Of a DNA stretch of 51,033 bases, positions 1 to 51,033 are shown in pieces. The position numbers and the translations under genes are program-made. The notes under the pieces were generated by a model. It was given only the letters and a program-made list of their open reading frames with translations, ran no database searches and was not told the origin of the DNA. This stretch comes from Streptomyces rochei. Its GTDB lineage: Bacteria > Actinomycetota > Actinomycetes > Streptomycetales > Streptomycetaceae. The number at the start of each line of letters is the position of its first letter. Position 1 is the stretch's first letter. The DNA lies in the NCBI GenBank assembly GCA_002155895.1, contig MUMD01000063.1:1-51033 (forward strand), read 5' to 3'.

Positions 1-1
1 G

Positions 2-1210
2 CCCCCGCCCCGGGACACCCCGGGGCCGGGCGCGCGCATGCCGCGCTGGCTGCCGCGCGCCATGGTGCTCGCCCTCTCGCTCGTCGCCGTGTTCCAGCTG
101 GGCAGCTGGGCCTTCCACCAGCTCACCGGCCTGCTGATCAACATCCTCATCGCGTTCTTCCTGGCCCTCGCCATCGAACCGGCGGTGAGCTGGATGGCCG
201 GTCGCGGCCTGCGCCGCGGGCTCGCCACCTTCCTGGTGTTCCTCGCCGTGCTGGTCGCCGCCGCAGGGTTCGTCACCCTCCTCGGCTCCATGCTCGCGGG
301 CCAGATCGTCAAGATGGTCGAGGACTTCCCGGACTACCTCGACTCCGTCATCAACTGGGTCAACAGCCACTTCCACACCGAGCTGAGACGGGTCGACATC
401 CAGGAGGGCCTGCTCCGCTCCGACTGGCTGCGCAACTACGTGCAGAACAGCGCCACCGGCGTCCTGGACGTGTCGGCCCAGGTCCTCGGCGGCCTCTTCC
501 AGATGCTGACGATCTTCCTCTTCTCCTTCTACTTCGCCGCCGACGGCCCCCGGCTGCGGCGCGCCCTCTGCTCCGTGCTGCCGCCCGCGCGACAGGCCGA
601 GGTGCTCCGCGCCTGGGAGATCGCCGTGGACAAGACCGGCGGCTATCTGTACTCACGCGGTCTGATGGCCCTCGTGTCCGGCATAGCGCACTACATCCTG
701 CTGGAGTTCCTGGAGGTGCCCTACGCCCCCGCGCTCGCCGTGTGGGTGGGCCTGGTGTCGCAGTTCATCCCCACCATCGGCACCTATCTCGCGGGTGCCC
801 TGCCCATGCTGATCGCCTTCACGGTCAACCCCTGGTACGCGCTGTGGGTGCTGATCTTCGTCGTGATCTACCAGCAGTTCGAGAACTACGTGCTGCAGCC
901 CAAGCTGACGTCCAAGACCGTGGACATCCACCCCGCGGTCGCCTTCGGCTCGGTCATCGCGGGCACCGCCCTGCTGGGCGCGGTCGGCGCGCTGATCGCC
1001 ATTCCGGCGATCGCGACCCTCCAGGCGTTCCTGGGGGCGTACGTCAAGCGCTACGACGTCACGGACGACCCGCGCGTCCATGGACGCCGCGCGCGGGGGC
1101 CGGTCGGGACCGGTGGGCCCTCGCGCCTGCGCAGGCTGTGGGCCCGGCGACCGGAGGCCGGGGGGACCTCCGGTCCCGGTGGCGCCGGACCGGGCGGGGA
1201 CGGCTCCTAG
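2..1210 (+). CDS. AI-2E family transporter, 5' end probably outside window
   Basis: Polytopic membrane protein of the AI-2E/PerM family, a transporter family of mostly unknown substrates. The part seen has an N-terminal hydrophobic pair, a soluble segment rich in charged residues (roughly residues 100-150 from the ATG at 38), then several further membrane helices including the family-typical stretch QFIPTIGTYLAGALP followed by QQFENYVLQPKL. The reading frame is open from base 2 with no stop before the ATG at 38, and relatives usually carry an N-terminal tail, so the true start is probably upstream of the window. The C-terminus ends in a Gly/Arg/Pro-rich disordered tail. It converges on the small antitoxin-like gene. 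The family call is firm; the substrate is unknown. Confidence 0.85.
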   Translation, partial: PPPRDTPGPGARMPRWLPRAMVLALSLVAVFQLGSWAFHQLTGLLINILIAFFLALAIEPAVSWMAGRGLRRGLATFLVFLAVLVAAAGFVTLLGSMLAGQIVKMVEDFPDYLDSVINWVNSHFHTELRRVDIQEGLLRSDWLRNYVQNSATGVLDVSAQVLGGLFQMLTIFLFSFYFAADGPRLRRALCSVLPPARQAEVLRAWEIAVDKTGGYLYSRGLMALVSGIAHYILLEFLEVPYAPALAVWVGLVSQFIPTIGTYLAGALPMLIAFTVNPWYALWVLIFVVIYQQFENYVLQPKLTSKTVDIHPAVAFGSVIAGTALLGAVGALIAIPAIATLQAFLGAYVKRYDVTDDPRVHGRRARGPVGTGGPSRLRRLWARRPEAGGTSGPGGAGPGGDGS

Positions 1211-1325
1211 CCGACGGGGTACGAGGCGGCCGGACAGACTGCTGCGGCCGGGCACGGGACGGCCGGGCAGGGAGCGGTCGCCCTCGGCGTGGCCGGACGC
1301 GGCGCGGAGAGCAGGGGGCGGACGA

Positions 1326-1526
1326 TCAGCCCTGCGGCTCCTGCGGCTTGACGTCGACCTCCCGCAGGCCGCGGTCCGTGTGGTCCGTGCGCGTCTCCGT
1401 GCGGTGGCCGCGGGCGATGTAGTCCCGCACCACCGCCTCGACCGCGTCCTGGGGCGAGCCGATGCCGGCCAGGACCATCACCTCCACCACCAGTTCGGCG
1501 TCAAGACTGACGTTGACCTTGGCCAC
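1326..1526 (-). CDS. VapB-like (DUF2191-type) antitoxin family protein, solitary
   Basis: Small protein of 66 residues beginning VAKVNVSLDAELVVEVM, a beta-strand followed by two helices as in ribbon-helix-helix antitoxins of the VapB/DUF2191 kind. The GTG start at 1526 is chosen because a GAGGGG Shine-Dalgarno lies just upstream; longer frames to 1550 or 1634 would run into the recA promoter region. No PIN-domain toxin is adjacent: one neighbour is the AI-2E permease and the other is recA, divergently placed. It may be an orphan DNA-binding protein rather than part of a working toxin-antitoxin pair. The C-terminal 20 residues are polar and probably disordered. Confidence 0.7.
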   Translation of the reverse strand: MAKVNVSLDAELVVEVMVLAGIGSPQDAVEAVVRDYIARGHRTETRTDHTDRGLREVDVKPQEPQG

Positions 1527-1614
1527 GGTGCCCCCCTCGTCGCGTCGCATCCGCACTCTAGCCACCCGGCGGCCGGCCCGGTGGTCGTACGCTCGGGAGT
1601 GCCGCGTGGTGCGC

Positions 1615-1644
1615 TTGACACAAAAATCGAACATCCATTCTTAT
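1615..1644 (+). promoter_or_regulatory. Upstream recA promoter with LexA/SOS-box-like operator
   Basis: TTGACA at 1615-1620 is a consensus -35 box. Immediately downstream, 1629-1640 reads GAACATCCATTC, one mismatch from the Gram-positive SOS operator GAAC-N4-GTTC, followed by an AT-rich stretch that could hold a weak -10. An operator between -35 and -10 would suit LexA repression of recA. The motif match is seen; LexA control is inferred from other actinobacteria. Confidence 0.65.
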
Positions 1645-1738
1645 GGAGGCTCCGGCGAGGCTCGTGACGGGTGATTCGACTGGGTTTGTACGGAGAAGTG
1701 CCCGAGTTATCCACAGGCCGGACCCGCATCGGGGCGCA

Positions 1739-1761
1739 TTGTCAGTGGCAGGCATTAGCGT
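1739..1761 (+). promoter_or_regulatory. RecA-independent DNA-damage promoter (PafBC-type) of recA
   Basis: The sequence TTGTCAGTG, 8 bases, then TAGCGT matches the actinobacterial RecA-NDp consensus tTGTCRgtg-N8-TAnnnT at every defined position. In mycobacteria this promoter class is activated by PafBC after DNA damage. It lies 44 bases upstream of the recA ATG, giving a short leader, and downstream of the SOS-type promoter, the same dual arrangement known for mycobacterial recA. Confidence 0.85.
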
Positions 1762-1804
1762 CTTTGACGTGAAGCGATCGAATCAAGCAAACCGGGTGGA
1801 ACCC

Positions 1805-2923
1805 ATGGCAGGAACCGACCGCGAGAAGGCCCTGGACGCCGCGCTCGCACAGATTGAACGGCAATTCGGCAAGGGCGCGGTCATGCGCATGGGCGAGCGG
1901 TCGAAGGAGCCCATCGAGGTCATCTCGACCGGGTCGACCGCGCTCGATGTGGCCCTCGGTGTCGGCGGCATCCCGCGCGGCCGGGTCGTGGAGATCTACG
2001 GCCCCGAGTCCTCGGGCAAGACGACCCTGACCCTGCACGCCGTGGCGAACGCGCAGAAGGCCGGCGGCCAGGTCGCGTTCGTGGACGCCGAGCACGCCCT
2101 CGACCCCGAGTACGCGCAGAAGCTCGGCGTCGACATCGACAACCTGATCCTGTCCCAGCCGGACAACGGTGAGCAGGCCCTGGAGATCGTGGACATGCTG
2201 GTCCGCTCCGGCGCCCTCGACCTCATCGTCATCGACTCCGTCGCCGCCCTCGTGCCGCGCGCGGAGATCGAGGGCGAGATGGGCGACAGCCACGTCGGTC
2301 TCCAGGCCCGGCTGATGAGCCAGGCCCTCCGGAAGATCACCAGCGCGCTCAACCAGTCCAAGACCACCGCGATCTTCATCAACCAGCTCCGCGAGAAGAT
2401 CGGCGTCATGTTCGGCTCCCCGGAGACCACGACCGGTGGCCGGGCGCTGAAGTTCTACGCCTCGGTGCGCATCGACATCCGCCGCATCGAGACCCTGAAG
2501 GACGGCACGGAGGCGGTCGGCAACCGCACCCGCTGCAAGGTCGTCAAGAACAAGGTCGCGCCGCCCTTCAAGCAGGCCGAGTTCGACATCCTCTACGGCC
2601 AGGGCATCAGCCGCGAGGGCGGCCTGATCGACATGGGCGTCGAGCACGGCTTCGTCCGCAAGGCCGGCGCCTGGTACACGTACGAGGGCGACCAGCTCGG
2701 CCAGGGCAAGGAGAACGCGCGCAACTTCCTGAAGGACAACCCCGACCTCGCCAACGAGATCGAGAAGAAGATCAAGGAGAAGCTGGGCGTCGGGGTGCGT
2801 CCCCAGGAGCCCGCGGCCACCGAGCCGGGAGCCGACGCCGCCCCGACCGACCCCGCGCCGGCGGTGCCCGCCCCCGCGACCGCCAAGGCCACCAAGTCCA
2901 AGGCCGCGGCGGCCAAGAGCTGA
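1805..2923 (+). CDS. recA: Recombinase RecA
   Basis: DNA recombinase that forms ATP-dependent filaments on single-stranded DNA, drives strand exchange and stimulates LexA self-cleavage. The protein has 372 residues. Walker A is GPESSGKTT at about 66-74; later segments include the [18 protein letters not shown] loop 1 region and the [21 protein letters not shown] loop 2 region. The start at 1805 ([24 protein letters not shown]) matches the usual RecA N-terminus and follows GGTGGA; the frame is open upstream to 1643 but that part is promoter. The C-terminal 40 residues are Ala/Pro/Lys-rich, typical of Streptomyces RecA. recX follows after 3 bases, so the two are co-transcribed. Confidence 0.98.
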
Positions 2924-2926
2924 TCC

Positions 2927-3748
2927 GTGACACGGCGAACCGACTGGGCCGAGTACGACGCGTACGCGGACGGCTCCGCCGGGAGGCACGACGGCGCGTA
3001 CGGGGCGAGCGCCGCCCCGTACGAGACAGGTCCGTACGAGGTGGCCGTGGACGGGACGGACCCGCTCGCCCTCGGTGCCCACGAAGCGGGCGAGGCGCGC
3101 CACGGTGACGGCGAGGCGCGCCGCGTGGGCGGACGGGGCCGTGGACCGGGCGGCGGGCGAGGCCGACGGCGGCGCGAGCACGCGGAGCCGTCCGCCGAGG
3201 ACGGAGGTACCACTTCCTCGTCGAGGGCCGAGAAGGGGGAGCCTCCGCGGGACCCGGTCGAGCAGGCACGGGCGATCTGCCTGCGCCTGCTCACCGGGAC
3301 CCCGCGCACCCGCAAGCAGCTCGCCGACGCGCTGCGCAAGCGCGAGATTCCCGAGGAGGCCGCCGAGGAGGTGCTGTCCAGGTTCGAGGAGGTCGGACTG
3401 ATCGACGACAGCGCCTTCGCGGACGCCTGGGTGGAGTCCCGGCACCACGGTCGGGGGCTGGCCCGGCGTGCCCTCGCCCGGGAGCTGCGGACCAAGGGCG
3501 TCGACGCCACGGTCATCGACACGGCGGTCTCCCAGCTGGACTCCGAGCAGGAAGAGGAGACCGCGCGCGAGCTGGTCGCCCGGAAGCTGCGCGCCACCCG
3601 GGGCCTCGACCGCGACAAGAGACTGCGCCGTCTCGCCGGGATGCTCGCCCGCAAGGGCTACCCCGAGGGCATGGCCCTGCGCGTGGTCCGCCAGGCGCTG
3701 GAGGAGGAGGGCGAGGACACCGAGTTCCTCGACGACGAGCCGTACTGA
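2927..3748 (+). CDS. recX: Regulatory protein RecX
   Basis: Modulator of RecA that caps or inhibits RecA filaments. It starts with GTG three bases after the recA stop, in the standard recA-recX operon. Of 273 residues, about the first 108 are low-complexity (Asp/Glu/Tyr/Gly then Arg/Gly-rich) and probably disordered. The RecX helical repeats begin at about 111 (EQARAICLRLLTGTPRTRKQLADALRKR) and run to the end, with the family signature FEEVGLIDDSAFADAWVESR. The long N-terminal extension is longer than in E. coli RecX but common in Streptomyces. Synthesis at lower levels than RecA would be expected from position. Confidence 0.95.
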   Translation: MTRRTDWAEYDAYADGSAGRHDGAYGASAAPYETGPYEVAVDGTDPLALGAHEAGEARHGDGEARRVGGRGRGPGGGRGRRRREHAEPSAEDGGTTSSSRAEKGEPPRDPVEQARAICLRLLTGTPRTRKQLADALRKREIPEEAAEEVLSRFEEVGLIDDSAFADAWVESRHHGRGLARRALARELRTKGVDATVIDTAVSQLDSEQEEETARELVARKLRATRGLDRDKRLRRLAGMLARKGYPEGMALRVVRQALEEEGEDTEFLDDEPY

Positions 3749-3852
3749 GCGGCGCGCCCGCTCCTGGGGACGGGGAGGCGCATCAGCGGGTGACGACACC
3801 GCCCCGCTGTCCTGCCCCGTCACCGACTCCGGAGCCCGTCGCCCCCCCCGCT

Positions 3853-3868
3853 CGGGCGGAAGCGCCCG
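3853..3868. terminator. Small hairpin between recX and the convergent rhodanese gene
   Basis: CGGGCG-GAAG-CGCCCG forms a perfect 6-bp stem with a 4-base loop in the gap between two convergent genes. There is no T tract, as usual for Streptomyces terminators. It is a modest structure, so the call is tentative. Confidence 0.4.
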
Positions 3869-3882
3869 CCCGGCCGGAGGCG

Positions 3883-4275
3883 CTACGGGCCCTCGACCGG
3901 CAGCCCCGCCGCCCGCCACGCCTGGAACCCGCCGATCAGATCGGTGGCCCGGTGCAGCCCGAGACGGTGCAGGGACTCCGCCGCCAGGCTGGAGGCGTAC
4001 CCCTCGTCGCAGACCACCACGACACGCAGGTCATGACCCGTGGCCTCGGGAAGACGGTGGCTGCCCTGCGGATCCAGGCGCCACTCCAGCTCGTTGCGCT
4101 CCACCACCAGGGCGCCGGGGATCACACCGTCCCGTTCCCGCAGGGCGGCGTACCGGATGTCGACCAGCACGGCCGTGCCGGCCTCGGCGGCGTCGTGGGC
4201 GTCGCGCGGCCCGATCCGCTGATAGCCGCCGCGCACCCGCTCCAGCAGCGCGTCGATTCCGATCGGCTCGCTCAC
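3883..4275 (-). CDS. Rhodanese-like sulfurtransferase
   Basis: Single-domain rhodanese of 130 residues, a cytoplasmic sulfur-transfer enzyme using a persulfide on cysteine. The catalytic loop VVVVCDEGYASS places the active Cys at about residue 89; the N-terminal AVLVDIRYAALRERDGVIPGAL is the family's first motif. The GTG start at 4275 overlaps the stop of the cysteine dioxygenase gene by 4 bases (GTGA), so translation is coupled. Together the pair handles cysteine oxidation and sulfane sulfur. Expression is probably governed by the promoter and Cys-rich leader upstream of the dioxygenase gene. Confidence 0.92.
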   Translation of the reverse strand: MSEPIGIDALLERVRGGYQRIGPRDAHDAAEAGTAVLVDIRYAALRERDGVIPGALVVERNELEWRLDPQGSHRLPEATGHDLRVVVVCDEGYASSLAAESLHRLGLHRATDLIGGFQAWRAAGLPVEGP

Positions 4276-4847
4276 TGCCAGTCCTCCGGGCGCTCGACCT
4301 GCTCCAGGCGCAGGACATGGCCGCTGCGGCTGTAACGCCGGATCCGGGGCAGGGGCGGATAGTAGGCGTGCACGGAGACAGCGTGCACCTCGCGCGACTC
4401 GTTGAGCACCTCGTGCACATGGTGCCGGCCGAAGGCGCGCCCGCTGCCGGCGGGCAGCCGGCGTTCCCGGTCCACGTCGTCGGTGAGTTCCAGGGTCTTC
4501 CATCCGTCGGTGGGCAGACGGGCGGCGAGCGCGTTCTCCCTGAGTTCGCCCGCCGCGGTGACGAAGGCACCGACCGACTCCGCGTGGTCGTGCCAGCCGG
4601 TGCCGGTACCGGGCGGCCAGCCGATCAGCCACGCCTCGCTGCCGCCGGGACCGGCCAGCCGCACCCAGGTGCGGCCCTGCGGGTCGAGCGGGAGCCCGGC
4701 GATCAGCTCGGTGTCGGCGGCCGTGCGCCGCGCGAAGTCGAGGAGTTCGGCCTGCGTGGGCGCGGCGGTCGCCGGGGACGAGGCCGCGAAGACGGAGGAG
4801 GACGCGGAGACGCGGGAGGAGAAGGCAGGGGAGGAGGAGACAGACAC
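4272..4847 (-). CDS. Cysteine dioxygenase family protein
   Basis: Cupin-fold, non-haem iron enzyme family that oxidises L-cysteine to cysteine sulfinate. The first cupin motif reads PPGTGTGWHDHAESVGAF, with His86 and His88 as iron ligands; the second reads GRHHVHEVLNES, supplying the third His (142, 143 or 145). Length is 191 residues. The GTG start at 4847 is chosen because AGGACGG lies 5 bases upstream; residues 1-30 are Ser/Ala-rich and poorly conserved in kind. It is followed by a rhodanese with a 4-base overlap and preceded by a 15-codon leader ORF with three Cys codons. A thiol dioxygenase acting on another thiol substrate remains possible. Confidence 0.9.
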   Translation of the reverse strand: MSVSSSPAFSSRVSASSSVFAASSPATAAPTQAELLDFARRTAADTELIAGLPLDPQGRTWVRLAGPGGSEAWLIGWPPGTGTGWHDHAESVGAFVTAAGELRENALAARLPTDGWKTLELTDDVDRERRLPAGSGRAFGRHHVHEVLNESREVHAVSVHAYYPPLPRIRRYSRSGHVLRLEQVERPEDWQ

Positions 4848-4921
4848 GGATACCGTCCTGAGGGTTCGCGAAGGCGCGCGGCGGCACGTCGAGCGGCACG
4901 CGCGGGGGAAGTGAGGCGAAG

Positions 4922-4969
4922 TCAGCAGGACGGACGACACACGCAGCCCGCATAGCGGACGAGGTCCAT
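4922..4969 (-). CDS. Cys-rich leader peptide (putative attenuator ORF)
   Basis: A 15-codon ORF, MDLVRYAGCVCRPSC, ends 74 bases before the cysteine dioxygenase start. It has a near-ideal ribosome site (GGAGGG, 5 bases before ATG) and begins about 40 bases after a predicted transcription start. Three of its last seven codons are Cys. It resembles the short 'putative leader peptides' annotated upstream of sulfur-metabolism genes in Streptomyces, and the Cys-rich attenuation ORFs studied in mycobacteria. I infer that ribosome progress at the Cys codons sets expression of the dioxygenase/rhodanese pair. Between it and the gene lies a GTGCCGC direct repeat that could form alternative structures. 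Confidence 0.75.
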   Translation of the reverse strand: MDLVRYAGCVCRPSC

Positions 4970-5015
4970 ATGGACCCTCCGCCACAGGCGCGCAAAGGTG
5001 TCGGTCACGTTCCGG

Positions 5016-5044
5016 AGTACACCACGGCGGTGTGGGTCGGTCAA
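5016..5044 (-). promoter_or_regulatory. Promoter of the leader ORF / cysteine dioxygenase operon
   Basis: On the minus strand TTGACC (5044-5039), a 17-base spacer and TGTACT (5021-5016) form a good housekeeping sigma-factor promoter. Start of transcription would be near 5009, leaving about 40 bases before the leader ATG at 4969. Confidence 0.6.
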
Positions 5045-5142
5045 CTCACCGTCACCATGCGGACGGCGGGGCCGGCCGCGACGGATCGCCACCGACGCGG
5101 CCGTCGTCCAGGGGCCGCGGAGGCGGACCGGCGGACGACCGG

Positions 5143-6774
5143 TCAGCGGGATCCGGCCGCCGCTCGCGCCTCCGCGTCCTCGTCGCTGGGTGTGTCGGTC
5201 GTGTCCGTCGCCGCCCCGCCGAGGGCCGCCTCAGCCGCCGCGTACAGGTCGGCCGGCCGCACGCCGCTGAACGCCGAGACCAGGTGGCCGTCGGGCCGCA
5301 CCAGCAGCACGGTATGGGCGGCGGCACCCGGGTACGCCTCGGCGACGAGCAGTTCGGCGCGGTGCGGCAGCGCCGTCACCGCCGCCGCCAGCCGGGGCAT
5401 GATCCCGGCGGTCACCCAGTGCTTCCGGTCCCACACCCCCGTACCCGGCGCGATCAGCACCACCAGCAGCGACCCGCGCCCGAGCCGGTCCCGCAGCCGC
5501 ACGAACGTGCCGTCCTCGGCCGTGACCCGTACGTCGGCGACCGGCGATCCCGGCGGTGTCCCGACGGCCGTCTCCCCCGCGAGGGGCCCCGGCGTGAGCG
5601 GCGAATCGGCGTACGCCCCCGGCGCGCCCAGGGCTCCGCGCCCCAGGTGACCGTCGGCGAGCAACGCGTCATGGCCGCGCGACGAGCCGGGGACGTAGGA
5701 ACGCAGGCCCCCGCCGCCGCGCAGCAGCGGAAGGACCTGGTCGGCGGCGCGCAGCCGTGCGGCGATCACCGAACGCCGCTCCTCCTGGTAACTGTCGAGC
5801 AGCGCCTCGCGCGGCCCGTGGTGCCAGGCCAGGGCCAGCTTCCAGGCGAGGTTGTCGGCGTCCCGCAGCCCCTCCTCCAGACCCTGCGTGCCCAGCGCGC
5901 CCAGGAGATGGGCCGCGTCCCCGGCGAGGAACACACGGCCCACCCGCCAGCGGCGGGCCAGCCGGTGGTGGACGGTGTGGACACCGGTGTCGAGGAGTTC
6001 GTACGACGGAGTCACCCCCTCGGCCCAGCCGGTGAGGGTCTCACGGACGCGGTTCACCAGGAGTTCCGGAGTGACCAGGTCCTTCCCGGGCGGCAGCAGC
6101 CAGTCCAGGCGCCACACACCGTCCGGCAGCGGGCGGCCGACGACCTCTCCCGCCGAGGGACCGGACGTACGCCAGGGCGGCATCCGGTGGAGCAGCGCCT
6201 CGTCGGTCCACGGGAGTTCCGTGCGCAGCGTGGCGACGGCGTATCGTTCCACCGCAGTGCGGCCGGGGAAACGGATGTCCTGGAGCTTGCGCACGGTGGA
6301 GCGGGGCCCGTCGCAGCCGACCAGATAACTGCCGCGCCACCAGGTGCCGCCCGGCCCGCGGGTGTGGGCGGTGACGCCGGAACGCTCCTGCTCGATACCG
6401 TCCAGACGGCTGTCGACCGCGACCTTCACCAGTGACTCGCGGGCGAGCGCCGTGCGCAGGACGCCGGTCAGTTCGTGCTGGGGGAGGTGCAGCGGCGCGG
6501 GATCGGCGTCATCGAATTCGACCTCGCGCGTCACCTGCTTGCGCCGCATGGACCGCCATCCGGCCCAACGGCACCCCAGCCCCGCCAGGCGGACGCCGGT
6601 CAGCCGCTCGACGAGGGCGACGGTGTCCTCGCGCAGGACGACGGTGCGCGCGGCGCGTGGTTCGTCCTTGCCCGGCCCTTCGTCGAGGACGACGCACGGC
6701 ACCTCCTGCCGCGCCAGCGCCAGGGCGAGCGTGAGCCCGACGGGCCCCGCTCCGGCGACGATCACCGGGTCCAC
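5143..6774 (-). CDS. FAD-dependent aromatic-type monooxygenase
   Basis: Class A flavoprotein monooxygenase of the UbiH/PheA/TfdB kind, which hydroxylates aromatic or polyketide substrates using NAD(P)H and O2. It opens with the FAD dinucleotide motif VIVAGAGPVGLTLALALA (residues 4-21), has a middle YLVGCDGPRSTVRK segment (DG motif) and the second FAD motif VFLAGDAAHLLGALGTQGLEEGLRDADNLAWKLA, then a C-terminal thioredoxin-like region as in phenol hydroxylases. Length is 543 residues. I chose GTG at 6774, preceded by AGGGGG; an upstream ATG at 6864 overlaps the likely -10 region. The gene lies behind the gluD terminator and is probably monocistronic. Its substrate cannot be read from the sequence. 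Confidence 0.88.
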   Translation of the reverse strand: MDPVIVAGAGPVGLTLALALARQEVPCVVLDEGPGKDEPRAARTVVLREDTVALVERLTGVRLAGLGCRWAGWRSMRRKQVTREVEFDDADPAPLHLPQHELTGVLRTALARESLVKVAVDSRLDGIEQERSGVTAHTRGPGGTWWRGSYLVGCDGPRSTVRKLQDIRFPGRTAVERYAVATLRTELPWTDEALLHRMPPWRTSGPSAGEVVGRPLPDGVWRLDWLLPPGKDLVTPELLVNRVRETLTGWAEGVTPSYELLDTGVHTVHHRLARRWRVGRVFLAGDAAHLLGALGTQGLEEGLRDADNLAWKLALAWHHGPREALLDSYQEERRSVIAARLRAADQVLPLLRGGGGLRSYVPGSSRGHDALLADGHLGRGALGAPGAYADSPLTPGPLAGETAVGTPPGSPVADVRVTAEDGTFVRLRDRLGRGSLLVVLIAPGTGVWDRKHWVTAGIMPRLAAAVTALPHRAELLVAEAYPGAAAHTVLLVRPDGHLVSAFSGVRPADLYAAAEAALGGAATDTTDTPSDEDAEARAAAGSR

Positions 6775-6890
6775 GGTGCGGTGCCCCCTGCCCGTGGCGG
6801 TGTCCCGGGGGACGTGGGTGAACAGGACATTGGAGCAGGGTGCACGGTCACAGAACGTATGCAACCTACTGGCGCTGCCCGCGTCAAGCG

Positions 6891-6924
6891 ACGGAGGCAG
6901 TGGCGATCATGCCACTGCCTCCGT
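6891..6924 (-). terminator. Strong terminator hairpin of the gluABCD operon
   Basis: A perfect 14-bp stem (left arm ACGGAGGCAGTGGC) with a 6-base loop lies 26 bases after the gluD stop on the minus strand. There is no T tract. It separates gluD from the next gene, the monooxygenase. Confidence 0.85.
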
Positions 6925-6949
6925 TGGTGTCATACGAGGTGACCGAGTG

Positions 6950-7846
6950 TCAGGCGTTGCCCCCGGCGCCGGTCGCGTTGGACCCGGCGACACCCGCGTC
7001 GTCGGCCTTGAGCACCGCACCGGTCGACTTCTTGGCCCGCCGCAGCCTCCGCTCCAGCCAGCTCGCGAAGGTGGTCAGGAGGAAGTTGAGGGCGATGTAG
7101 ATGACCGCGACGACGGTGAAGCTGGCGATGACGTTGGCGCCGTAGTAGCCGCTCATCGTGTTGGCCGACGCGAGCAGTTCCGGGAAGGTCAGGACCGCGC
7201 CGCCGAGGGCGGTGTCCTTCAGGATGACGACGAGCTGGCTGACGATGGCCGGCAGCATCGTGGTGACCGCCTGCGGCAGCAGGATGGTGCGCATCAGCTG
7301 GCCCTTGCGCAGGCCGATCGCCATGGCGGCCTCTGACTGGCCCTTGGGCAGGGCGAGGATGCCCGCCCGGACGATCTCCGCGAGCACGGAGGCGTTGTAG
7401 AGGACCAGGCCCGTGACCACCGCGTACAGCGGACGGTCGTCCGAGCTGACGTTGGTGTATTCGGCGAAGAGCGCGAGGCCGAAGATCATCAGGACCAGCA
7501 CGGGGATGGACCGGAAGAACTCGACCACGACGGCGGCCGGAACCCGTACCCATACGTGGTCCGACAGCCGCGCGATGCCGAGCACGGCGCCGAGGGGCAA
7601 CGCGATGATCATCGCGAGGGCGGCCGCCTTCAGGGTGTTCTCCAGGCCCGGCCAGATGTACGTGGACCACGCCTCGGAACCGGAGAAGAACGGCTTCCAC
7701 AGGGCCCACTCCAGTTGGCCCTTGTCCTTGAGTGTGCCGAACACCCACCACAGCAGGGCCGCCAGGGCCACGAGGAAGACGACCGTGAGGACGACGTTGC
7801 GCCGCTTGGCGCGGGGGCCCGGGGCGTCGTAGAGAACGGAACTCAT
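6950..7846 (-). CDS. gluD: Glutamate ABC transporter permease GluD
   Basis: Inner-membrane permease of a polar amino acid (HAAT) ABC importer, 298 residues. A long N-terminal segment with one helix is followed by the LENTLKAAALAMIIALPLGAVLG start of the permease domain and the EAA loop EIVRAGILALPKGQSEAAMAIGLRKGQLMRTILLPQA, which contacts the ATPase. The Ala/Gly-rich C-terminal tail is disordered. Its ATG overlaps the gluC stop (ATGA), so the two permease subunits are made in step. It is last in the gluABCD order and followed by a strong hairpin. Confidence 0.93.
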   Translation of the reverse strand: MSSVLYDAPGPRAKRRNVVLTVVFLVALAALLWWVFGTLKDKGQLEWALWKPFFSGSEAWSTYIWPGLENTLKAAALAMIIALPLGAVLGIARLSDHVWVRVPAAVVVEFFRSIPVLVLMIFGLALFAEYTNVSSDDRPLYAVVTGLVLYNASVLAEIVRAGILALPKGQSEAAMAIGLRKGQLMRTILLPQAVTTMLPAIVSQLVVILKDTALGGAVLTFPELLASANTMSGYYGANVIASFTVVAVIYIALNFLLTTFASWLERRLRRAKKSTGAVLKADDAGVAGSNATGAGGNA

Positions 7847-8508
7847 CGCTTCACCGCCACCTTCTTGCCCAACCAGCCGAGAATCAGGCCGGTCGGCAGC
7901 GTCAGAACCACGAACCCGAAGGCGATGACCGCGGAGATCAACAGCAGCTGTGCCTCGTTCTCGATCATCTCCTTCATCAGGAGCGCCGCCTCGGCCACAC
8001 CGATGGCGGCGGCCACCGTGGTGTTCTTGATGAGGGCGATGAGCACGTTCGCCAGGGGAACGACAGAGGAGCGGAACGCCTGGGGCAGCACGACGTTCCC
8101 CAGCACCTGACCGAAGCTGAGCCCGATGGCCCGGGCCGCCTCCGCCTGCCCGACGGGCACCGTGTTGATGCCGGAGCGCAGCGCCTCGCACACGAAGGAC
8201 GAGGTGTAAAGAATCAGGCCGAGGACTGCGAGGCGGAAGTTGATCGTCTCGACGTCGTCCGCGCCGAGGGACACCCCCAGCGTCTGGTTGAGGCCCAGCG
8301 ACGTGAACAGGATGATCACCGTCAGCGGAATGTTCCGCACGATGTTCACGTACGCGGTCCCGAAGCCGCGCATCAACGGCACCGGGCCGACCCGCATGGC
8401 GGCCAGTACGGTGCCCCAGATCAGGGAGCCGACGGCCGAGAGCACAGCGAGCTGCACTGTCGTCCAGAAGGCTCCCAGCAGGTCGTAATCCTGAAGAAAG
8501 TCGAACAC
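7843..8508 (-). CDS. gluC: Glutamate ABC transporter permease GluC
   Basis: Permease subunit of 221 residues pairing with GluD. It starts MFDFLQDYDLLGAFWTTVQLAVLSAVGSLIWGTVLAAMR, with the EAA loop CEALRSGINTVPVGQAEAARAIGLSFGQVLGNVVLPQA. An 84-base gap containing a 12-bp stem-loop separates it from gluB upstream; it overlaps gluD downstream by 4 bases. The family, order and neighbours fit the gluABCD systems known in Corynebacterium and Streptomyces. Confidence 0.93.
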   Translation of the reverse strand: MFDFLQDYDLLGAFWTTVQLAVLSAVGSLIWGTVLAAMRVGPVPLMRGFGTAYVNIVRNIPLTVIILFTSLGLNQTLGVSLGADDVETINFRLAVLGLILYTSSFVCEALRSGINTVPVGQAEAARAIGLSFGQVLGNVVLPQAFRSSVVPLANVLIALIKNTTVAAAIGVAEAALLMKEMIENEAQLLLISAVIAFGFVVLTLPTGLILGWLGKKVAVKR

Positions 8509-8545
8509 GATCTCCCGCGCTTCCGCGTGTAGGGATGCCCGCCCC

Positions 8546-8577
8546 GGTGCGCCGCCCCTTCCGGAGGGCGGCGCACC
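8546..8577 (-). terminator. Intercistronic stem-loop between gluB and gluC
   Basis: A perfect 12-bp stem (GGTGCGCCGCCC and its complement) with an 8-base loop sits 15 bases after the gluB stop and 37 bases before gluC. In binding-protein transporters such structures commonly let the binding protein outnumber the permeases, by partial termination or by protecting the upstream mRNA. The structure is seen directly; the effect is inferred. Confidence 0.75.
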
Positions 8578-8592
8578 CTGTCAGGCCCGGCC

Positions 8593-9429
8593 TCAGCTCT
8601 TGATGTCGCCGATCTTCGGCGCCGGCTCGTTCTTGTAGTTGGCCGGGCCGAAGTTGTCCTTGACGGCCTTGTCCCAGGACTTGTCGGCGACCATCTCTTC
8701 GAGGGCCTTGTTGATCTTGTCCTTGAGATCGCTGCCCTTCTTGACGCCGATGCCGTAGTTCTCGTTCGTCAGCTTGAAGCCGCCGAGCTTGAACTTGCCC
8801 TTGAACTGGTCCTGGGCGGCGTAGCCGGCGAGGATCGAGTCGTCGGTGGTGAGCGCGTCGATGGCGCCGTTCTGCAGGCCGGGCAGGCAGGCCGAGTACG
8901 TCGGGTACGGCTGCAGCTGCGCCTTGGGGGCCAGCTTCTCCTTGACGTTCTGCGCCGAGGTGGAGCCCGTGACCGAGCAGAGCTTCGCGTCGTTCAGGTC
9001 CTCCGGCGACTTGATCTTGTCGTCGTCGGCGCGGATCAGCACGTCCTGGTGGGCGAGCAGGTACGGGCCGGCGAAGTCGACCTTCTCCTGGCGCTCCGGC
9101 GTGATCGAGTACGTCGCGGCGATGAAGTCGACGTCGCCGCGCTGCAGCATGGTCTCGCGGTCGGCGCTCTTCGACTCCTTCCACTCGATCTGGTCCTCGG
9201 AGTAGCCGAGCTTCTTGGCGACGTACGTGGCGACGTCGACGTCGAAGCCCTCGTAGCCGTCCGGGGTCTTCTGGCCGAGGCCCGGCTGGTCGAACTTGAT
9301 GCCGATGGTGATCTTCTTGCCACCACCGTCGGAGGAGCCGCTGTCCTTGTCGTCACCGCCGCACGCGGTGGCGGTCAGGGCGAGGGCGAGCACGGTGGCC
9401 GAGGCGGCGGTGACCTTGCGGAGCTTCAT
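8593..9429 (-). CDS. gluB: Glutamate ABC transporter substrate-binding lipoprotein GluB
   Basis: Extracytoplasmic binding protein anchored by lipid, 278 residues. The signal peptide MKLRKVTAASATVLALALTATAC ends in a lipobox with Cys23. The mature part has the family-3 binding protein pattern: TIGIKFDQPGLGQKTPDGYEGFDVDVATYVAKKLGY, then SADRETMLQRGDVDFIAATYSIT and GSTSAQNV. The start at 9429 is used because AAGGA lies 8-9 bases upstream; an ATG three codons earlier has no ribosome site. It lies between gluA and gluC. Glutamate specificity is inferred from operon order and family likeness; aspartate or other acidic amino acids are possible. Confidence 0.93.
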   Translation of the reverse strand: MKLRKVTAASATVLALALTATACGGDDKDSGSSDGGGKKITIGIKFDQPGLGQKTPDGYEGFDVDVATYVAKKLGYSEDQIEWKESKSADRETMLQRGDVDFIAATYSITPERQEKVDFAGPYLLAHQDVLIRADDDKIKSPEDLNDAKLCSVTGSTSAQNVKEKLAPKAQLQPYPTYSACLPGLQNGAIDALTTDDSILAGYAAQDQFKGKFKLGGFKLTNENYGIGVKKGSDLKDKINKALEEMVADKSWDKAVKDNFGPANYKNEPAPKIGDIKS

Positions 9430-9506
9430 GGTGAACATCCTTTGGCTGTGATCGAACGACGATCGAACGACGATCGGACGACGCGGCGTCGGAGCCGCGC
9501 ACCGGT

Positions 9507-10283
9507 TCAGTGATGCAGGATCTTCGACAGGAAGTCCTTGGCACGGTCACTGCGCGGATTGCTGAAGAACTGGTCCGGCGTGGCCTCTTCGACGATGCGG
9601 CCGTCCGCCATGAAGACCACCCGGTTGGCGGCGGAGCGGGCGAAGCCCATCTCGTGCGTGACCACGATCATGGTCATGCCGTCCTCGGCGAGCTGCTTCA
9701 TGACCTCCAGGACCTCGTTGATCATCTCGGGGTCGAGAGCCGACGTGGGCTCGTCGAAGAGCATGACCTTCGGGTCCATGGCCAGCGCCCGCGCGATGGC
9801 GACGCGCTGCTGCTGGCCACCGGAGAGCTGCGCGGGGTACTTGTCGGCCTGGGCGCCCACGCCGACCCGGTCGAGGAGGGCGCGCGCCTTCTCCTCGGCC
9901 TTCTTGGCGTCGATCTTGCGGACCTTGATCTGGCCCAGGGTGACGTTCTCCAGCACGGTCTTGTGCGCGAAGAGGTTGAAGGACTGGAAGACCATGCCGA
10001 CGTCGGCCCGCAGCCTGGCGAGCTCCTTGCCCTCGGCGGGCAGCGGCTTGCCGTCGATCGCGATCGATCCGGAGTCGATGGTCTCCAGGCGGTTGATGGT
10101 GCGGCACAGGGTGGACTTGCCGGACCCGGAGGGCCCGATGACCACGACGACCTCGCCGCGGGTGATCGTCAGGTCGATGTCCTGGAGCACGTGCAACGCG
10201 CCGAAGTGCTTGTTGACACTCTTCAGGACGACCAGTTCGCCGGTCGAGGCCTTGTCTTCCTTGGCCACCGATACTTCGGTCAT
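9507..10283 (-). CDS. gluA: Glutamate ABC transporter ATP-binding protein GluA
   Basis: ATPase that drives the importer, 258 residues. Walker [11 protein letters not shown]-loop [17 protein letters not shown], signature [15 protein letters not shown], Walker [16 protein letters not shown] and the switch His in VVTHEMGFA are all intact. The N-terminal 15 residues precede the usual start of the ATPase domain. It is first in the operon (gluA-gluB-gluC-gluD), with about 320 bases of regulatory DNA upstream shared with a divergent response regulator gene. Confidence 0.95.
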
Positions 10284-10376
10284 CGCTCTCGGGCTCCGTC
10301 CTCCTCGGTTTCGGAGGACAGTAGTAACGCCTGACGACCTGCGTCTCTACATCTGAGGGGAATCTGAGCATCACGA

Positions 10377-10392
10377 TCCGATAGCAATCGGA
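10377..10392. promoter_or_regulatory. Inverted repeat in the gluA / response-regulator intergenic region
   Basis: TCCGAT-AGCA-ATCGGA is a perfect 6-bp inverted repeat in the 320-base divergent gap 10284-10603, about 95 bases upstream of gluA. It could be an operator for glu regulation or for the adjacent two-component system. Apart from this and the ribosome sites I see nothing else definite in the gap. Confidence 0.35.
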
Positions 10393-10603
10393 CACGAGTC
10401 GTAGCACTTGTGAGCAGGGCGCATATCGGCCGGATAACTTCGAGCGGCCGCAACCGGAACCCTCTTGACGCCGTCCCCTTCCATCGGCGTCACTGCACAG
10501 GACGTCCGCGCGCGTGCGCGTGGTTCCGCACCCGCCCCGATGACCGCCCGACCACAGAGATACCCGCCGCGAGCGTACGGCCGATGAACCGAAGGGAGCC
10601 CGG

Positions 10604-11290
10604 ATGAGACTGCTGCTCGTCGAGGACGACAACCACGTGGCAGCCGCCCTGTCCGCGATCCTGGCCCGGCACGGCTTCGACGTCACCCACGCGCGCAACG
10701 GCGAGGAGGCTCTCCAGGCGCTCGTCCCCGACGGCGACTGCTTCGGCGTGGTCCTGCTCGACCTCGGACTGCCCGACCAGGACGGCTACGAGGTCTGCGG
10801 CAAGATCCGCAAGCTCACCGGCACCCCCGTCATCATGGTCACCGCCCGCTCCGACGTCCGCTCCCGCATCCACGGACTGAACCTGGGCGCGGACGACTAC
10901 GTGGTCAAGCCGTACGACACGGGCGAACTGCTCGCCCGCATCCACGCCGTCAGCCGGCGCACCGTCCACGAGGACGCCACCGGGAGCACCGAGACCGTGG
11001 TGCGCCTGGGAGCCGTGCGCATCGAGCTGCCGACCCGGCAGGTCAGCGTGGACGGTGCGGCCGTCCAGCTGACCCGCAAGGAGTTCGACCTGCTGGCCCT
11101 GCTCGCGCAGCGCCCCGGCGTGGTGTTCCGCCGGGAGCAGATCATCAGCGAGGTGTGGCGCACCAGCTGGGAGGGCACCGGGCGCACGCTGGAGGTGCAC
11201 GTCGCCTCGCTGCGCTCCAAACTGCGCATGCCGGCGCTCATCGAGACCGTCCGCGGCGTCGGCTACCGCCTCGTCGCCCCCGGCGCGTAG
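10604..11290 (+). CDS. Response regulator, OmpR/PhoB family
   Basis: DNA-binding response regulator, 228 residues. The receiver domain starts MRLLLVEDDNHVAAAL with the acidic pocket at 8-9, the phosphorylated Asp at about 53 (VVLLDLGLPDQDGYEV), and the conserved Lys in VVKPYDTGELLARI. The C-terminal winged helix has RKEFDLLALLAQRPGVVFRREQIISEVW and VEVHVASLRSKLR-type recognition segments ending in IETVRGVGYRLV. An AAGGGAG ribosome site precedes the ATG. The cognate sensor kinase follows after 9 bases, and a TAXI binding protein gene converges on the kinase. Confidence 0.95.
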   Translation: MRLLLVEDDNHVAAALSAILARHGFDVTHARNGEEALQALVPDGDCFGVVLLDLGLPDQDGYEVCGKIRKLTGTPVIMVTARSDVRSRIHGLNLGADDYVVKPYDTGELLARIHAVSRRTVHEDATGSTETVVRLGAVRIELPTRQVSVDGAAVQLTRKEFDLLALLAQRPGVVFRREQIISEVWRTSWEGTGRTLEVHVASLRSKLRMPALIETVRGVGYRLVAPGA

Positions 11291-11299
11291 CGGGGCCGG

Positions 11300-12742
11300 G
11301 TGAGCACACGCCTGCTCCCGCTGCTCATCGTCCTGATGGCGGCCGTACTGCTCGCGCTGGGCGTGCCCCTGGGCGTGAGCGTCGCCCGCGCGGAGCAGCA
11401 GAAGGTGGTCATCGACCGGATAGACGACACGGCACGCTTCGCCGCGCTCGCCCAGTTCGTCACCGAGGAGGTGCCGGGCGGGTCGCGCCCCACCACCACG
11501 GACGAGCGCCTGGCGACCCTGCAGACCGAGCTGACCAGCTACCACGAGGTCTACGGCATCAAGGCGGGCGTCTACTACCGCAACCACATCCCGATGGCCA
11601 ACGCGCCGACGACCTGGTTCCTGCCGCAGACGGGCGAGGTGCGCGAGGCGTTCGACGAGGCGCTGCTCAGCCGCCGCAGCCACGACCCCCCGCAGGTCTG
11701 GCCGTGGCAGGACGGCACCCTGGTGGTGGCCTCGCCGGTCATCCGGGACGGCGACGTCGTCGCGGTCGTGGTCACCGAGTCGCCCACCGATTCGATGGCG
11801 TCGCGCATCCTGCGCGGCTGGCTGATCATCGGCGCCGGGGAGACGGCGGCGATGCTGCTCGCCGTGGGCGCCGCGCTGCGGCTGACCGGCTGGGTGCTCA
11901 GGCCGGTGCGCGTCCTGGACGCCACGACGCACGACATCGCCACGGGACGCCTCAAGTCCCGGGTCGCGCCGGCCGGCGGGCCGCCGGAGCTGAGGCGGCT
12001 CGCCCGGTCGTTCAACGAGATGGCGGACCACGTGGAGGACGTGCTGGAGCAGCAGCGCGCCTTCGTCGCCGACGCCTCGCACCAGCTGCGCAACCCCCTC
12101 GCGGCACTGCTGCTGCGCATCGAACTGCTCGCCCTGGAGCTGCCCGAGGGCAACGAGGAGATCGCCTCCGTCCAGACCGAGGGCAAGCGCCTCGCCCGGG
12201 TCCTGGACGACCTGCTCGACCTGGCGCTGGCCGAGCACGCCGAGGCCGACCTCAAGGTCACCGACATCGGCGCGCTGGCCGCCGAGCGGGTGGCCGCCTG
12301 GGCGCCGACGGCCGAGGCCAAGGGCGTACGGCTGGTGGGGGACTGCCCGCCGACCACGGCCTGGGCCGACCCGGTGGCGCTCTCCAGCGCCCTGGACGCG
12401 GTCATCGACAACGCGGTGAAGTTCACGCCCGCCGACGAGACCGTAGAGGTCGCGGTGGCCTCCACCGGGGACTCGGCGACCGTAGTCGTCACCGACGGCG
12501 GTGCCGGGCTGACCGACGACGAACTCGCACGGGTCGGGGACCGCTTCTGGCGCAGCGGCCGGCACCAGAACATCAAGGGCTCCGGCCTCGGCCTGTCCAT
12601 CTGCCGCGCGCTGCTGGCGGCGGGCGACGGCTCGATCACCTTCGCCCACCACGTCCCCCACGGCCTGGAGGTGACGGTCACGGTGCCGCGGTCGGGCCAT
12701 ACGGGGGAAGCGGCGGAGTCCTACGGTTTGACCGACCGGTAA
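11300..12742 (+). CDS. Sensor histidine kinase partnered with the OmpR-type regulator
   Basis: Membrane sensor kinase, 480 residues, GTG start 9 bases after the regulator. One helix at about 4-28, an extracellular sensor region of about 140 residues, a second helix at about 172-198, a HAMP linker, then the H-box FVADASHQLRNPLAALLLRIELL with phosphorylated His261. The ATPase domain shows the N-box AVIDNAVKFTPADE and the G-boxes DGGAGL and GSGLGLSI. Its last 22 bases overlap the 3' end of the opposite TAXI protein gene, a likely source of antisense interaction. A periplasmic TAXI protein next door is a candidate ligand-presenting partner. Confidence 0.94.
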   Translation: MSTRLLPLLIVLMAAVLLALGVPLGVSVARAEQQKVVIDRIDDTARFAALAQFVTEEVPGGSRPTTTDERLATLQTELTSYHEVYGIKAGVYYRNHIPMANAPTTWFLPQTGEVREAFDEALLSRRSHDPPQVWPWQDGTLVVASPVIRDGDVVAVVVTESPTDSMASRILRGWLIIGAGETAAMLLAVGAALRLTGWVLRPVRVLDATTHDIATGRLKSRVAPAGGPPELRRLARSFNEMADHVEDVLEQQRAFVADASHQLRNPLAALLLRIELLALELPEGNEEIASVQTEGKRLARVLDDLLDLALAEHAEADLKVTDIGALAAERVAAWAPTAEAKGVRLVGDCPPTTAWADPVALSSALDAVIDNAVKFTPADETVEVAVASTGDSATVVVTDGGAGLTDDELARVGDRFWRSGRHQNIKGSGLGLSICRALLAAGDGSITFAHHVPHGLEVTVTVPRSGHTGEAAESYGLTDR

Positions 12743-13716
12743 TAGCGCCGGGCGCCCTCGTGCAGCTCCAGCGGGTCGGTGTAGATCGCCGTGCGCAGAT
12801 CCACCAGCTGCGCGGAGTGGACGTGCGCCCCGATGCCGTCGCGGCTGTCCAGGACCGTCCTGGTCAGCCACTCGGTGAGCCGCGGGTCCATGTCCGCGCG
12901 GGTCACGAGCAGGTTGGACACCGCCATGGTGGGCACCACGGCGCCGTTCTGCACGGTCGGGTAGGCCGACTCCGGCATGTTGGTGGTGCGGTAGTAGCGG
13001 GTCGCGCCGCCGGACTCGTGCAGTTCGGTGACCAGGTCCTCCGGGATGGGCACGAACCGGAAGGCCGAGGTCTCCGCTATCTGCCGGAGCCCGTCCGTCG
13101 GCACGCCGCCCGACCAGAAGAACGCGTCCAGTTCCTCGCCCAGCCGCCCGGGACCGGTGTCGATGCCGTCCGCGCGGGGCGTGATGTCCGTCTCCGGATC
13201 GATGCCCACGGCCTGCAGGAGCCGGGTCGCGATGAGCCGGACGCCCGAGTTCGGCAGCCCTATGGCCACCCGCTTGCCCCGCAGGTCGGCGACGGACTGG
13301 ATGTCCGAGTCGCTCGGCACCACGAGCTGCACGTAGTCGTCGTAGAGGCGGGTGACACCGCGCAGTGCCTCGGCACCGGGCCGGTCGGCGAGCTTGTACG
13401 TCTCCACCGCGTCGGCCGCGGCGATGGTGAAGTCGGCCTCCCCGGACGCCACCCGCTCGACGTTCTCCTGGGAACCCGCGCTCGTCATCAGCCGCACCTT
13501 CAGGTCCGGCATGTCCTTGCGCAGCTCGGTGCGGAGCAGCTCGCCGTACTCCTGGTAGACCCCCGCCCGGGTGCCCGTGCTGAACGTGACCGTCCCGCCC
13601 GGCGGCTCCTCGCCCAGCGGCAGCAGCCACCACAGCAGCAGCCCGAGGGCGACGGCGCCGGCGACCGCGCCCCGGACGGCCCGGCGCCCGCCGATGCGGG
13701 AGAACAGCGAGGACAT
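12721..13716 (-). CDS. TAXI family (TRAP-type) solute-binding protein
   Basis: Extracytoplasmic binding protein of the TAXI branch of TRAP systems, 331 residues. An N-terminal helix (GAVAGAVALGLLLWWLLPLG) anchors or exports it; no lipobox Cys is present. Mature features include TVTFSTGTRAGVYQEYGELLRTEL and the family segment RLMTSAGSQENVERVASGEADFTIAAADAVETY. The start at 13716 (MSSLFSRIGGRR) is preferred over ATG/GTG candidates just upstream. No TRAP membrane subunit is encoded nearby; instead a sensor kinase and regulator face it convergently. A sensing role is therefore at least as likely as transport. Confidence 0.88.
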   Translation of the reverse strand: MSSLFSRIGGRRAVRGAVAGAVALGLLLWWLLPLGEEPPGGTVTFSTGTRAGVYQEYGELLRTELRKDMPDLKVRLMTSAGSQENVERVASGEADFTIAAADAVETYKLADRPGAEALRGVTRLYDDYVQLVVPSDSDIQSVADLRGKRVAIGLPNSGVRLIATRLLQAVGIDPETDITPRADGIDTGPGRLGEELDAFFWSGGVPTDGLRQIAETSAFRFVPIPEDLVTELHESGGATRYYRTTNMPESAYPTVQNGAVVPTMAVSNLLVTRADMDPRLTEWLTRTVLDSRDGIGAHVHSAQLVDLRTAIYTDPLELHEGARRYYRSVKP

Positions 13717-13826
13717 GTGCGCGATCCTGCCAGCCCGCACCCCGGCTGACCAGGGCCGAGGTCACACGGCCGGGGCGTCGGGACACCCGGGACCCGTTGT
13801 CGGTGGTGCTCGCTACAGTCGGCGGC

Positions 13827-14255
13827 ATGAGTTCTTCGCCCGCCGACCTGGTCCGCGCCTTCCATCACGCCTTCGGACTGGACGCCCGCAGCGTCCCGAC
13901 GGAGGTGTCGCCCGAGCTGGCCGCGCACAGAGGCGAGCTGCTCGCGGAGGAGGCCGCCGAGGTCGCCGAGGTGTCCGTGACGGGGCCGCTGGACCGGCTC
14001 GCGCACGAGCTGGCCGACGTGGTCTACGTCGCCTACGGCACGGCCCTCGTCCACGGCATCGACCTCGACGAGGTGATCGCCGAGATCCACCGCTCCAACA
14101 TGACCAAGCTGGGCCCCGACGGCCGCGTCAGCCGCAGGGCCGACGGCAAGGTCCTCAAGGGCGACCACTACGAGGCACCGGACGTCGCGGGCGTCCTGCG
14201 CGGGCAGGGCTGGACGCCAGGGACACCTGTGGCCGGGGGGACACCGGACGCCTGA
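13827..14255 (+). CDS. MazG-like nucleotide pyrophosphohydrolase family protein
   Basis: All-alpha NTP pyrophosphohydrolase-like protein, 142 residues. The metal-binding EAAEVAEV segment (LLAEEAAEVAEVS) and the second acidic helix HELADVVYVAYGTAL fit the MazG/HisE-like fold. It ends with IHRSNMTKLGPDGRVSRRADGKVLKGDHYEAPDV, a tail seen in stand-alone phage and actinobacterial relatives. No Shine-Dalgarno is visible before the ATG; a -10-like TACAGT at 13814-13819 leaves only 7 bases to the ATG, so translation may be leaderless. The substrate is unknown. Confidence 0.85.
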   Translation: MSSSPADLVRAFHHAFGLDARSVPTEVSPELAAHRGELLAEEAAEVAEVSVTGPLDRLAHELADVVYVAYGTALVHGIDLDEVIAEIHRSNMTKLGPDGRVSRRADGKVLKGDHYEAPDVAGVLRGQGWTPGTPVAGGTPDA

Positions 14256-14271
14256 GGGGCGGCGCCGTGGA

Positions 14272-14311
14272 GCGCGGTGACCCCGGCACCTGGGTACCGG
14301 GGTCACCGCGC
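14272..14311. terminator. Strong terminator hairpin after the MazG-like gene
   Basis: A perfect 15-bp stem with left arm GCGCGGTGACCCCGG and a 10-base loop, 17 bases after the gene. It lies between two convergent genes and can act in both directions. Confidence 0.88.
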
Positions 14312-14325
14312 GCAGTCGGGTCGCG

Positions 14326-14352
14326 TCGCGCACGGGGTCACCGCGTGCGCGA
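14326..14352. terminator. Second hairpin, probably terminator of the antiporter gene
   Basis: A perfect 9-bp stem (TCGCGCACG and complement) with a 9-base loop, 11 bases beyond the antiporter stop. The loop contains GGTCACC, a string also present in the right arm of the neighbouring larger hairpin. Confidence 0.65.
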
Positions 14353-14362
14353 GGGCGGTGGG

Positions 14363-15613
14363 TCAGTCGCCCACCGACGCCTCCGCTCCGGCCGGACGGG
14401 GCGTCCCGTCGGCCCCGCCGGGCAGGCCGGCGGAGTCACCGGGACGGTCGGGGTTGCCGCGACCGCGGAACAGGCGCATCGCCAGCGGCTCGGTGAAGCG
14501 GGCGGTCAGCGGGCCGAGCACGACCAGGATGAGCACGTAGGCCGTGGCCAGCGGGCCCAGGGACGGCTCGATGCCGGCCGACACCGCGAGCCCCGCGATG
14601 ACGATCGAGAACTCGCCGCGCGCCACCAGCGCGCCGCCCGTGCGCCAGCGCCCCTTCACGGAGATGCCCGCGCGCCGCGCCGCCCAGTACCCGGTGGCGA
14701 TCTTCGTCACGGCGGTGAGCAGCGCCAGCGCCAGCGCGGGCAGCAGCACCGGCGGAATACTCGCCGGGTCGGTGTGCAGCCCGAAGAAGACGAAGAAGAC
14801 CGCGGCGAACAGGTCCCGCAGCGGACTCAGCAGCGTGTGCGCGCCCTCCGCGACCTCCCCGGACAGCGCGATGCCCACGAGGAAGGCACCCACCGCCGCC
14901 GACACCTGGAGCTGCTGTGCGACACCCGCGACCAGGATCGTCAGGCCCAGCACCACGAGGAGCAGCTTCTCCGGGTCGTCGCTCGACACGAACCGCGAGA
15001 TCAGACGGCCGTAGCGGACCGCCACGAACAGCACCAGACCGGCCGCCGCCAGCGCGACCGCCAGCGTGATGCTCCCGGTCATCAGACCGGCACCGGCCAC
15101 CAGAGCCGTGACGATCGGCAGGTACACCGCCATCGCCAGGTCCTCCAGGACCAGCACGCTCAGGATCACCGGAGTCTCCCGGTTGCCGACCCGGCCGAGA
15201 TCGCCGAGCACCTTGGCGATGACGCCGGACGAGGAGATCCACGTCACGCCCGCCAGGACCACGGCGGCCACCGGGCCCCAGCCCAGCAGCAGCGCGGCCA
15301 CCGCGCCCGGCACCGCGTTGAACGCGCAGTCCACGAGGCCGGCCGGATAGTGGGACTTGAGGTTGGTGACCAGGTCGCCGGCCGTGTACTCGAGGCCGAG
15401 CATCAGCAGCAGCAGGATGACGCCGATCTCGGCGCCGGTGGCGACGAACTCCTCGCTCGCGCCCAGCGGCAGCAGCCCGCCCTCGCCGAAGGCCAGACCG
15501 GCCAGCAGATACAGGGGGATGGGGGAGAGGCGGTACCGACCGGCGAACCGGCCCAGCAGCCCGAGCCCCAGGATGATGGAACCGAACTCGATCAGCAGAA
15601 CCGCGGAGTGCAC
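14363..15613 (-). CDS. CPA2 family cation/proton antiporter (KhtU-like)
   Basis: Polytopic membrane antiporter of 416 residues, about twelve helices. It begins VHSAVLLIEFGSIILGLGLLGRFAGRYRLSPIPLYLLAGLAFG and carries the CPA2 signatures GVILLLLMLGLEY, SSSGVIAKVLGDLG and LSVLVLEDLAMAVYLP. The GTG start at 15613 lies 4 bases after the stop of the KhtT-like gene, with the ribosome site CAGGAG overlapping that stop, so the pair is coupled. By analogy to Bacillus KhtTU it would export K+ (or NH4+) for protons under control of its partner. The C-terminus is a disordered Pro/Gly tail. Confidence 0.9.
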   Translation of the reverse strand: MHSAVLLIEFGSIILGLGLLGRFAGRYRLSPIPLYLLAGLAFGEGGLLPLGASEEFVATGAEIGVILLLLMLGLEYTAGDLVTNLKSHYPAGLVDCAFNAVPGAVAALLLGWGPVAAVVLAGVTWISSSGVIAKVLGDLGRVGNRETPVILSVLVLEDLAMAVYLPIVTALVAGAGLMTGSITLAVALAAAGLVLFVAVRYGRLISRFVSSDDPEKLLLVVLGLTILVAGVAQQLQVSAAVGAFLVGIALSGEVAEGAHTLLSPLRDLFAAVFFVFFGLHTDPASIPPVLLPALALALLTAVTKIATGYWAARRAGISVKGRWRTGGALVARGEFSIVIAGLAVSAGIEPSLGPLATAYVLILVVLGPLTARFTEPLAMRLFRGRGNPDRPGDSAGLPGGADGTPRPAGAEASVGD

Positions 15614-15617
15614 CGGC

Positions 15618-16103
15618 TCACTCCTGCCCGAGTATCGCCGCGGCGGCGTCGACGCCCTCACGGGTGCCGATGACGATCAACGTGTCACCACCCACCAGCC
15701 GGAAGTCCGGTGCCGGCGACGGAATCGCCTCGGCCCGGCGCAGCACGGCGACGATCGAGGCACCGGTCTCCGTGCGCATGCACGTCTCGCCCAGCAGCCG
15801 TCCGTTCCAGCGGGAGGTGGCGCCCACCTCGATCCGCTCGGCGACCAGCCCCAGATCCGTGGTGTACAGCAGGTTGGCGCTGTGGTGGGACGGCTTGAGC
15901 GCGTCGATCAGCGCACCCGCCTCCGCCGCGGCCAGCCGCAGCGAGTGGGCGCAGGAATCGGGGTCGTCGGCCCGGTACACGTTCACCGTGCGGGCGCCGT
16001 CGCGGTGTGCCACCACCGACAGATGGCGGTGTTCGCGGGTCACCAGGTCGTACTGGACCCCGATACCCGGCAGCGGCGTCGCCCTCAGGCGTGGAGCTGA
16101 CAC
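15618..16103 (-). CDS. Antiporter regulatory subunit with RCK-C (TrkA-C) domain, KhtT-like
   Basis: Cytoplasmic regulator of the adjacent antiporter, about 161 residues. The N-terminal part (LRATPLPGIGVQYDLVTREHRHLSVVAHRDGARTVNVY) is the KhtT-type N domain; the C-terminal half, from about AERIEVGATSRWNGRLLGE to GDTLIVIGTREGV, is an RCK-C ligand-binding domain. GTG at 16103 has GAGGGG upstream; an ATG at 16118 with AGGAGA is nearly as good and would add five residues. RCK-C domains of this kind bind c-di-AMP in Bacillus KhtT; that ligand is plausible here but not shown by sequence alone. Confidence 0.88.
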   Translation of the reverse strand: MSAPRLRATPLPGIGVQYDLVTREHRHLSVVAHRDGARTVNVYRADDPDSCAHSLRLAAAEAGALIDALKPSHHSANLLYTTDLGLVAERIEVGATSRWNGRLLGETCMRTETGASIVAVLRRAEAIPSPAPDFRLVGGDTLIVIGTREGVDAAAAILGQE

Positions 16104-16301
16104 GAGCTTTCCCCTCATTCGTCTTTCTTCTCCTGCCGCTCTTCGCGCACGTGCGTGACGTGCTCACGGCCCCGCCATGCTGTCATCCACACGTACGGTG
16201 GCGATATGGGTGTCGTGACGGATATACGCAGCCGCACACGGTCGGCGAGGCTGGTCGAGGCGGTGTCGTGCGCGAAGGCCGGGAGGAGCGGGAAGAGGAC
16301 C

Positions 16302-17351
16302 GTGTCGCTTTTCTGGCGGATCTTCTCGCTCAACGCCGCGGGTCTGGTCGTCGCCACCGCGCTGCTGCTCGGGCCGGTCACCGTCTCGACCCCGGTGCTG
16401 CGGCACGAGGCCCTGATCCTGCTCGGCGGTCTCGTGGTGCTGCTGGCCGGGAACGCGGCGGTGCTGCGCATCGGACTGACCCCGCTGCAGCGGCTGGGCC
16501 GCGCGATGACCACCGCCGACCTGCTGGTCCCCGGCGCCCGTCCGACGGTCGCCGGTCCCGCCGAGGCGGCCGAGCTGATCGCCACGTACAACACGATGCT
16601 GGACCGCCTCCAGGCGGAGCGCGCCGCCGGAGCCGGCCGTGCGCTGCACGCCCAGGAGCGGGAGCGCCACCGCATCGCCCGCGAACTGCACGACGTCCTC
16701 GCGCACAGCATCTCCGTCATCAACGTGCAGGCGGGCGTGGGCCTCGCGCTGCTCGACACCGACCCCGAGCAGGCGCGGACCGCGCTCACCACCATCAAGG
16801 CCAAGAGCAAGGAGGCCCTGGGCGAGGTGCGCCAGGTCCTCGACACCCTGCGCGCCCCGGGTGACGCGCCCCGCACGCCGGCCCCGGGGCTCGGCCGGCT
16901 GCCCGAACTGGTCGAGCAGGCGGCGAGCGCGGGGCTCACCGTGGAGGTCGAGGGAGAGCCGCCGGCGCTGCCGCCCGGTACCGATCTCGCCGCCTTCCGC
17001 ATCGTGCAGGAGGCCCTCACCAACGTCGTACGGCACTCCGGTTCCCGGCACGCGCGCGTGGGCCTCGCCCGGGAGGGCGGCGCCCTGCGGCTGCGCGTCG
17101 ACGACGACGGCCCCGCGACCGGCGCCGAGGCCGGCGGCAGCGGCAACGGGCTGGCGGGCATGCGGGAGCGGGCGGCGGCGCTGGGCGGCACCATCGAGGC
17201 GGGCCCGCGCCCCGACGGCGGCTTCCGGGTGCTCGCGCTCCTGCCGATCGGCCCCGACAGCCTCAGCGACCCCGACAGCCTCAGCGGCCCCGAGAACCCC
17301 GAGATCCCGAAGAACCCCGAGAACGCCCGTGCCACGGAGGAGGACCGGTGA
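16302..17351 (+). CDS. Sensor histidine kinase, NarL/DesK-type (HisKA_3)
   Basis: Membrane sensor kinase of 349 residues with two close N-terminal helices and almost no extracellular domain (SLFWRIFSLNAAGLVVATALLLG, then LILLGGLVVLLAGNAAVL), a HAMP-like linker, and the HisKA_3 box ERHRIARELHDVLAHSISVINVQAG with His130. The ATPase part has EALTNVVRHS and GNGLAGMRERAAALGG. I chose GTG at 16302. The frame is open to ATG 16206, but those codons (ATA, ACA, AGG) are unlike the rest of the gene and carry no domain. The Pro/Asn-rich tail ends in a 4-base overlap with the regulator gene. Confidence 0.9.
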   Translation: MSLFWRIFSLNAAGLVVATALLLGPVTVSTPVLRHEALILLGGLVVLLAGNAAVLRIGLTPLQRLGRAMTTADLLVPGARPTVAGPAEAAELIATYNTMLDRLQAERAAGAGRALHAQERERHRIARELHDVLAHSISVINVQAGVGLALLDTDPEQARTALTTIKAKSKEALGEVRQVLDTLRAPGDAPRTPAPGLGRLPELVEQAASAGLTVEVEGEPPALPPGTDLAAFRIVQEALTNVVRHSGSRHARVGLAREGGALRLRVDDDGPATGAEAGGSGNGLAGMRERAAALGGTIEAGPRPDGGFRVLALLPIGPDSLSDPDSLSGPENPEIPKNPENARATEEDR

Positions 17352-18013
17352 TCCGCGTACTGCTCGCCGACGACCAGTCACTGGTGAGGGCCGGTTTCCG
17401 GGCCCTGCTGGACGCGCAGCCGGACATCGAGGTGGCCGCGGAGGCCGCCGACGGGGAGGAGGCGGTGCGCGCGGTCCGCGAACTGCGCCCCGACGTCGTC
17501 CTGATGGACATCCGCATGCCCCTGCTGGACGGTCTGGCGGCGACCCGCCGGGTCACCGGGGACGAGGCGCTGCGCGACGTGAAGGTGGTCATGCTCACCA
17601 CCTTCGAACTCGACGAGTACGTCTTCGAGGCGATCCGCTCGGGTGCCTCCGGCTTCCTGGTCAAGGACACCGAACCGGAGGAACTGCTGCGTGCCGTGCG
17701 GGCGGTGGTCGCCGGTGACGCCCTGCTCTCGCCCGGCGTGACGCGTCGGCTGATCGCCGAGTTCGCGGCCCGCTCCAAGGAGCCGTCGGCCGCCGGCCGG
17801 CTGGCCGGGCTCACCGAACGGGAACGGGAGGTGATGGCCCTGGTCGGCATCGGACTGTCCAACGACGAGATCGCCCGCCGCCTGGTCGTCAGCCCGCTCA
17901 CCGCCAAGACCCACGTCAGCCGCACCATGGTGAAGCTGGGCGCCCGGGACCGGGCCCAACTGGTGGTGCTGGCCTACGAGTCCGGGTTGGTGCGGCCCGG
18001 CTGGCTGGGCTGA
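17348..18013 (+). CDS. Response regulator, NarL/LuxR family
   Basis: Partner regulator of 221 residues starting GTG inside the kinase stop (GTGA). The receiver domain has DD at 8-9, phosphorylated Asp54 (VVLMDIRMPLLDGLAATRRV) and Lys in FLVKDTEPEELLRAV. The LuxR-type helix-turn-helix is LTEREREVMALVGIGLSNDEIARRLVVSPLTAKTHVSRTMVKL. Its 3' end overlaps by 40 bases the convergent gene for a small membrane protein. Streptomyces pairs of this type often sense membrane or redox state; the signal here is not evident. Confidence 0.95.
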   Translation: MIRVLLADDQSLVRAGFRALLDAQPDIEVAAEAADGEEAVRAVRELRPDVVLMDIRMPLLDGLAATRRVTGDEALRDVKVVMLTTFELDEYVFEAIRSGASGFLVKDTEPEELLRAVRAVVAGDALLSPGVTRRLIAEFAARSKEPSAAGRLAGLTEREREVMALVGIGLSNDEIARRLVVSPLTAKTHVSRTMVKLGARDRAQLVVLAYESGLVRPGWLG

Positions 18014-18258
18014 CCGTCGCGCCCGAAGCGGAGCAGCACGGCGGCCACCCGGACGAGGAACACGACGACCGCCAGCACCGTGCCCGCCCCGACGAGCACG
18101 GAGCGGACGCCGCCCGTCAGTCCGAAGACCCAGGCGGGCCCCGCCACGGCCCCGAACAGCACGGCCGCGGCGAACACCGCGCTGCACAGCGCGTAACCGA
18201 TCTCGACCGTGATCGCGTCCCGCTCACCCTGCGTACGCCGTCCCCCGTGAGTCGTCAT
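17974..18258 (-). CDS. Small two-helix membrane protein (possibly DUF6332-like)
   Basis: Hypothetical protein of 94 residues with a polar N-terminus (GGRRTQGERDAITVEIGYAL) and two hydrophobic segments at about 22-48 and 52-76, ending in a polar tail. The start ERDAITVEIGYAL resembles, from memory, a Streptomyces family called DUF6332; I hold this loosely. It shares 40 bases at its 3' end with the regulator gene on the other strand, and it lies 56 bases downstream of the mycothiol-dependent isomerase gene, so the two may form one transcript. Function unknown. Confidence 0.75.
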   Translation of the reverse strand: MTTHGGRRTQGERDAITVEIGYALCSAVFAAAVLFGAVAGPAWVFGLTGGVRSVLVGAGTVLAVVVFLVRVAAVLLRFGRDGQPSQPGRTNPDS

Positions 18259-18314
18259 GGGGGAAGTCTCGCAGACGGTGGCCGGCCGGGTCCGGCCGCA
18301 CGACCCCGTCACGC

Positions 18315-19049
18315 TCAGACGACGCCCGACTTCTCGCGCCACAGCGCGGCGAGCGAGGCGTCGCCGGCCACCTCGGGCACCGGCCGGCGGTTCCACAGCG
18401 CCGAGTAGAGCCGCGAGGCGGGCCCGGACAGCTCGCAGTCGGCGTCGCCGGCGGCGGCCCGCTCGGTCACGGGCGGCTCGGCGGACAGCCGTACGGTCCA
18501 CACGGCGCCCGGCACATCCGTCGCCCGCACCCGCAGCGTGCGGGGTTCCGGGGTGCGGACCGCGCTCTTCGGGCGGGCGTGGAAGCCGCACAGCAACTCG
18601 TCGATGCCGTCCACCGCGAAGTCCGCGGCGACGCCGGTGACGGCGCCGCCGGCGGCCGACTCGGCGTCCATCCGGTGCACGGTCGTCTCGTGCGCCTGCC
18701 GCCGCGCCCAGAACGCCAGCGGGGACGGCGCGGGCAGGAAGTGCCAGCAGCGCACATCGGGCGCGGCACCGGCGAGGGTGTCGACGAGCAGCCCGTGTCC
18801 CTCCCGGAACCAGGCCAGGAGAGCGGCGCCGTCCAGGTCCGGCAGTCCGCCGTCGGGCCGCGGCGCGGTGTGCCCCTCGGCGACGAACGACGTCGCCCAG
18901 CGGTGCACCGCCCCGGTGTGCCGCAGCAGGTCCCGCACCCGCCAGCCGGGGCAGGTCGGCACGTCGGCATCGGTGCCGGCCGACTCGGCGGCCGTGGCCA
19001 GCAACGAGCCTTCGTGGGCCAGGGTCTTGACGTGAGCGGAGGTGTCCAT
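18315..19049 (-). CDS. Maleylpyruvate isomerase family mycothiol-dependent enzyme
   Basis: DinB/MDMPI-fold protein of 244 residues. The N-terminal domain shows PTCPGWRVRDLLRHTGAVHRWA (first metal His) and the paired site RRQAHETTVHRMDAE, supplying His-x3-Glu/His ligands for a divalent metal; the C-terminal MDMPI domain follows (about 160-244). The family uses mycothiol, the actinobacterial thiol, in isomerase or transferase reactions or in detoxification; the substrate is unknown. The start at 19049 (MDTSAHVKTLAHEGSLLATAAES) is placed at the beginning of the fold. The frame is open further upstream without domain content. Confidence 0.88.
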   Translation of the reverse strand: MDTSAHVKTLAHEGSLLATAAESAGTDADVPTCPGWRVRDLLRHTGAVHRWATSFVAEGHTAPRPDGGLPDLDGAALLAWFREGHGLLVDTLAGAAPDVRCWHFLPAPSPLAFWARRQAHETTVHRMDAESAAGGAVTGVAADFAVDGIDELLCGFHARPKSAVRTPEPRTLRVRATDVPGAVWTVRLSAEPPVTERAAAGDADCELSGPASRLYSALWNRRPVPEVAGDASLAALWREKSGVV

Positions 19050-19192
19050 GCGGGGAGTGTGCCGCAGGGACCGGCACCGGCCGCAACCACCCACGGGAGC
19101 CGGGACCCCGGCCCCCCGTTCCGTAGGCTCCCGTTCCGCACGTCCCGACGGCCGGATCGGTGCGGTGGCGCGGTCCGGTCCGCACTCCGGCG

Positions 19193-19220
19193 TGGACATC
19201 GCGCTCGCACCGGGTAGTTA
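19193..19220 (+). promoter_or_regulatory. Candidate promoter for the small ORF / amidase unit
   Basis: TGGACA (19193-19198), 16 bases, TAGTTA (19215-19220). It lies in the 290-base stretch 19050-19338 that holds no other gene I can support, and would serve the small ORF at 19339 and the amidase. Confidence 0.4.
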
Positions 19221-19338
19221 CCAGGAGGGTCCCGACGCGAACCGGAATCTCGGGAACCGGCCTGCCGGTTCGGTGTCCGCGGGCCCGACCAGAGCGCCGC
19301 GCCCCGCGCGGGCTTCGTACGAGGAGCGGAGGCTGAGC

Positions 19339-19482
19339 ATGCCCCAACCACCCAGCGCGGGCGCCACCGTGACGCACCGGCCGCCGGAGGACGACCGCCG
19401 GGACCCGGTCCGCCGGCGCGCACGTGCCGCACGGGGGTCCTGCGACGCACCCGGCGGCCGGTCCTGGCCGGAGCGTGCGTGA
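19339..19482 (+). CDS. Small ORF of 47 codons translationally coupled to the amidase
   Basis: ATG at 19339 is preceded by a consensus GGAGG with a 6-base spacer, much better than the site of the amidase itself. The stop overlaps the amidase start as TGATG, an arrangement used for translational coupling. The product (MPQPPSAGATVTHRPPEDDR..., 47 residues) is Pro/Arg-rich, has no signal or membrane helix and matches no family I know. It may be a true small protein or only a device for loading ribosomes onto the amidase message. Confidence 0.5.
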   Translation: MPQPPSAGATVTHRPPEDDRRDPVRRRARAARGSCDAPGGRSWPERA

Positions 19483-20516
19483 TGACCGAACCGATGGCAG
19501 CCGGCAGCTTCCTGAGGGCCCTGCGGGACGAGGGGCTGACCGTCGTCGAGGTCGGCGACTGGCGCCACCACAACCGCAACCACACGGGAGCCTGGGGACC
19601 CGTGCACGGGGTGATGATCCACCACACGGTGACGAGGGGCAGCGCCGCCACGGTCGACATCTGCCGCAAGGGCTACTCCGGGCTGCCCGGACCGCTCTGC
19701 CACGGTGTCATCACCAAGGACGGCCGCGTCCATCTGGTCGGCTACGGCCGCGCCAACCACGCGGGTCTCGGCGACGACGACGTGCTGCGGGCGGTGATCG
19801 CCGAACGCGCGCTGCCCGCCGACAACGAGGCGAACACCGACGGCAACCGGCACTTCTACGGCTTCGAGTGCGAGAACCTGGGCGACGGCCAGGACCCCTG
19901 GCCGGCCGCGCAGTTGGAGGCGATCGAGCGCGCCGCCGCCGCGATCTGCCGCCACCACGGGTGGAACGAGCGGTCCGTCATCGGTCACCTCGAATGGCAG
20001 CCCGGCAAGGTCGACCCGCGCGGCTTCACCATGGCCTCGATGCGCGACCGGATCAAGAACAGGCTGGCCGGCTCGTCCGGCCGTCCCGAGGAGGACGACG
20101 TGCCCACGTACCTGTCGCTCGGCATGACCGACCCGCTGACCCTGCAGCCGGGCCAATGGAAGACCATCGCCTGGAACGAGGAGTACTCCGACGGGGCGGA
20201 CGACCACTTCCCGGGCGGGCAGACGTTCGCCCACAACGCGCACTACAACGGTCTGCTGACCCTCGTGGGGCAGGGCGTCGCACGGGGCGACGAGCTCCAG
20301 GTCCGGGTCGCCGAGGACGAGGACGGCGGCGGTCCGACGGTCCGCACGTTCGACCCGATCGAGGTGGTCGGCACCAGCGGCGGCACCTACGGGGGCGTTC
20401 CGGTCCTCGGCGTCGTCGGCGCGGGCCGGCGCGCGAAGATCCAGCTCTGCCACTTCGGCCCCGAGCCGGTCACCATCACCCGTGCCACGCTGCGGGCGCA
20501 CGTCTGGCCGCTGTGA
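19482..20516 (+). CDS. PGRP/AmpD-type N-acetylmuramoyl-L-alanine amidase
   Basis: Peptidoglycan amidase that cleaves the bond between MurNAc and L-Ala, 344 residues. The amidase_2/PGRP domain spans about 35-190: VHGVMIHHTVTRG (zinc His47/48), CHGVITKDGRVHLVGYGRANHAG, FYGFECENLGDG and VIGHLEWQPGKVDPRGF with His169 and Asp178 completing the zinc site. The C-terminal 140 residues form a beta-rich region of unclear function. There is no signal peptide, so release may need another route, or the enzyme acts in the cytoplasm on recycled muropeptides. The layout resembles Streptomyces phage endolysins, but no other phage gene is near. Confidence 0.88.
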   Translation: MTEPMAAGSFLRALRDEGLTVVEVGDWRHHNRNHTGAWGPVHGVMIHHTVTRGSAATVDICRKGYSGLPGPLCHGVITKDGRVHLVGYGRANHAGLGDDDVLRAVIAERALPADNEANTDGNRHFYGFECENLGDGQDPWPAAQLEAIERAAAAICRHHGWNERSVIGHLEWQPGKVDPRGFTMASMRDRIKNRLAGSSGRPEEDDVPTYLSLGMTDPLTLQPGQWKTIAWNEEYSDGADDHFPGGQTFAHNAHYNGLLTLVGQGVARGDELQVRVAEDEDGGGPTVRTFDPIEVVGTSGGTYGGVPVLGVVGAGRRAKIQLCHFGPEPVTITRATLRAHVWPL

Positions 20517-20521
20517 CCGCG

Positions 20522-20553
20522 CGGGCGGCCGGCCCCTGCGGACCGGCCGCCCG
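20522..20553. terminator. Bidirectional terminator between amidase and MFS genes
   Basis: Perfect 11-bp stem (CGGGCGGCCGG and complement) with a 10-base loop in the 58-base gap between convergent genes. Confidence 0.85.
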
Positions 20554-20574
20554 ACCGGGTGAAGGGTCCGCCGG

Positions 20575-21783
20575 TCAGCCCGTCGCCGCCGCCCGGCGGG
20601 TCGCCACCGCGACGAGCACCGCCACCGCCGCGAGCGCCGCCACGCTGGTGAGCGCCGTCGGCAGGGAGAACCAGTCGGCCATGAAGCCGATCGCGGGCGG
20701 ACCGAGCAGCATGCCGCCGTAGCCCAGGGTGGAGGCGGTCGCGACACCGGCGGGGCCGCCGAGAGCACCTGCCCGTTCGATCGCGACCGGGAAGATGTTG
20801 GCGAGCCCCAGGCCGGTGATCGCGAAGCCGAACAACGCCGCCCACACGGACGGCGCGAGCGAGCCCAGCAGCATGCCGGCCACGGCGGTGGTGCCGCCGG
20901 CCACCACGGTGGTCGTACGGCCCAGACGCTCCAGCAGGATCGTGCCGGTCAGCCGCCCGACCGTCATGGCGAGCGCGAAGCACGAGTAGCCGGCCGCGGC
21001 GAGGCCCGGGGAGGCGTCGAGGTCCTGGGCCAGGTGCAGCGCGCCCCAGTCGGCCATGGCGCCCTCGCCGTAGGCCGTGCACAGGGCGATCACGCCGAAG
21101 GTGACGACGAGGCGGCGGGTGCGCCGGCCGAGCCGGCGCGGCGCGCCCCGGTCCGGGAGGGCACCGTCCGGTGGGGCGGCGGGTGCGCAGCGCAGCAGGG
21201 CGCGGCCCGCGAACAGGGTCACGACGAGGCCGATGACGGTGAGGTAGAGCAAGTGCCGCACGGGTGACAACGACCCGGCGACCAGCCCGCCGAGCCCCGC
21301 GCCCACCATGCCGCCGAGACTGAACGCGGCGTGGAAGCTGGGCATGATGGGGCGCCCCAGCGCGGCCACCAGATCGACGGCCGCGCTGTTGAAGGCGACG
21401 TTGATCCCGCCGTAGGCGCTGCCGAACACCAGCAGGACCAGGCCGAGGGCGAGCGCGGAGTGGGTCAGCGGGGGCAGCGCGACGCTCAGGCAGAGCAGGA
21501 CCGCGCAGGCGACGGTGACGGGGTGGCTGCCGTAGCGCCGGCAGAGCCTGCCGGTGAGCGTCATGGTGACGACGGCACCCGCCGAGACACCGAGCAGCGC
21601 CAGGCCCAGGGCACCGGCCGAGGCGCCGGTCTGCTCCTTGATGGCGGGGATGCGGACGACCCAGCCGGCGAAGACGAAGCCGTCGAGGGCGAAGAAGGCG
21701 GTCAGGGCGGTTCGCAGACGGGTCAGGTCGTTGCGGGGGCCCGGCACGGCACTGTGCGAACGGGATTTGTTTATTTGCGGCAC
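20575..21783 (-). CDS. MFS transporter
   Basis: Twelve-helix major facilitator of 402 residues, of the type often annotated as sugar or drug permease (FucP/YbjJ-like). Features: DGFVFAGWVVRIPAIKEQTGASAGALGLALLG in helix 1, the loop LTGRLCRRYGSHPV, and a conserved GINVAFNSAAVDLVAALGRPIMPSFHAAFSLGGMVGAGLGG segment typical of YbjJ-like proteins. The GTG at 21783 lies 6 bases after a good -10 box, so the message appears leaderless. The first eight codons are AT-rich, unlike the rest. It is divergent from a ROK repressor 134 bases away, the likely regulator. Confidence 0.88.
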   Translation of the reverse strand: MPQINKSRSHSAVPGPRNDLTRLRTALTAFFALDGFVFAGWVVRIPAIKEQTGASAGALGLALLGVSAGAVVTMTLTGRLCRRYGSHPVTVACAVLLCLSVALPPLTHSALALGLVLLVFGSAYGGINVAFNSAAVDLVAALGRPIMPSFHAAFSLGGMVGAGLGGLVAGSLSPVRHLLYLTVIGLVVTLFAGRALLRCAPAAPPDGALPDRGAPRRLGRRTRRLVVTFGVIALCTAYGEGAMADWGALHLAQDLDASPGLAAAGYSCFALAMTVGRLTGTILLERLGRTTTVVAGGTTAVAGMLLGSLAPSVWAALFGFAITGLGLANIFPVAIERAGALGGPAGVATASTLGYGGMLLGPPAIGFMADWFSLPTALTSVAALAAVAVLVAVATRRAAATG

Positions 21784-21789
21784 AAAGTC

Positions 21790-21818
21790 AGGCTAGAGGC
21801 GCGGCCGGGGACCGGCAA
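21790..21818 (-). promoter_or_regulatory. Promoter of the MFS gene, leaderless
   Basis: On the minus strand TTGCCG (21818-21813), 17-base spacer, TAGCCT (21795-21790), then 6 bases to the GTG. Transcription should start at or next to the start codon. Just inside the gene the AT-rich CAAATAAACAAAT could be a repressor site for the divergent ROK protein. Confidence 0.65.
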
Positions 21819-21917
21819 GGCCCGGTCGCGCCGACCCGGCGGCGCCGGGCGGGATGACCGCCCGGGACACAGCGACGCAGGTCAACGCCCCGCGCGTCGC
21901 ATACGCTCGACACCACC

Positions 21918-23159
21918 ATGAAGAACAACCTCACCCCCCTGGAGCCGAAGGCCGACAAGGCCACGGTCAGACGGCACAACCTCAGCCTGGTCCTGAGAGC
22001 CGTGCACGACGCGGGGGAGGCGACCCGGGCCGGCGTCGCCACGCACGTCGGACTGACCCGTGCGGCGGTCTCGTCCCTGGTCGAGCAGTTGCTGGAGTAC
22101 GGGTTCGTCTCCGAGGGCGGCAAGACGAGCAGTGGACAGGCGGGCCGGCCCGGCACCGTGCTCAGGGTGGCCAGGTCGGGCCCCGCGGGGCTCGGTGTCG
22201 AGATCAACATCGACTACGTCGCCGTCTGCGTCGTCGATCTCGCCGGCACCGACCGGGTCCGGCTCGTGGAGCACGTCGACAACCGCGGTGTCCAGCCCTC
22301 CGAGGTACTGACGCGCGCGGCCCGGCTGGCCGCGCGCGCCATCGGCTCGGCGGCCGAGCAGGATCTCGCGCCGGCCGGTGCGCACGTCGCCCTGCCCGGA
22401 CTGGTGACCGGCGGCACCGTCCGCCAGGCCCCGAACCTCGGCTGGCGACGCGTGGCCGTCGAGGGACTGTTCGCCCAGGCGCTCCTCGCCCTGCGCCCTG
22501 CCCACCGCCCGCTGCCGGTCAGCTCCGACAACGAGGCCAACGCCGCCGCCCTGGCCGAGCTGTGGTTCGGCGCCGGCACGGAGGGCGTGCGCAGCTTCCT
22601 CTACCTCACCGGGGAGATCGGCATCGGCGGAGCCCTCGTGCTCAAGGGGGAGTTGCTGCGGGGCGCGCACGGCTTCGCCGGCGAGATCGGCCACATGGTC
22701 GTCGACCCGGAGGGCCCCCGGTGCCGTTGCGGGGCCCGCGGCTGCCTGGAGCAGTACGCCGGGCAGTCCGCGCTGCTCGCGGCGGCCGGCATCGACGCGG
22801 ACGCCGGTGTGCAGGGCGTCGCCGAGCTGGAACGCCGGGCCCGCAAGGGCGATTCGGCCGCCCTGTCGGCGATCGAGGGGGCGGGACGACGCCTGGGCGT
22901 CGTGGTGTCGGGAGCCGTGAACCTCTTCGACCCGGACGCGGTGATGCTCGGCGGCGTCTACCGCGAGCTGATGGACTGGCTGGCGCCCGCCGTCGACCGC
23001 GAACTCGCCCTCCGGGTGGTCTCCGGGCTGTGGCGCGAGGACGGGAAGCGGCTGCGGGCCTCCTCGTCCCGGGGCGACGCGGCCCGCGGCGCGGCCGGCG
23101 TGATCGTGCGGGAGGTGCTGGCCGACCCGGCGGCGTACGCCGAACGGGACCGGGGCTGA
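21918..23159 (+). CDS. ROK family transcriptional regulator
   Basis: Repressor-type ROK protein, 413 residues: an N-terminal winged helix (ATVRRHNLSLVLRAVHDAGEATRAGVATHVGLTRAAVSSLVEQLLEYGFV) followed by the sugar-kinase-like ROK domain. The zinc signature CRCGARGCLEQYAG is intact, as is GEIGIGGALVLKGELLRGAHGFAGEIGHM. It probably senses a sugar and controls the divergent MFS gene, and perhaps the glycoside cluster downstream. No clear Shine-Dalgarno precedes the ATG; a -10-like TACGCT ends 10 bases before it, so this message too may have a very short leader. Confidence 0.93.
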   Translation: MKNNLTPLEPKADKATVRRHNLSLVLRAVHDAGEATRAGVATHVGLTRAAVSSLVEQLLEYGFVSEGGKTSSGQAGRPGTVLRVARSGPAGLGVEINIDYVAVCVVDLAGTDRVRLVEHVDNRGVQPSEVLTRAARLAARAIGSAAEQDLAPAGAHVALPGLVTGGTVRQAPNLGWRRVAVEGLFAQALLALRPAHRPLPVSSDNEANAAALAELWFGAGTEGVRSFLYLTGEIGIGGALVLKGELLRGAHGFAGEIGHMVVDPEGPRCRCGARGCLEQYAGQSALLAAAGIDADAGVQGVAELERRARKGDSAALSAIEGAGRRLGVVVSGAVNLFDPDAVMLGGVYRELMDWLAPAVDRELALRVVSGLWREDGKRLRASSSRGDAARGAAGVIVREVLADPAAYAERDRG

Positions 23160-23186
23160 CGGCGCCGCCGGTCCCCGCGCCCGGAG

Positions 23187-24566
23187 TCAGCCGCGGTTGG
23201 CGGCGATCATCTCCCGGTACCAGTGGTAGCTGTCCTTCGGTGTGCGCTCCTGCGTCTCGTAGTCGACGCGGACGATGCCGAAGCGCTTGTCGTAGCCGTA
23301 CGCCCACTCGAAGTTGTCCAGCAGCGACCACACGTAGTACCCGCGCACGTCCACGCCCGCGTCGATCGCCGCCCGCAGCGCGACGAGGTGGTCGCGCAGG
23401 TAGGCGACGCGGTCGGCGTCGTGCACCGAGCCGTCGGCGGCGGGGGTGTCGTGCTCGGCCGACCCGTTCTCCGTGATGTGGACCGGCGGCAGCGCGTCCC
23501 CGTACTCCTTCTTCAGCCGTACCAGCAGTTCGGTGAAGCTGTCGGGGACGACCGGCCAGCCCATCGCCGTCTCCCGGACGCCGGGCAGCCGGACCTCCTC
23601 GTAGCGGTTGTCGGTCGCCACCCGCCGTGCCGGGTCGCTCTCGCGGTGCGGGGCGTCGGCGACCACGATCGGCCGGTAGTAGTTGACGCCGAGGAAGTCC
23701 AGCGGCTGGGAGATCAGCTCCAGGTCGCCCTCGCGCCGGAAGTCCGCGCCGGTGATCAGCTCGCCCCAGGTCTCCTCCTCGGCGGCCGGATAGCGGCCCG
23801 CGAGGATCGGCTCGGTCCACACCAGATTGTGCTGGGTGTCCGCGCGGACCACCGCCGCCAGGTCGGCGGGGGAGTCCGTGGCCGGGAGGTTGCGGTCCAG
23901 GTTGAGCGTGATGCCGACCTCGCGCACCCCGGCCGCCCGCAGCGCCTTCACCGCCAGACCGTGGCCGACCAGCAGATGGTGGGCGGCGGCCAGCGCCGGC
24001 CGGCCCTCCCGGGCACCGGGCGCGTGCCGGCCCACCGAGTAGCCGAGGAAGGCGCTGCACCACGGCTCGTTGAGCGTGATCCAGCGCGGCACCCGGTCGC
24101 CCAGGTGCTCGGCGACCCGGGCCGTGTACTCGGCGAACCGCTCCGCCGTCTCCCGCACCCGCCAGCCGCCCCGGTCCTCCAGGGCCTGCGGCAGGTCCCA
24201 GTGGTACAGGGTGGCGGCCGGCTCGATGCCCGCCGCCAGCAGCTCGTCGACCAGACGGGAGTAGAAGTCCAGGCCCTTCGGGTTCACCGCGCCCGAGCCG
24301 TCCGGCACGATGCGCGGCCAGGCGATCGAGAAGCGGTAGGAGTCCACGCCCAGGTCGCGCAGCAGCGCCACGTCCTGGGGGTAGCGATGGTAGTGGTCGC
24401 AGGCCACGTCACCGGTGTCGCCGTTCACCACCAGACCGGGGGTGTGGCTGTAGGTGTCCCAGATCGACGGACCGCGGCCGTCCTCCCGGGCCGCGCCCTC
24501 GATCTGGTACGAGGCGGTCGCGGCGCCGAAAACGAAACCGGGCGGGAAGCCGGGGTACTCACTCAT
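23187..24566 (-). CDS. GH1 family beta-glucosidase
   Basis: Cytoplasmic retaining beta-glycosidase, 459 residues, family GH1. N-terminal FPPGFVFGAATASYQIEGAAREDGRGPSIWD is the family signature; the acid/base Glu is in WITLNEPW and the nucleophile Glu in PVHITENG. It is the last gene of the binding protein-permease-permease operon, 31 bases after the second permease. With the divergent alpha-xylosidase it would break down imported beta-linked oligosaccharides, for example splitting Glc-Glc bonds once xylose branches are removed. Specificity for glucose or galactose cannot be told from sequence. Confidence 0.93.
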   Translation of the reverse strand: MSEYPGFPPGFVFGAATASYQIEGAAREDGRGPSIWDTYSHTPGLVVNGDTGDVACDHYHRYPQDVALLRDLGVDSYRFSIAWPRIVPDGSGAVNPKGLDFYSRLVDELLAAGIEPAATLYHWDLPQALEDRGGWRVRETAERFAEYTARVAEHLGDRVPRWITLNEPWCSAFLGYSVGRHAPGAREGRPALAAAHHLLVGHGLAVKALRAAGVREVGITLNLDRNLPATDSPADLAAVVRADTQHNLVWTEPILAGRYPAAEEETWGELITGADFRREGDLELISQPLDFLGVNYYRPIVVADAPHRESDPARRVATDNRYEEVRLPGVRETAMGWPVVPDSFTELLVRLKKEYGDALPPVHITENGSAEHDTPAADGSVHDADRVAYLRDHLVALRAAIDAGVDVRGYYVWSLLDNFEWAYGYDKRFGIVRVDYETQERTPKDSYHWYREMIAANRG

Positions 24567-24597
24567 GCTGTACTGCTCAACTCCTGGACGAGGACGA

Positions 24598-25425
24598 TTA
24601 CTTGACGGAGCCGCCGGTGATCCCGGCGGCGATGTACTTCTGGGCGAGGACGAGCAGGATCGCCGCAGGCACCGCGGAGAGCACGGAGGCGGCCATCACC
24701 GAGCCCCAGTCGCCCACGTGCGCGCCGATGTACTGGTAGATGCCCAGCGTGATGGGCTTGACCTCGTCGGTGGTGTTCAGGGTGAGCGCGAACATGAAGT
24801 CGCTCCACGAGAACAGGAACGCGAAGAGCCCCGAGGTGATCAGCGAGTTGCGGCTCATCGGCAGCACCACCCGCACGAAGGTCCGCACCGGACCGGCCCC
24901 GTCGATCTGCGCGGCCTCGATCACCTCGCCCGGGATCGACACCATGAAGGAGCGCATCAGTACGATCGAGAACGGGATGCCCAGCGAGGCGTCCGCCAGC
25001 ATCAGGCCGAAGTAGGAGTTGACCAGGCCCAGGTCGACGTACGAGTTGTAGAGCGCGTTGGCGATGACGATGCCCGGCACCATCTGGGTGATCAGCGTGC
25101 CGAACACGATCGTGCGCGAGCCCCGCAGCCCGAACCGCGCCAGCCCGTACGCCGCCGGCGCCGAGATCAGCAGGCAGATGGCGACCGCGCCGAGCGACAC
25201 GGCCAGCGAGGTCAGCAGGTGCCCGCCCTGGTCGCTGATGGCCTTCGAGAAGCCGGACAGGTCCAGACTGCCCGGCACCGGGTCGACCTTCAGCAGCCCC
25301 GACTCGGGCTGCAGCGCGGTGTTGAGCATCCAGTACAGCGGGAACAGCATCACCGCGAGGACGAGCACACCGGCGACGGTGGAGCCCCAGCGGCGCCGGG
25401 ACGCGTTGGGTGTGTGGGTGGCCAT
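24598..25425 (-). CDS. Carbohydrate ABC transporter permease (MalG-type)
   Basis: Inner-membrane permease of 275 residues with six helices, CUT1 family. The ATPase-contact EAA loop is FMVSIPGEVIEAAQIDGAGPVRTFVRVVLPMSRN; the C-terminus ends in QKYIAAGITGGSVK, typical of MalG-like subunits. The start ATG at 25425 is 6 bases after the upstream permease stop. No ATPase gene is in the cluster: such Streptomyces importers usually share the ATPase MsiK. Confidence 0.93.
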   Translation of the reverse strand: MATHTPNASRRRWGSTVAGVLVLAVMLFPLYWMLNTALQPESGLLKVDPVPGSLDLSGFSKAISDQGGHLLTSLAVSLGAVAICLLISAPAAYGLARFGLRGSRTIVFGTLITQMVPGIVIANALYNSYVDLGLVNSYFGLMLADASLGIPFSIVLMRSFMVSIPGEVIEAAQIDGAGPVRTFVRVVLPMSRNSLITSGLFAFLFSWSDFMFALTLNTTDEVKPITLGIYQYIGAHVGDWGSVMAASVLSAVPAAILLVLAQKYIAAGITGGSVK

Positions 25426-25431
25426 CGTCGG

Positions 25432-26385
25432 TCACTTCCCCTCGGTGCGGTTGGCCCGCAGATAGAACACCGCGAACACGGCGGAGATCAGGATGAGCAC
25501 GTTGCCGACCACGGCGCCGGCGCCGAAGTCCAGCTGGACGAAGGAGTTCTGGTAGGTCAGCGTGCCGAGCGTCTGGGTCGCGTCGGCCGGGCCGCCGTCG
25601 GTGAGGGCGAGGATCAGGTCGAGGATCTTCACCGTCGACATGAAGCCGAGCACGAGCACCACCGTGATGACCGGCTTGAGCATCGGCAGGGTGACCGAGC
25701 GGAAGGTCCGCCACGCCGAGGCGCCGTCCAGCGCGGCGGCCTCGTGCAGCTCCTTCGGGATCTCCTGGAGGCCGCCGTAGAGGATGACCATGTTGAACGG
25801 GATGCCGATCCAGATGTTGACCAGGATCACCGACAGCAGGGCCATGTCGGGGCTGGTCAGCCAGGGGGTGTGGCCGCCGATGCCGAGGGTGTCCAGGAAG
25901 GAGTTGAGGACACCGGTGTCCTGGTCGAGGATGCGCCGCCAGACGATGCCGGACACCACCATGGGCACCAGCCAGGGCAGCAGGATCAGCGAGCGCAGCA
26001 CGCCGTTCAGCGGGAACCGGCGGCTGAAGAAGACCGCCAGCGCCATGCCGATGCAGAACTGCCCGAGCAGCGAGCCGGCCGTGAACACGAGGGTGTGCCA
26101 CAGGGCCTTGCCGAACAGGGCGTCGTGGAAGACGTTCGACCAGTTGTCGGCGCCGTTGAAGGGCGCCTCACCGGTGAAGAAGGTCTTCGGCGTGTAGTGC
26201 TGGAAGCTCATCACGACGTTGCGGACCAGCGGGTAGCCGAAGAAGAGCAGCATGAAGACGACGGCGGGGGCGACGAACCCCCACTGCGTGAGCCGGCGCC
26301 GGCGCGCGATCCGGGCCGGGTCGGGTGCCGCGGCCGGTGCGGACGCCTTCTCGGGCGTCCGGGCGGTGACGGTGGGCGTGGTCAT
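25432..26385 (-). CDS. Carbohydrate ABC transporter permease (MalF-type)
   Basis: Permease of 317 residues with an Ala/Pro-rich cytoplasmic N-terminus, then six or more helices. EAA loop: LQEIPKELHEAAALDGASAWRTFRSVTLPMLKPV. The ATG at 26385 (MTTPTVTARTPEKASAP) follows the binding protein stop by 11 bases. It pairs with the MalG-type subunit to import an oligosaccharide. Confidence 0.92.
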   Translation of the reverse strand: MTTPTVTARTPEKASAPAAAPDPARIARRRRLTQWGFVAPAVVFMLLFFGYPLVRNVVMSFQHYTPKTFFTGEAPFNGADNWSNVFHDALFGKALWHTLVFTAGSLLGQFCIGMALAVFFSRRFPLNGVLRSLILLPWLVPMVVSGIVWRRILDQDTGVLNSFLDTLGIGGHTPWLTSPDMALLSVILVNIWIGIPFNMVILYGGLQEIPKELHEAAALDGASAWRTFRSVTLPMLKPVITVVLVLGFMSTVKILDLILALTDGGPADATQTLGTLTYQNSFVQLDFGAGAVVGNVLILISAVFAVFYLRANRTEGK

Positions 26386-26396
26386 GGGCGCGTACC

Positions 26397-27683
26397 TCAG
26401 TTCCCGCTCGTGGCCCGCTGCTGGGCGCGCTTCAGGGCGGTCTCGCCGGACTGGCCGGTCAGGGCGGACTGGAAGGCGCTCTGCAGGGCGAGCGACACGC
26501 TCGACCAGCCGGCGCCCAGCTTCGCCGTCCGGGACCGGGCGACGGCCACCTGATCGGCGAGGGAGTCCAGCTCCGGCACCCGTTCGCGCCAGACGGCGGC
26601 GGCCTTGGCGTTGGCCGGCACCATCCAGCTGTTGAGCGCGTAGGTCAGCTGCTCCTCCTCGCTCGACAGACAGGCGACGATCTTCCCGGCGGTCTTCTCC
26701 CGTGCCTCGTCGCCGGTGTTCGGCACGGTGAGCACGGCGCCGCCCAGCGGTCCGACCGAGTCCTCGCCGGCCTCGGGCACCGGGATGGGGGCGATGCCCC
26801 AGTGCAGCGACTCGTCGGTGTTGAGGGTCTCCACCTGCCACGGACCGTTGATCATCATCGCGGCGTTGCCGGCCATGAACTGGTCGTTGACGTCCGCCTG
26901 GGTCCAGTTGACCGTCGACTTCGACAGCGAGCCGTCCCCGAGCAGGCCCTTCCAGTAGTCCAGTGCCTCCACGACCCGGGGACTGTCCAGGTCGGTCTCG
27001 TCACCGCCGTTGGACCACATGAACGGCAGGAACTGGAAGACGCCGTCCTCGGCGCCGCCCGCGCTCAGCGCCAGGCCGTACCGCTTGCCCTGGGTGAGGC
27101 GCTTCGCGGTCTCCCGCAGCTCCGCCCAGGTCGTGGGCACCTCGACGCCCGCCTTGTCGAGCACGTCCTTGTTGTAGAAGAGCGCCAGCGTGTTCACCGA
27201 CCGCGCGGCGCCGTAGTACGTCCCCCGGTACGAGCCGAAGTCGACGATGCCCTCGGGGACGTCCTCGGTGCTCAGCCCGAGGGACCGCAGGTCGGTCAGG
27301 CCGCCCGCGTCCGCGAAGGTGGGCATCTCGGACGCGTCGAACTGCACGATGTCGGGCAGCGACTTGGACGACGCCATGCGCAGCGCCTTCGTCATCACCT
27401 GCGCCGCCGGGACGCTCTGCTGCTCGATGGTGACGCCCAGCCGCTTGCCGCACCGGGCCATCGCCTCCGCGTCCCAGCGGTGGTAGGACTCGTCGGTCGA
27501 GGAGTTCAGCACGGTGTACACGTCGGCGTCCCGCTGCTGTCCGCAGCCGGTCAGCGCGGCCCCCGCGACCAGGACACAGACGGCGGCGACCGGGGCGACG
27601 ACTCGGCGTGAACGTCCTCGCCCGTGGTGCCCGGTGGCAGGAGGGTGTGCTGTCAAGGCGAGCGAGGTGAAGCGCTTCGACAT
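26397..27683 (-). CDS. Sugar ABC transporter substrate-binding lipoprotein
   Basis: CUT1 extracellular binding protein, 428 residues. After a long basic N-region (MSKRFTSLALTAHPPATGHH...) the signal helix VVAPVAAVCVLVAGAALTGC ends in a lipobox Cys at about 47. Mature family-1 features include SLPDIVQFDASEMPTFADAGGLTDL and NTLALFYNKDVLDKAGVEVPTTWAELRETAKRL, with the aromatic segment VFQFLPFMWSNGGDE lining the binding cleft. It is first in the transporter/GH1 operon and divergent from the alpha-xylosidase gene, which suggests alpha-xylosylated glucosides as ligand. Confidence 0.92.
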   Translation of the reverse strand: MSKRFTSLALTAHPPATGHHGRGRSRRVVAPVAAVCVLVAGAALTGCGQQRDADVYTVLNSSTDESYHRWDAEAMARCGKRLGVTIEQQSVPAAQVMTKALRMASSKSLPDIVQFDASEMPTFADAGGLTDLRSLGLSTEDVPEGIVDFGSYRGTYYGAARSVNTLALFYNKDVLDKAGVEVPTTWAELRETAKRLTQGKRYGLALSAGGAEDGVFQFLPFMWSNGGDETDLDSPRVVEALDYWKGLLGDGSLSKSTVNWTQADVNDQFMAGNAAMMINGPWQVETLNTDESLHWGIAPIPVPEAGEDSVGPLGGAVLTVPNTGDEAREKTAGKIVACLSSEEEQLTYALNSWMVPANAKAAAVWRERVPELDSLADQVAVARSRTAKLGAGWSSVSLALQSAFQSALTGQSGETALKRAQQRATSGN

Positions 27684-27729
27684 GGTGCGGCCCTTGCTGT
27701 CGTACCGTCCGGCTCCCTCGCCGGACCGT

Positions 27730-27758
27730 TTTGTTTGATGTGATGACTAATACGTCAA
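27730..27758 (-). promoter_or_regulatory. Promoter/operator region of the sugar transporter operon
   Basis: Minus-strand TTGACG at 27758-27753 is a good -35 box; a -10 about 17 bases on is weak (AACAAA). Overlapping the -35 is TGAC-TAATAC-GTCA (27744-27757), a short inverted repeat suited to repressor binding. The whole divergent gap 27684-27966 is AT-rich compared with its surroundings. Confidence 0.5.
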
Positions 27759-27882
27759 GGACCTGCTGTCGCGCTAGAGGAAAGTGGCCCCGGTCTCGCC
27801 GCTCCGTGGCGTGAAGGGGCTGTTCTTGTCGGTAATAGTGCCTGCTCAGAGGCGTGAACCCGATCGCAGCCCCTCGGCGGCC

Positions 27883-27910
27883 GCATTTGTTTTGTGTACG
27901 ATCAAAATGC
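27883..27910. promoter_or_regulatory. Inverted repeat upstream of the alpha-xylosidase gene
   Basis: GCATTT, 16 bases, AAATGC: perfect 6-bp arms in an AT-rich patch that also contains TTTTGTGTACGATCAAAA, 56 bases before the GH31 start. A candidate operator; the binding protein is unknown. Confidence 0.4.
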
Positions 27911-27966
27911 TGCGGGACGGCCTCCGTGCTCCCATCCGACAGCTCCCGTCCCACCCGAGGAAGATC

Positions 27967-30237
27967 ATGAAGTTCACCGACGGCTTCTGGCTCATCCGCG
28001 AGGGCGTGCAGATCTCGTACGCCACCGAAGTACGCGACGTGCGCCCCGAATCGAAGCGCTTCACCGCCCATGCCGCCGTGAAGAGGGTGACGCGCAGGGG
28101 CGACACGCTCAACGCGCCGCTCCTCACGGTCGAGTGCTTCTCTCCCATCGAGGGCGTCATCGGCGTCCGCGTCACCCATCACGCCGGCAAGCGCCGGCCC
28201 GGCCCCGACTACGCGCTCACGACCGAGGCCGACGGCGCCGGCACGGTGCGCGAGGACGGCTCCGTCACCGAGCTGACCAGCGGCCCGCTGACCCTGCGTC
28301 TGGACCGCGAGGGCCCCTGGGGCCTCACCTTCCACGACGCGGACGGACGCGAGCTGACCCGCGCGAACGCCAAGGGCACCGCGTTCGCCACCACCGGCGA
28401 CGGCGCGCACCACATGCTGAGCCGGCTCTCCCTCGGCGTCGGCGAGCAGGTCTACGGACTCGGCGAACGCTTCACCCCGTTCATCAAGAACGGCCAGGTC
28501 GTCGACATGTGGCAGGCCGACGGCGGCACCAGCAGCGAGCAGGCCTACAAGAACATCCCGTTCTACCTCTCCTCACGGGGCTACGGCGTCTTCGTCAACC
28601 ATCCCGGAGCCGTCTCCTTCGAGGTCGGCTCCGAGTCCGTCGGCCAGGTGCAGTTCAGCGTCGAGGACCAGACGCTGGAGTACTACGTCGTCGCCGGTCC
28701 CACGCCCAAGGACGTGCTCACCCGCTACACCGCCCTCACCGGCCGCCCCGCCCTGCCGCCCGCCTGGTCCTTCGGCCTCTGGCTCACCACCTCCTTCACC
28801 ACGTCCTACGACGAGCACACGGTGACCTCGTTCGTCGACGGCATGGCCGAGCGCGGCATCCCGTTGACCGTGTTCCACTTCGACTGCTTCTGGATGCGCG
28901 AGTACCAGTGGTGCGACTTCCGGTGGGACCCGGACGTCTTCCCCGACCCGGACGGCATGCTGGCCCGGCTCAAGGCCAAGGGCCTGAGGATCAGCGTCTG
29001 GATCAACCCCTACATCGCCCAGAAGTCCCCGCTCTTCGAGGAGGCCGCCGCCCTCGGGCACCTGGTGCGCCGCGCGAACGGCGACGTCTGGCAGTGGGAC
29101 CTGTGGCAGGCGGGCATGGGCCTGGTCGACTTCACCAGCCCCGCCGCCCGCGACTGGTTCGCCGGGAAGCTCAAGCCGCTGCTCGACCAGGGCGTGGACT
29201 GCTTCAAGACCGACTTCGGCGAGCGCATCCCCACCGACGTCGTCTGGCACGACGGCTCCGACCCGGAGCGGATGCACAACTACTACACCCACCTGTTCAA
29301 CCGCACCGTCTTCGAACTCCTCGAGAAGGAACGCGGGCAGGGCGAGGCCGTCCTCTTCGCCCGCTCCGCGACCGCGGGCGGCCAGCAGTACCCCGTCCAC
29401 TGGGGCGGCGACTGCTGGTCGTCCTTCGAGGCGATGGCCGAGTCGCTCCGGGGCGGCCTGTCCTTGTCCCTGAGCGGCTTCGGCTTCTGGAGCCACGACA
29501 TCGGCGGCTTCGAGGGCACCCCCGACGAGGCGGTCTTCAAGCGCTGGCTGGCCTTCGGTCTGCTCTCCTCGCACAGCCGCTTGCACGGCTCCTCCTCCTA
29601 CCGGGTGCCGTGGGAGTTCGGCGAGGAGGCGGTGGACGTCGCCCGGCGCTTCACCCTCCTCAAGCACCGCCTGATGCCCTACCTGTACGGCGTCGCCGCC
29701 GAGGCCCACCGCACCGGCGTGCCCATGATGCGGCCGATGGTCCTGGAGTACCCGCACGACCCGGGCTGCCGGACGCTGGACCGCCAGTACATGCTCGGCC
29801 CCGACCTGCTCGTCGCCCCGGTCTTCACCGAGGACGGCGAGGTCGAGGTCTACCTCCCCGAGGGCACCTGGACCCACCTCCTGACCGGCGACCGCGTCAC
29901 CGGCCCCGCCTGGCGCACCGAACGGCACGGCTACGACAGCCTGCCGCTGTACGTCCGTGAGGGCGCCGTCCTGCCGCTGGCCGCCGACGACAGCCGTCCC
30001 GACGGCGACTGGCTGGACGCCCCGACGCTGCTGGTCCACCCGCCCGCCGGGCCCGGCTACGAGGCGGAGGTCACCGTGCCCGACCTGCTGGGCACGCCGG
30101 CCGCGACCTTCCGGGTGCGGCGCGAGGGGGAGGTGCTGCGGGTCACCGCGTCCGGCACCGACCGCCCGTTCGCCGTACGGGTCGCGGGCGGCGCGAGCGC
30201 GGAGGGCACCGGCGAGGTGACCGTGCCGCTGGGGTGA
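27967..30237 (+). CDS. yicI: GH31 alpha-xylosidase (YicI-type)
   Basis: Intracellular retaining alpha-xylosidase, 756 residues (E. coli YicI has 772). The nucleophile motif CFKTDFGERIPTDV puts Asp at residue 416 and the acid/base motif VHWGGDCWSSF puts Asp at residue 482, the same numbers as the catalytic pair of E. coli YicI, showing near-colinearity. N-terminal beta domain from residue 1 (MKFTDGFWLIREGVQISYATEV), (beta/alpha)8 barrel from about 270 (PALPPAWSFGLWLTTSFTTSYDE), and C-terminal beta domains. GAGGAAGATC precedes the ATG. It releases alpha-1,6-xylose from xyloglucan-derived sugars such as isoprimeverose. It is divergent from the matching importer operon. Confidence 0.93.
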   Translation: MKFTDGFWLIREGVQISYATEVRDVRPESKRFTAHAAVKRVTRRGDTLNAPLLTVECFSPIEGVIGVRVTHHAGKRRPGPDYALTTEADGAGTVREDGSVTELTSGPLTLRLDREGPWGLTFHDADGRELTRANAKGTAFATTGDGAHHMLSRLSLGVGEQVYGLGERFTPFIKNGQVVDMWQADGGTSSEQAYKNIPFYLSSRGYGVFVNHPGAVSFEVGSESVGQVQFSVEDQTLEYYVVAGPTPKDVLTRYTALTGRPALPPAWSFGLWLTTSFTTSYDEHTVTSFVDGMAERGIPLTVFHFDCFWMREYQWCDFRWDPDVFPDPDGMLARLKAKGLRISVWINPYIAQKSPLFEEAAALGHLVRRANGDVWQWDLWQAGMGLVDFTSPAARDWFAGKLKPLLDQGVDCFKTDFGERIPTDVVWHDGSDPERMHNYYTHLFNRTVFELLEKERGQGEAVLFARSATAGGQQYPVHWGGDCWSSFEAMAESLRGGLSLSLSGFGFWSHDIGGFEGTPDEAVFKRWLAFGLLSSHSRLHGSSSYRVPWEFGEEAVDVARRFTLLKHRLMPYLYGVAAEAHRTGVPMMRPMVLEYPHDPGCRTLDRQYMLGPDLLVAPVFTEDGEVEVYLPEGTWTHLLTGDRVTGPAWRTERHGYDSLPLYVREGAVLPLAADDSRPDGDWLDAPTLLVHPPAGPGYEAEVTVPDLLGTPAATFRVRREGEVLRVTASGTDRPFAVRVAGGASAEGTGEVTVPLG

Positions 30238-30247
30238 GCCCGCCGGG

Positions 30248-31450
30248 TCAGGGGATGAGGGTGCCCAGCGCGGTGAGGAGGCGGTCCACGTCGTTCGCGT
30301 CGGTGTACGGCGCGAGTCCCACCCGTACGGCGCCCTCGTCGCCCAGTCCCAGCCGGCGCGATGCCTCCAGGGCGTAGAAGGAACCGGCGGGCGCGTCGAC
30401 CCCGCGTTCGGCGAGCCGGCCGTACACCTCGGCGGGGCTGAGGCCCGCCACGGTGAACAGCAGGGTCGGGGTGCGCCGGGCGGCCCGTGAGTACACGGTG
30501 ATCCCGCCGAGGTCCGCGAGCCCCCGCTCGATCCGCTCGCGCAGCGCCTCCTCGTGCGCCTCCAGGGCCGCGAAGGAGGCGGCCAGCCGGTCCCGGCGGC
30601 TGCCGCGCGCCTGAGGCTCCAGCCCCGCGAGGAAGTCCACCGCGGCACGGGCCCCGGCCAGCAGCTCGTACGGCAGCGTGCCCAGCTCGAAGCGCTCGGG
30701 GACGGCGTCGCTGGAGGGCAGCAGCTTGTCGGGCCGCAGCGTCTCCAGGAACTCCGGCCGGGCCGCCAGCACCCCCAGGTGCGGGCCGAGGAACTTGTAG
30801 GGCGAGCACACCAGCGTGTCCGCGCCCAGCGCCGCCAGGTCCACCACGGCGTGCGAGGCGTAGTGCACCGCGTCGACGTGCAGCAGCGCGCCGACCCCGT
30901 GCGCCAGGCGGGCGACGGCCGCCACGTCGGGCACGGTGCCGATCAGGTTGGAGGCGGCGGTCACCGCGACCAGCCGGGTGCGCGGGGAGAGCACCGCCTC
31001 GATGTGCTCGGGGAGGAGTTCCCCGGTGGCCGGGTCGAAGTCGGCCCAGCGCACGGTCGCGCCGGCCGCCTCGGCCGCCTGCACCCAGGGCCGGATGTTG
31101 GAGTCGTGGTCGAGGCGGGTGACGACCACCTCGTCGCCGGGCTGCCAGGTCCGGGCGAGCGTGCGGGACAGGTCGTAGGCGAGCTGGGTGGCGCTGCGGC
31201 CGAAGACGACGCCCCGGGGGTCGACGCCCAGCAGATCGGCCAGGGCGCCGCGGGCGGCCGTGACTATGCCGTCCGCGTTGCGCTCGCCCTCGGTCGTCCG
31301 GCCCCGGTTGGCCAGCGGATGGGCCAGGGCCTCGGCGACGGCGTCGATGACGGGCTGCGGGGTCTGGGTGCCGCCCGGGGCGTCGAAGCGGGCGGAGCCG
31401 GACTTCAGGGCGGGGATCTGCGCGCGGATCGCGTCGACGTCCAGGGCCAT
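30248..31450 (-). CDS. Cysteine desulfurase-like protein (class V aminotransferase fold)
   Basis: PLP-dependent enzyme of 400 residues in the 'cysteine desulfurase-like, SufS-type' branch. The PLP lysine is in TLVCSPYKFLGPHLGVL; the cofactor-binding Asp/His appear in LLHVDAVHYASHAVVDL; the N-terminus has ARFDAPGGTQTPQPVIDAVAEALAHPLANRG. No catalytic Cys loop typical of true desulfurases is evident, so it may act as an aminotransferase, lyase or isopenicillin N epimerase-like enzyme. It converges on the GH31 gene with a 10-base gap, sharing no obvious pathway with it. Confidence 0.85.
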   Translation of the reverse strand: MALDVDAIRAQIPALKSGSARFDAPGGTQTPQPVIDAVAEALAHPLANRGRTTEGERNADGIVTAARGALADLLGVDPRGVVFGRSATQLAYDLSRTLARTWQPGDEVVVTRLDHDSNIRPWVQAAEAAGATVRWADFDPATGELLPEHIEAVLSPRTRLVAVTAASNLIGTVPDVAAVARLAHGVGALLHVDAVHYASHAVVDLAALGADTLVCSPYKFLGPHLGVLAARPEFLETLRPDKLLPSSDAVPERFELGTLPYELLAGARAAVDFLAGLEPQARGSRRDRLAASFAALEAHEEALRERIERGLADLGGITVYSRAARRTPTLLFTVAGLSPAEVYGRLAERGVDAPAGSFYALEASRRLGLGDEGAVRVGLAPYTDANDVDRLLTALGTLIP

Positions 31451-31542
31451 GTGCTCACTCCAACCGAAGGCGGGCGTTCCGCCTCATGATCGCAGCCGGG
31501 TGCCGATCGGAACAGACGCCCTCGGGGACGGCCGCGCACGGT

Positions 31543-32607
31543 TCAGGAGTCCGCGGCGTGGGCCGGCTGCTTCTCCCGGCCGCCGGGGTGCCGGTGCCGC
31601 CAGATCCAGAAGACCGTGCAGGACAGCAGCGCCCAGCCGCCCAGCACCAGGAACGGGAACAGGTGCTGGTGCCCCTGGAAGTACACCGCCGTGTGCTGCG
31701 CGTTGACCGAGGCGCCGGGCGGCAGCCACTGGCCGATGGCCCCCAGCGGGGACGGCAGCAGCGGCCAGGACACCGCGCCCCCGGACGAGGGGTTGCCCAG
31801 GAGCACCATCAGGCCCCAGGTCGGCAGCATCGCCCAGCGTCCGAAGAGGGTGTTGAACATCGTGAAGACCATGCCCGACGCGAACAGGGTGAGCGCCAGG
31901 ATCATCCAGGACTCGACGAACGGCAGGTCCAGCGCGTCCAGCAGCCAGTCCACCGTCGCGGCGATGGCGAACCCGCCGAGCAGCGCGTAGGCCGCCGTGA
32001 AGAGGATGCGCTCGAACGGGGTCAGGGAGCGGGCGTGCACGCTCAGTTGGATCGCACCGACGAAACCGATGATGACCGCGGCGAGCGAGATGTAGAAGAT
32101 CGCGAGCCCGCGCGGGTCGCCCTCCTGGAGGGGGTTGACGTCCCGGACGGTGACGTCGACGCCGGTCTCCTTCCCCACGGCCGGTGCCGTGTCGGCCAGC
32201 ACCTCGGCGACCGAGGCGCCGGACGCGCTGGACAGGTCGAGCACGGCGGTGCGGCCCTCGTCGCGGATCTCGAAGATCCCGAAGACCTCCTGGTCCTGCA
32301 TCGCCTCCCGGGCCTCGGCCGTGCTGTCGTAGGGGTGCACCTTCACGGAGGCGTTCAGCGCCTTCTCCAGGCCGTCCAGGAAGGCCCGGCCGCGCGCCTG
32401 TTCGTAGGAGCCGACCACCGCCGTGGGGATCGAGTGCGGGGTCGGGTCCGCCATCGAGTAGGTGTACGAACCCGCGAAGAGCCCCGCGGCCGCCGCGAGG
32501 ATCAGCACCAGCACGGTGGCCGGCCAGAACGGCGACTGGCGGAAGGTGGACCATCGCCGCCCGCGCGTCGGGGGCTCGGCATGGGCACCGTGGGACGAGT
32601 GGGCCAT
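31543..32607 (-). CDS. DUF3533/YhgE-like membrane protein (ABC-2 type permease fold)
   Basis: Membrane protein of 354 residues: one N-terminal helix (PFWPATVLVLILAAAAGLFAGSYTYSM), an extracellular domain of about 140 residues (SIPTAVVGSYEQARGRAFLDGLEKAL... to GVDVTVRDVNPL), then five to six helices and a basic tail. This is the arrangement of YhgE/Pip-like and DUF3533 proteins, which are ABC-2 type exporters without an attached ATPase or secretion accessory proteins. Start ATG at 32607 (MAHSSHGAHAEPP). It lies downstream of dps behind a hairpin and is probably transcribed separately. Cargo unknown. Confidence 0.8.
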   Translation of the reverse strand: MAHSSHGAHAEPPTRGRRWSTFRQSPFWPATVLVLILAAAAGLFAGSYTYSMADPTPHSIPTAVVGSYEQARGRAFLDGLEKALNASVKVHPYDSTAEAREAMQDQEVFGIFEIRDEGRTAVLDLSSASGASVAEVLADTAPAVGKETGVDVTVRDVNPLQEGDPRGLAIFYISLAAVIIGFVGAIQLSVHARSLTPFERILFTAAYALLGGFAIAATVDWLLDALDLPFVESWMILALTLFASGMVFTMFNTLFGRWAMLPTWGLMVLLGNPSSGGAVSWPLLPSPLGAIGQWLPPGASVNAQHTAVYFQGHQHLFPFLVLGGWALLSCTVFWIWRHRHPGGREKQPAHAADS

Positions 32608-32631
32608 GTGCCGGACGCTTTCACAGAAGGG

Positions 32632-32660
32632 GGGCGAGGGCATCACGGACGCCCTCGCCC
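32632..32660 (-). terminator. Hairpin downstream of dps
   Basis: Perfect 10-bp stem (GGGCGAGGGC and complement) with a 9-base loop, in the 111-base gap after the dps stop. A second, bulged GC stem lies nearer the stop at about 32680-32710. Confidence 0.7.
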
Positions 32661-32718
32661 GGGGGAGCACGGAGGGTGACGGCGGCCCGTCGCGGGGCCG
32701 TCGTCGGGTGACACGGGC

Positions 32719-33312
32719 TCAGGCGTGCACCAGCGGCGTGTCCACCAGGTGCTCCGCCACGAACCACGCCTGCAGTTCGTTGGTGCGCACGACGTCGGAG
32801 ACGAGGATGTCGTTGGTGCCGTCGTCGCCCATCTCCTGGGTGCGGGCGGCCGCGTCGTGGCACTCGGTCAGGATCAGCTCGTGCGCCTCCAGCAGGCGCG
32901 ACAGCATCGCCGGTACCTCCTCGACGCCGTCCGGCGGGCGCGGCACGGTGGTGATCTCGGCGACGTGGCGGGGGTCGCCGATGGCGACGCCGCCGAGCGT
33001 CTGGACGCGCTCGGCGACCGTGTCGATCAGCTCCAGCTGTTCGCCGGCGTGCTTGTCCAGCAGCAGGTGCAGTTGGTAGAACGTCGCCCCGCGCATCAGC
33101 CAGTGGTACTTCTTGTACAGGTCGTGCAGGATGCGGGTGTCCGCCAGCACCTTGTTCAGCCGCTGGCAGGAGTAGAGCCGCGTGTCCATGGACAACGCCA
33201 CGGGGAACTGCTTGACGGTTCCGAACTCCTGGATGACGCGCCCCTTCTGGTGCAGCCAGGGCTGGCTGCCGTCGGACCTGTGCTCCACGGACGACGACTT
33301 CGGCTTGCTCAC
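32719..33312 (-). CDS. dps: Dps family ferritin-like protein
   Basis: Dodecameric DNA-protection/ferroxidase protein, 197 residues. The inter-subunit ferroxidase site shows in HDLYKKYHWLMRGATFYQLHLLLDKHAGEQLELIDTVAERVQTLGG (His, His/Asp and Glu ligands). N-terminal tail SKPKSSSVEHRSDGSQPWLHQKGRVIQEFG is polar, Lys/Arg/His-containing, and may bind DNA. The C-terminal tail of about 20 residues is long, as in Streptomyces Dps proteins. GTG at 33312 has GGAAGGAAC just upstream. It stores iron and protects DNA in stress and sporulation. Confidence 0.93.
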   Translation of the reverse strand: MSKPKSSSVEHRSDGSQPWLHQKGRVIQEFGTVKQFPVALSMDTRLYSCQRLNKVLADTRILHDLYKKYHWLMRGATFYQLHLLLDKHAGEQLELIDTVAERVQTLGGVAIGDPRHVAEITTVPRPPDGVEEVPAMLSRLLEAHELILTECHDAAARTQEMGDDGTNDILVSDVVRTNELQAWFVAEHLVDTPLVHA

Positions 33313-33421
33313 GCCTTGTTCCTTCCGGAGGACTGAAGACTGCGCCGGCGCGGTGCGGCCGGCCCCCATCCCCCCGCCGACAGTCGACCAGCCGTCGGCC
33401 GCGCCCGCAAACGCTGGGGGG

Positions 33422-33451
33422 TTGTACGGCCGTTCTCCCTCCGCTTAGGGT
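33422..33451 (+). promoter_or_regulatory. Promoter of the oxidoreductase/PmoA/cupin operon
   Basis: TTGTAC (33422-33427), 18 bases, TAGGGT (33446-33451). Transcription should begin near 33458, placing the LacI-type operator directly over or after the start point. Confidence 0.6.
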
Positions 33452-33460
33452 CTGCCGGAG

Positions 33461-33475
33461 TGAAAGCGCTTTCTA
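33461..33475. promoter_or_regulatory. LacI-family operator
   Basis: TGAAAGCGCTTTCTA contains the perfect 12-bp palindrome GAAAGCGCTTTC with the central CG step typical of LacI/CcpA-type operators. It sits 45 bases before the oxidoreductase ATG, just downstream of the predicted start of transcription. No lacI gene is in the window. Confidence 0.85.
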
Positions 33476-33519
33476 ACGGCGTGCGTGCCTCTCGCGCGCC
33501 GGCGTCCGAGGAGGACCGC

Positions 33520-34635
33520 ATGTCCCCACGTCCCGCCCGCCGCCGCGTCGCCGTGGTCGGTACCGGCGCCATCGTCACCGGCGGCCACCTGCCCGCCCTG
33601 AGGGCCCACGCCGACCGGACGGAACTGGTCGCCGCCGTGGACGTGGACCCGGCCCGGCTCGACGCCTTCCGGGCCGAGGCGGGCGGGGACGTCGCCGGGT
33701 ACACGTCGGTGGGCGACATGCTGGACGCCGTACGGCCCGACCTCGTCGTCATCGGCACGCCGCCCTCCCTGCACCGGGAGCAGGCGGTGGCCGCGCTCAA
33801 GGCGGGCGCCTGGGTGCTGTGCGAGAAGCCGCTGTGCCTCTCGCTGGCCGAGTACGACGACATCGCGGCGTCCGAGGAGGCATCCGGGGCGTACGCGTCC
33901 GTCGTCTTCCAGCACCGCTACGGATCGGGCGCCGCGCACGCCCGCGACCTGATCGCGCGCGGCGAGCTGGGCGCCCCGCTGGTCGCCCACTGCCAGACCA
34001 CCTGGCACCGCGACGCCGCCTACTACGCCGTGCCCTGGCGCGGACGCTGGTCCACCGAGGGCGGCGGCCCGACCATGGGGCACGGCATCCACCAGTACGA
34101 CCTGCTGCTGCACCTGCTGGGCCCCTGGGCGGAGGTGCGGGCCATGGCCTCGCGGCTGGTCCACGACACCGAGAGCGAGGACGTCTCCACCGCCCTGGTG
34201 CGGTTCGAGAACGGCGCCCTCGCCACCGTCGTCAACAGCGTGCTCTCCCCGGACGAGGTGAGCCGCGTCCGCGTCGACTGCGCCGACGCCACCGTCGAGC
34301 TGACCCACCTGTACGGGCACCGCAACACCGACTGGACCTACACCCCGGCCCGGCACGTCGACCCCGCGCGCGCCGCCGCCTGGCGCACCCCGGCGGCGGA
34401 CGTGCCCAGCTCGCACACCGCACAGCTCGGCGCCGTGCTGGACGCCTGGGACGCGGGCGAGCGCCCGCCCGGCAGCGGCCGGGACGCCCGCGCCACGCTG
34501 GAGTTCGCCGCCGCGCTCTACAAGGCGGCGTTCACCGGGCGGCCGGTCCGCGCGGGCGAGATCGGACCCGGCGACCCCTTCCACGCCGCCATGCACGGCG
34601 GCCACCCCGACTGGGCCCCGAAGGAGCGCGCATGA
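33520..34635 (+). CDS. Gfo/Idh/MocA family oxidoreductase
   Basis: NAD(P)-dependent sugar or inositol dehydrogenase family, 371 residues. The Rossmann motif RRVAVVGTGAIVTGGHLPAL opens the protein, the EKP motif (VLCEKPLCLSLAEYD) carries the catalytic Lys, and the C-terminal domain has GGGPTMGHGIHQYDLLLHLLGP with the active-site His. The ATG at 33520 follows GAGGAGGACC; upstream codons lie over the operator. It starts a three-gene operon, overlapping the PmoA-like gene by 4 bases (ATGA). The substrate is probably a sugar or sugar acid, fitting the LacI-type operator. Confidence 0.92.
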   Translation: MSPRPARRRVAVVGTGAIVTGGHLPALRAHADRTELVAAVDVDPARLDAFRAEAGGDVAGYTSVGDMLDAVRPDLVVIGTPPSLHREQAVAALKAGAWVLCEKPLCLSLAEYDDIAASEEASGAYASVVFQHRYGSGAAHARDLIARGELGAPLVAHCQTTWHRDAAYYAVPWRGRWSTEGGGPTMGHGIHQYDLLLHLLGPWAEVRAMASRLVHDTESEDVSTALVRFENGALATVVNSVLSPDEVSRVRVDCADATVELTHLYGHRNTDWTYTPARHVDPARAAAWRTPAADVPSSHTAQLGAVLDAWDAGERPPGSGRDARATLEFAAALYKAAFTGRPVRAGEIGPGDPFHAAMHGGHPDWAPKERA

Positions 34636-35561
34636 GCACCCTCCGCGTCACCCACACCCACGGCGACCACGTCACCGTCACCGCCGCGTGCGGCACCGAG
34701 ATCCTCCGTTACGTCTACCGGCCCGACCCCGACGCCTTCGAGTCCCGCAAGCCCTACGCCCACCCGGTGCGCACCCTCGCCGGACGCACGGTGACCGGCT
34801 ACCGGCCCCACGACCACCGCTGGCACAAGGGCCTGCAGATGACGGCCAGCCACCTGTCCGGCCAGAACTTCTGGGGCGGCAACTCCTACGTCCACGGCGA
34901 GGGTTACCGGCCGCTGCCCGAACGCATCGGCTCGATGCGGCACGACGGCTTCCCCGAGCTGACGGCCGAGGACGACCGGATCGCGCTGACCGAGCACCTC
35001 ACCTGGATCGAGAACGGCGGCGCCGAGTGGGCCCGCGAGGAACGCGGCCTGACCCTCCACTCGGTCGACGAGGAGGCCGGCGCCTGGGCCCTGGACTGGT
35101 CGATCCGCCTCACCAACACCCGGGGCGAACCGCTGGTGTTCGGCTCCCCGACCACCGCGGGCCGGGAGATGGCCGGCTACACCGGCCTCCAGTGGCGCGG
35201 CGCCCGCGACTTCACCGGCGGCACCGTCTTCGCGCCCGGCACCGAGGCGGACGCCGCCGCGCTGATGGGCACCCAGGGCCCCTGGCTCGCCTTCACCACC
35301 GAGCACGACGAGGTCGACGCGCACTCCACGCTCGTCTTCGCCCATGCGCCCGAGAACCTCGACGAGAAGCGGGCGATCCACCCCTCGCACTGGTTCGTGC
35401 GCGCCGAACCCATCCCCAGCGTCGCGTTCTCCTGGGCGTTCTTCGAGGAGTTCGAGCTGCCGCCGGGCGAGTCCTTCGCCTACCGCTACCGCGTCGTGGT
35501 CGCCGACGGCGCCTGGGACCGCGACCGGGTCGGCGCCCACCTGGACGGTCTGGCGTGGTGA
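34632..35561 (+). CDS. PmoA family protein (DUF6807)
   Basis: Protein of 309 residues resembling the DUF6807/'methane oxygenase PmoA-like' family, a name by distant annotation; it is not a methane monooxygenase. It is soluble with a beta-rich pattern: LRYVYRPDPDAFESRKPYAHPVRTLAGRTVTGYRPHDHRWHKGLQM near the start and HPSHWFVRAEPIPSVAFSWAFFEEFELPPGESFAYRYRVVV near the end. The conserved RPHDHRWHKG His cluster may bind metal or sugar. Family members co-occur with Gfo/Idh/MocA dehydrogenases, as here, with start/stop overlaps on both sides. Role probably in sugar catabolism; reaction unknown. Confidence 0.85.
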   Translation: MSTLRVTHTHGDHVTVTAACGTEILRYVYRPDPDAFESRKPYAHPVRTLAGRTVTGYRPHDHRWHKGLQMTASHLSGQNFWGGNSYVHGEGYRPLPERIGSMRHDGFPELTAEDDRIALTEHLTWIENGGAEWAREERGLTLHSVDEEAGAWALDWSIRLTNTRGEPLVFGSPTTAGREMAGYTGLQWRGARDFTGGTVFAPGTEADAAALMGTQGPWLAFTTEHDEVDAHSTLVFAHAPENLDEKRAIHPSHWFVRAEPIPSVAFSWAFFEEFELPPGESFAYRYRVVVADGAWDRDRVGAHLDGLAW

Positions 35562-36316
35562 ACGGCCCCGGACCCCGGTTCGACCGTCCCCTGCCCGGCG
35601 CCGTCGGCCTGTCCCACCTGTGCCCGTACGACTGGGAGGCGGCCGACGGCGTCCGCGGTGGCAGCCCGCACCTGCATCTGGTGTGCACGGAGGCGTACGT
35701 GGTCACCGGCGGACGCGGCTCGGTGCAGACGCTGAGCCCCGACGGCTACCGGGACGTTCCGCTGGAGCCGGGCTCCCTCGCCTGGTTCACGCCCGGGACC
35801 GTGCACCGCATGGTGCAGGGCGACGGACTGCGCGTCACCGTGCTGATGGAGAACAGCGGCCTGCCCGAGGCCGGCGACGCCGTCTTCACCTTCCCGCCCG
35901 AGGTGCTGGCCGACCCGGAGGCGTACGCCGAGGCCGCCGCGCTGCCGCCGGGCGGTGGCCCGGAGACGCGGGCGGCGGCCCGACGACGCAGGGACCTCGC
36001 CGTCGAGGGGTACCTCGGCCTGCGCGAGGCCCTGGTCGCCGGGGACGCCGGCCCGCTCCGCCGGTTCCAGCGGACCGCCGCACGCCTGGTGCGCCACCGG
36101 GTGCCCGGCTGGCGGGAGTTGTGGCGAGCCGGCGCGTCGGCCGCCGCCGCCCGCACGGGGCAACGGCTCGACGCCCTCGCCGACGAGGACCCCGCGTACC
36201 TCGCCGACGCCACCGCGTACGAGGCGGCGCCCACCGCGCACGGCGGCCACGGCATGTGCGGGCACCGGGACGAGTACGCGCTGCCGGGGACGACGCTGCC
36301 GTACCGGGGCGAGTGA
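35558..36316 (+). CDS. Cupin domain protein
   Basis: Protein of 252 residues, GTG start overlapping the preceding stop (GTGA). A cupin fold lies at about 30-110: SPHLHLVCTEAYVVTGGRGSVQTL (metal His/His/Glu) and PGSLAWFTPGTVHRMVQGDGLRVTVLMENSG (second motif His). The C-terminal half is helical and Ala/Arg-rich, ending in a His/Cys stretch (HGGHGMCGHRDEY). Possibly a sugar isomerase or a ligand sensor for the pathway. The last codons and the stop lie in a 13-bp tandem repeat. Confidence 0.85.
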   Translation: MNGPGPRFDRPLPGAVGLSHLCPYDWEAADGVRGGSPHLHLVCTEAYVVTGGRGSVQTLSPDGYRDVPLEPGSLAWFTPGTVHRMVQGDGLRVTVLMENSGLPEAGDAVFTFPPEVLADPEAYAEAAALPPGGGPETRAAARRRRDLAVEGYLGLREALVAGDAGPLRRFQRTAARLVRHRVPGWRELWRAGASAAAARTGQRLDALADEDPAYLADATAYEAAPTAHGGHGMCGHRDEYALPGTTLPYRGE

Positions 36317-36341
36317 CCGGGGCGAGTGGCCAGGGCGAGTG
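36303..36341 (+). repeat. Three tandem copies of a 13-bp unit over the cupin stop codon
   Basis: ACCGGGGCGAGTG occurs twice exactly and once with two changes, back to back. The first copy contains the end of the cupin reading frame. The rest of 36317-36601 holds no gene I can support. Confidence 0.85.
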
Positions 36342-36517
36342 ACCGGGCCGCGAGACGGGGCCCGCGCCGGTCCCGACCGGCTCGCGTCGGCTCATGCGGC
36401 CGTCGACGTGCCTTGTGGGCCAGGCAGTTGAGGTCGGAGGACCCGGCGCGCGGACCGTCGTTCACGCCCAAATCCCTTGGCGGACCGAAGAGTTCAGAAG
36501 ACATTGGCGCGACGGAA

Positions 36518-36545
36518 GTGTGAAGTGGGTGTGAGGATGCGCATC
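36518..36545 (+). promoter_or_regulatory. Direct repeats and palindrome upstream of the phospholipase gene
   Basis: GTGTGA occurs at 36518 and 36529, exactly 11 bases apart, the spacing used by OmpR-like activators. The perfect palindrome GATGCGCATC follows at 36536-36545. All lie within 85 bases of the ATG. A regulatory role is inferred. Confidence 0.35.
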
Positions 36546-36601
36546 ATCTTGGCATGAACCTGTGGCCCGAGGGGCGGGTCACAGCCTCATGGAGGTGTGG
36601 G

Positions 36602-37054
36602 ATGCACCGCAGACTCGCCACCGGACTCGCCGCCACGGCCCTGTCCGTCACCACCGTCTTCGCCACCGCCGCGACCGCCGAAGCCGCTCCCGCCGACAAG
36701 CCGCAGGTGCTCTCCAGTTGGACGCAGACCAGCGCGTCGAGCTACAACGCCTGGGCCGCGGCGCGGGCCAACCAGTCCGCCTGGTCCGCCTACGGGTTCG
36801 ACTGGACCACCGACTACTGCTCCTCCTCGCCGGACAACCCCTTCGGCTTCCCCTTCAGCAACTCCTGTGCGCGGCACGACTTCGGGTACCGCAACTACAA
36901 GGCCGCGGGCACCTTCTCCGCCAACAAGGCGCGCCTCGACAGCGCCTTCTACGAAGACCTCAAGCGAGTCTGCGGCCGGTACAGCGGCGCCACGAAGACC
37001 GCCTGCAACAGCACGGCGTGGACGTACTACCAGGCAGTGCGGGCCTTCGGCTGA
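36602..37054 (+). CDS. Secreted phospholipase A2
   Basis: Extracellular prokaryotic PLA2, 150 residues, hydrolysing the sn-2 ester of phospholipids with calcium. A signal peptide (MHRRLATGLAATALSVTTVFATAATAEAAPA) is cut near 30. The catalytic motif NSCARHDFGYRNY has His92-Asp93; Cys73, Cys89, Cys124 and Cys135 can form two disulfides; DWTTDYCSSSPDNPFGFPF is the calcium-loop region. It resembles the crystallised Streptomyces violaceoruber enzyme in size and motif. A strong GGAGGTG precedes ATG 36602, which decides this start over ATG 36554. It converges with a PAP2 phosphatase gene 8 bases away. Confidence 0.93.
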   Translation: MHRRLATGLAATALSVTTVFATAATAEAAPADKPQVLSSWTQTSASSYNAWAAARANQSAWSAYGFDWTTDYCSSSPDNPFGFPFSNSCARHDFGYRNYKAAGTFSANKARLDSAFYEDLKRVCGRYSGATKTACNSTAWTYYQAVRAFG

Positions 37055-37062
37055 CGCGGCCG

Positions 37063-37746
37063 TCACCCTTGCGGGGCGGCGGGCGCCCGCGGCGGCGCGT
37101 AGACCGACCGCACGCCCGGCACGGGGGAGGCCGCCGCTGCCGCCAACGCGGCGGCCGCCCCGGCGATGCCCAGCACGGCGCCCGCCGCCACGTCACCGGG
37201 GTAGTGCACACCGGTGTGGACCCGGGAGTAGCCGACGGCGCCGGCCAGCGCGCCGAGCGGGACCGCCGCGACGGGCAGGACCACGCCGACCGCCGTGGCG
37301 AACGCCACCGCGCAGGCCGTGTGCCCGGACGGGAAGGACGCGGAGGCGGGCATCGGCACGTACCGGTCCACCGTCACCCGCGCGCCCTCCCGGTCCGGGC
37401 GCGCCCTGCGCACCAGACGCTTGCCCAGCAGATTGGCGGCGGCCGACGTCACGGCGACCGCGCCCAGCCCCACGACGGCGGCGCGCCGGGGCCGGGCACC
37501 GGCCGACGCGAGCGCGGCGGCGATGCCGAGGGAGAGCTTCGAATGGTCGGCCGCGTGGGACAGCCGGCGCAGCGCGCGGTCGAGCGTGGGGGTGGGCGTC
37601 GCGGCCACCGCCGCGTACAGCGCGCCGTCCACGGCACGCAGATCACCGAGCACGGCGGAGAGGCCGCCGTCGCGGGAACGCCCGCGCGCGGCGCCCGGGG
37701 CGAGCGGGCCGCCGGTCTTCCCGGCGGTGTCGGTCGGATCGGTCAT
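37063..37746 (-). CDS. PAP2 superfamily membrane phosphatase
   Basis: Integral membrane lipid phosphatase of 227 residues. The three PAP2 motifs are present: KRLVRRARPDRE, SFPSGHTACA and YSRVHTGVHYPGDVAAG, with the catalytic His residues. Four to five helices surround them. The N-terminal 40 residues are polar. Likely substrates are phosphatidic acid, phosphatidylglycerol phosphate or isoprenyl diphosphates. Upstream lies 407 bases of intergenic DNA containing a heptanucleotide repeat. Confidence 0.92.
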   Translation of the reverse strand: MTDPTDTAGKTGGPLAPGAARGRSRDGGLSAVLGDLRAVDGALYAAVAATPTPTLDRALRRLSHAADHSKLSLGIAAALASAGARPRRAAVVGLGAVAVTSAAANLLGKRLVRRARPDREGARVTVDRYVPMPASASFPSGHTACAVAFATAVGVVLPVAAVPLGALAGAVGYSRVHTGVHYPGDVAAGAVLGIAGAAAALAAAAASPVPGVRSVYAPPRAPAAPQG

Positions 37747-37923
37747 GGGCTCCTGCTCCGCGGGCGAGGGGAACGGCCGGCGTTCCCGGGCACCGGGTCG
37801 GTCGGCGTACCAGCCTGTTCCGTCCCGGCGCGTGCGGCGCGTCCACGACGGCCGTACGGGTGACGCCGCGATCGCCGGGCTCGGGGCTCCGTGTCCCCTT
37901 CGCCTGGCCGTCGTGGCGTCCTC

Positions 37924-38063
37924 CGCCGGTCGCCGGTCGCCGGTCGCCGGTCGCCGGTCCCCGGTCCCCGGTCCCCGGGCGTCGGTCGTCGGTTGCCGGT
38001 CCCCGGTCCCCGGGCGTCGGTCGTCGGTTGCCGGTCCCCGGGCGCCGCGCCTCGGTCGTCGGG
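37924..38063. repeat. Heptanucleotide minisatellite (20 units) with a 35-bp tandem duplication
   Basis: Twenty consecutive 7-base units with consensus C(G/C)(C/T)CGGT: five CGCCGGT, then CCCCGGT, CCCCGGG, CGTCGGT and TGCCGGT types, fading into degenerate copies. Nested in it, 37966-38000 and 38001-38035 are identical 35-bp blocks of five units. It occupies the middle of the PAP2/copA gap (37747-38153), which has no gene that I can support. Confidence 0.9.
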
Positions 38064-38100
38064 CGGTCGGCAACGTGTCGCGGGTGCGGGCGTACGCGGG

Positions 38101-38135
38101 CCGTCGGCCGGCCCCGGAGTGGGGTCGGCCGACGG
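38101..38135 (-). terminator. Terminator hairpin of copA
   Basis: A 15-bp stem (left arm CCGTCGGCCGGCCCC, one G-T wobble) with a 5-base loop, 19 bases after the copA stop on the minus strand. Confidence 0.8.
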
Positions 38136-38153
38136 CTCGGGAGTGGCGGGTGA

Positions 38154-40421
38154 TCAGCTCGCGGCCTTGAAGCCCCGCAGCCGCAGCGAGTTGCCGACGA
38201 CGAAGACCGAGGAGAAGGCCATGGCCGCTCCGGCGATCATCGGGTTGAGGAGTCCGGCCGCGGCGAGCGGCAGGGCGGCGACGTTGTAGGCGAAGGCCCA
38301 GAAGAGGTTGGACCTGATGGTGCCGAGCGTCCTGCGGGCGAGGCGGATGGCGTCGGCGGCGGCGCGCAGGTCGCCGCGGACGAGGGTGAGGTCGCCGGCC
38401 TCGATGGCGGCGTCGGTGCCGGTGCCCATGGCGAGCCCCAGGTCGGCCTGGGCGAGCGCGGCGGCGTCGTTGACCCCGTCCCCGACCATCGCCACCGAAC
38501 GGCCCTCGTCCTGGAGGCGCTTGACGACATCGACCTTGTCCTCCGGCATGACCTCGGCGATGACGTGCTCGGGAGCGATCCCGACCTCCGCCGCCACCGC
38601 CTCGGCGACGGCCCTGTTGTCGCCGGTGAGGAGGATCGGGGTCAGGCCCAGTGCGCGCAGCCGGGTGATGGCCTCGGCGCTGGTGTCCTTGACCGCGTCG
38701 GCGACCTCCAGGACCGCCCTGGCCGCACCGTCCCAGGCGACCGCGATGGCGGTGCGGCCGGACGCCTCGGCCTCGGCCTTGGCGCGGGCCAGGCCGGCGG
38801 GCAGTTCCATGGCCCACTCGGCGAGCAGCTTCTCGCGGCCGACCAGCACGGCGTGGCCGTCGACGATGCCCTGGACGCCCAGGCCGGGGATGTTGGCGAA
38901 GTCCTCGGGCGCGGGCAGCGCGCCCAGCTTCTCCAGCGCTCCGTCGGCGACGGCGCGGGCGATCGGGTGCTCGGAGGCGTGCTCCAACGCGCCCGCCAGC
39001 CGCAGGACCTCGGACTCCTCGGTGCCGTCGGCGGTGTGCACGGCGAGCAGCGTCATGCGGCCGGTCGTCACGGTGCCGGTCTTGTCGAGCACGATGGTGT
39101 CGACCTTGCGGGTGGACTCCAGCACCTCGGGGCCCTTGATGAGGATGCCGAGCTGGGCACCGCGCCCGGTGCCGACCATCAGCGCGGTCGGCGTGGCCAG
39201 GCCCAGGGCGCAGGGGCAGGCGATGATCAGGACCGCGACGGCGGCGGTGAACGCGGCGGTCAGCCCCGAGCCGTTGCCGATCCAGAAGCCGAGGGTGGCC
39301 AGCGCGAGGGCGATGACGACGGGGACGAAGACACCGGAGACCCGGTCGGCGAGCCGCTGGGCGGCGGCCTTGCCGTTCTGCGCGTCCTCCACCAGCTTCG
39401 CCATCCGCGCGAGCTGGGTGTCGGCGCCGACCCGCGTGGCCTCGACCACCAGCCGGCCCCCCGCGTTCACGGTCGCGCCGGTGACCGCGTCGCCCACGCC
39501 GACCTCCACCGGCACCGACTCACCGGTGAGCATCGAGGCGTCGACGGCCGAGGTGCCCTCGACGACCGTGCCGTCGGTCGCGATCTTCTCACCGGGACGG
39601 ACCAGGAAGCGGTCGCCGACCTTCAGCTCACCGACCGGGATCTGCTCCTCGCGGCCGTCGCGGAGGACCGTGACGTCCTTGGCGCCCAGCTCCAGCAGGG
39701 CCTTGAGCGCGGCGCCCGCCTTGCGCTTGGAACGGGCCTCGAAGTAGCGGCCGGCCAGGATGAAGGCGGTGACCCCGGCGGCGGCCTCCAGATAGATGTT
39801 CCCGGCACCGTCGCTGCGGGCGATGGTCAGCTCGAAGGGGTGCGTCATGCCCGGCGTGCCCGCGGTGCCGAAGAACAGCGCCCACAGCGACCACAGGAAC
39901 GCCGCCGAGGTGCCCACCGAGATCAGCGTGTCCATGGTGGCCGCGCCGTGCCGGGCGTTGGTGAAGGCGGCCTTGTGGAAGGGCCAGGCCGCGTACGTCA
40001 CCACCGGCGCCGCCAGCGTCAGCGACAGCCACTGCCAGTACTCGAACTGCAGCGCCGGCACCATCGCCATCGCGATGACCGGGACGGCCAGCACCACCGC
40101 GGTGACCAGCCGCTCCCTGAGCGGCCGCAGCTCGTCGGCGGCCTCCGCGGGCTCCGTGCCGGGCCCGGTCCCGGCACGCGCCGGCTCGGGTTCGGGCTCG
40201 CGCGCCGTGTACCCGGTCGCCTCGACGGTGGCGATCAGCTCGGGGACGGACACGTCACCGGTGTAGCTGACCTTGGCCTTCTCCGTCGCGTAGTTGACGG
40301 TGGCGGTGACCCCGTCCATCCGGTTGAGCTTCTTCTCGATCCGGGCGGCACACGAGGCGCAGGTCATGCCGCCGATGGCGAGTTCCACCTCGGCCGGTGC
40401 TCTGGTCGTGCTCGTGGTCAT
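38154..40421 (-). CDS. copA: Copper-exporting P1B-type ATPase
   Basis: Heavy-metal pump of 755 residues with one N-terminal heavy-metal-associated domain ([16 protein letters not shown], two Cys), a Glu/Pro linker and eight helices. The transmembrane CPC metal site is [19 protein letters not shown], the phosphorylated Asp is in [11 protein letters not shown], the nucleotide-binding His-Pro in [11 protein letters not shown] and the hinge in [14 protein letters not shown]. These indicate a Cu(I)-type P1B-1 ATPase. ATG at 40421 follows GGAGCAGCAGCC. It is divergent from a secreted protein gene across three CsoR-like operators, so copper should induce both. Confidence 0.94.
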
Positions 40422-40454
40422 GGCTGCTGCTCCTGACGCCGGTGCCTGATGTGG

Positions 40455-40471
40455 ATACCCAGCGGGGGTAC
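40455..40471. promoter_or_regulatory. CsoR-like operator 1 (degenerate)
   Basis: ATACCCAGCGGGGGTAC, one arm imperfect, 34 bases before copA. It has the C-tract/G-tract arrangement of copper-repressor CsoR sites. Confidence 0.6.
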
Positions 40472-40490
40472 CTCCTGCCGACCACATGTA

Positions 40491-40505
40491 TACCCCCCGG
40501 GGGTA
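40491..40505. promoter_or_regulatory. CsoR-like operator 2
   Basis: TACCCCCCGGGGGTA, a near-perfect inverted repeat of the CsoR type, centrally placed between copA and the divergent secreted protein gene. Confidence 0.85.
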
Positions 40506-40537
40506 GGTAACGCAAGCTCTCGCTCCACTTGACTGAT

Positions 40538-40552
40538 TACCCCCTGGGGGTA
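40538..40552. promoter_or_regulatory. CsoR-like operator 3
   Basis: TACCCCCTGGGGGTA, a perfect inverted repeat around one base, 66 bases before the secreted protein start. A TTGACT at 40528-40533 just upstream could be the -35 of its promoter. Confidence 0.88.
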
Positions 40553-40617
40553 TGGTGAAGTGCATGAAGCGGTCTCCCGGGAGTCGGGGACCCTTGGATT
40601 CGAGGAGACGACCCGCC

Positions 40618-41586
40618 ATGCGCACCGGACTGAGGATCACCGCGTTCACCGCCGCACTGGCCGCCACCTTCGGCACCGCGTACGGCGTCGGCAGGACGGT
40701 CGAGCCGGTCGTCGCCGAGAGTGCGCCCGCACCGCACGACACCCACGGCCGCACCCCCGCCGCCTCCGAGGCGGGCGGCGGTCACGGAGGGCACGAGGCC
40801 GAAGCCGCCGGCGGACTGCAGATCTCCGAGAAGGGCTACACCCTCGACCTCGCCACTCCGCGCGTCACCGCCGGCCAGAAGGCGGAACTGCGCTTCACCG
40901 TCCGGGACGCCGACGGCGACGCCGTCACGGCTTACCAGCGCGAGCACGACAAGGAAATGCACCTCATCGTGGCCTCACGCGACCTGGTCACCTACCGCCA
41001 CCTGCACCCCACCCGCGCCGCCGACGGCACCTGGAGCACCCCCGTCGACCTGCCCAGCGCCGGCGGCTACCGGGTCTTCGCCGACTTCACCCCGGCGGGG
41101 AAGGACGCGCGCGACCTCACCCTCGGCGCCGACCTCGCGGCCTCCGGCCGCTACGAACCCGCCGGCCTCCCGGCCCCCGACCGCACGGCCACGATCGACG
41201 GCTACCAAGTCGCCCTGTCCGGCTCGCTGCGCCCCGGCGAGCCGGGCGAGCTGACGCTGAGGGTCTCCCGCGACGGCAAGCCCGTCACCGACCTCCAGCC
41301 CTACCTCGGCGCCTACGGCCACCTGGTCGCCCTGCGCTCCGGCGACCTCGCCTACCTCCACGTCCACCCCAACGGGGAGCCCGGCGACGGCACCACCGAG
41401 CCCGGACCCGCGATCTCCTTCACGGCCACCGCGCCCAGCACCGGCACCTACCGTCTCTTCCTCGACTTCAAGCACGAGGGCGAGGTCCGCACCGCGGCGT
41501 TCACCGTGAGGGCGGGAGCGGCGCCCGACACCCAGGCTCCGGCCCCGACCACCACGACCGAGCACTCCGACGGCCACGGTCACTGA
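40618..41586 (+). CDS. Secreted copper-associated protein of unknown function
   Basis: Exported or anchored protein of 322 residues: signal/anchor helix [20 protein letters not shown] at the start, a His-containing linker, then two beta-rich Ig-like repeats. Each ends in a His-rich element: [19 protein letters not shown] in the first and [18 protein letters not shown] in the second. The tail is EHSDGHGH. The ATG at 40618 with GAGGAG is chosen because the signal peptide begins there; the frame is open to 40552, inside operator 3. Shared CsoR-like operators with copA suggest extracytoplasmic copper binding or sensing. No named family is recognised with certainty. Confidence 0.85.
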
Positions 41587-41594
41587 GCCGACGG

Positions 41595-41609
41595 CCGAGC
41601 GGCGCTCGG
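41595..41609. terminator. Small hairpin after the secreted copper-associated gene
   Basis: CCGAGC-GGC-GCTCGG, 6-bp stem with 3-base loop, 8 bases after the stop and before the convergent deoR-type gene. Confidence 0.5.
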
Positions 41610-41698
41610 TCACCCACCGGCGAGACCCCGTTTTCCGGCCCACCGGCGAACCTCTCCCGGCTCACCGATGCGACCCCGCGACCCCGCCCGGCCCTGAC

Positions 41699-42478
41699 TC
41701 AGGCCAGCACGACCCGGACCCCGGCGTCCTCGAACCGCCGCACCAGGTCCGGGTCGGCCGCCCCGTCCGTGACCAGCGTGTCCACCGACTCGGCGGAGCA
41801 GATCCGGGCGAACGCCCGGCGGCCGAGCTTGCTGGAGTCGGCGGCGACGACCACGCGCTCGGCGCGCTCGCACAGCAGCCGGTTGATCGCGGCCTCGGCC
41901 TCGTCGTGTGCCGCGGCCCCGTGGGTCACGTCGAAGGCGACGACGCCCAGCACCGCCACGTCGACCGTCACCTGGCCCAGCACCCCGTCCGCGAGCGGAC
42001 CGATCAGCTCGTACGACTGGGCCCGCGCCACCCCGCCCGTCACCACGATCTTGAACTGCGGCCGGACGGCCAGCTCGTTGGCGATGTTCAGCGCGTTGGT
42101 GACCACGGTCAGCGCCGGCGTCCCCGAGGCCAGGTCCGCGCGCACGGCCAGGGCGCGCGCCACCTCGGTGGTGGTCGTGCCCCCGGTCAGGCCCACCGCC
42201 TCGCCCGGCGCCACCAGGGCGGCGACCGCCTGGGCGACGCGCTGCTTCTCCGAGGCGTTGCGGGCCGTCTTGTAGCGCAGCGGCAACTCGTAGGACACCC
42301 CGTGCACGACCGCGCCGCCGCGGGTGCGCACCAGCATCTGCTGCTCCGCCAACCGGTCGAAGTCGCGGCGGATCGTCGCGGCCGAGACCTCCAGCTCGGC
42401 CGCCGCCTCCTCGACGTCCAGCCGGCCGCGCTCGACGAGCAGCTCCAGCAGCGCCTTCCAGCGGGCGTCGCGCGACAT
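41699..42478 (-). CDS. DeoR family transcriptional regulator
   Basis: Sugar-responsive repressor of 259 residues. N-terminal helix-turn-helix RWKALLELLVERGRLDVEEAAAELEVSAATIRRDFDRLAEQQMLVRTRGGAV is the classical DeoR signature. The DeoRC effector domain, with VGLTGGTTTTEVARAL and VVTNALNIANEL, resembles sugar-phosphate isomerases and binds a sugar phosphate. It is divergent from the SIS isomerase/aldolase operon with a 42-bp inverted repeat between them. The pattern is like AgaR of amino sugar catabolism. Confidence 0.93.
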   Translation of the reverse strand: MSRDARWKALLELLVERGRLDVEEAAAELEVSAATIRRDFDRLAEQQMLVRTRGGAVVHGVSYELPLRYKTARNASEKQRVAQAVAALVAPGEAVGLTGGTTTTEVARALAVRADLASGTPALTVVTNALNIANELAVRPQFKIVVTGGVARAQSYELIGPLADGVLGQVTVDVAVLGVVAFDVTHGAAAHDEAEAAINRLLCERAERVVVAADSSKLGRRAFARICSAESVDTLVTDGAADPDLVRRFEDAGVRVVLA

Positions 42479-42540
42479 CCGCGCCTCCGTTCCTCGATCT
42501 CCCGCCGACCCTAGCGCACCGCCCTCTTCCTCAGATTGCT

Positions 42541-42582
42541 TGATTGTGCTCGAAAGATAGCTATATCTTGCAGGAACAATCA
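42541..42582. promoter_or_regulatory. Imperfect 42-bp inverted repeat, probable DeoR operator
   Basis: Half-sites TGATTGTnCnnGnAAGATA face each other: outer arms TGATTGT/ACAATCA are perfect 7-mers and inner arms AAGATA/TATCTT are perfect 6-mers around GCTA. It lies in the 133-base divergent gap, 30 bases before the isomerase gene and 63 before the regulator gene. Its AT content is far above its surroundings. Confidence 0.8.
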
Positions 42583-42611
42583 GATGACTCCGTGACCGGG
42601 GAGTGTGCGGC

Positions 42612-43493
42612 ATGACGTACGTCGAGGACGAACTCACCAGCCAGCCCGAGTGCTGGACCCGCGCCGCGGCCGAGGCGGCCCGGCACACCTCCGCACTGCC
42701 GGCGGCGGGGGAGCGGGTGGCGATCGTCGGCTGCGGTACCTCGTACTTCATGGCCCAGTCGGCCGCGGCGCTGCGCGAGGAGGCCGGCCAGGGCGAGACC
42801 GACGCGTTCGCCGCCTCCGAGTTCCCGCGGGGCCGCGCGTACGACCGGGTCGTCGCCCTCACCCGTTCGGGCACCACCACCGAAGTGCTGGAGCTGCTCG
42901 CCGGACTGAAGGGCCGGACCAGGACGGTCGCCCTCACCGCCGACCCGCGGACACCGGTCATGTCCGCCGCCGACGACGTGGTGGTACTCGACTTCGCCGA
43001 CGAACGCTCCGTCGTGCAGACCCGGTTCGCGACCACCGCCCTGACCCTGCTCCGCGCCCACCTGGGCCTGCACACCGACGCCGTCGTCGCCGACGCCCGC
43101 GCCGCACTCGCGGCCGAACTGCCCGAAGGGCTCGTCGGGAGCACGCAGTTCACCTTCCTCGGCCGGGGCTGGACCGTCGGACTGGCCAACGAGGCCGGCC
43201 TCAAGATGCGCGAGGCATCCCTGTCCTGGACCGAGGCATACCCGGCGATGGAGTACCGACACGGACCCATCAGCATCAGCACCGCCGGAACGGCCACCTG
43301 GATGTTCGGCGAGGCCCCCGACGGACTGGCCGACCAGGTGCGGGAGACCGGCGCGAGGTGGGTGCCCGGTGACCTCGACCCGCTCGCCGAACTGGTCCGA
43401 GCCCAGCGGCTCGCCGTCGCCGTCGCCGCCGCCCGCGGCCTCGACCCCGACCGGCCCCGCCACCTCACCCGCTCGGTGATCCTCGCCCCCTGA
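42612..43493 (+). CDS. SIS domain sugar isomerase/deaminase (AgaS-like)
   Basis: Cytoplasmic sugar-phosphate enzyme with two SIS domains, 293 residues. First SIS domain: RVAIVGCGTSYFMAQSAAALREEA and VVALTRSGTTTEVLELLAGLKG. Second: FTFLGRGWTVGLANEAGLKMREASLSWTEAYPAMEYRHGPISI, with the EYRHGP motif of GlmS-like isomerases. It lacks the glutaminase domain of GlmS. In AgaS-type pathways such proteins deaminate or isomerise galactosamine 6-phosphate. ATG 42612 is chosen with GGGGAG 9 bases before it. The aldolase follows after 31 bases. Confidence 0.9.
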   Translation: MTYVEDELTSQPECWTRAAAEAARHTSALPAAGERVAIVGCGTSYFMAQSAAALREEAGQGETDAFAASEFPRGRAYDRVVALTRSGTTTEVLELLAGLKGRTRTVALTADPRTPVMSAADDVVVLDFADERSVVQTRFATTALTLLRAHLGLHTDAVVADARAALAAELPEGLVGSTQFTFLGRGWTVGLANEAGLKMREASLSWTEAYPAMEYRHGPISISTAGTATWMFGEAPDGLADQVRETGARWVPGDLDPLAELVRAQRLAVAVAAARGLDPDRPRHLTRSVILAP

Positions 43494-43524
43494 CGCCCGC
43501 CCTCCGACGCCCGGGAGCCCTACC

Positions 43525-44385
43525 GTGCCCCTCGCCAGCACCGGCGACCTGGTGGCCCGAGCCGCAGCCGCGCGCTCCGCCGTCGCCGCCTTCAACGTCA
43601 TCACCCTGGAGCACGTCGAGGCCGTCGTGGCGGGCGCCGAGTCCGTGCGCACGCCCGTCGTCCTCCAGGTCAGCGAGAACGCCGTGAAGTACCGCTACGG
43701 GCGCGTGCTGCCCCTGGCCCGCGCGGCCGTCGCCGCCGCCGAGGCCGCGGCCGTGCCCGTCGCCCTCCACCTCGATCACGTCCAGAGCGACGGCCTGCTG
43801 CGCCAGGCCCCGGACGTCGGGTTCAGCTCCGTGATGTACGACGCCTCCCGGCTGCCGTACGCGGAGAACCTCGCGGCGACCCGGGCCGCCGCCGACTGGG
43901 CGCACTCCCGGGGCCTGTGGATCGAGGCCGAACTGGGCGAGGTGGGCGGCAAGCACGGCGCTCCGCCGCTCGACGCCCACGCCCCGGGCGCCCGCACCGA
44001 CCCCGCCGAGGCACGGGCCTTCGTCGCCGACTCCGGCGTGGACGCCCTCGCCGTCGCCGTCGGCAGCTCCCACGCCATGACCACCCGCACCGCCACCCTC
44101 GACCACGAGCTGCTCAAACGGCTGGCCGGCACGCTGGACGTCCCGCTCGTGCTGCACGGTTCGTCCGGAGTGCCGGACGGCGAACTCACCGCCGCGGTGG
44201 CGGGCGGCATCGCCAAGGTCAACGTCGGCACCGCGCTCAACCTGGCCATGACCGGGGCGATCAGGGAGTACCTGGGCGCCCGGCCCGAGGCGGCCGACTC
44301 CCGCGGCTATCTCACCGCGGGCCGCGAGGCGATGGTGCGGACGGTGGCGGCGATCACCGAGGTGGTCGCCGGGACTGCTTCCTGA
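43525..44385 (+). CDS. Class II fructose/tagatose-bisphosphate aldolase (KbaY/GatY-like)
   Basis: Zinc-dependent aldolase of 286 residues splitting a ketose bisphosphate into dihydroxyacetone phosphate and glyceraldehyde 3-phosphate. The class II signature VALHLDHVQS gives catalytic Asp84 and zinc His85; AELGEVGGKHG and LHGSSGVPDGEL provide further metal and phosphate contacts, and AKVNVGTALN the phosphate loop. GTG start at 43525 with CGGGAG upstream. Next to an AgaS-like isomerase, tagatose 1,6-bisphosphate is the likelier substrate. Its last 32 bases overlap the opposite methyltransferase gene. Confidence 0.92.
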   Translation: MPLASTGDLVARAAAARSAVAAFNVITLEHVEAVVAGAESVRTPVVLQVSENAVKYRYGRVLPLARAAVAAAEAAAVPVALHLDHVQSDGLLRQAPDVGFSSVMYDASRLPYAENLAATRAAADWAHSRGLWIEAELGEVGGKHGAPPLDAHAPGARTDPAEARAFVADSGVDALAVAVGSSHAMTTRTATLDHELLKRLAGTLDVPLVLHGSSGVPDGELTAAVAGGIAKVNVGTALNLAMTGAIREYLGARPEAADSRGYLTAGREAMVRTVAAITEVVAGTAS

Positions 44386-45529
44386 CGGCCTTCAGCACCA
44401 CGAACTTCCGGTCACCGGCGATCAGTTCGCTGTTGCCGAACAACCGCCGCAGCCCGACGTGGTAGCCCAGGTGCCGGTTCCCGACCACCCACAGCTCACC
44501 GCCGGGGCGCAGCACCCGCCGCGCCCCGGCGAACATCCGCCGGGCGGTGGCGTCGGTGGTCGCCTGGTGGGAGTGGAAGGGCGGGTTGTTCACCACCAGG
44601 TCGACACTGCCGTCCGGGACCCCCTCCAGCCCGTCGGCCACCCGGAACTCCGCCCGCCCGGCCGCGCCGCTCGCCCCGTGCGTGGCCTCGGCGGAGGCCA
44701 CGGCCTGGAAGGACTCGTCGGTGAACAGCACCTCGGCGTCCGGGTCGGCCAGCGCCACCGCCGTACCGACCACGCCGTTGCCGCAGCCCAGGTCGACCAC
44801 GCGGCGGAAGCGCCGGGTGTCCGGCAGGTGCCCGAGGAGGAACCGGGTGCCGATGTCGAGCCGGTCGGCGCAGAAGACACCGGCGTGGTTGACGACGGTC
44901 CGGCCGGAGACCGGGCCGACGTCCTCGGGGAGCCGGTAGCGCAGGGGCCAGGGGTTGGCGGGCCGCTTCAGCGAGAGGTCCGGGGTCGAGAAGATCAGCC
45001 GGGCCTTCTTCACGGCCAGCGAGGTACGGGTCGGCCCGACGATCCGCTCGAACAGCCGCAGCGTCGAGGTGTGGATCTCCTTCACCATCCCGGTGCCGAC
45101 CACCACCGTGCCCTCGTGCAGCGCCGGGGCCAGCCGCAGCAGCTGGTCCTCCAGGAGCGCCAGGCTCTTCGGCACCCGCACCAGCAGCACGTCCACCCGG
45201 TCCGGCGGCGGGTCCTGCGTGGTGAGCAGCCGCACCGCGCCCGGCTCGACGCCCGCCCGCTCCAGATTGGCGCGGGTCGCCTCCCGGGTGAGGTGGGAGT
45301 CGGTGATCTGCACCGGCCGGTGCGCGGCCAGCGCCGTGACCAGGGCGCCCCAGCGGTCGCCGACCACCACCACCGTGCCGGACAGCGGAACCTCCTGCTC
45401 CGCGAGGTGCCCGAGCAGGTACTCGTCGGAGGCGTCCCAGGCGCGGAGCCGGTCGCGGGGGTCCTCGGGGAAACGGGTGAGCACCAGCTCGCCCCACGGG
45501 GTCGTCATGCGGTCGCTGCGGTCGTTCAT
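44354..45529 (-). CDS. RlmG/RsmC-type rRNA guanine-N2 methyltransferase
   Basis: SAM-dependent methyltransferase of 391 residues with the duplicated layout of RlmG/RsmC. The N-terminal domain (degenerate, about 1-190) lacks a SAM motif; the catalytic domain has motif I VVDLGCGNGVVGTAVALA at about 236-253 and the substrate-base motif VVNNPPFHS. These enzymes make m2G in 23S rRNA (G1835) or 16S rRNA (G1207) in E. coli. Which position is modified here is not clear. It is transcribed alone and converges with the aldolase gene with a 32-base overlap. Confidence 0.9.
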   Translation of the reverse strand: MNDRSDRMTTPWGELVLTRFPEDPRDRLRAWDASDEYLLGHLAEQEVPLSGTVVVVGDRWGALVTALAAHRPVQITDSHLTREATRANLERAGVEPGAVRLLTTQDPPPDRVDVLLVRVPKSLALLEDQLLRLAPALHEGTVVVGTGMVKEIHTSTLRLFERIVGPTRTSLAVKKARLIFSTPDLSLKRPANPWPLRYRLPEDVGPVSGRTVVNHAGVFCADRLDIGTRFLLGHLPDTRRFRRVVDLGCGNGVVGTAVALADPDAEVLFTDESFQAVASAEATHGASGAAGRAEFRVADGLEGVPDGSVDLVVNNPPFHSHQATTDATARRMFAGARRVLRPGGELWVVGNRHLGYHVGLRRLFGNSELIAGDRKFVVLKAVRKQSRRPPR

Positions 45530-45584
45530 CGTGCGTCCAGGCTAGCCGAGCCGCAGCTCAGCCCGGGTCGGGCAGGATGGGGGC

Positions 45585-46235
45585 ATGGAGGCCGAGCTGT
45601 TCCCCAGGGCACGCGCCCGGATCGCGCCCGGTGCCGTGCACGTACCCGACTGGCTGGAGCCCGCACGGCAGCGCGAGCTGCTGGCGGACTGCCGCGCGTG
45701 GGCCCGCCCGCCGGCCGGACTGCGCACGGTCCGCACCCCCGGCGGCGGCACCATGACCGCACGGCAGGTCTGCCTCGGGTGGCACTGGTACCCGTACGCG
45801 TACGCGCGCACCGTCGTCGACGGCGACGGCGCCCCCGTGAAACCCTTCCCCGCCCGGCTCGGCGAGCTGGCCCGCCGGGCGGTCGCCGACGCCCTGGGCG
45901 CCGACGCGGTGGCGGACACGCCGTACGACGTCGCGCTGATCAACTTCTACGACGCCGACGCCCGCATGGGCATGCACCGCGACGCCGACGAGCGGTCCGA
46001 GGCGCCCGTGGTCTCCCTGAGCCTCGGCGACACCTGCGTCTTCCGCTTCGGCAACCCCGAGACCCGGACCCGCCCCTGGACCGATGTGGACCTGCGCAGC
46101 GGCGACCTCTTCGTCTTCGGCGGGCCGTCGCGGCACGCGTACCACGGGGTGCCGCGCGTGCACCCGGGCACCGCACCGCCCGAGTTGGGGCTCACCGGAC
46201 GGCTGAACATCACGCTCCGGGTCAGCGGGCTCTGA
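45585..46235 (+). CDS. AlkB-like 2-oxoglutarate/Fe(II) dioxygenase
   Basis: DNA/RNA alkylation repair dioxygenase, 216 residues. The iron site is MHRDADE (His131, Asp133) with the third His in HAYHGV (184 or 187); 2-oxoglutarate is bound through the motif RLNITLR near the end. LINFYDADARMGMHRDADE and VVSLSLGDTCVFRFG are the family's core. It oxidatively removes methyl lesions such as 1-methyladenine and 3-methylcytosine. The promoter gap from the divergent methyltransferase gene is only 55 bases. Confidence 0.93.
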   Translation: MEAELFPRARARIAPGAVHVPDWLEPARQRELLADCRAWARPPAGLRTVRTPGGGTMTARQVCLGWHWYPYAYARTVVDGDGAPVKPFPARLGELARRAVADALGADAVADTPYDVALINFYDADARMGMHRDADERSEAPVVSLSLGDTCVFRFGNPETRTRPWTDVDLRSGDLFVFGGPSRHAYHGVPRVHPGTAPPELGLTGRLNITLRVSGL

Positions 46236-46272
46236 GGCCACGGCGGCTCGGGATCATGGGAGACTCGCCCTC

Positions 46273-47511
46273 ATGAGCGGCAAGGCGGACCCCCGGGCGG
46301 CGGGGGAAGGGACCACCTCGAGGACGCGGCTGGACCGGGGGCGCGGCGCGCTCGGACCCGCGTTGGAGCTGGTGCACACCGGACGCGCCCCCACCCGTGC
46401 CGTCCTCACCGCGGAACTGGGCGTGACCCGGGCCACGGCCGGCGCGGTCGCCGCCGAACTGGAGGCGCTCGGCCTGATCAGGGTCGACGCCCGGCCCGGA
46501 GCGGCCGCCGGCTCCCAGGGCCGGCCCTCCCACCGCCTCGCGGTCGCCGAGGACGGGCCCGTCGCCCTCGCCGCCCAGATCCACGCCGACGGGTTCCGCG
46601 CCGCCCTGGTCGGCCTCGGCGGCCGCATCGTCGCCACCGCGCCCGGCTGCGAGGTCGTGGACGCCGACCCGGCGAAGGTCCTCGGCTCCGTCGTCGAGGC
46701 GGGAGCGGAACTGCTGCGCGAGACCGGGCGGCGTTGCGTCGGCGCCGGGCTCGCCGTCCCGTCCGCGGTGGCGGAGCCGGAGGGCCTGGCCCTCAACCCG
46801 CTCCACCTCGCCTGGCCGGCGGGCGCCCCCGTGCGCCGGATCTTCGCCGAGCAGGTGCGCGCCGCCGGCATCGACGGGCCCGCCTTCGCCGCCAACGACG
46901 TCAACCTCGCCGCGCTCGCCGAACACCGGCACGGCGCCGGGCGCGGCGCCCGCGACCTGCTGTGCGTGGCCACCGGCCACCGGGGCGTCGGCGGCGCCCT
47001 CGTCCTCGACGGGCGCCTGCACAGCGGCAGTTCCGGCCTCGCGCTGGAGGTCGGCCATCTCACCGTCAACCCCGACGGAGGACCCTGCCACTGCGGCAGC
47101 CGGGGCTGCCTGGACGTGGAGACCGACCCGCTGGCCTTCCTCACCGCCGCCGGCCGCACGCCGGGACCGGAGGTCTCCCTGCTCCAGCAGTCCTACGACC
47201 TGATCCGCGACCACTACGCCGACCCGGCCGTCCGCACCGCCACCGAGACCCTGATCGACCGCCTGGGACTGGGGCTGGCCGGACTGGTGAACATCCTCAA
47301 CCCGGACCGCATCGTCCTCGGCGGACTCCACCGCGCGCTCCTCGACGCCGACCCGGAGCGGCTGCGCGCGGTCGTCGCGGACCGCAGCCTGTGGGGCCAG
47401 AGCGGCGGCGTGCCGATCCTGCCCTCCGGACTGGACCACAACAGCCTGGTCGGCGCGGCCGAACTGGCCTGGCAGCCGGTCCTGGACGACCCGCTGAGCG
47501 CACCGGTCTGA
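46273..47511 (+). CDS. ROK family transcriptional regulator
   Basis: ROK-type repressor of 412 residues: N-terminal winged helix (LGPALELVHTGRAPTRAVLTAELGVTRATAGAVAAELEALGLIRV) and a ROK domain with the zinc motif CHCGSRGCLDVE and GHRGVGGALVLDGRLHSGSSGLALEVGHL. The helix-turn-helix and lack of a clear catalytic context argue against a free sugar kinase. It starts 37 bases after the alkB-like gene on the same strand. No sugar genes are adjacent downstream, so its targets lie elsewhere or in the window's other sugar operons. Confidence 0.9.
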   Translation: MSGKADPRAAGEGTTSRTRLDRGRGALGPALELVHTGRAPTRAVLTAELGVTRATAGAVAAELEALGLIRVDARPGAAAGSQGRPSHRLAVAEDGPVALAAQIHADGFRAALVGLGGRIVATAPGCEVVDADPAKVLGSVVEAGAELLRETGRRCVGAGLAVPSAVAEPEGLALNPLHLAWPAGAPVRRIFAEQVRAAGIDGPAFAANDVNLAALAEHRHGAGRGARDLLCVATGHRGVGGALVLDGRLHSGSSGLALEVGHLTVNPDGGPCHCGSRGCLDVETDPLAFLTAAGRTPGPEVSLLQQSYDLIRDHYADPAVRTATETLIDRLGLGLAGLVNILNPDRIVLGGLHRALLDADPERLRAVVADRSLWGQSGGVPILPSGLDHNSLVGAAELAWQPVLDDPLSAPV

Positions 47512-47520
47512 GGGCGCTCC

Positions 47521-47919
47521 TCAGGCCGTGGGCCGGTCACCGCCGCTCGGCGCGTGGCCGAGGTCGACGACGCAGAAGATGTTGTCGTCCGGGTCGGCGA
47601 GGACGACGAAGTCGGGGTCGGGCGGATACAGGTCCCAGTCCACGGCCCGTGCGCCGAGACCGATCAGCCGCCTGACCTCCGCCTGCTGCTCCTCGGCCGA
47701 GTCCACGAAGAGGTCCAGGTGGACCCGGGGGCGCGGCTCCGCCGGCGACTCGCTGTACAGCAGCCCGAGCGCCCGGCCGGAGCCGTCCGCGTGGTACAGC
47801 GTCCGCCAGGTCTCGCTCTCCCACTCCTCGGTGGCGACCAGGTTCAGCGCCGCCGACCAGAACTCCACCGCACGGGGCACGTCCGTGACGCCGACGACGG
47901 GGATGCCGAGTCTCACCAT
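47521..47919 (-). CDS. VOC family (glyoxalase-like) protein
   Basis: Single vicinal oxygen chelate domain pair, 132 residues, starting MVRLGIPVVGVTDVPRAVEFWSAALNLVA, the usual bleomycin-resistance/glyoxalase pattern. VHLDLFVDSAEEQQAEVRRLIGLGARAV and the closing FVVLADPDDNIFCVVD follow the fold. It is last of a five-gene minus-strand operon, 36 bases after the tautomerase. Metal-dependent detoxification or dioxygenation are options; substrate unknown. Confidence 0.88.
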   Translation of the reverse strand: MVRLGIPVVGVTDVPRAVEFWSAALNLVATEEWESETWRTLYHADGSGRALGLLYSESPAEPRPRVHLDLFVDSAEEQQAEVRRLIGLGARAVDWDLYPPDPDFVVLADPDDNIFCVVDLGHAPSGGDRPTA

Positions 47920-47955
47920 GCCCCCGAGCCCAGGCCGTTGTCCCGCGCGGCGCGA

Positions 47956-48339
47956 TCACCCCGCGTACTGGGCGATTCCGTGACCCAGCGACCAGTCGGG
48001 GGAGTCGTTCTCCGTCAGGGTGACGAAGACGTTGCGGGGCTCGGTGGCGGCGTACGCCTCGGCCAACTCGGCGATCCGCCGGTACAGCGCCCGCTTCCGC
48101 TCGGCCGGCCGCCCCGAGCGCAGCGTGATCGCGACGAACACGATGCCCTCGTCCCGGTGGACACCGAGGTAGTCGTCCCAGCGCAGGGTGGTGCGGGCTC
48201 CGTCGTGGCCGGTCAGGACCTGGAAGCGGTCGTTCGCCGGGATGCCGAGCGTCTCGACCAGGGCGTCGTGCACGGCACGGCCGAGGGCGTCGAGGCGGTC
48301 GGCGTCCGTTCCGAAGGCGTCGATGCGCACGAAGGGCAT
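47956..48339 (-). CDS. Tautomerase family protein
   Basis: Protein of 127 residues of the 4-oxalocrotonate tautomerase superfamily (longer, MSAD/cis-CaaD-like size). After Met removal, Pro1 (MPFVRIDAFG) would be the catalytic base. VHDALVETLGIPANDRFQVLTGHDGARTTLR and FVAITLRSGRPAERKRALYRRIAELAEAY match the fold. It is 50 bases downstream of the phosphotriesterase family gene in the TetR operon. It likely handles an enol/keto step or hydrates an unsaturated acid. Confidence 0.88.
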   Translation of the reverse strand: MPFVRIDAFGTDADRLDALGRAVHDALVETLGIPANDRFQVLTGHDGARTTLRWDDYLGVHRDEGIVFVAITLRSGRPAERKRALYRRIAELAEAYAATEPRNVFVTLTENDSPDWSLGHGIAQYAG

Positions 48340-48389
48340 GGTGGGGTCTCCCGTCGGGGAAGTCGTGTCCTGTGGCGTGTGGCCGGCCG

Positions 48390-49298
48390 TCAGCGCCAGT
48401 CCGCGGCGAACGCCCGCGCGGGGTTGTCGACCAGCACGCGCCGCACCGCTTCCTCTCCCACGGCGAGCGCGAGCCGGGGCGCCACCCGGCGCAGCAGGTG
48501 GGGCATCCCCGGCCCGCCGTCGACCGACCGGGCGGCGGCCGTCGTCGTGTCACCGCCGAGCAGCACCTGGTCGCCGTGACCGGCCTCGACGAGGTCCCGT
48601 ACCGCGTCGGGCATCCGCCAGTCGGTGGCGTGATGGGCCCGCGAGGGTCCGTCGAAGGCCAGGTAGCACCCCGAGGCGGCGGCCTGCCGGTGTGCCACCG
48701 GGTCGGGCAGGCGATTGAGGTGGCCGAGAATCACGCGGTGCGGCGGCACGCCGAACTCGCCGCACAGCAGCTCCAGTACGTCCGGCGCGCCGGTGCCCAG
48801 CTCCAGGTGCACCGCTACGGGTGCCCCCGTCGCGTGGTGCGCCTCGGCCGCCGCCGACATCACCCACCGCGCGTGCGCGTCGAGCCCGTGGAAGCCGCCG
48901 GCCACTTTGATCAGCCCGGCGCGCACGCCCGACGTGCCGATGCCCTCGGTCAGTTCGGCGACGAACACCTCCGCCGCCCGGCCCCGCAGCGCGGCGAGCA
49001 CGTCCTCGGCGTAGTGCACGTCCTGGTGCAGCCCGGTCGCGGCCACCAGACGCACCCCCGTCTCCCGGGACAGCGGCGGCAGGTCGGCGGCCCGCCGGCC
49101 CAGTCCGTACGGCGTCCACTGCACCACCGCGCCCCCGCCGTGCGCCCGGAAGGCGGAGAGTTCCGCGCGGGCCGCGCCCACGCTGTTCAGTTCCTCGCCG
49201 GGCAGCCGGGGACTGGCGAAGAACACGTGGTCGTGGGCGTCGCACACGCCCAGCTCGCCCGGGTCCACGTCCCCGAGCACCGTGCGGACCGCGCTCAC
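48390..49298 (-). CDS. Phosphotriesterase family metal-dependent hydrolase
   Basis: Amidohydrolase-fold enzyme of 302 residues. Metal ligands: CDAHDHVFF (His22, His24), the bridging Lys in GLIKVAGG, His in APVAVHLELG and HRVILGHLNRLPD, and Asp in VLLGGDTTT. The family covers lactonases as well as phosphotriesterases, and bacterial genome members are more often lactonases. The GTG start at 49298 overlaps the DUF4865 stop (GTGA). It belongs to the TetR-controlled operon, so a lactone or ester inducer may be its substrate. Confidence 0.88.
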   Translation of the reverse strand: MSAVRTVLGDVDPGELGVCDAHDHVFFASPRLPGEELNSVGAARAELSAFRAHGGGAVVQWTPYGLGRRAADLPPLSRETGVRLVAATGLHQDVHYAEDVLAALRGRAAEVFVAELTEGIGTSGVRAGLIKVAGGFHGLDAHARWVMSAAAEAHHATGAPVAVHLELGTGAPDVLELLCGEFGVPPHRVILGHLNRLPDPVAHRQAAASGCYLAFDGPSRAHHATDWRMPDAVRDLVEAGHGDQVLLGGDTTTAAARSVDGGPGMPHLLRRVAPRLALAVGEEAVRRVLVDNPARAFAADWR

Positions 49299-49882
49299 CA
49301 CTGGCGTCCCCGCGGCAGCCGGTCGCGCCCCGGCGCGGACAGGTGCAGTACCTCGAAGACGTCGCCCTCGGCCCCGACGGGCGCCTCGTGCGCGTGCAGG
49401 GAGAAGTGGACCAGCTCCCAGCGGGCGGTGTCCACGGCCGCCGCCGCGAGCAGCGTCCTGGCCTCGCCCGCCAGCCGGCCGGTCTCCCGGACGGCCCGTG
49501 CGGCGGTCTCCGCCAGCGGCACCCCCTCGGGCACCGGCCGCCGCCGCCTCACCGCCCAGCGCGCGGGCGAGCGGGCGGCGTCACCCTCCTCGTACGCGAG
49601 TCCCGTCCACTGCCGCACCGAGGGTCTGCCGAAGTCGTCGGTGGGCCGCTGGAAGGCGCCTTCCCAGAGGAAGGAGTTCATGCCCTCCACGGTGTCCCAC
49701 AGGTAGAAGGGCGCGTACTGGTCGACCGGCGAGCCGTGGGCTCCCCGCTCGCGCAGCAGATACGCCTTGAGCCCGAGTCCGGGCCAGTCGTCCAGCAGGT
49801 GCCCGGTGCGGGCCACCCGCTCCCGGACGCGGCCCGTCCCGTAGCCGGCGGGCAGGGTGAACGCGTACTGCATGGCGTGCAT
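49295..49882 (-). CDS. DUF4865 family protein
   Basis: Soluble protein of 195 residues, starting MHAMQYAFTLPAGYGTGRVRERVARTGHLLDDWPGLGLKAYLLRERG. It has the segment YAPFYLWDTVEGMNSFLWEGAFQ typical of DUF4865, likely a dimeric alpha/beta-barrel fold of the monooxygenase kind. GAGGAG lies 6 bases before the ATG. It is the second gene of the operon, 30 bases after tetR and overlapping the hydrolase gene. Function not established; members are commonly found beside TetR regulators and tautomerases. Confidence 0.85.
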   Translation of the reverse strand: MHAMQYAFTLPAGYGTGRVRERVARTGHLLDDWPGLGLKAYLLRERGAHGSPVDQYAPFYLWDTVEGMNSFLWEGAFQRPTDDFGRPSVRQWTGLAYEEGDAARSPARWAVRRRRPVPEGVPLAETAARAVRETGRLAGEARTLLAAAAVDTARWELVHFSLHAHEAPVGAEGDVFEVLHLSAPGRDRLPRGRQW

Positions 49883-49912
49883 GGAAGTCTCCTCGGGCGG
49901 GTGCGAAGTCCC

Positions 49913-50485
49913 CTAGCGGGTACGGTCCTCCGGCGGCGCCAGCAGGGCGAGCAGGCCCCGGACGGCCGCGTCGAAGGCGGTGGGGGAGCCGGACGCGCGG
50001 GCGAGGACATAGCCTCCCTGGACGGTCGCGACGACGGCCGCGGCGATCTCCCCGCCGTCCAGCGAGGGCGCGAACTCGCCGCGCTCCTTGCCCTCCTCGA
50101 CGATCTCGGCGAGCCGCGCGCGCAGCCAGTCCAGCGTCTCGTCCACGGGCGCGCGCAGGGCGTCGTCGGCGATCACGTCCGGGTCCATCGTCAGGCGCCC
50201 GACCGGGCAGCCGCGCAGCACGTCGCGCTCCCGCCGCAGATACGCCTCGACGCGCTCGTACGGCGTGCCCGGACCGCTCAGCACGCCCTCGGCCGTGGCC
50301 CGCATCTCCTGGGCGGTCCGGCGGATGGCGGCCAGCGCGAGGTCGGGCTTGCCCTTGAAGTGGTGGTACATGCTGCCCTGCCCGGCGCCCGAGCGCTCCA
50401 GGATCGCCTTGGGGCTGGTGCCCACGTAGCCGCGCTCCCACAGCAGCTCGCGGGTGGACTCGATCAGTCGCTCCGGCGTGCTCAT
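49913..50485 (-). CDS. TetR family transcriptional regulator
   Basis: Repressor of 190 residues. The helix-turn-helix region is TPERLIESTRELLWERGYVGTSPKAILERSGAGQGSMYHHFKGKPDLALAAI; the C-terminal ligand domain (about 60-190) has a Cys in RDVLRGCPVGRLTMDPD, as in TetR proteins of the YxaF/LmrA type. A palindrome (50494-50513) just upstream of its start suggests autoregulation and control of the four downstream genes. Confidence 0.93.
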   Translation of the reverse strand: MSTPERLIESTRELLWERGYVGTSPKAILERSGAGQGSMYHHFKGKPDLALAAIRRTAQEMRATAEGVLSGPGTPYERVEAYLRRERDVLRGCPVGRLTMDPDVIADDALRAPVDETLDWLRARLAEIVEEGKERGEFAPSLDGGEIAAAVVATVQGGYVLARASGSPTAFDAAVRGLLALLAPPEDRTR

Positions 50486-50493
50486 GAAGCCAC

Positions 50494-50513
50494 TGTACAT
50501 ACTAGTAGTTACA
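50494..50513. promoter_or_regulatory. Palindromic operator of the TetR operon
   Basis: TGTAnnTACTAGTAnnTACA: 16 of 20 positions are symmetric, centred on ACTAGT, 8 bases before the tetR start. The stretch is strikingly AT-rich for this genome. The short distance implies a very short leader or an operator over the start of transcription. Confidence 0.82.
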
Positions 50514-50667
50514 GAAGTCGACCGGTGCGGGGAGCATCGCCGGGGGGCCGGTGTACTCCCCGCGTCGTATCCGCACTGCCACCGCTCGTGCGACGCCCCG
50601 GGCCCCCTTCGGCGCGACCCTCGGAGGCGAGACGAGGACGTCACGACCCACCGAGGAGTTGGACGAC

Positions 50668-50940
50668 ATGCAGACACTGGCACACTTCGGCGACGGCGGG
50701 CCCGGCCCCTGGATCCTGCTCTTCCCCCTCATCTGGGCCCTGGTGATCGCCGGCGGCGTCACGCTGCTGCGCCGCGCCGGCCGTCGCGGCCCCGGCCGGC
50801 GCGGCGCCCCGGACGACTCGCCGATCACCGTGCTCGGCCACCGCTTCGCCTCCGGGGAGATCGACGAGGACGAGTACTGGCGCCGGCTGTCGGTGCTGGA
50901 CGAGCGGTTCGGCCGCACGGGCAAGGGCGGTGCGGCATGA
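50668..50940 (+). CDS. SHOCT domain membrane protein
   Basis: Small protein of 90 residues: one helix at about 14-33 (PWILLFPLIWALVIAGGVTLL), an Arg/Gly linker, and a C-terminal SHOCT motif (SPITVLGHRFASGEIDEDEYWRRLSVLDERF). GAGGAG stands 9 bases before ATG 50668. In Streptomyces such genes often precede an ABC-type exporter; a start codon overlaps its stop here (ATGA). Confidence 0.9.
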   Translation: MQTLAHFGDGGPGPWILLFPLIWALVIAGGVTLLRRAGRRGPGRRGAPDDSPITVLGHRFASGEIDEDEYWRRLSVLDERFGRTGKGGAA

Positions 50941-51033
50941 CCACGACGACCGCCGCCCCGGCCGCCGCCGCGTCGTCGGCACGGTGACGGAGGAGGGCGG
51001 CGCGGTGAGGGGGAGGCGGCGGTCGTCGTGGTC
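50937..51033 (+). other. Possible frameshifted 5' end of an ABC transporter ATPase, cut by window edge
   Basis: ATG at 50937 overlaps the SHOCT stop and opens MTTTTAAPAAAASSAR, then meets TGA at 50985-50987. In the next frame the sequence continues as a segment ending GEGEAAVVVV, resembling the GxGEAxVxAL stretch before the Walker A of MacB/LolD-type ATPases that often follow SHOCT genes. Either a one-base error or real frameshift joins them, or the likeness is chance. The window ends before any diagnostic motif. Confidence 0.3.

Follow-up and report, generated by a model that had tools for sequence, protein, structure and literature searches.

A conserved cysteine-codon leader upstream of a Streptomyces cysteine dioxygenase operon: a candidate translation attenuator

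The window analysed here, the whole 51,033-nt stretch of Streptomyces rochei DNA, carries a 28-codon leader ORF with Cys codons ahead of a cysteine dioxygenase operon. Conservation of the leader, synonymous codon constraint and complementarity to the dioxygenase ribosome-binding site strongly indicate, at the level of sequence, that this leader controls the operon, in agreement with an earlier note that had proposed a Cys-rich regulatory leader here. The arrangement looks like a known class of ribosome-operated cysteine switches placed on an unexpected target. On balance, we favour, with limited confidence, a cysteine-responsive translation attenuator in which low cysteine raises dioxygenase expression, the direction opposite to that of the earlier note.

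Leader ORF, promoter and conservation

The elements lie on the minus strand in the 5'–3' order promoter, 28-codon leader ORF, Shine–Dalgarno (SD) region, cysteine dioxygenase gene and rhodanese-domain gene. Codons are numbered from GTG 5008, giving Cys22, Cys24 and Cys28.

5039–5044, minus: −35 element TTGACC; TTGAC begins 35–37 nt before the leader start in 116/129 loci
5015–5020, minus: −10 element GTACTC; at −12 to −7, GTACTC in 83/129 and CTACTC in 20/129 loci (either hexamer in 103/129)
4922–5008, minus: leader ORF, 28 codons plus stop, GTG start, MTDTFARLWRRVHMDLVRYAGCVCRPSC; in 130/131 evaluable Streptomyces loci; NF042934 score 36.1 bits
4922–4969, minus: 15-codon ORF of the earlier note, internal ATG with GGAGG upstream; ATG in 111, CTG in 12, GTG in 5 and CTC in 1 of 129 loci
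4941–4993, minus: hairpin inside the leader ORF; z −3.48, 0/200 shuffles as stable
4943–4945, minus: Cys22 (TGC), first invariant Cys codon, predicted closed stall; Cys in 129/129; mean SD opening energy 10.4 kcal/mol
4937–4939, minus: Cys24 (TGT), predicted open stall; Cys in 129/129, always TGT; mean SD opening energy 6.5 kcal/mol
4925–4927, minus: Cys28 (TGC), last sense codon, not invariant; Cys in 115/129
4926–4933, minus: CCGTCCTG, leader codons 26–28, 5' arm of the putative SD-sequestering helix; exact complement of CAGGACGG over the full 8 nt in 93/129
4916–4920, minus: TTCGC downstream of the leader stop, able to pair with GCGAA ahead of the SD; TCGC at most 10 nt from the stop in 111/129, full 5-mer in 75/129
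4865–4869, minus: GCGAA, 3' partner of TTCGC; GCGA near the SD in 127/129
4853–4860, minus: CAGGACGG, dioxygenase SD region, 3' arm; SD partner 2–10 nt before the leader stop in 120/129 folds
4272–4847, minus: cysteine dioxygenase (type I), GTG start 4847; PF05995, E 1.3e-50
3883–4275, minus: rhodanese-domain protein; PF00581, E 1.2e-13

The leader stop (4922) and the dioxygenase start (4847) thus place a short ORF upstream of a sulfur-metabolism gene. The target had been named as dioxygenase then rhodanese, and the Pfam matches downstream of the leader bear this out; the rhodanese start overlaps the dioxygenase stop as GTGA, as read from the sequence.

Loss of the leader across relatives had been set beforehand as the refutation test, and the leader proved to be kept. 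The Streptomyces sample, defined as genomes classed in the same genus as the window's genome, comprised 132 loci with an orthologous dioxygenase, the window included, and 42 of 68 newly listed Streptomyces orthologue places lie outside it. A motif search found the leader in 129/132 loci; the other three (L033, L098 and L121) were left out of the 129 aligned leaders. One of them, L033, has the leader, with Phe for Leu at codon 16 and the same two Cys (Cys22 and Cys24), while L121 lacks it beside the dioxygenase and is the sole miss among the 131 evaluable loci; L098, at a contig end, was left out of the conservation count, and L147, a duplicate of L046, was dropped.

Cys22 and Cys24 are present in all 129 aligned leaders. 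The motif pattern itself fixed codon 24 as Cys and allowed only Cys or Ser for codon 22, and the invariance holds because the only evaluable loci that it missed were L033, with the same Cys residues, and L121, with no leader. Trp9, Arg10, Val12, His13, Asp15, Leu16, Arg18 and Tyr19 are likewise found in 129/129, and 49/129 leaders have an additional Cys near codon 5. Judged from these alignments, leader conservation is far beyond chance. The genome that holds L121 has at another place (L206, G011 contig 1) a leader of the dioxygenase type, complete with its spacer and ribosome-binding site, and no dioxygenase was seen beside it.

The leader differs in its start from the one first described. 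The 15-codon ORF, MDLVRYAGCVCRPSC, is present on the minus strand from ATG 4969 to TGA 4922, but the conserved ORF is longer, from GTG 5008: a start codon, ATG in 45 and GTG in 84, lies 8–10 codons before the invariant Trp in all 129 aligned leaders, and ATG 4969 was rejected as the leader start on the CTG, CTC and GTG codons found at its position. The GGAGG described as its ribosome site does end 6 nt before ATG 4969, but lies inside the coding region, where the leader hairpin hides this internal GGAGG–ATG. Similarly, the promoter is real in the sense that it is conserved, but it belongs to GTG 5008 and not to ATG 4969, the TTGACC/GTACTC pair ending 6 nt before GTG 5008. From this spacing, the leader mRNA is probably leaderless, with its transcript start at or beside GTG 5008. 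A scan with a strict sigma-70 consensus matched no promoter site.

A GTGCCGC direct repeat, suggested as a possible basis for alternative folds, exists at 4899–4893 and 4887–4881; it is doubled in only 2/129 loci and present at all in 19/129, and was therefore rejected as a conserved element.

Codon constraint and predicted masking of the ribosome-binding site

Constraint extends below the peptide level to synonymous codon choice. Relative to usage in the same dioxygenase genes, the leaders strongly prefer AGG for Arg11 (119/126, expected 0.03), CAT for His13 (109/129, expected 0.10), TGT for Cys24 (129/129, expected 0.25), TCC for Ser27 (125/127, expected 0.41) and CCG for Pro26 (108/121, expected 0.51), although probabilities computed from such shares overstate significance because species are treated as independent. 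The 5' part of the leader forms the strong hairpin at 4941–4993, with the rare codons AGG, CAT and TAT kept; a covariation test of this hairpin within Streptomyces gave no support beyond shuffles.

The 3' part of the leader can, in folding predictions, mask the dioxygenase ribosome-binding site. Its last codons (4933–4926, codons 26–28) are the exact complement of the SD region (4860–4853), and the flanking TTCGC/GCGAA match together with a variable GC-rich hairpin completes the element. Partition-function folds place the SD partner with its centre 2–10 nt upstream of the leader stop in 120 of the 129 Streptomyces loci and leave the SD closed (mean unpaired 0.058, median 0.002). When the final 12 nt of the leader and its stop are compared with the SD window, perfect complementary runs of at least 7 nt occur in 98/129 dioxygenase loci, versus 1/58 rows (57 distinct) of other NF042934 leaders used as a control, in which gene starts were assigned by script, L006 and L190–L197 (missed by the motif) are not included and one duplicate is left (L176 = L216).

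The helix region of the window is modestly more stable than shuffled sequences (z −2.02, 6/200 as stable). Across the Streptomyces alignment, the helix pairs in 94.6% of cells versus 25–58% when the arms are slid; alignment A1 omits 37/129 loci (spacer >100 nt, N or near-duplicates). Two-sided changes within the genus were found in 0/8 pairs, and column shuffles were not beaten, since both arms hardly vary; the case for the helix therefore rests on arm conservation, the slid controls and changes outside the genus. Two other candidates were rejected: no terminator-like site (stem plus T run), as expected of a transcription attenuator with an intrinsic terminator, occurs at positions 4700–5200, and no Rfam riboswitch or leader matched up to E 1 at positions 4200–5300.

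Outside Streptomyces, the leader motif was found in 27/31 loci of the same family, and in L274 and L275, two of the four loci without a motif match, a degenerate, Cys-containing version is visible by eye. The SD partner lies at the leader end in 7/24 evaluable sister-genus loci (L251–L254, L260, L263 and L278), and 17/24 keep the leader with the SD partner elsewhere in the fold, so SD sequestration cannot explain all of them; sister-genus SDs were assigned by script, some of them uncertainly, and L255, L265 and L273, for which no SD was found, were left out of the 24. At L259 the complementary letters are present, yet the SD finds its partner elsewhere than at the leader end. At L250, L256–L258, L261 and L268 the leader peptide is conserved while the SD partner in the fold is not at the leader end, and another mechanism may act there.

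Compensatory changes do occur in these more distant loci. Both L251 and L252 have U–A replaced by C–G on both sides (CCGTCCC with GGGACGG), and in L230 a U–A pair has become G–C with both sides changed. L230 and L231, from another family, encode M..GIRLVRRTHLDTVR(F/Y)VGCLCC with an ATG 6–7 nt after TATACT; a search with the L230 peptide gave no NF042934 match up to E 1. When the full-length L230 RNA folds freely, 0.25 of the SD pairing goes to the leader arm and the rest to the spacer; with the 5' part of the leader covered, the leader arm holds the SD at 0.99–1.0.

Ribosome position was modelled with the front edge at +12 nt, counted from the first base of the codon in the A site, following toeprint geometry. 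Over the 129 loci, the predicted mean SD opening energy is 11.2 kcal/mol without a ribosome, 12.8 kcal/mol with a ribosome just before the arm (11–13 before the arm is covered) and still 10.4 kcal/mol with Cys22 in the A site, where the SD stays closed. It falls to 6.5 kcal/mol with Cys24, and to 6.4 kcal/mol with Cys28 or the stop, in the A site. In these predictions for Streptomyces, sequestration is eased by a ribosome at Cys24 or Cys28 and not at Cys22, which puts the switch point between the two invariant Cys codons. The predicted mean SD accessibility follows the same order (0.05 without ribosome, 0.11 at Cys22, 0.21 at Cys24 and 0.22 at the stop), but the rise from 0.05 ends at 0.22, as the SD pairs with alternative partners; the states are better separated by opening energies than by partition-function accessibility.

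The distant loci can be read in the same terms. The three Cys positions of L230, which has an extra Cys right after the Cys24 position, give predicted SD opening energies of 12.3, 8.8 and 6.5 kcal/mol. L278 keeps a single Cys, at the Cys24 position, with a different sequestering stem, and its opening energy falls from 11.9 to 4.6 kcal/mol with that Cys in the A site, given a ribosome-binding site (GGTGG) and start that are script-assigned and uncertain.

Direction of the response

In the favoured attenuator, the SD would be closed on ribosome-free RNA and also when a ribosome has halted at Cys22 or upstream of it, whereas a ribosome at Cys24, Cys28 or the stop would block the helix and make the SD about 4–6 kcal/mol easier to open. 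When charged tRNA-Cys is limiting, ribosomes would pause at Cys24 and Cys28, keeping the SD open, so that cysteine limitation would increase synthesis of the dioxygenase and the overlapping rhodanese. This is the direction that would be expected for sulfur-supply genes with related leaders.

For expression data we turn to S. coelicolor SCO5772, which we take to be the recA-linked dioxygenase gene and which is equated with the present gene by annotation and gene order; work by Dominy in 2006 reportedly found dioxygenase activity for both S. coelicolor proteins. SCO5772 is called a putative cysteine dioxygenase in PMC3087709. In Table 1 of PMC4991794, its mRNA rises 8.0-fold under 0.15 mM H2O2 together with SCO6094–6102, SCO4164–4165, SCO2910–2912 and SCO3035, the risers including sulfur-assimilation genes. 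These data are mRNA levels under one condition, and the same paper states that no gene was up-regulated under H2O2 in an hbpS–senS–senR mutant, which weakens the argument: a transcription regulator may be the cause without the leader. Elsewhere, cysI, cysA and cysM are described as diamide-induced regardless of NdgR (PMC4340878).

The position of the opening Cys and the H2O2 co-induction together favour low cysteine as the activating signal over the reversed logic of the earlier note, in which fast translation through the Cys codons was expected to favour expression. The corresponding gate, with plentiful cysteine letting ribosomes pass Cys22 and reach the leader end to open the site, and shortage stopping them at Cys22 with the site closed, would suit the catabolic role of the dioxygenase; induction of a cysteine-degrading enzyme by cysteine shortage is metabolically surprising, and Cys22, the first stall and a predicted closed one, is a poor design for a starvation-on switch. 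Cys22 is also invariant in 129/129 leaders, a stall at the Cys near codon 5 of 49/129 leaders is predicted to be closed too, and a minimal stochastic model with Cys22 alone gives a monotonic shut-off. In feather-grown Streptomyces, supplied with Cys-rich keratin, PMC7181669 reports two dioxygenase genes up 50.2-fold and 8.3-fold, which could fit this opposite sign, with cysteine abundance raising expression. Against it, a stall at the equally invariant Cys24 is predicted to be open and to lower the SD opening cost, the Cys22 position of L278 is not Cys and its only Cys is the opening one, L230 has an additional Cys directly following the Cys24 position, and SCO5772 is co-induced with sulfur-assimilation genes in PMC4991794. 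We consider the reversed gate unlikely.

Both invariant codons would have a role in a band-pass cysteine sensor, with little dioxygenase at plenty, most at moderate limitation and shut-off at severe starvation. In such a device a Cys22 stall would sit flush with the closed stem, a Cys24 stall would have melted most of it, and Cys22 would serve as a safety catch against a cysteine-destroying enzyme when cysteine runs out. With assumed rates, the stochastic model gives an open fraction of 0.14 for fast, 0.64 for moderate and 0.07 for very slow Cys decoding, and a plain starvation-on switch when Cys22 is removed; very severe starvation should, on this modelling, shut the gene through a Cys22 stall just short of the stem. 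As a full account of the leader, we hold the band-pass sensor to be a tentative idea of low probability.

The peptide itself might act. In an arrest peptide, for which TnaC and SpeFL are parallels among small-molecule-responsive leaders, R..HxDLxR..GCxC would halt the ribosome near Cys24 on free cysteine or another thiol and so open the site. Such a reading would account for non-Cys residues as conserved as the Cys (Trp9 to Tyr19 above), which a pure codon sensor does not need, and for recurrence of the HxDLxR core in leaders of unrelated genes, a core that was, however, part of the search pattern. Nucleotide-level constraint (AGG, CAT and TGT) nonetheless explains part of the peptide conservation, and the H2O2 co-induction in PMC4991794 does not suggest opposite signs for the dioxygenase and the sulfur-assimilation genes, leaving the arrest peptide, in our estimate, less probable still. 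Simple translational coupling or mRNA protection, in which translating the leader would serve only to keep the mRNA open or stable, the Cys codons being incidental, would fit the predicted lower opening cost for a ribosome at any codon from 24 to the stop and the modelled open fraction of 0.14 without any Cys delay, but is quite improbable given Cys at codons 22 and 24 in 129/129 leaders and the recurrence of NF042934 leaders before sulfur genes.

Relation to known leaders and to the second dioxygenase

With 36.1 bits against a cut-off of 27, the 28-aa leader passes the curated threshold of NF042934, 'putative leader peptide' (cis_reg_atten), so that the NCBI pipeline could name the peptide; longer frames score 33.5–35.9 bits. 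The window's genome has five NF042934 matches above the cut-off, preceding the dioxygenase, a ThiS-family gene, a nitrite/sulfite reductase, a sodium:dicarboxylate symporter and a sulfatase, and a sixth at 26 bits, just below it (L006), of the leader type that precedes a rhodanese-domain sulfurtransferase in relatives. Across these genomes, with one example scanned per target type, the other targets are ThiS-family, nitrite/sulfite reductase, rhodanese, sodium:dicarboxylate symporter, sulfatase, luciferase-like monooxygenase and NMT1-like binding-protein genes.

Cys24 is the Cys position common to other NF042934 leaders, from which the dioxygenase leader differs in its cysteine-degrading target, its extra invariant Cys22 and its SD-sequestering end. 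An SD partner at the leader end was found in 0/19 ThiS-type rows (18 distinct) and 0/3 binding-protein leaders, and partially in 2/17 sulfite reductase leaders (L177 and L186; SD 0.38 and 0.29 unpaired). Three of six monooxygenase leaders (L159, L160 and L199) have the SD partner at the leader stop. On these folds, the monooxygenase leaders are a possible second case of the same SD-sequestering anatomy.

The closest functional precedent is mycobacterial: by its title, work of Canestrari et al. from 2020 reportedly describes polycysteine leaderless sORFs that act as cysteine-responsive attenuators. Compared by title and citation, these resemble the present leader in being a leaderless Cys-codon ORF, as is probable here, and differ in that the target here is catabolic. 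NF042933 (Ms5788A) scores 17.5–18.3 bits against this leader, below its cut-off of 45. In the ermC and cat attenuators of antibiotic resistance genes, the 3' part of the leader sequesters the SD until a ribosome held in the leader releases it, as is proposed here, although the signal there is an antibiotic and not an amino acid. Control by the mycobacterial polycysteine sORFs is termed translation attenuation in PMC13236596. Short ORFs with Cys-codon runs before actinobacterial cys operons were described by Seliverstov et al. (2005; PMC1262725), with conserved terminator hairpins absent from the Mycobacterium Cys leaders; in the excerpted text, their candidates are Mycobacterium and Propionibacterium cys operons and Bifidobacterium cbs, and not Streptomyces or cysteine dioxygenase. 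The metL leader reported for the S. lividans metNIQ operon ends CMCRRMCAF (PMC8079986) and may be a cysteine leader; it gave no NCBIfam match. No description of a leader for cysteine dioxygenase was found in the literature searched, which covered few subscription papers. The kind is thus known, as Cys leader peptides act as translation attenuators in mycobacteria and the peptide belongs to NF042934; new here are the cysteine dioxygenase target, the SD-sequestering anatomy and the two-Cys geometry.

A second Streptomyces dioxygenase, about 40% identical to this one, has a different leader ORF ending in a Cys-codon run in 13/16 loci by script (L234–L247; 71–149 nt before the ribosome-binding site, e.g. 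...ARCSCCCCSGC). By inspection, a Cys-rich ORF of related type also lies at L240, which is not among the scripted 13; L232 instead carries an NF042934-like ORF, and at L233 no leader ORF is clear. Two example peptides of this second type gave no NCBIfam match. Moving the ribosome along the leader lowered the opening energy by more than 1 kcal/mol in 2/13 loci (L242 and L246) and not in the remaining 11, so that opening energies over the 13 loci did not reveal a mechanism like that of the first dioxygenase.

Taken at face value, the leader places a cysteine-degrading enzyme under a leader type whose other targets in these genomes are mostly sulfur-supply genes. One possibility is that these dioxygenases contribute to sulfur supply or to redox balance when cysteine is limiting; the other is that a single leader chemistry can drive opposite responses.
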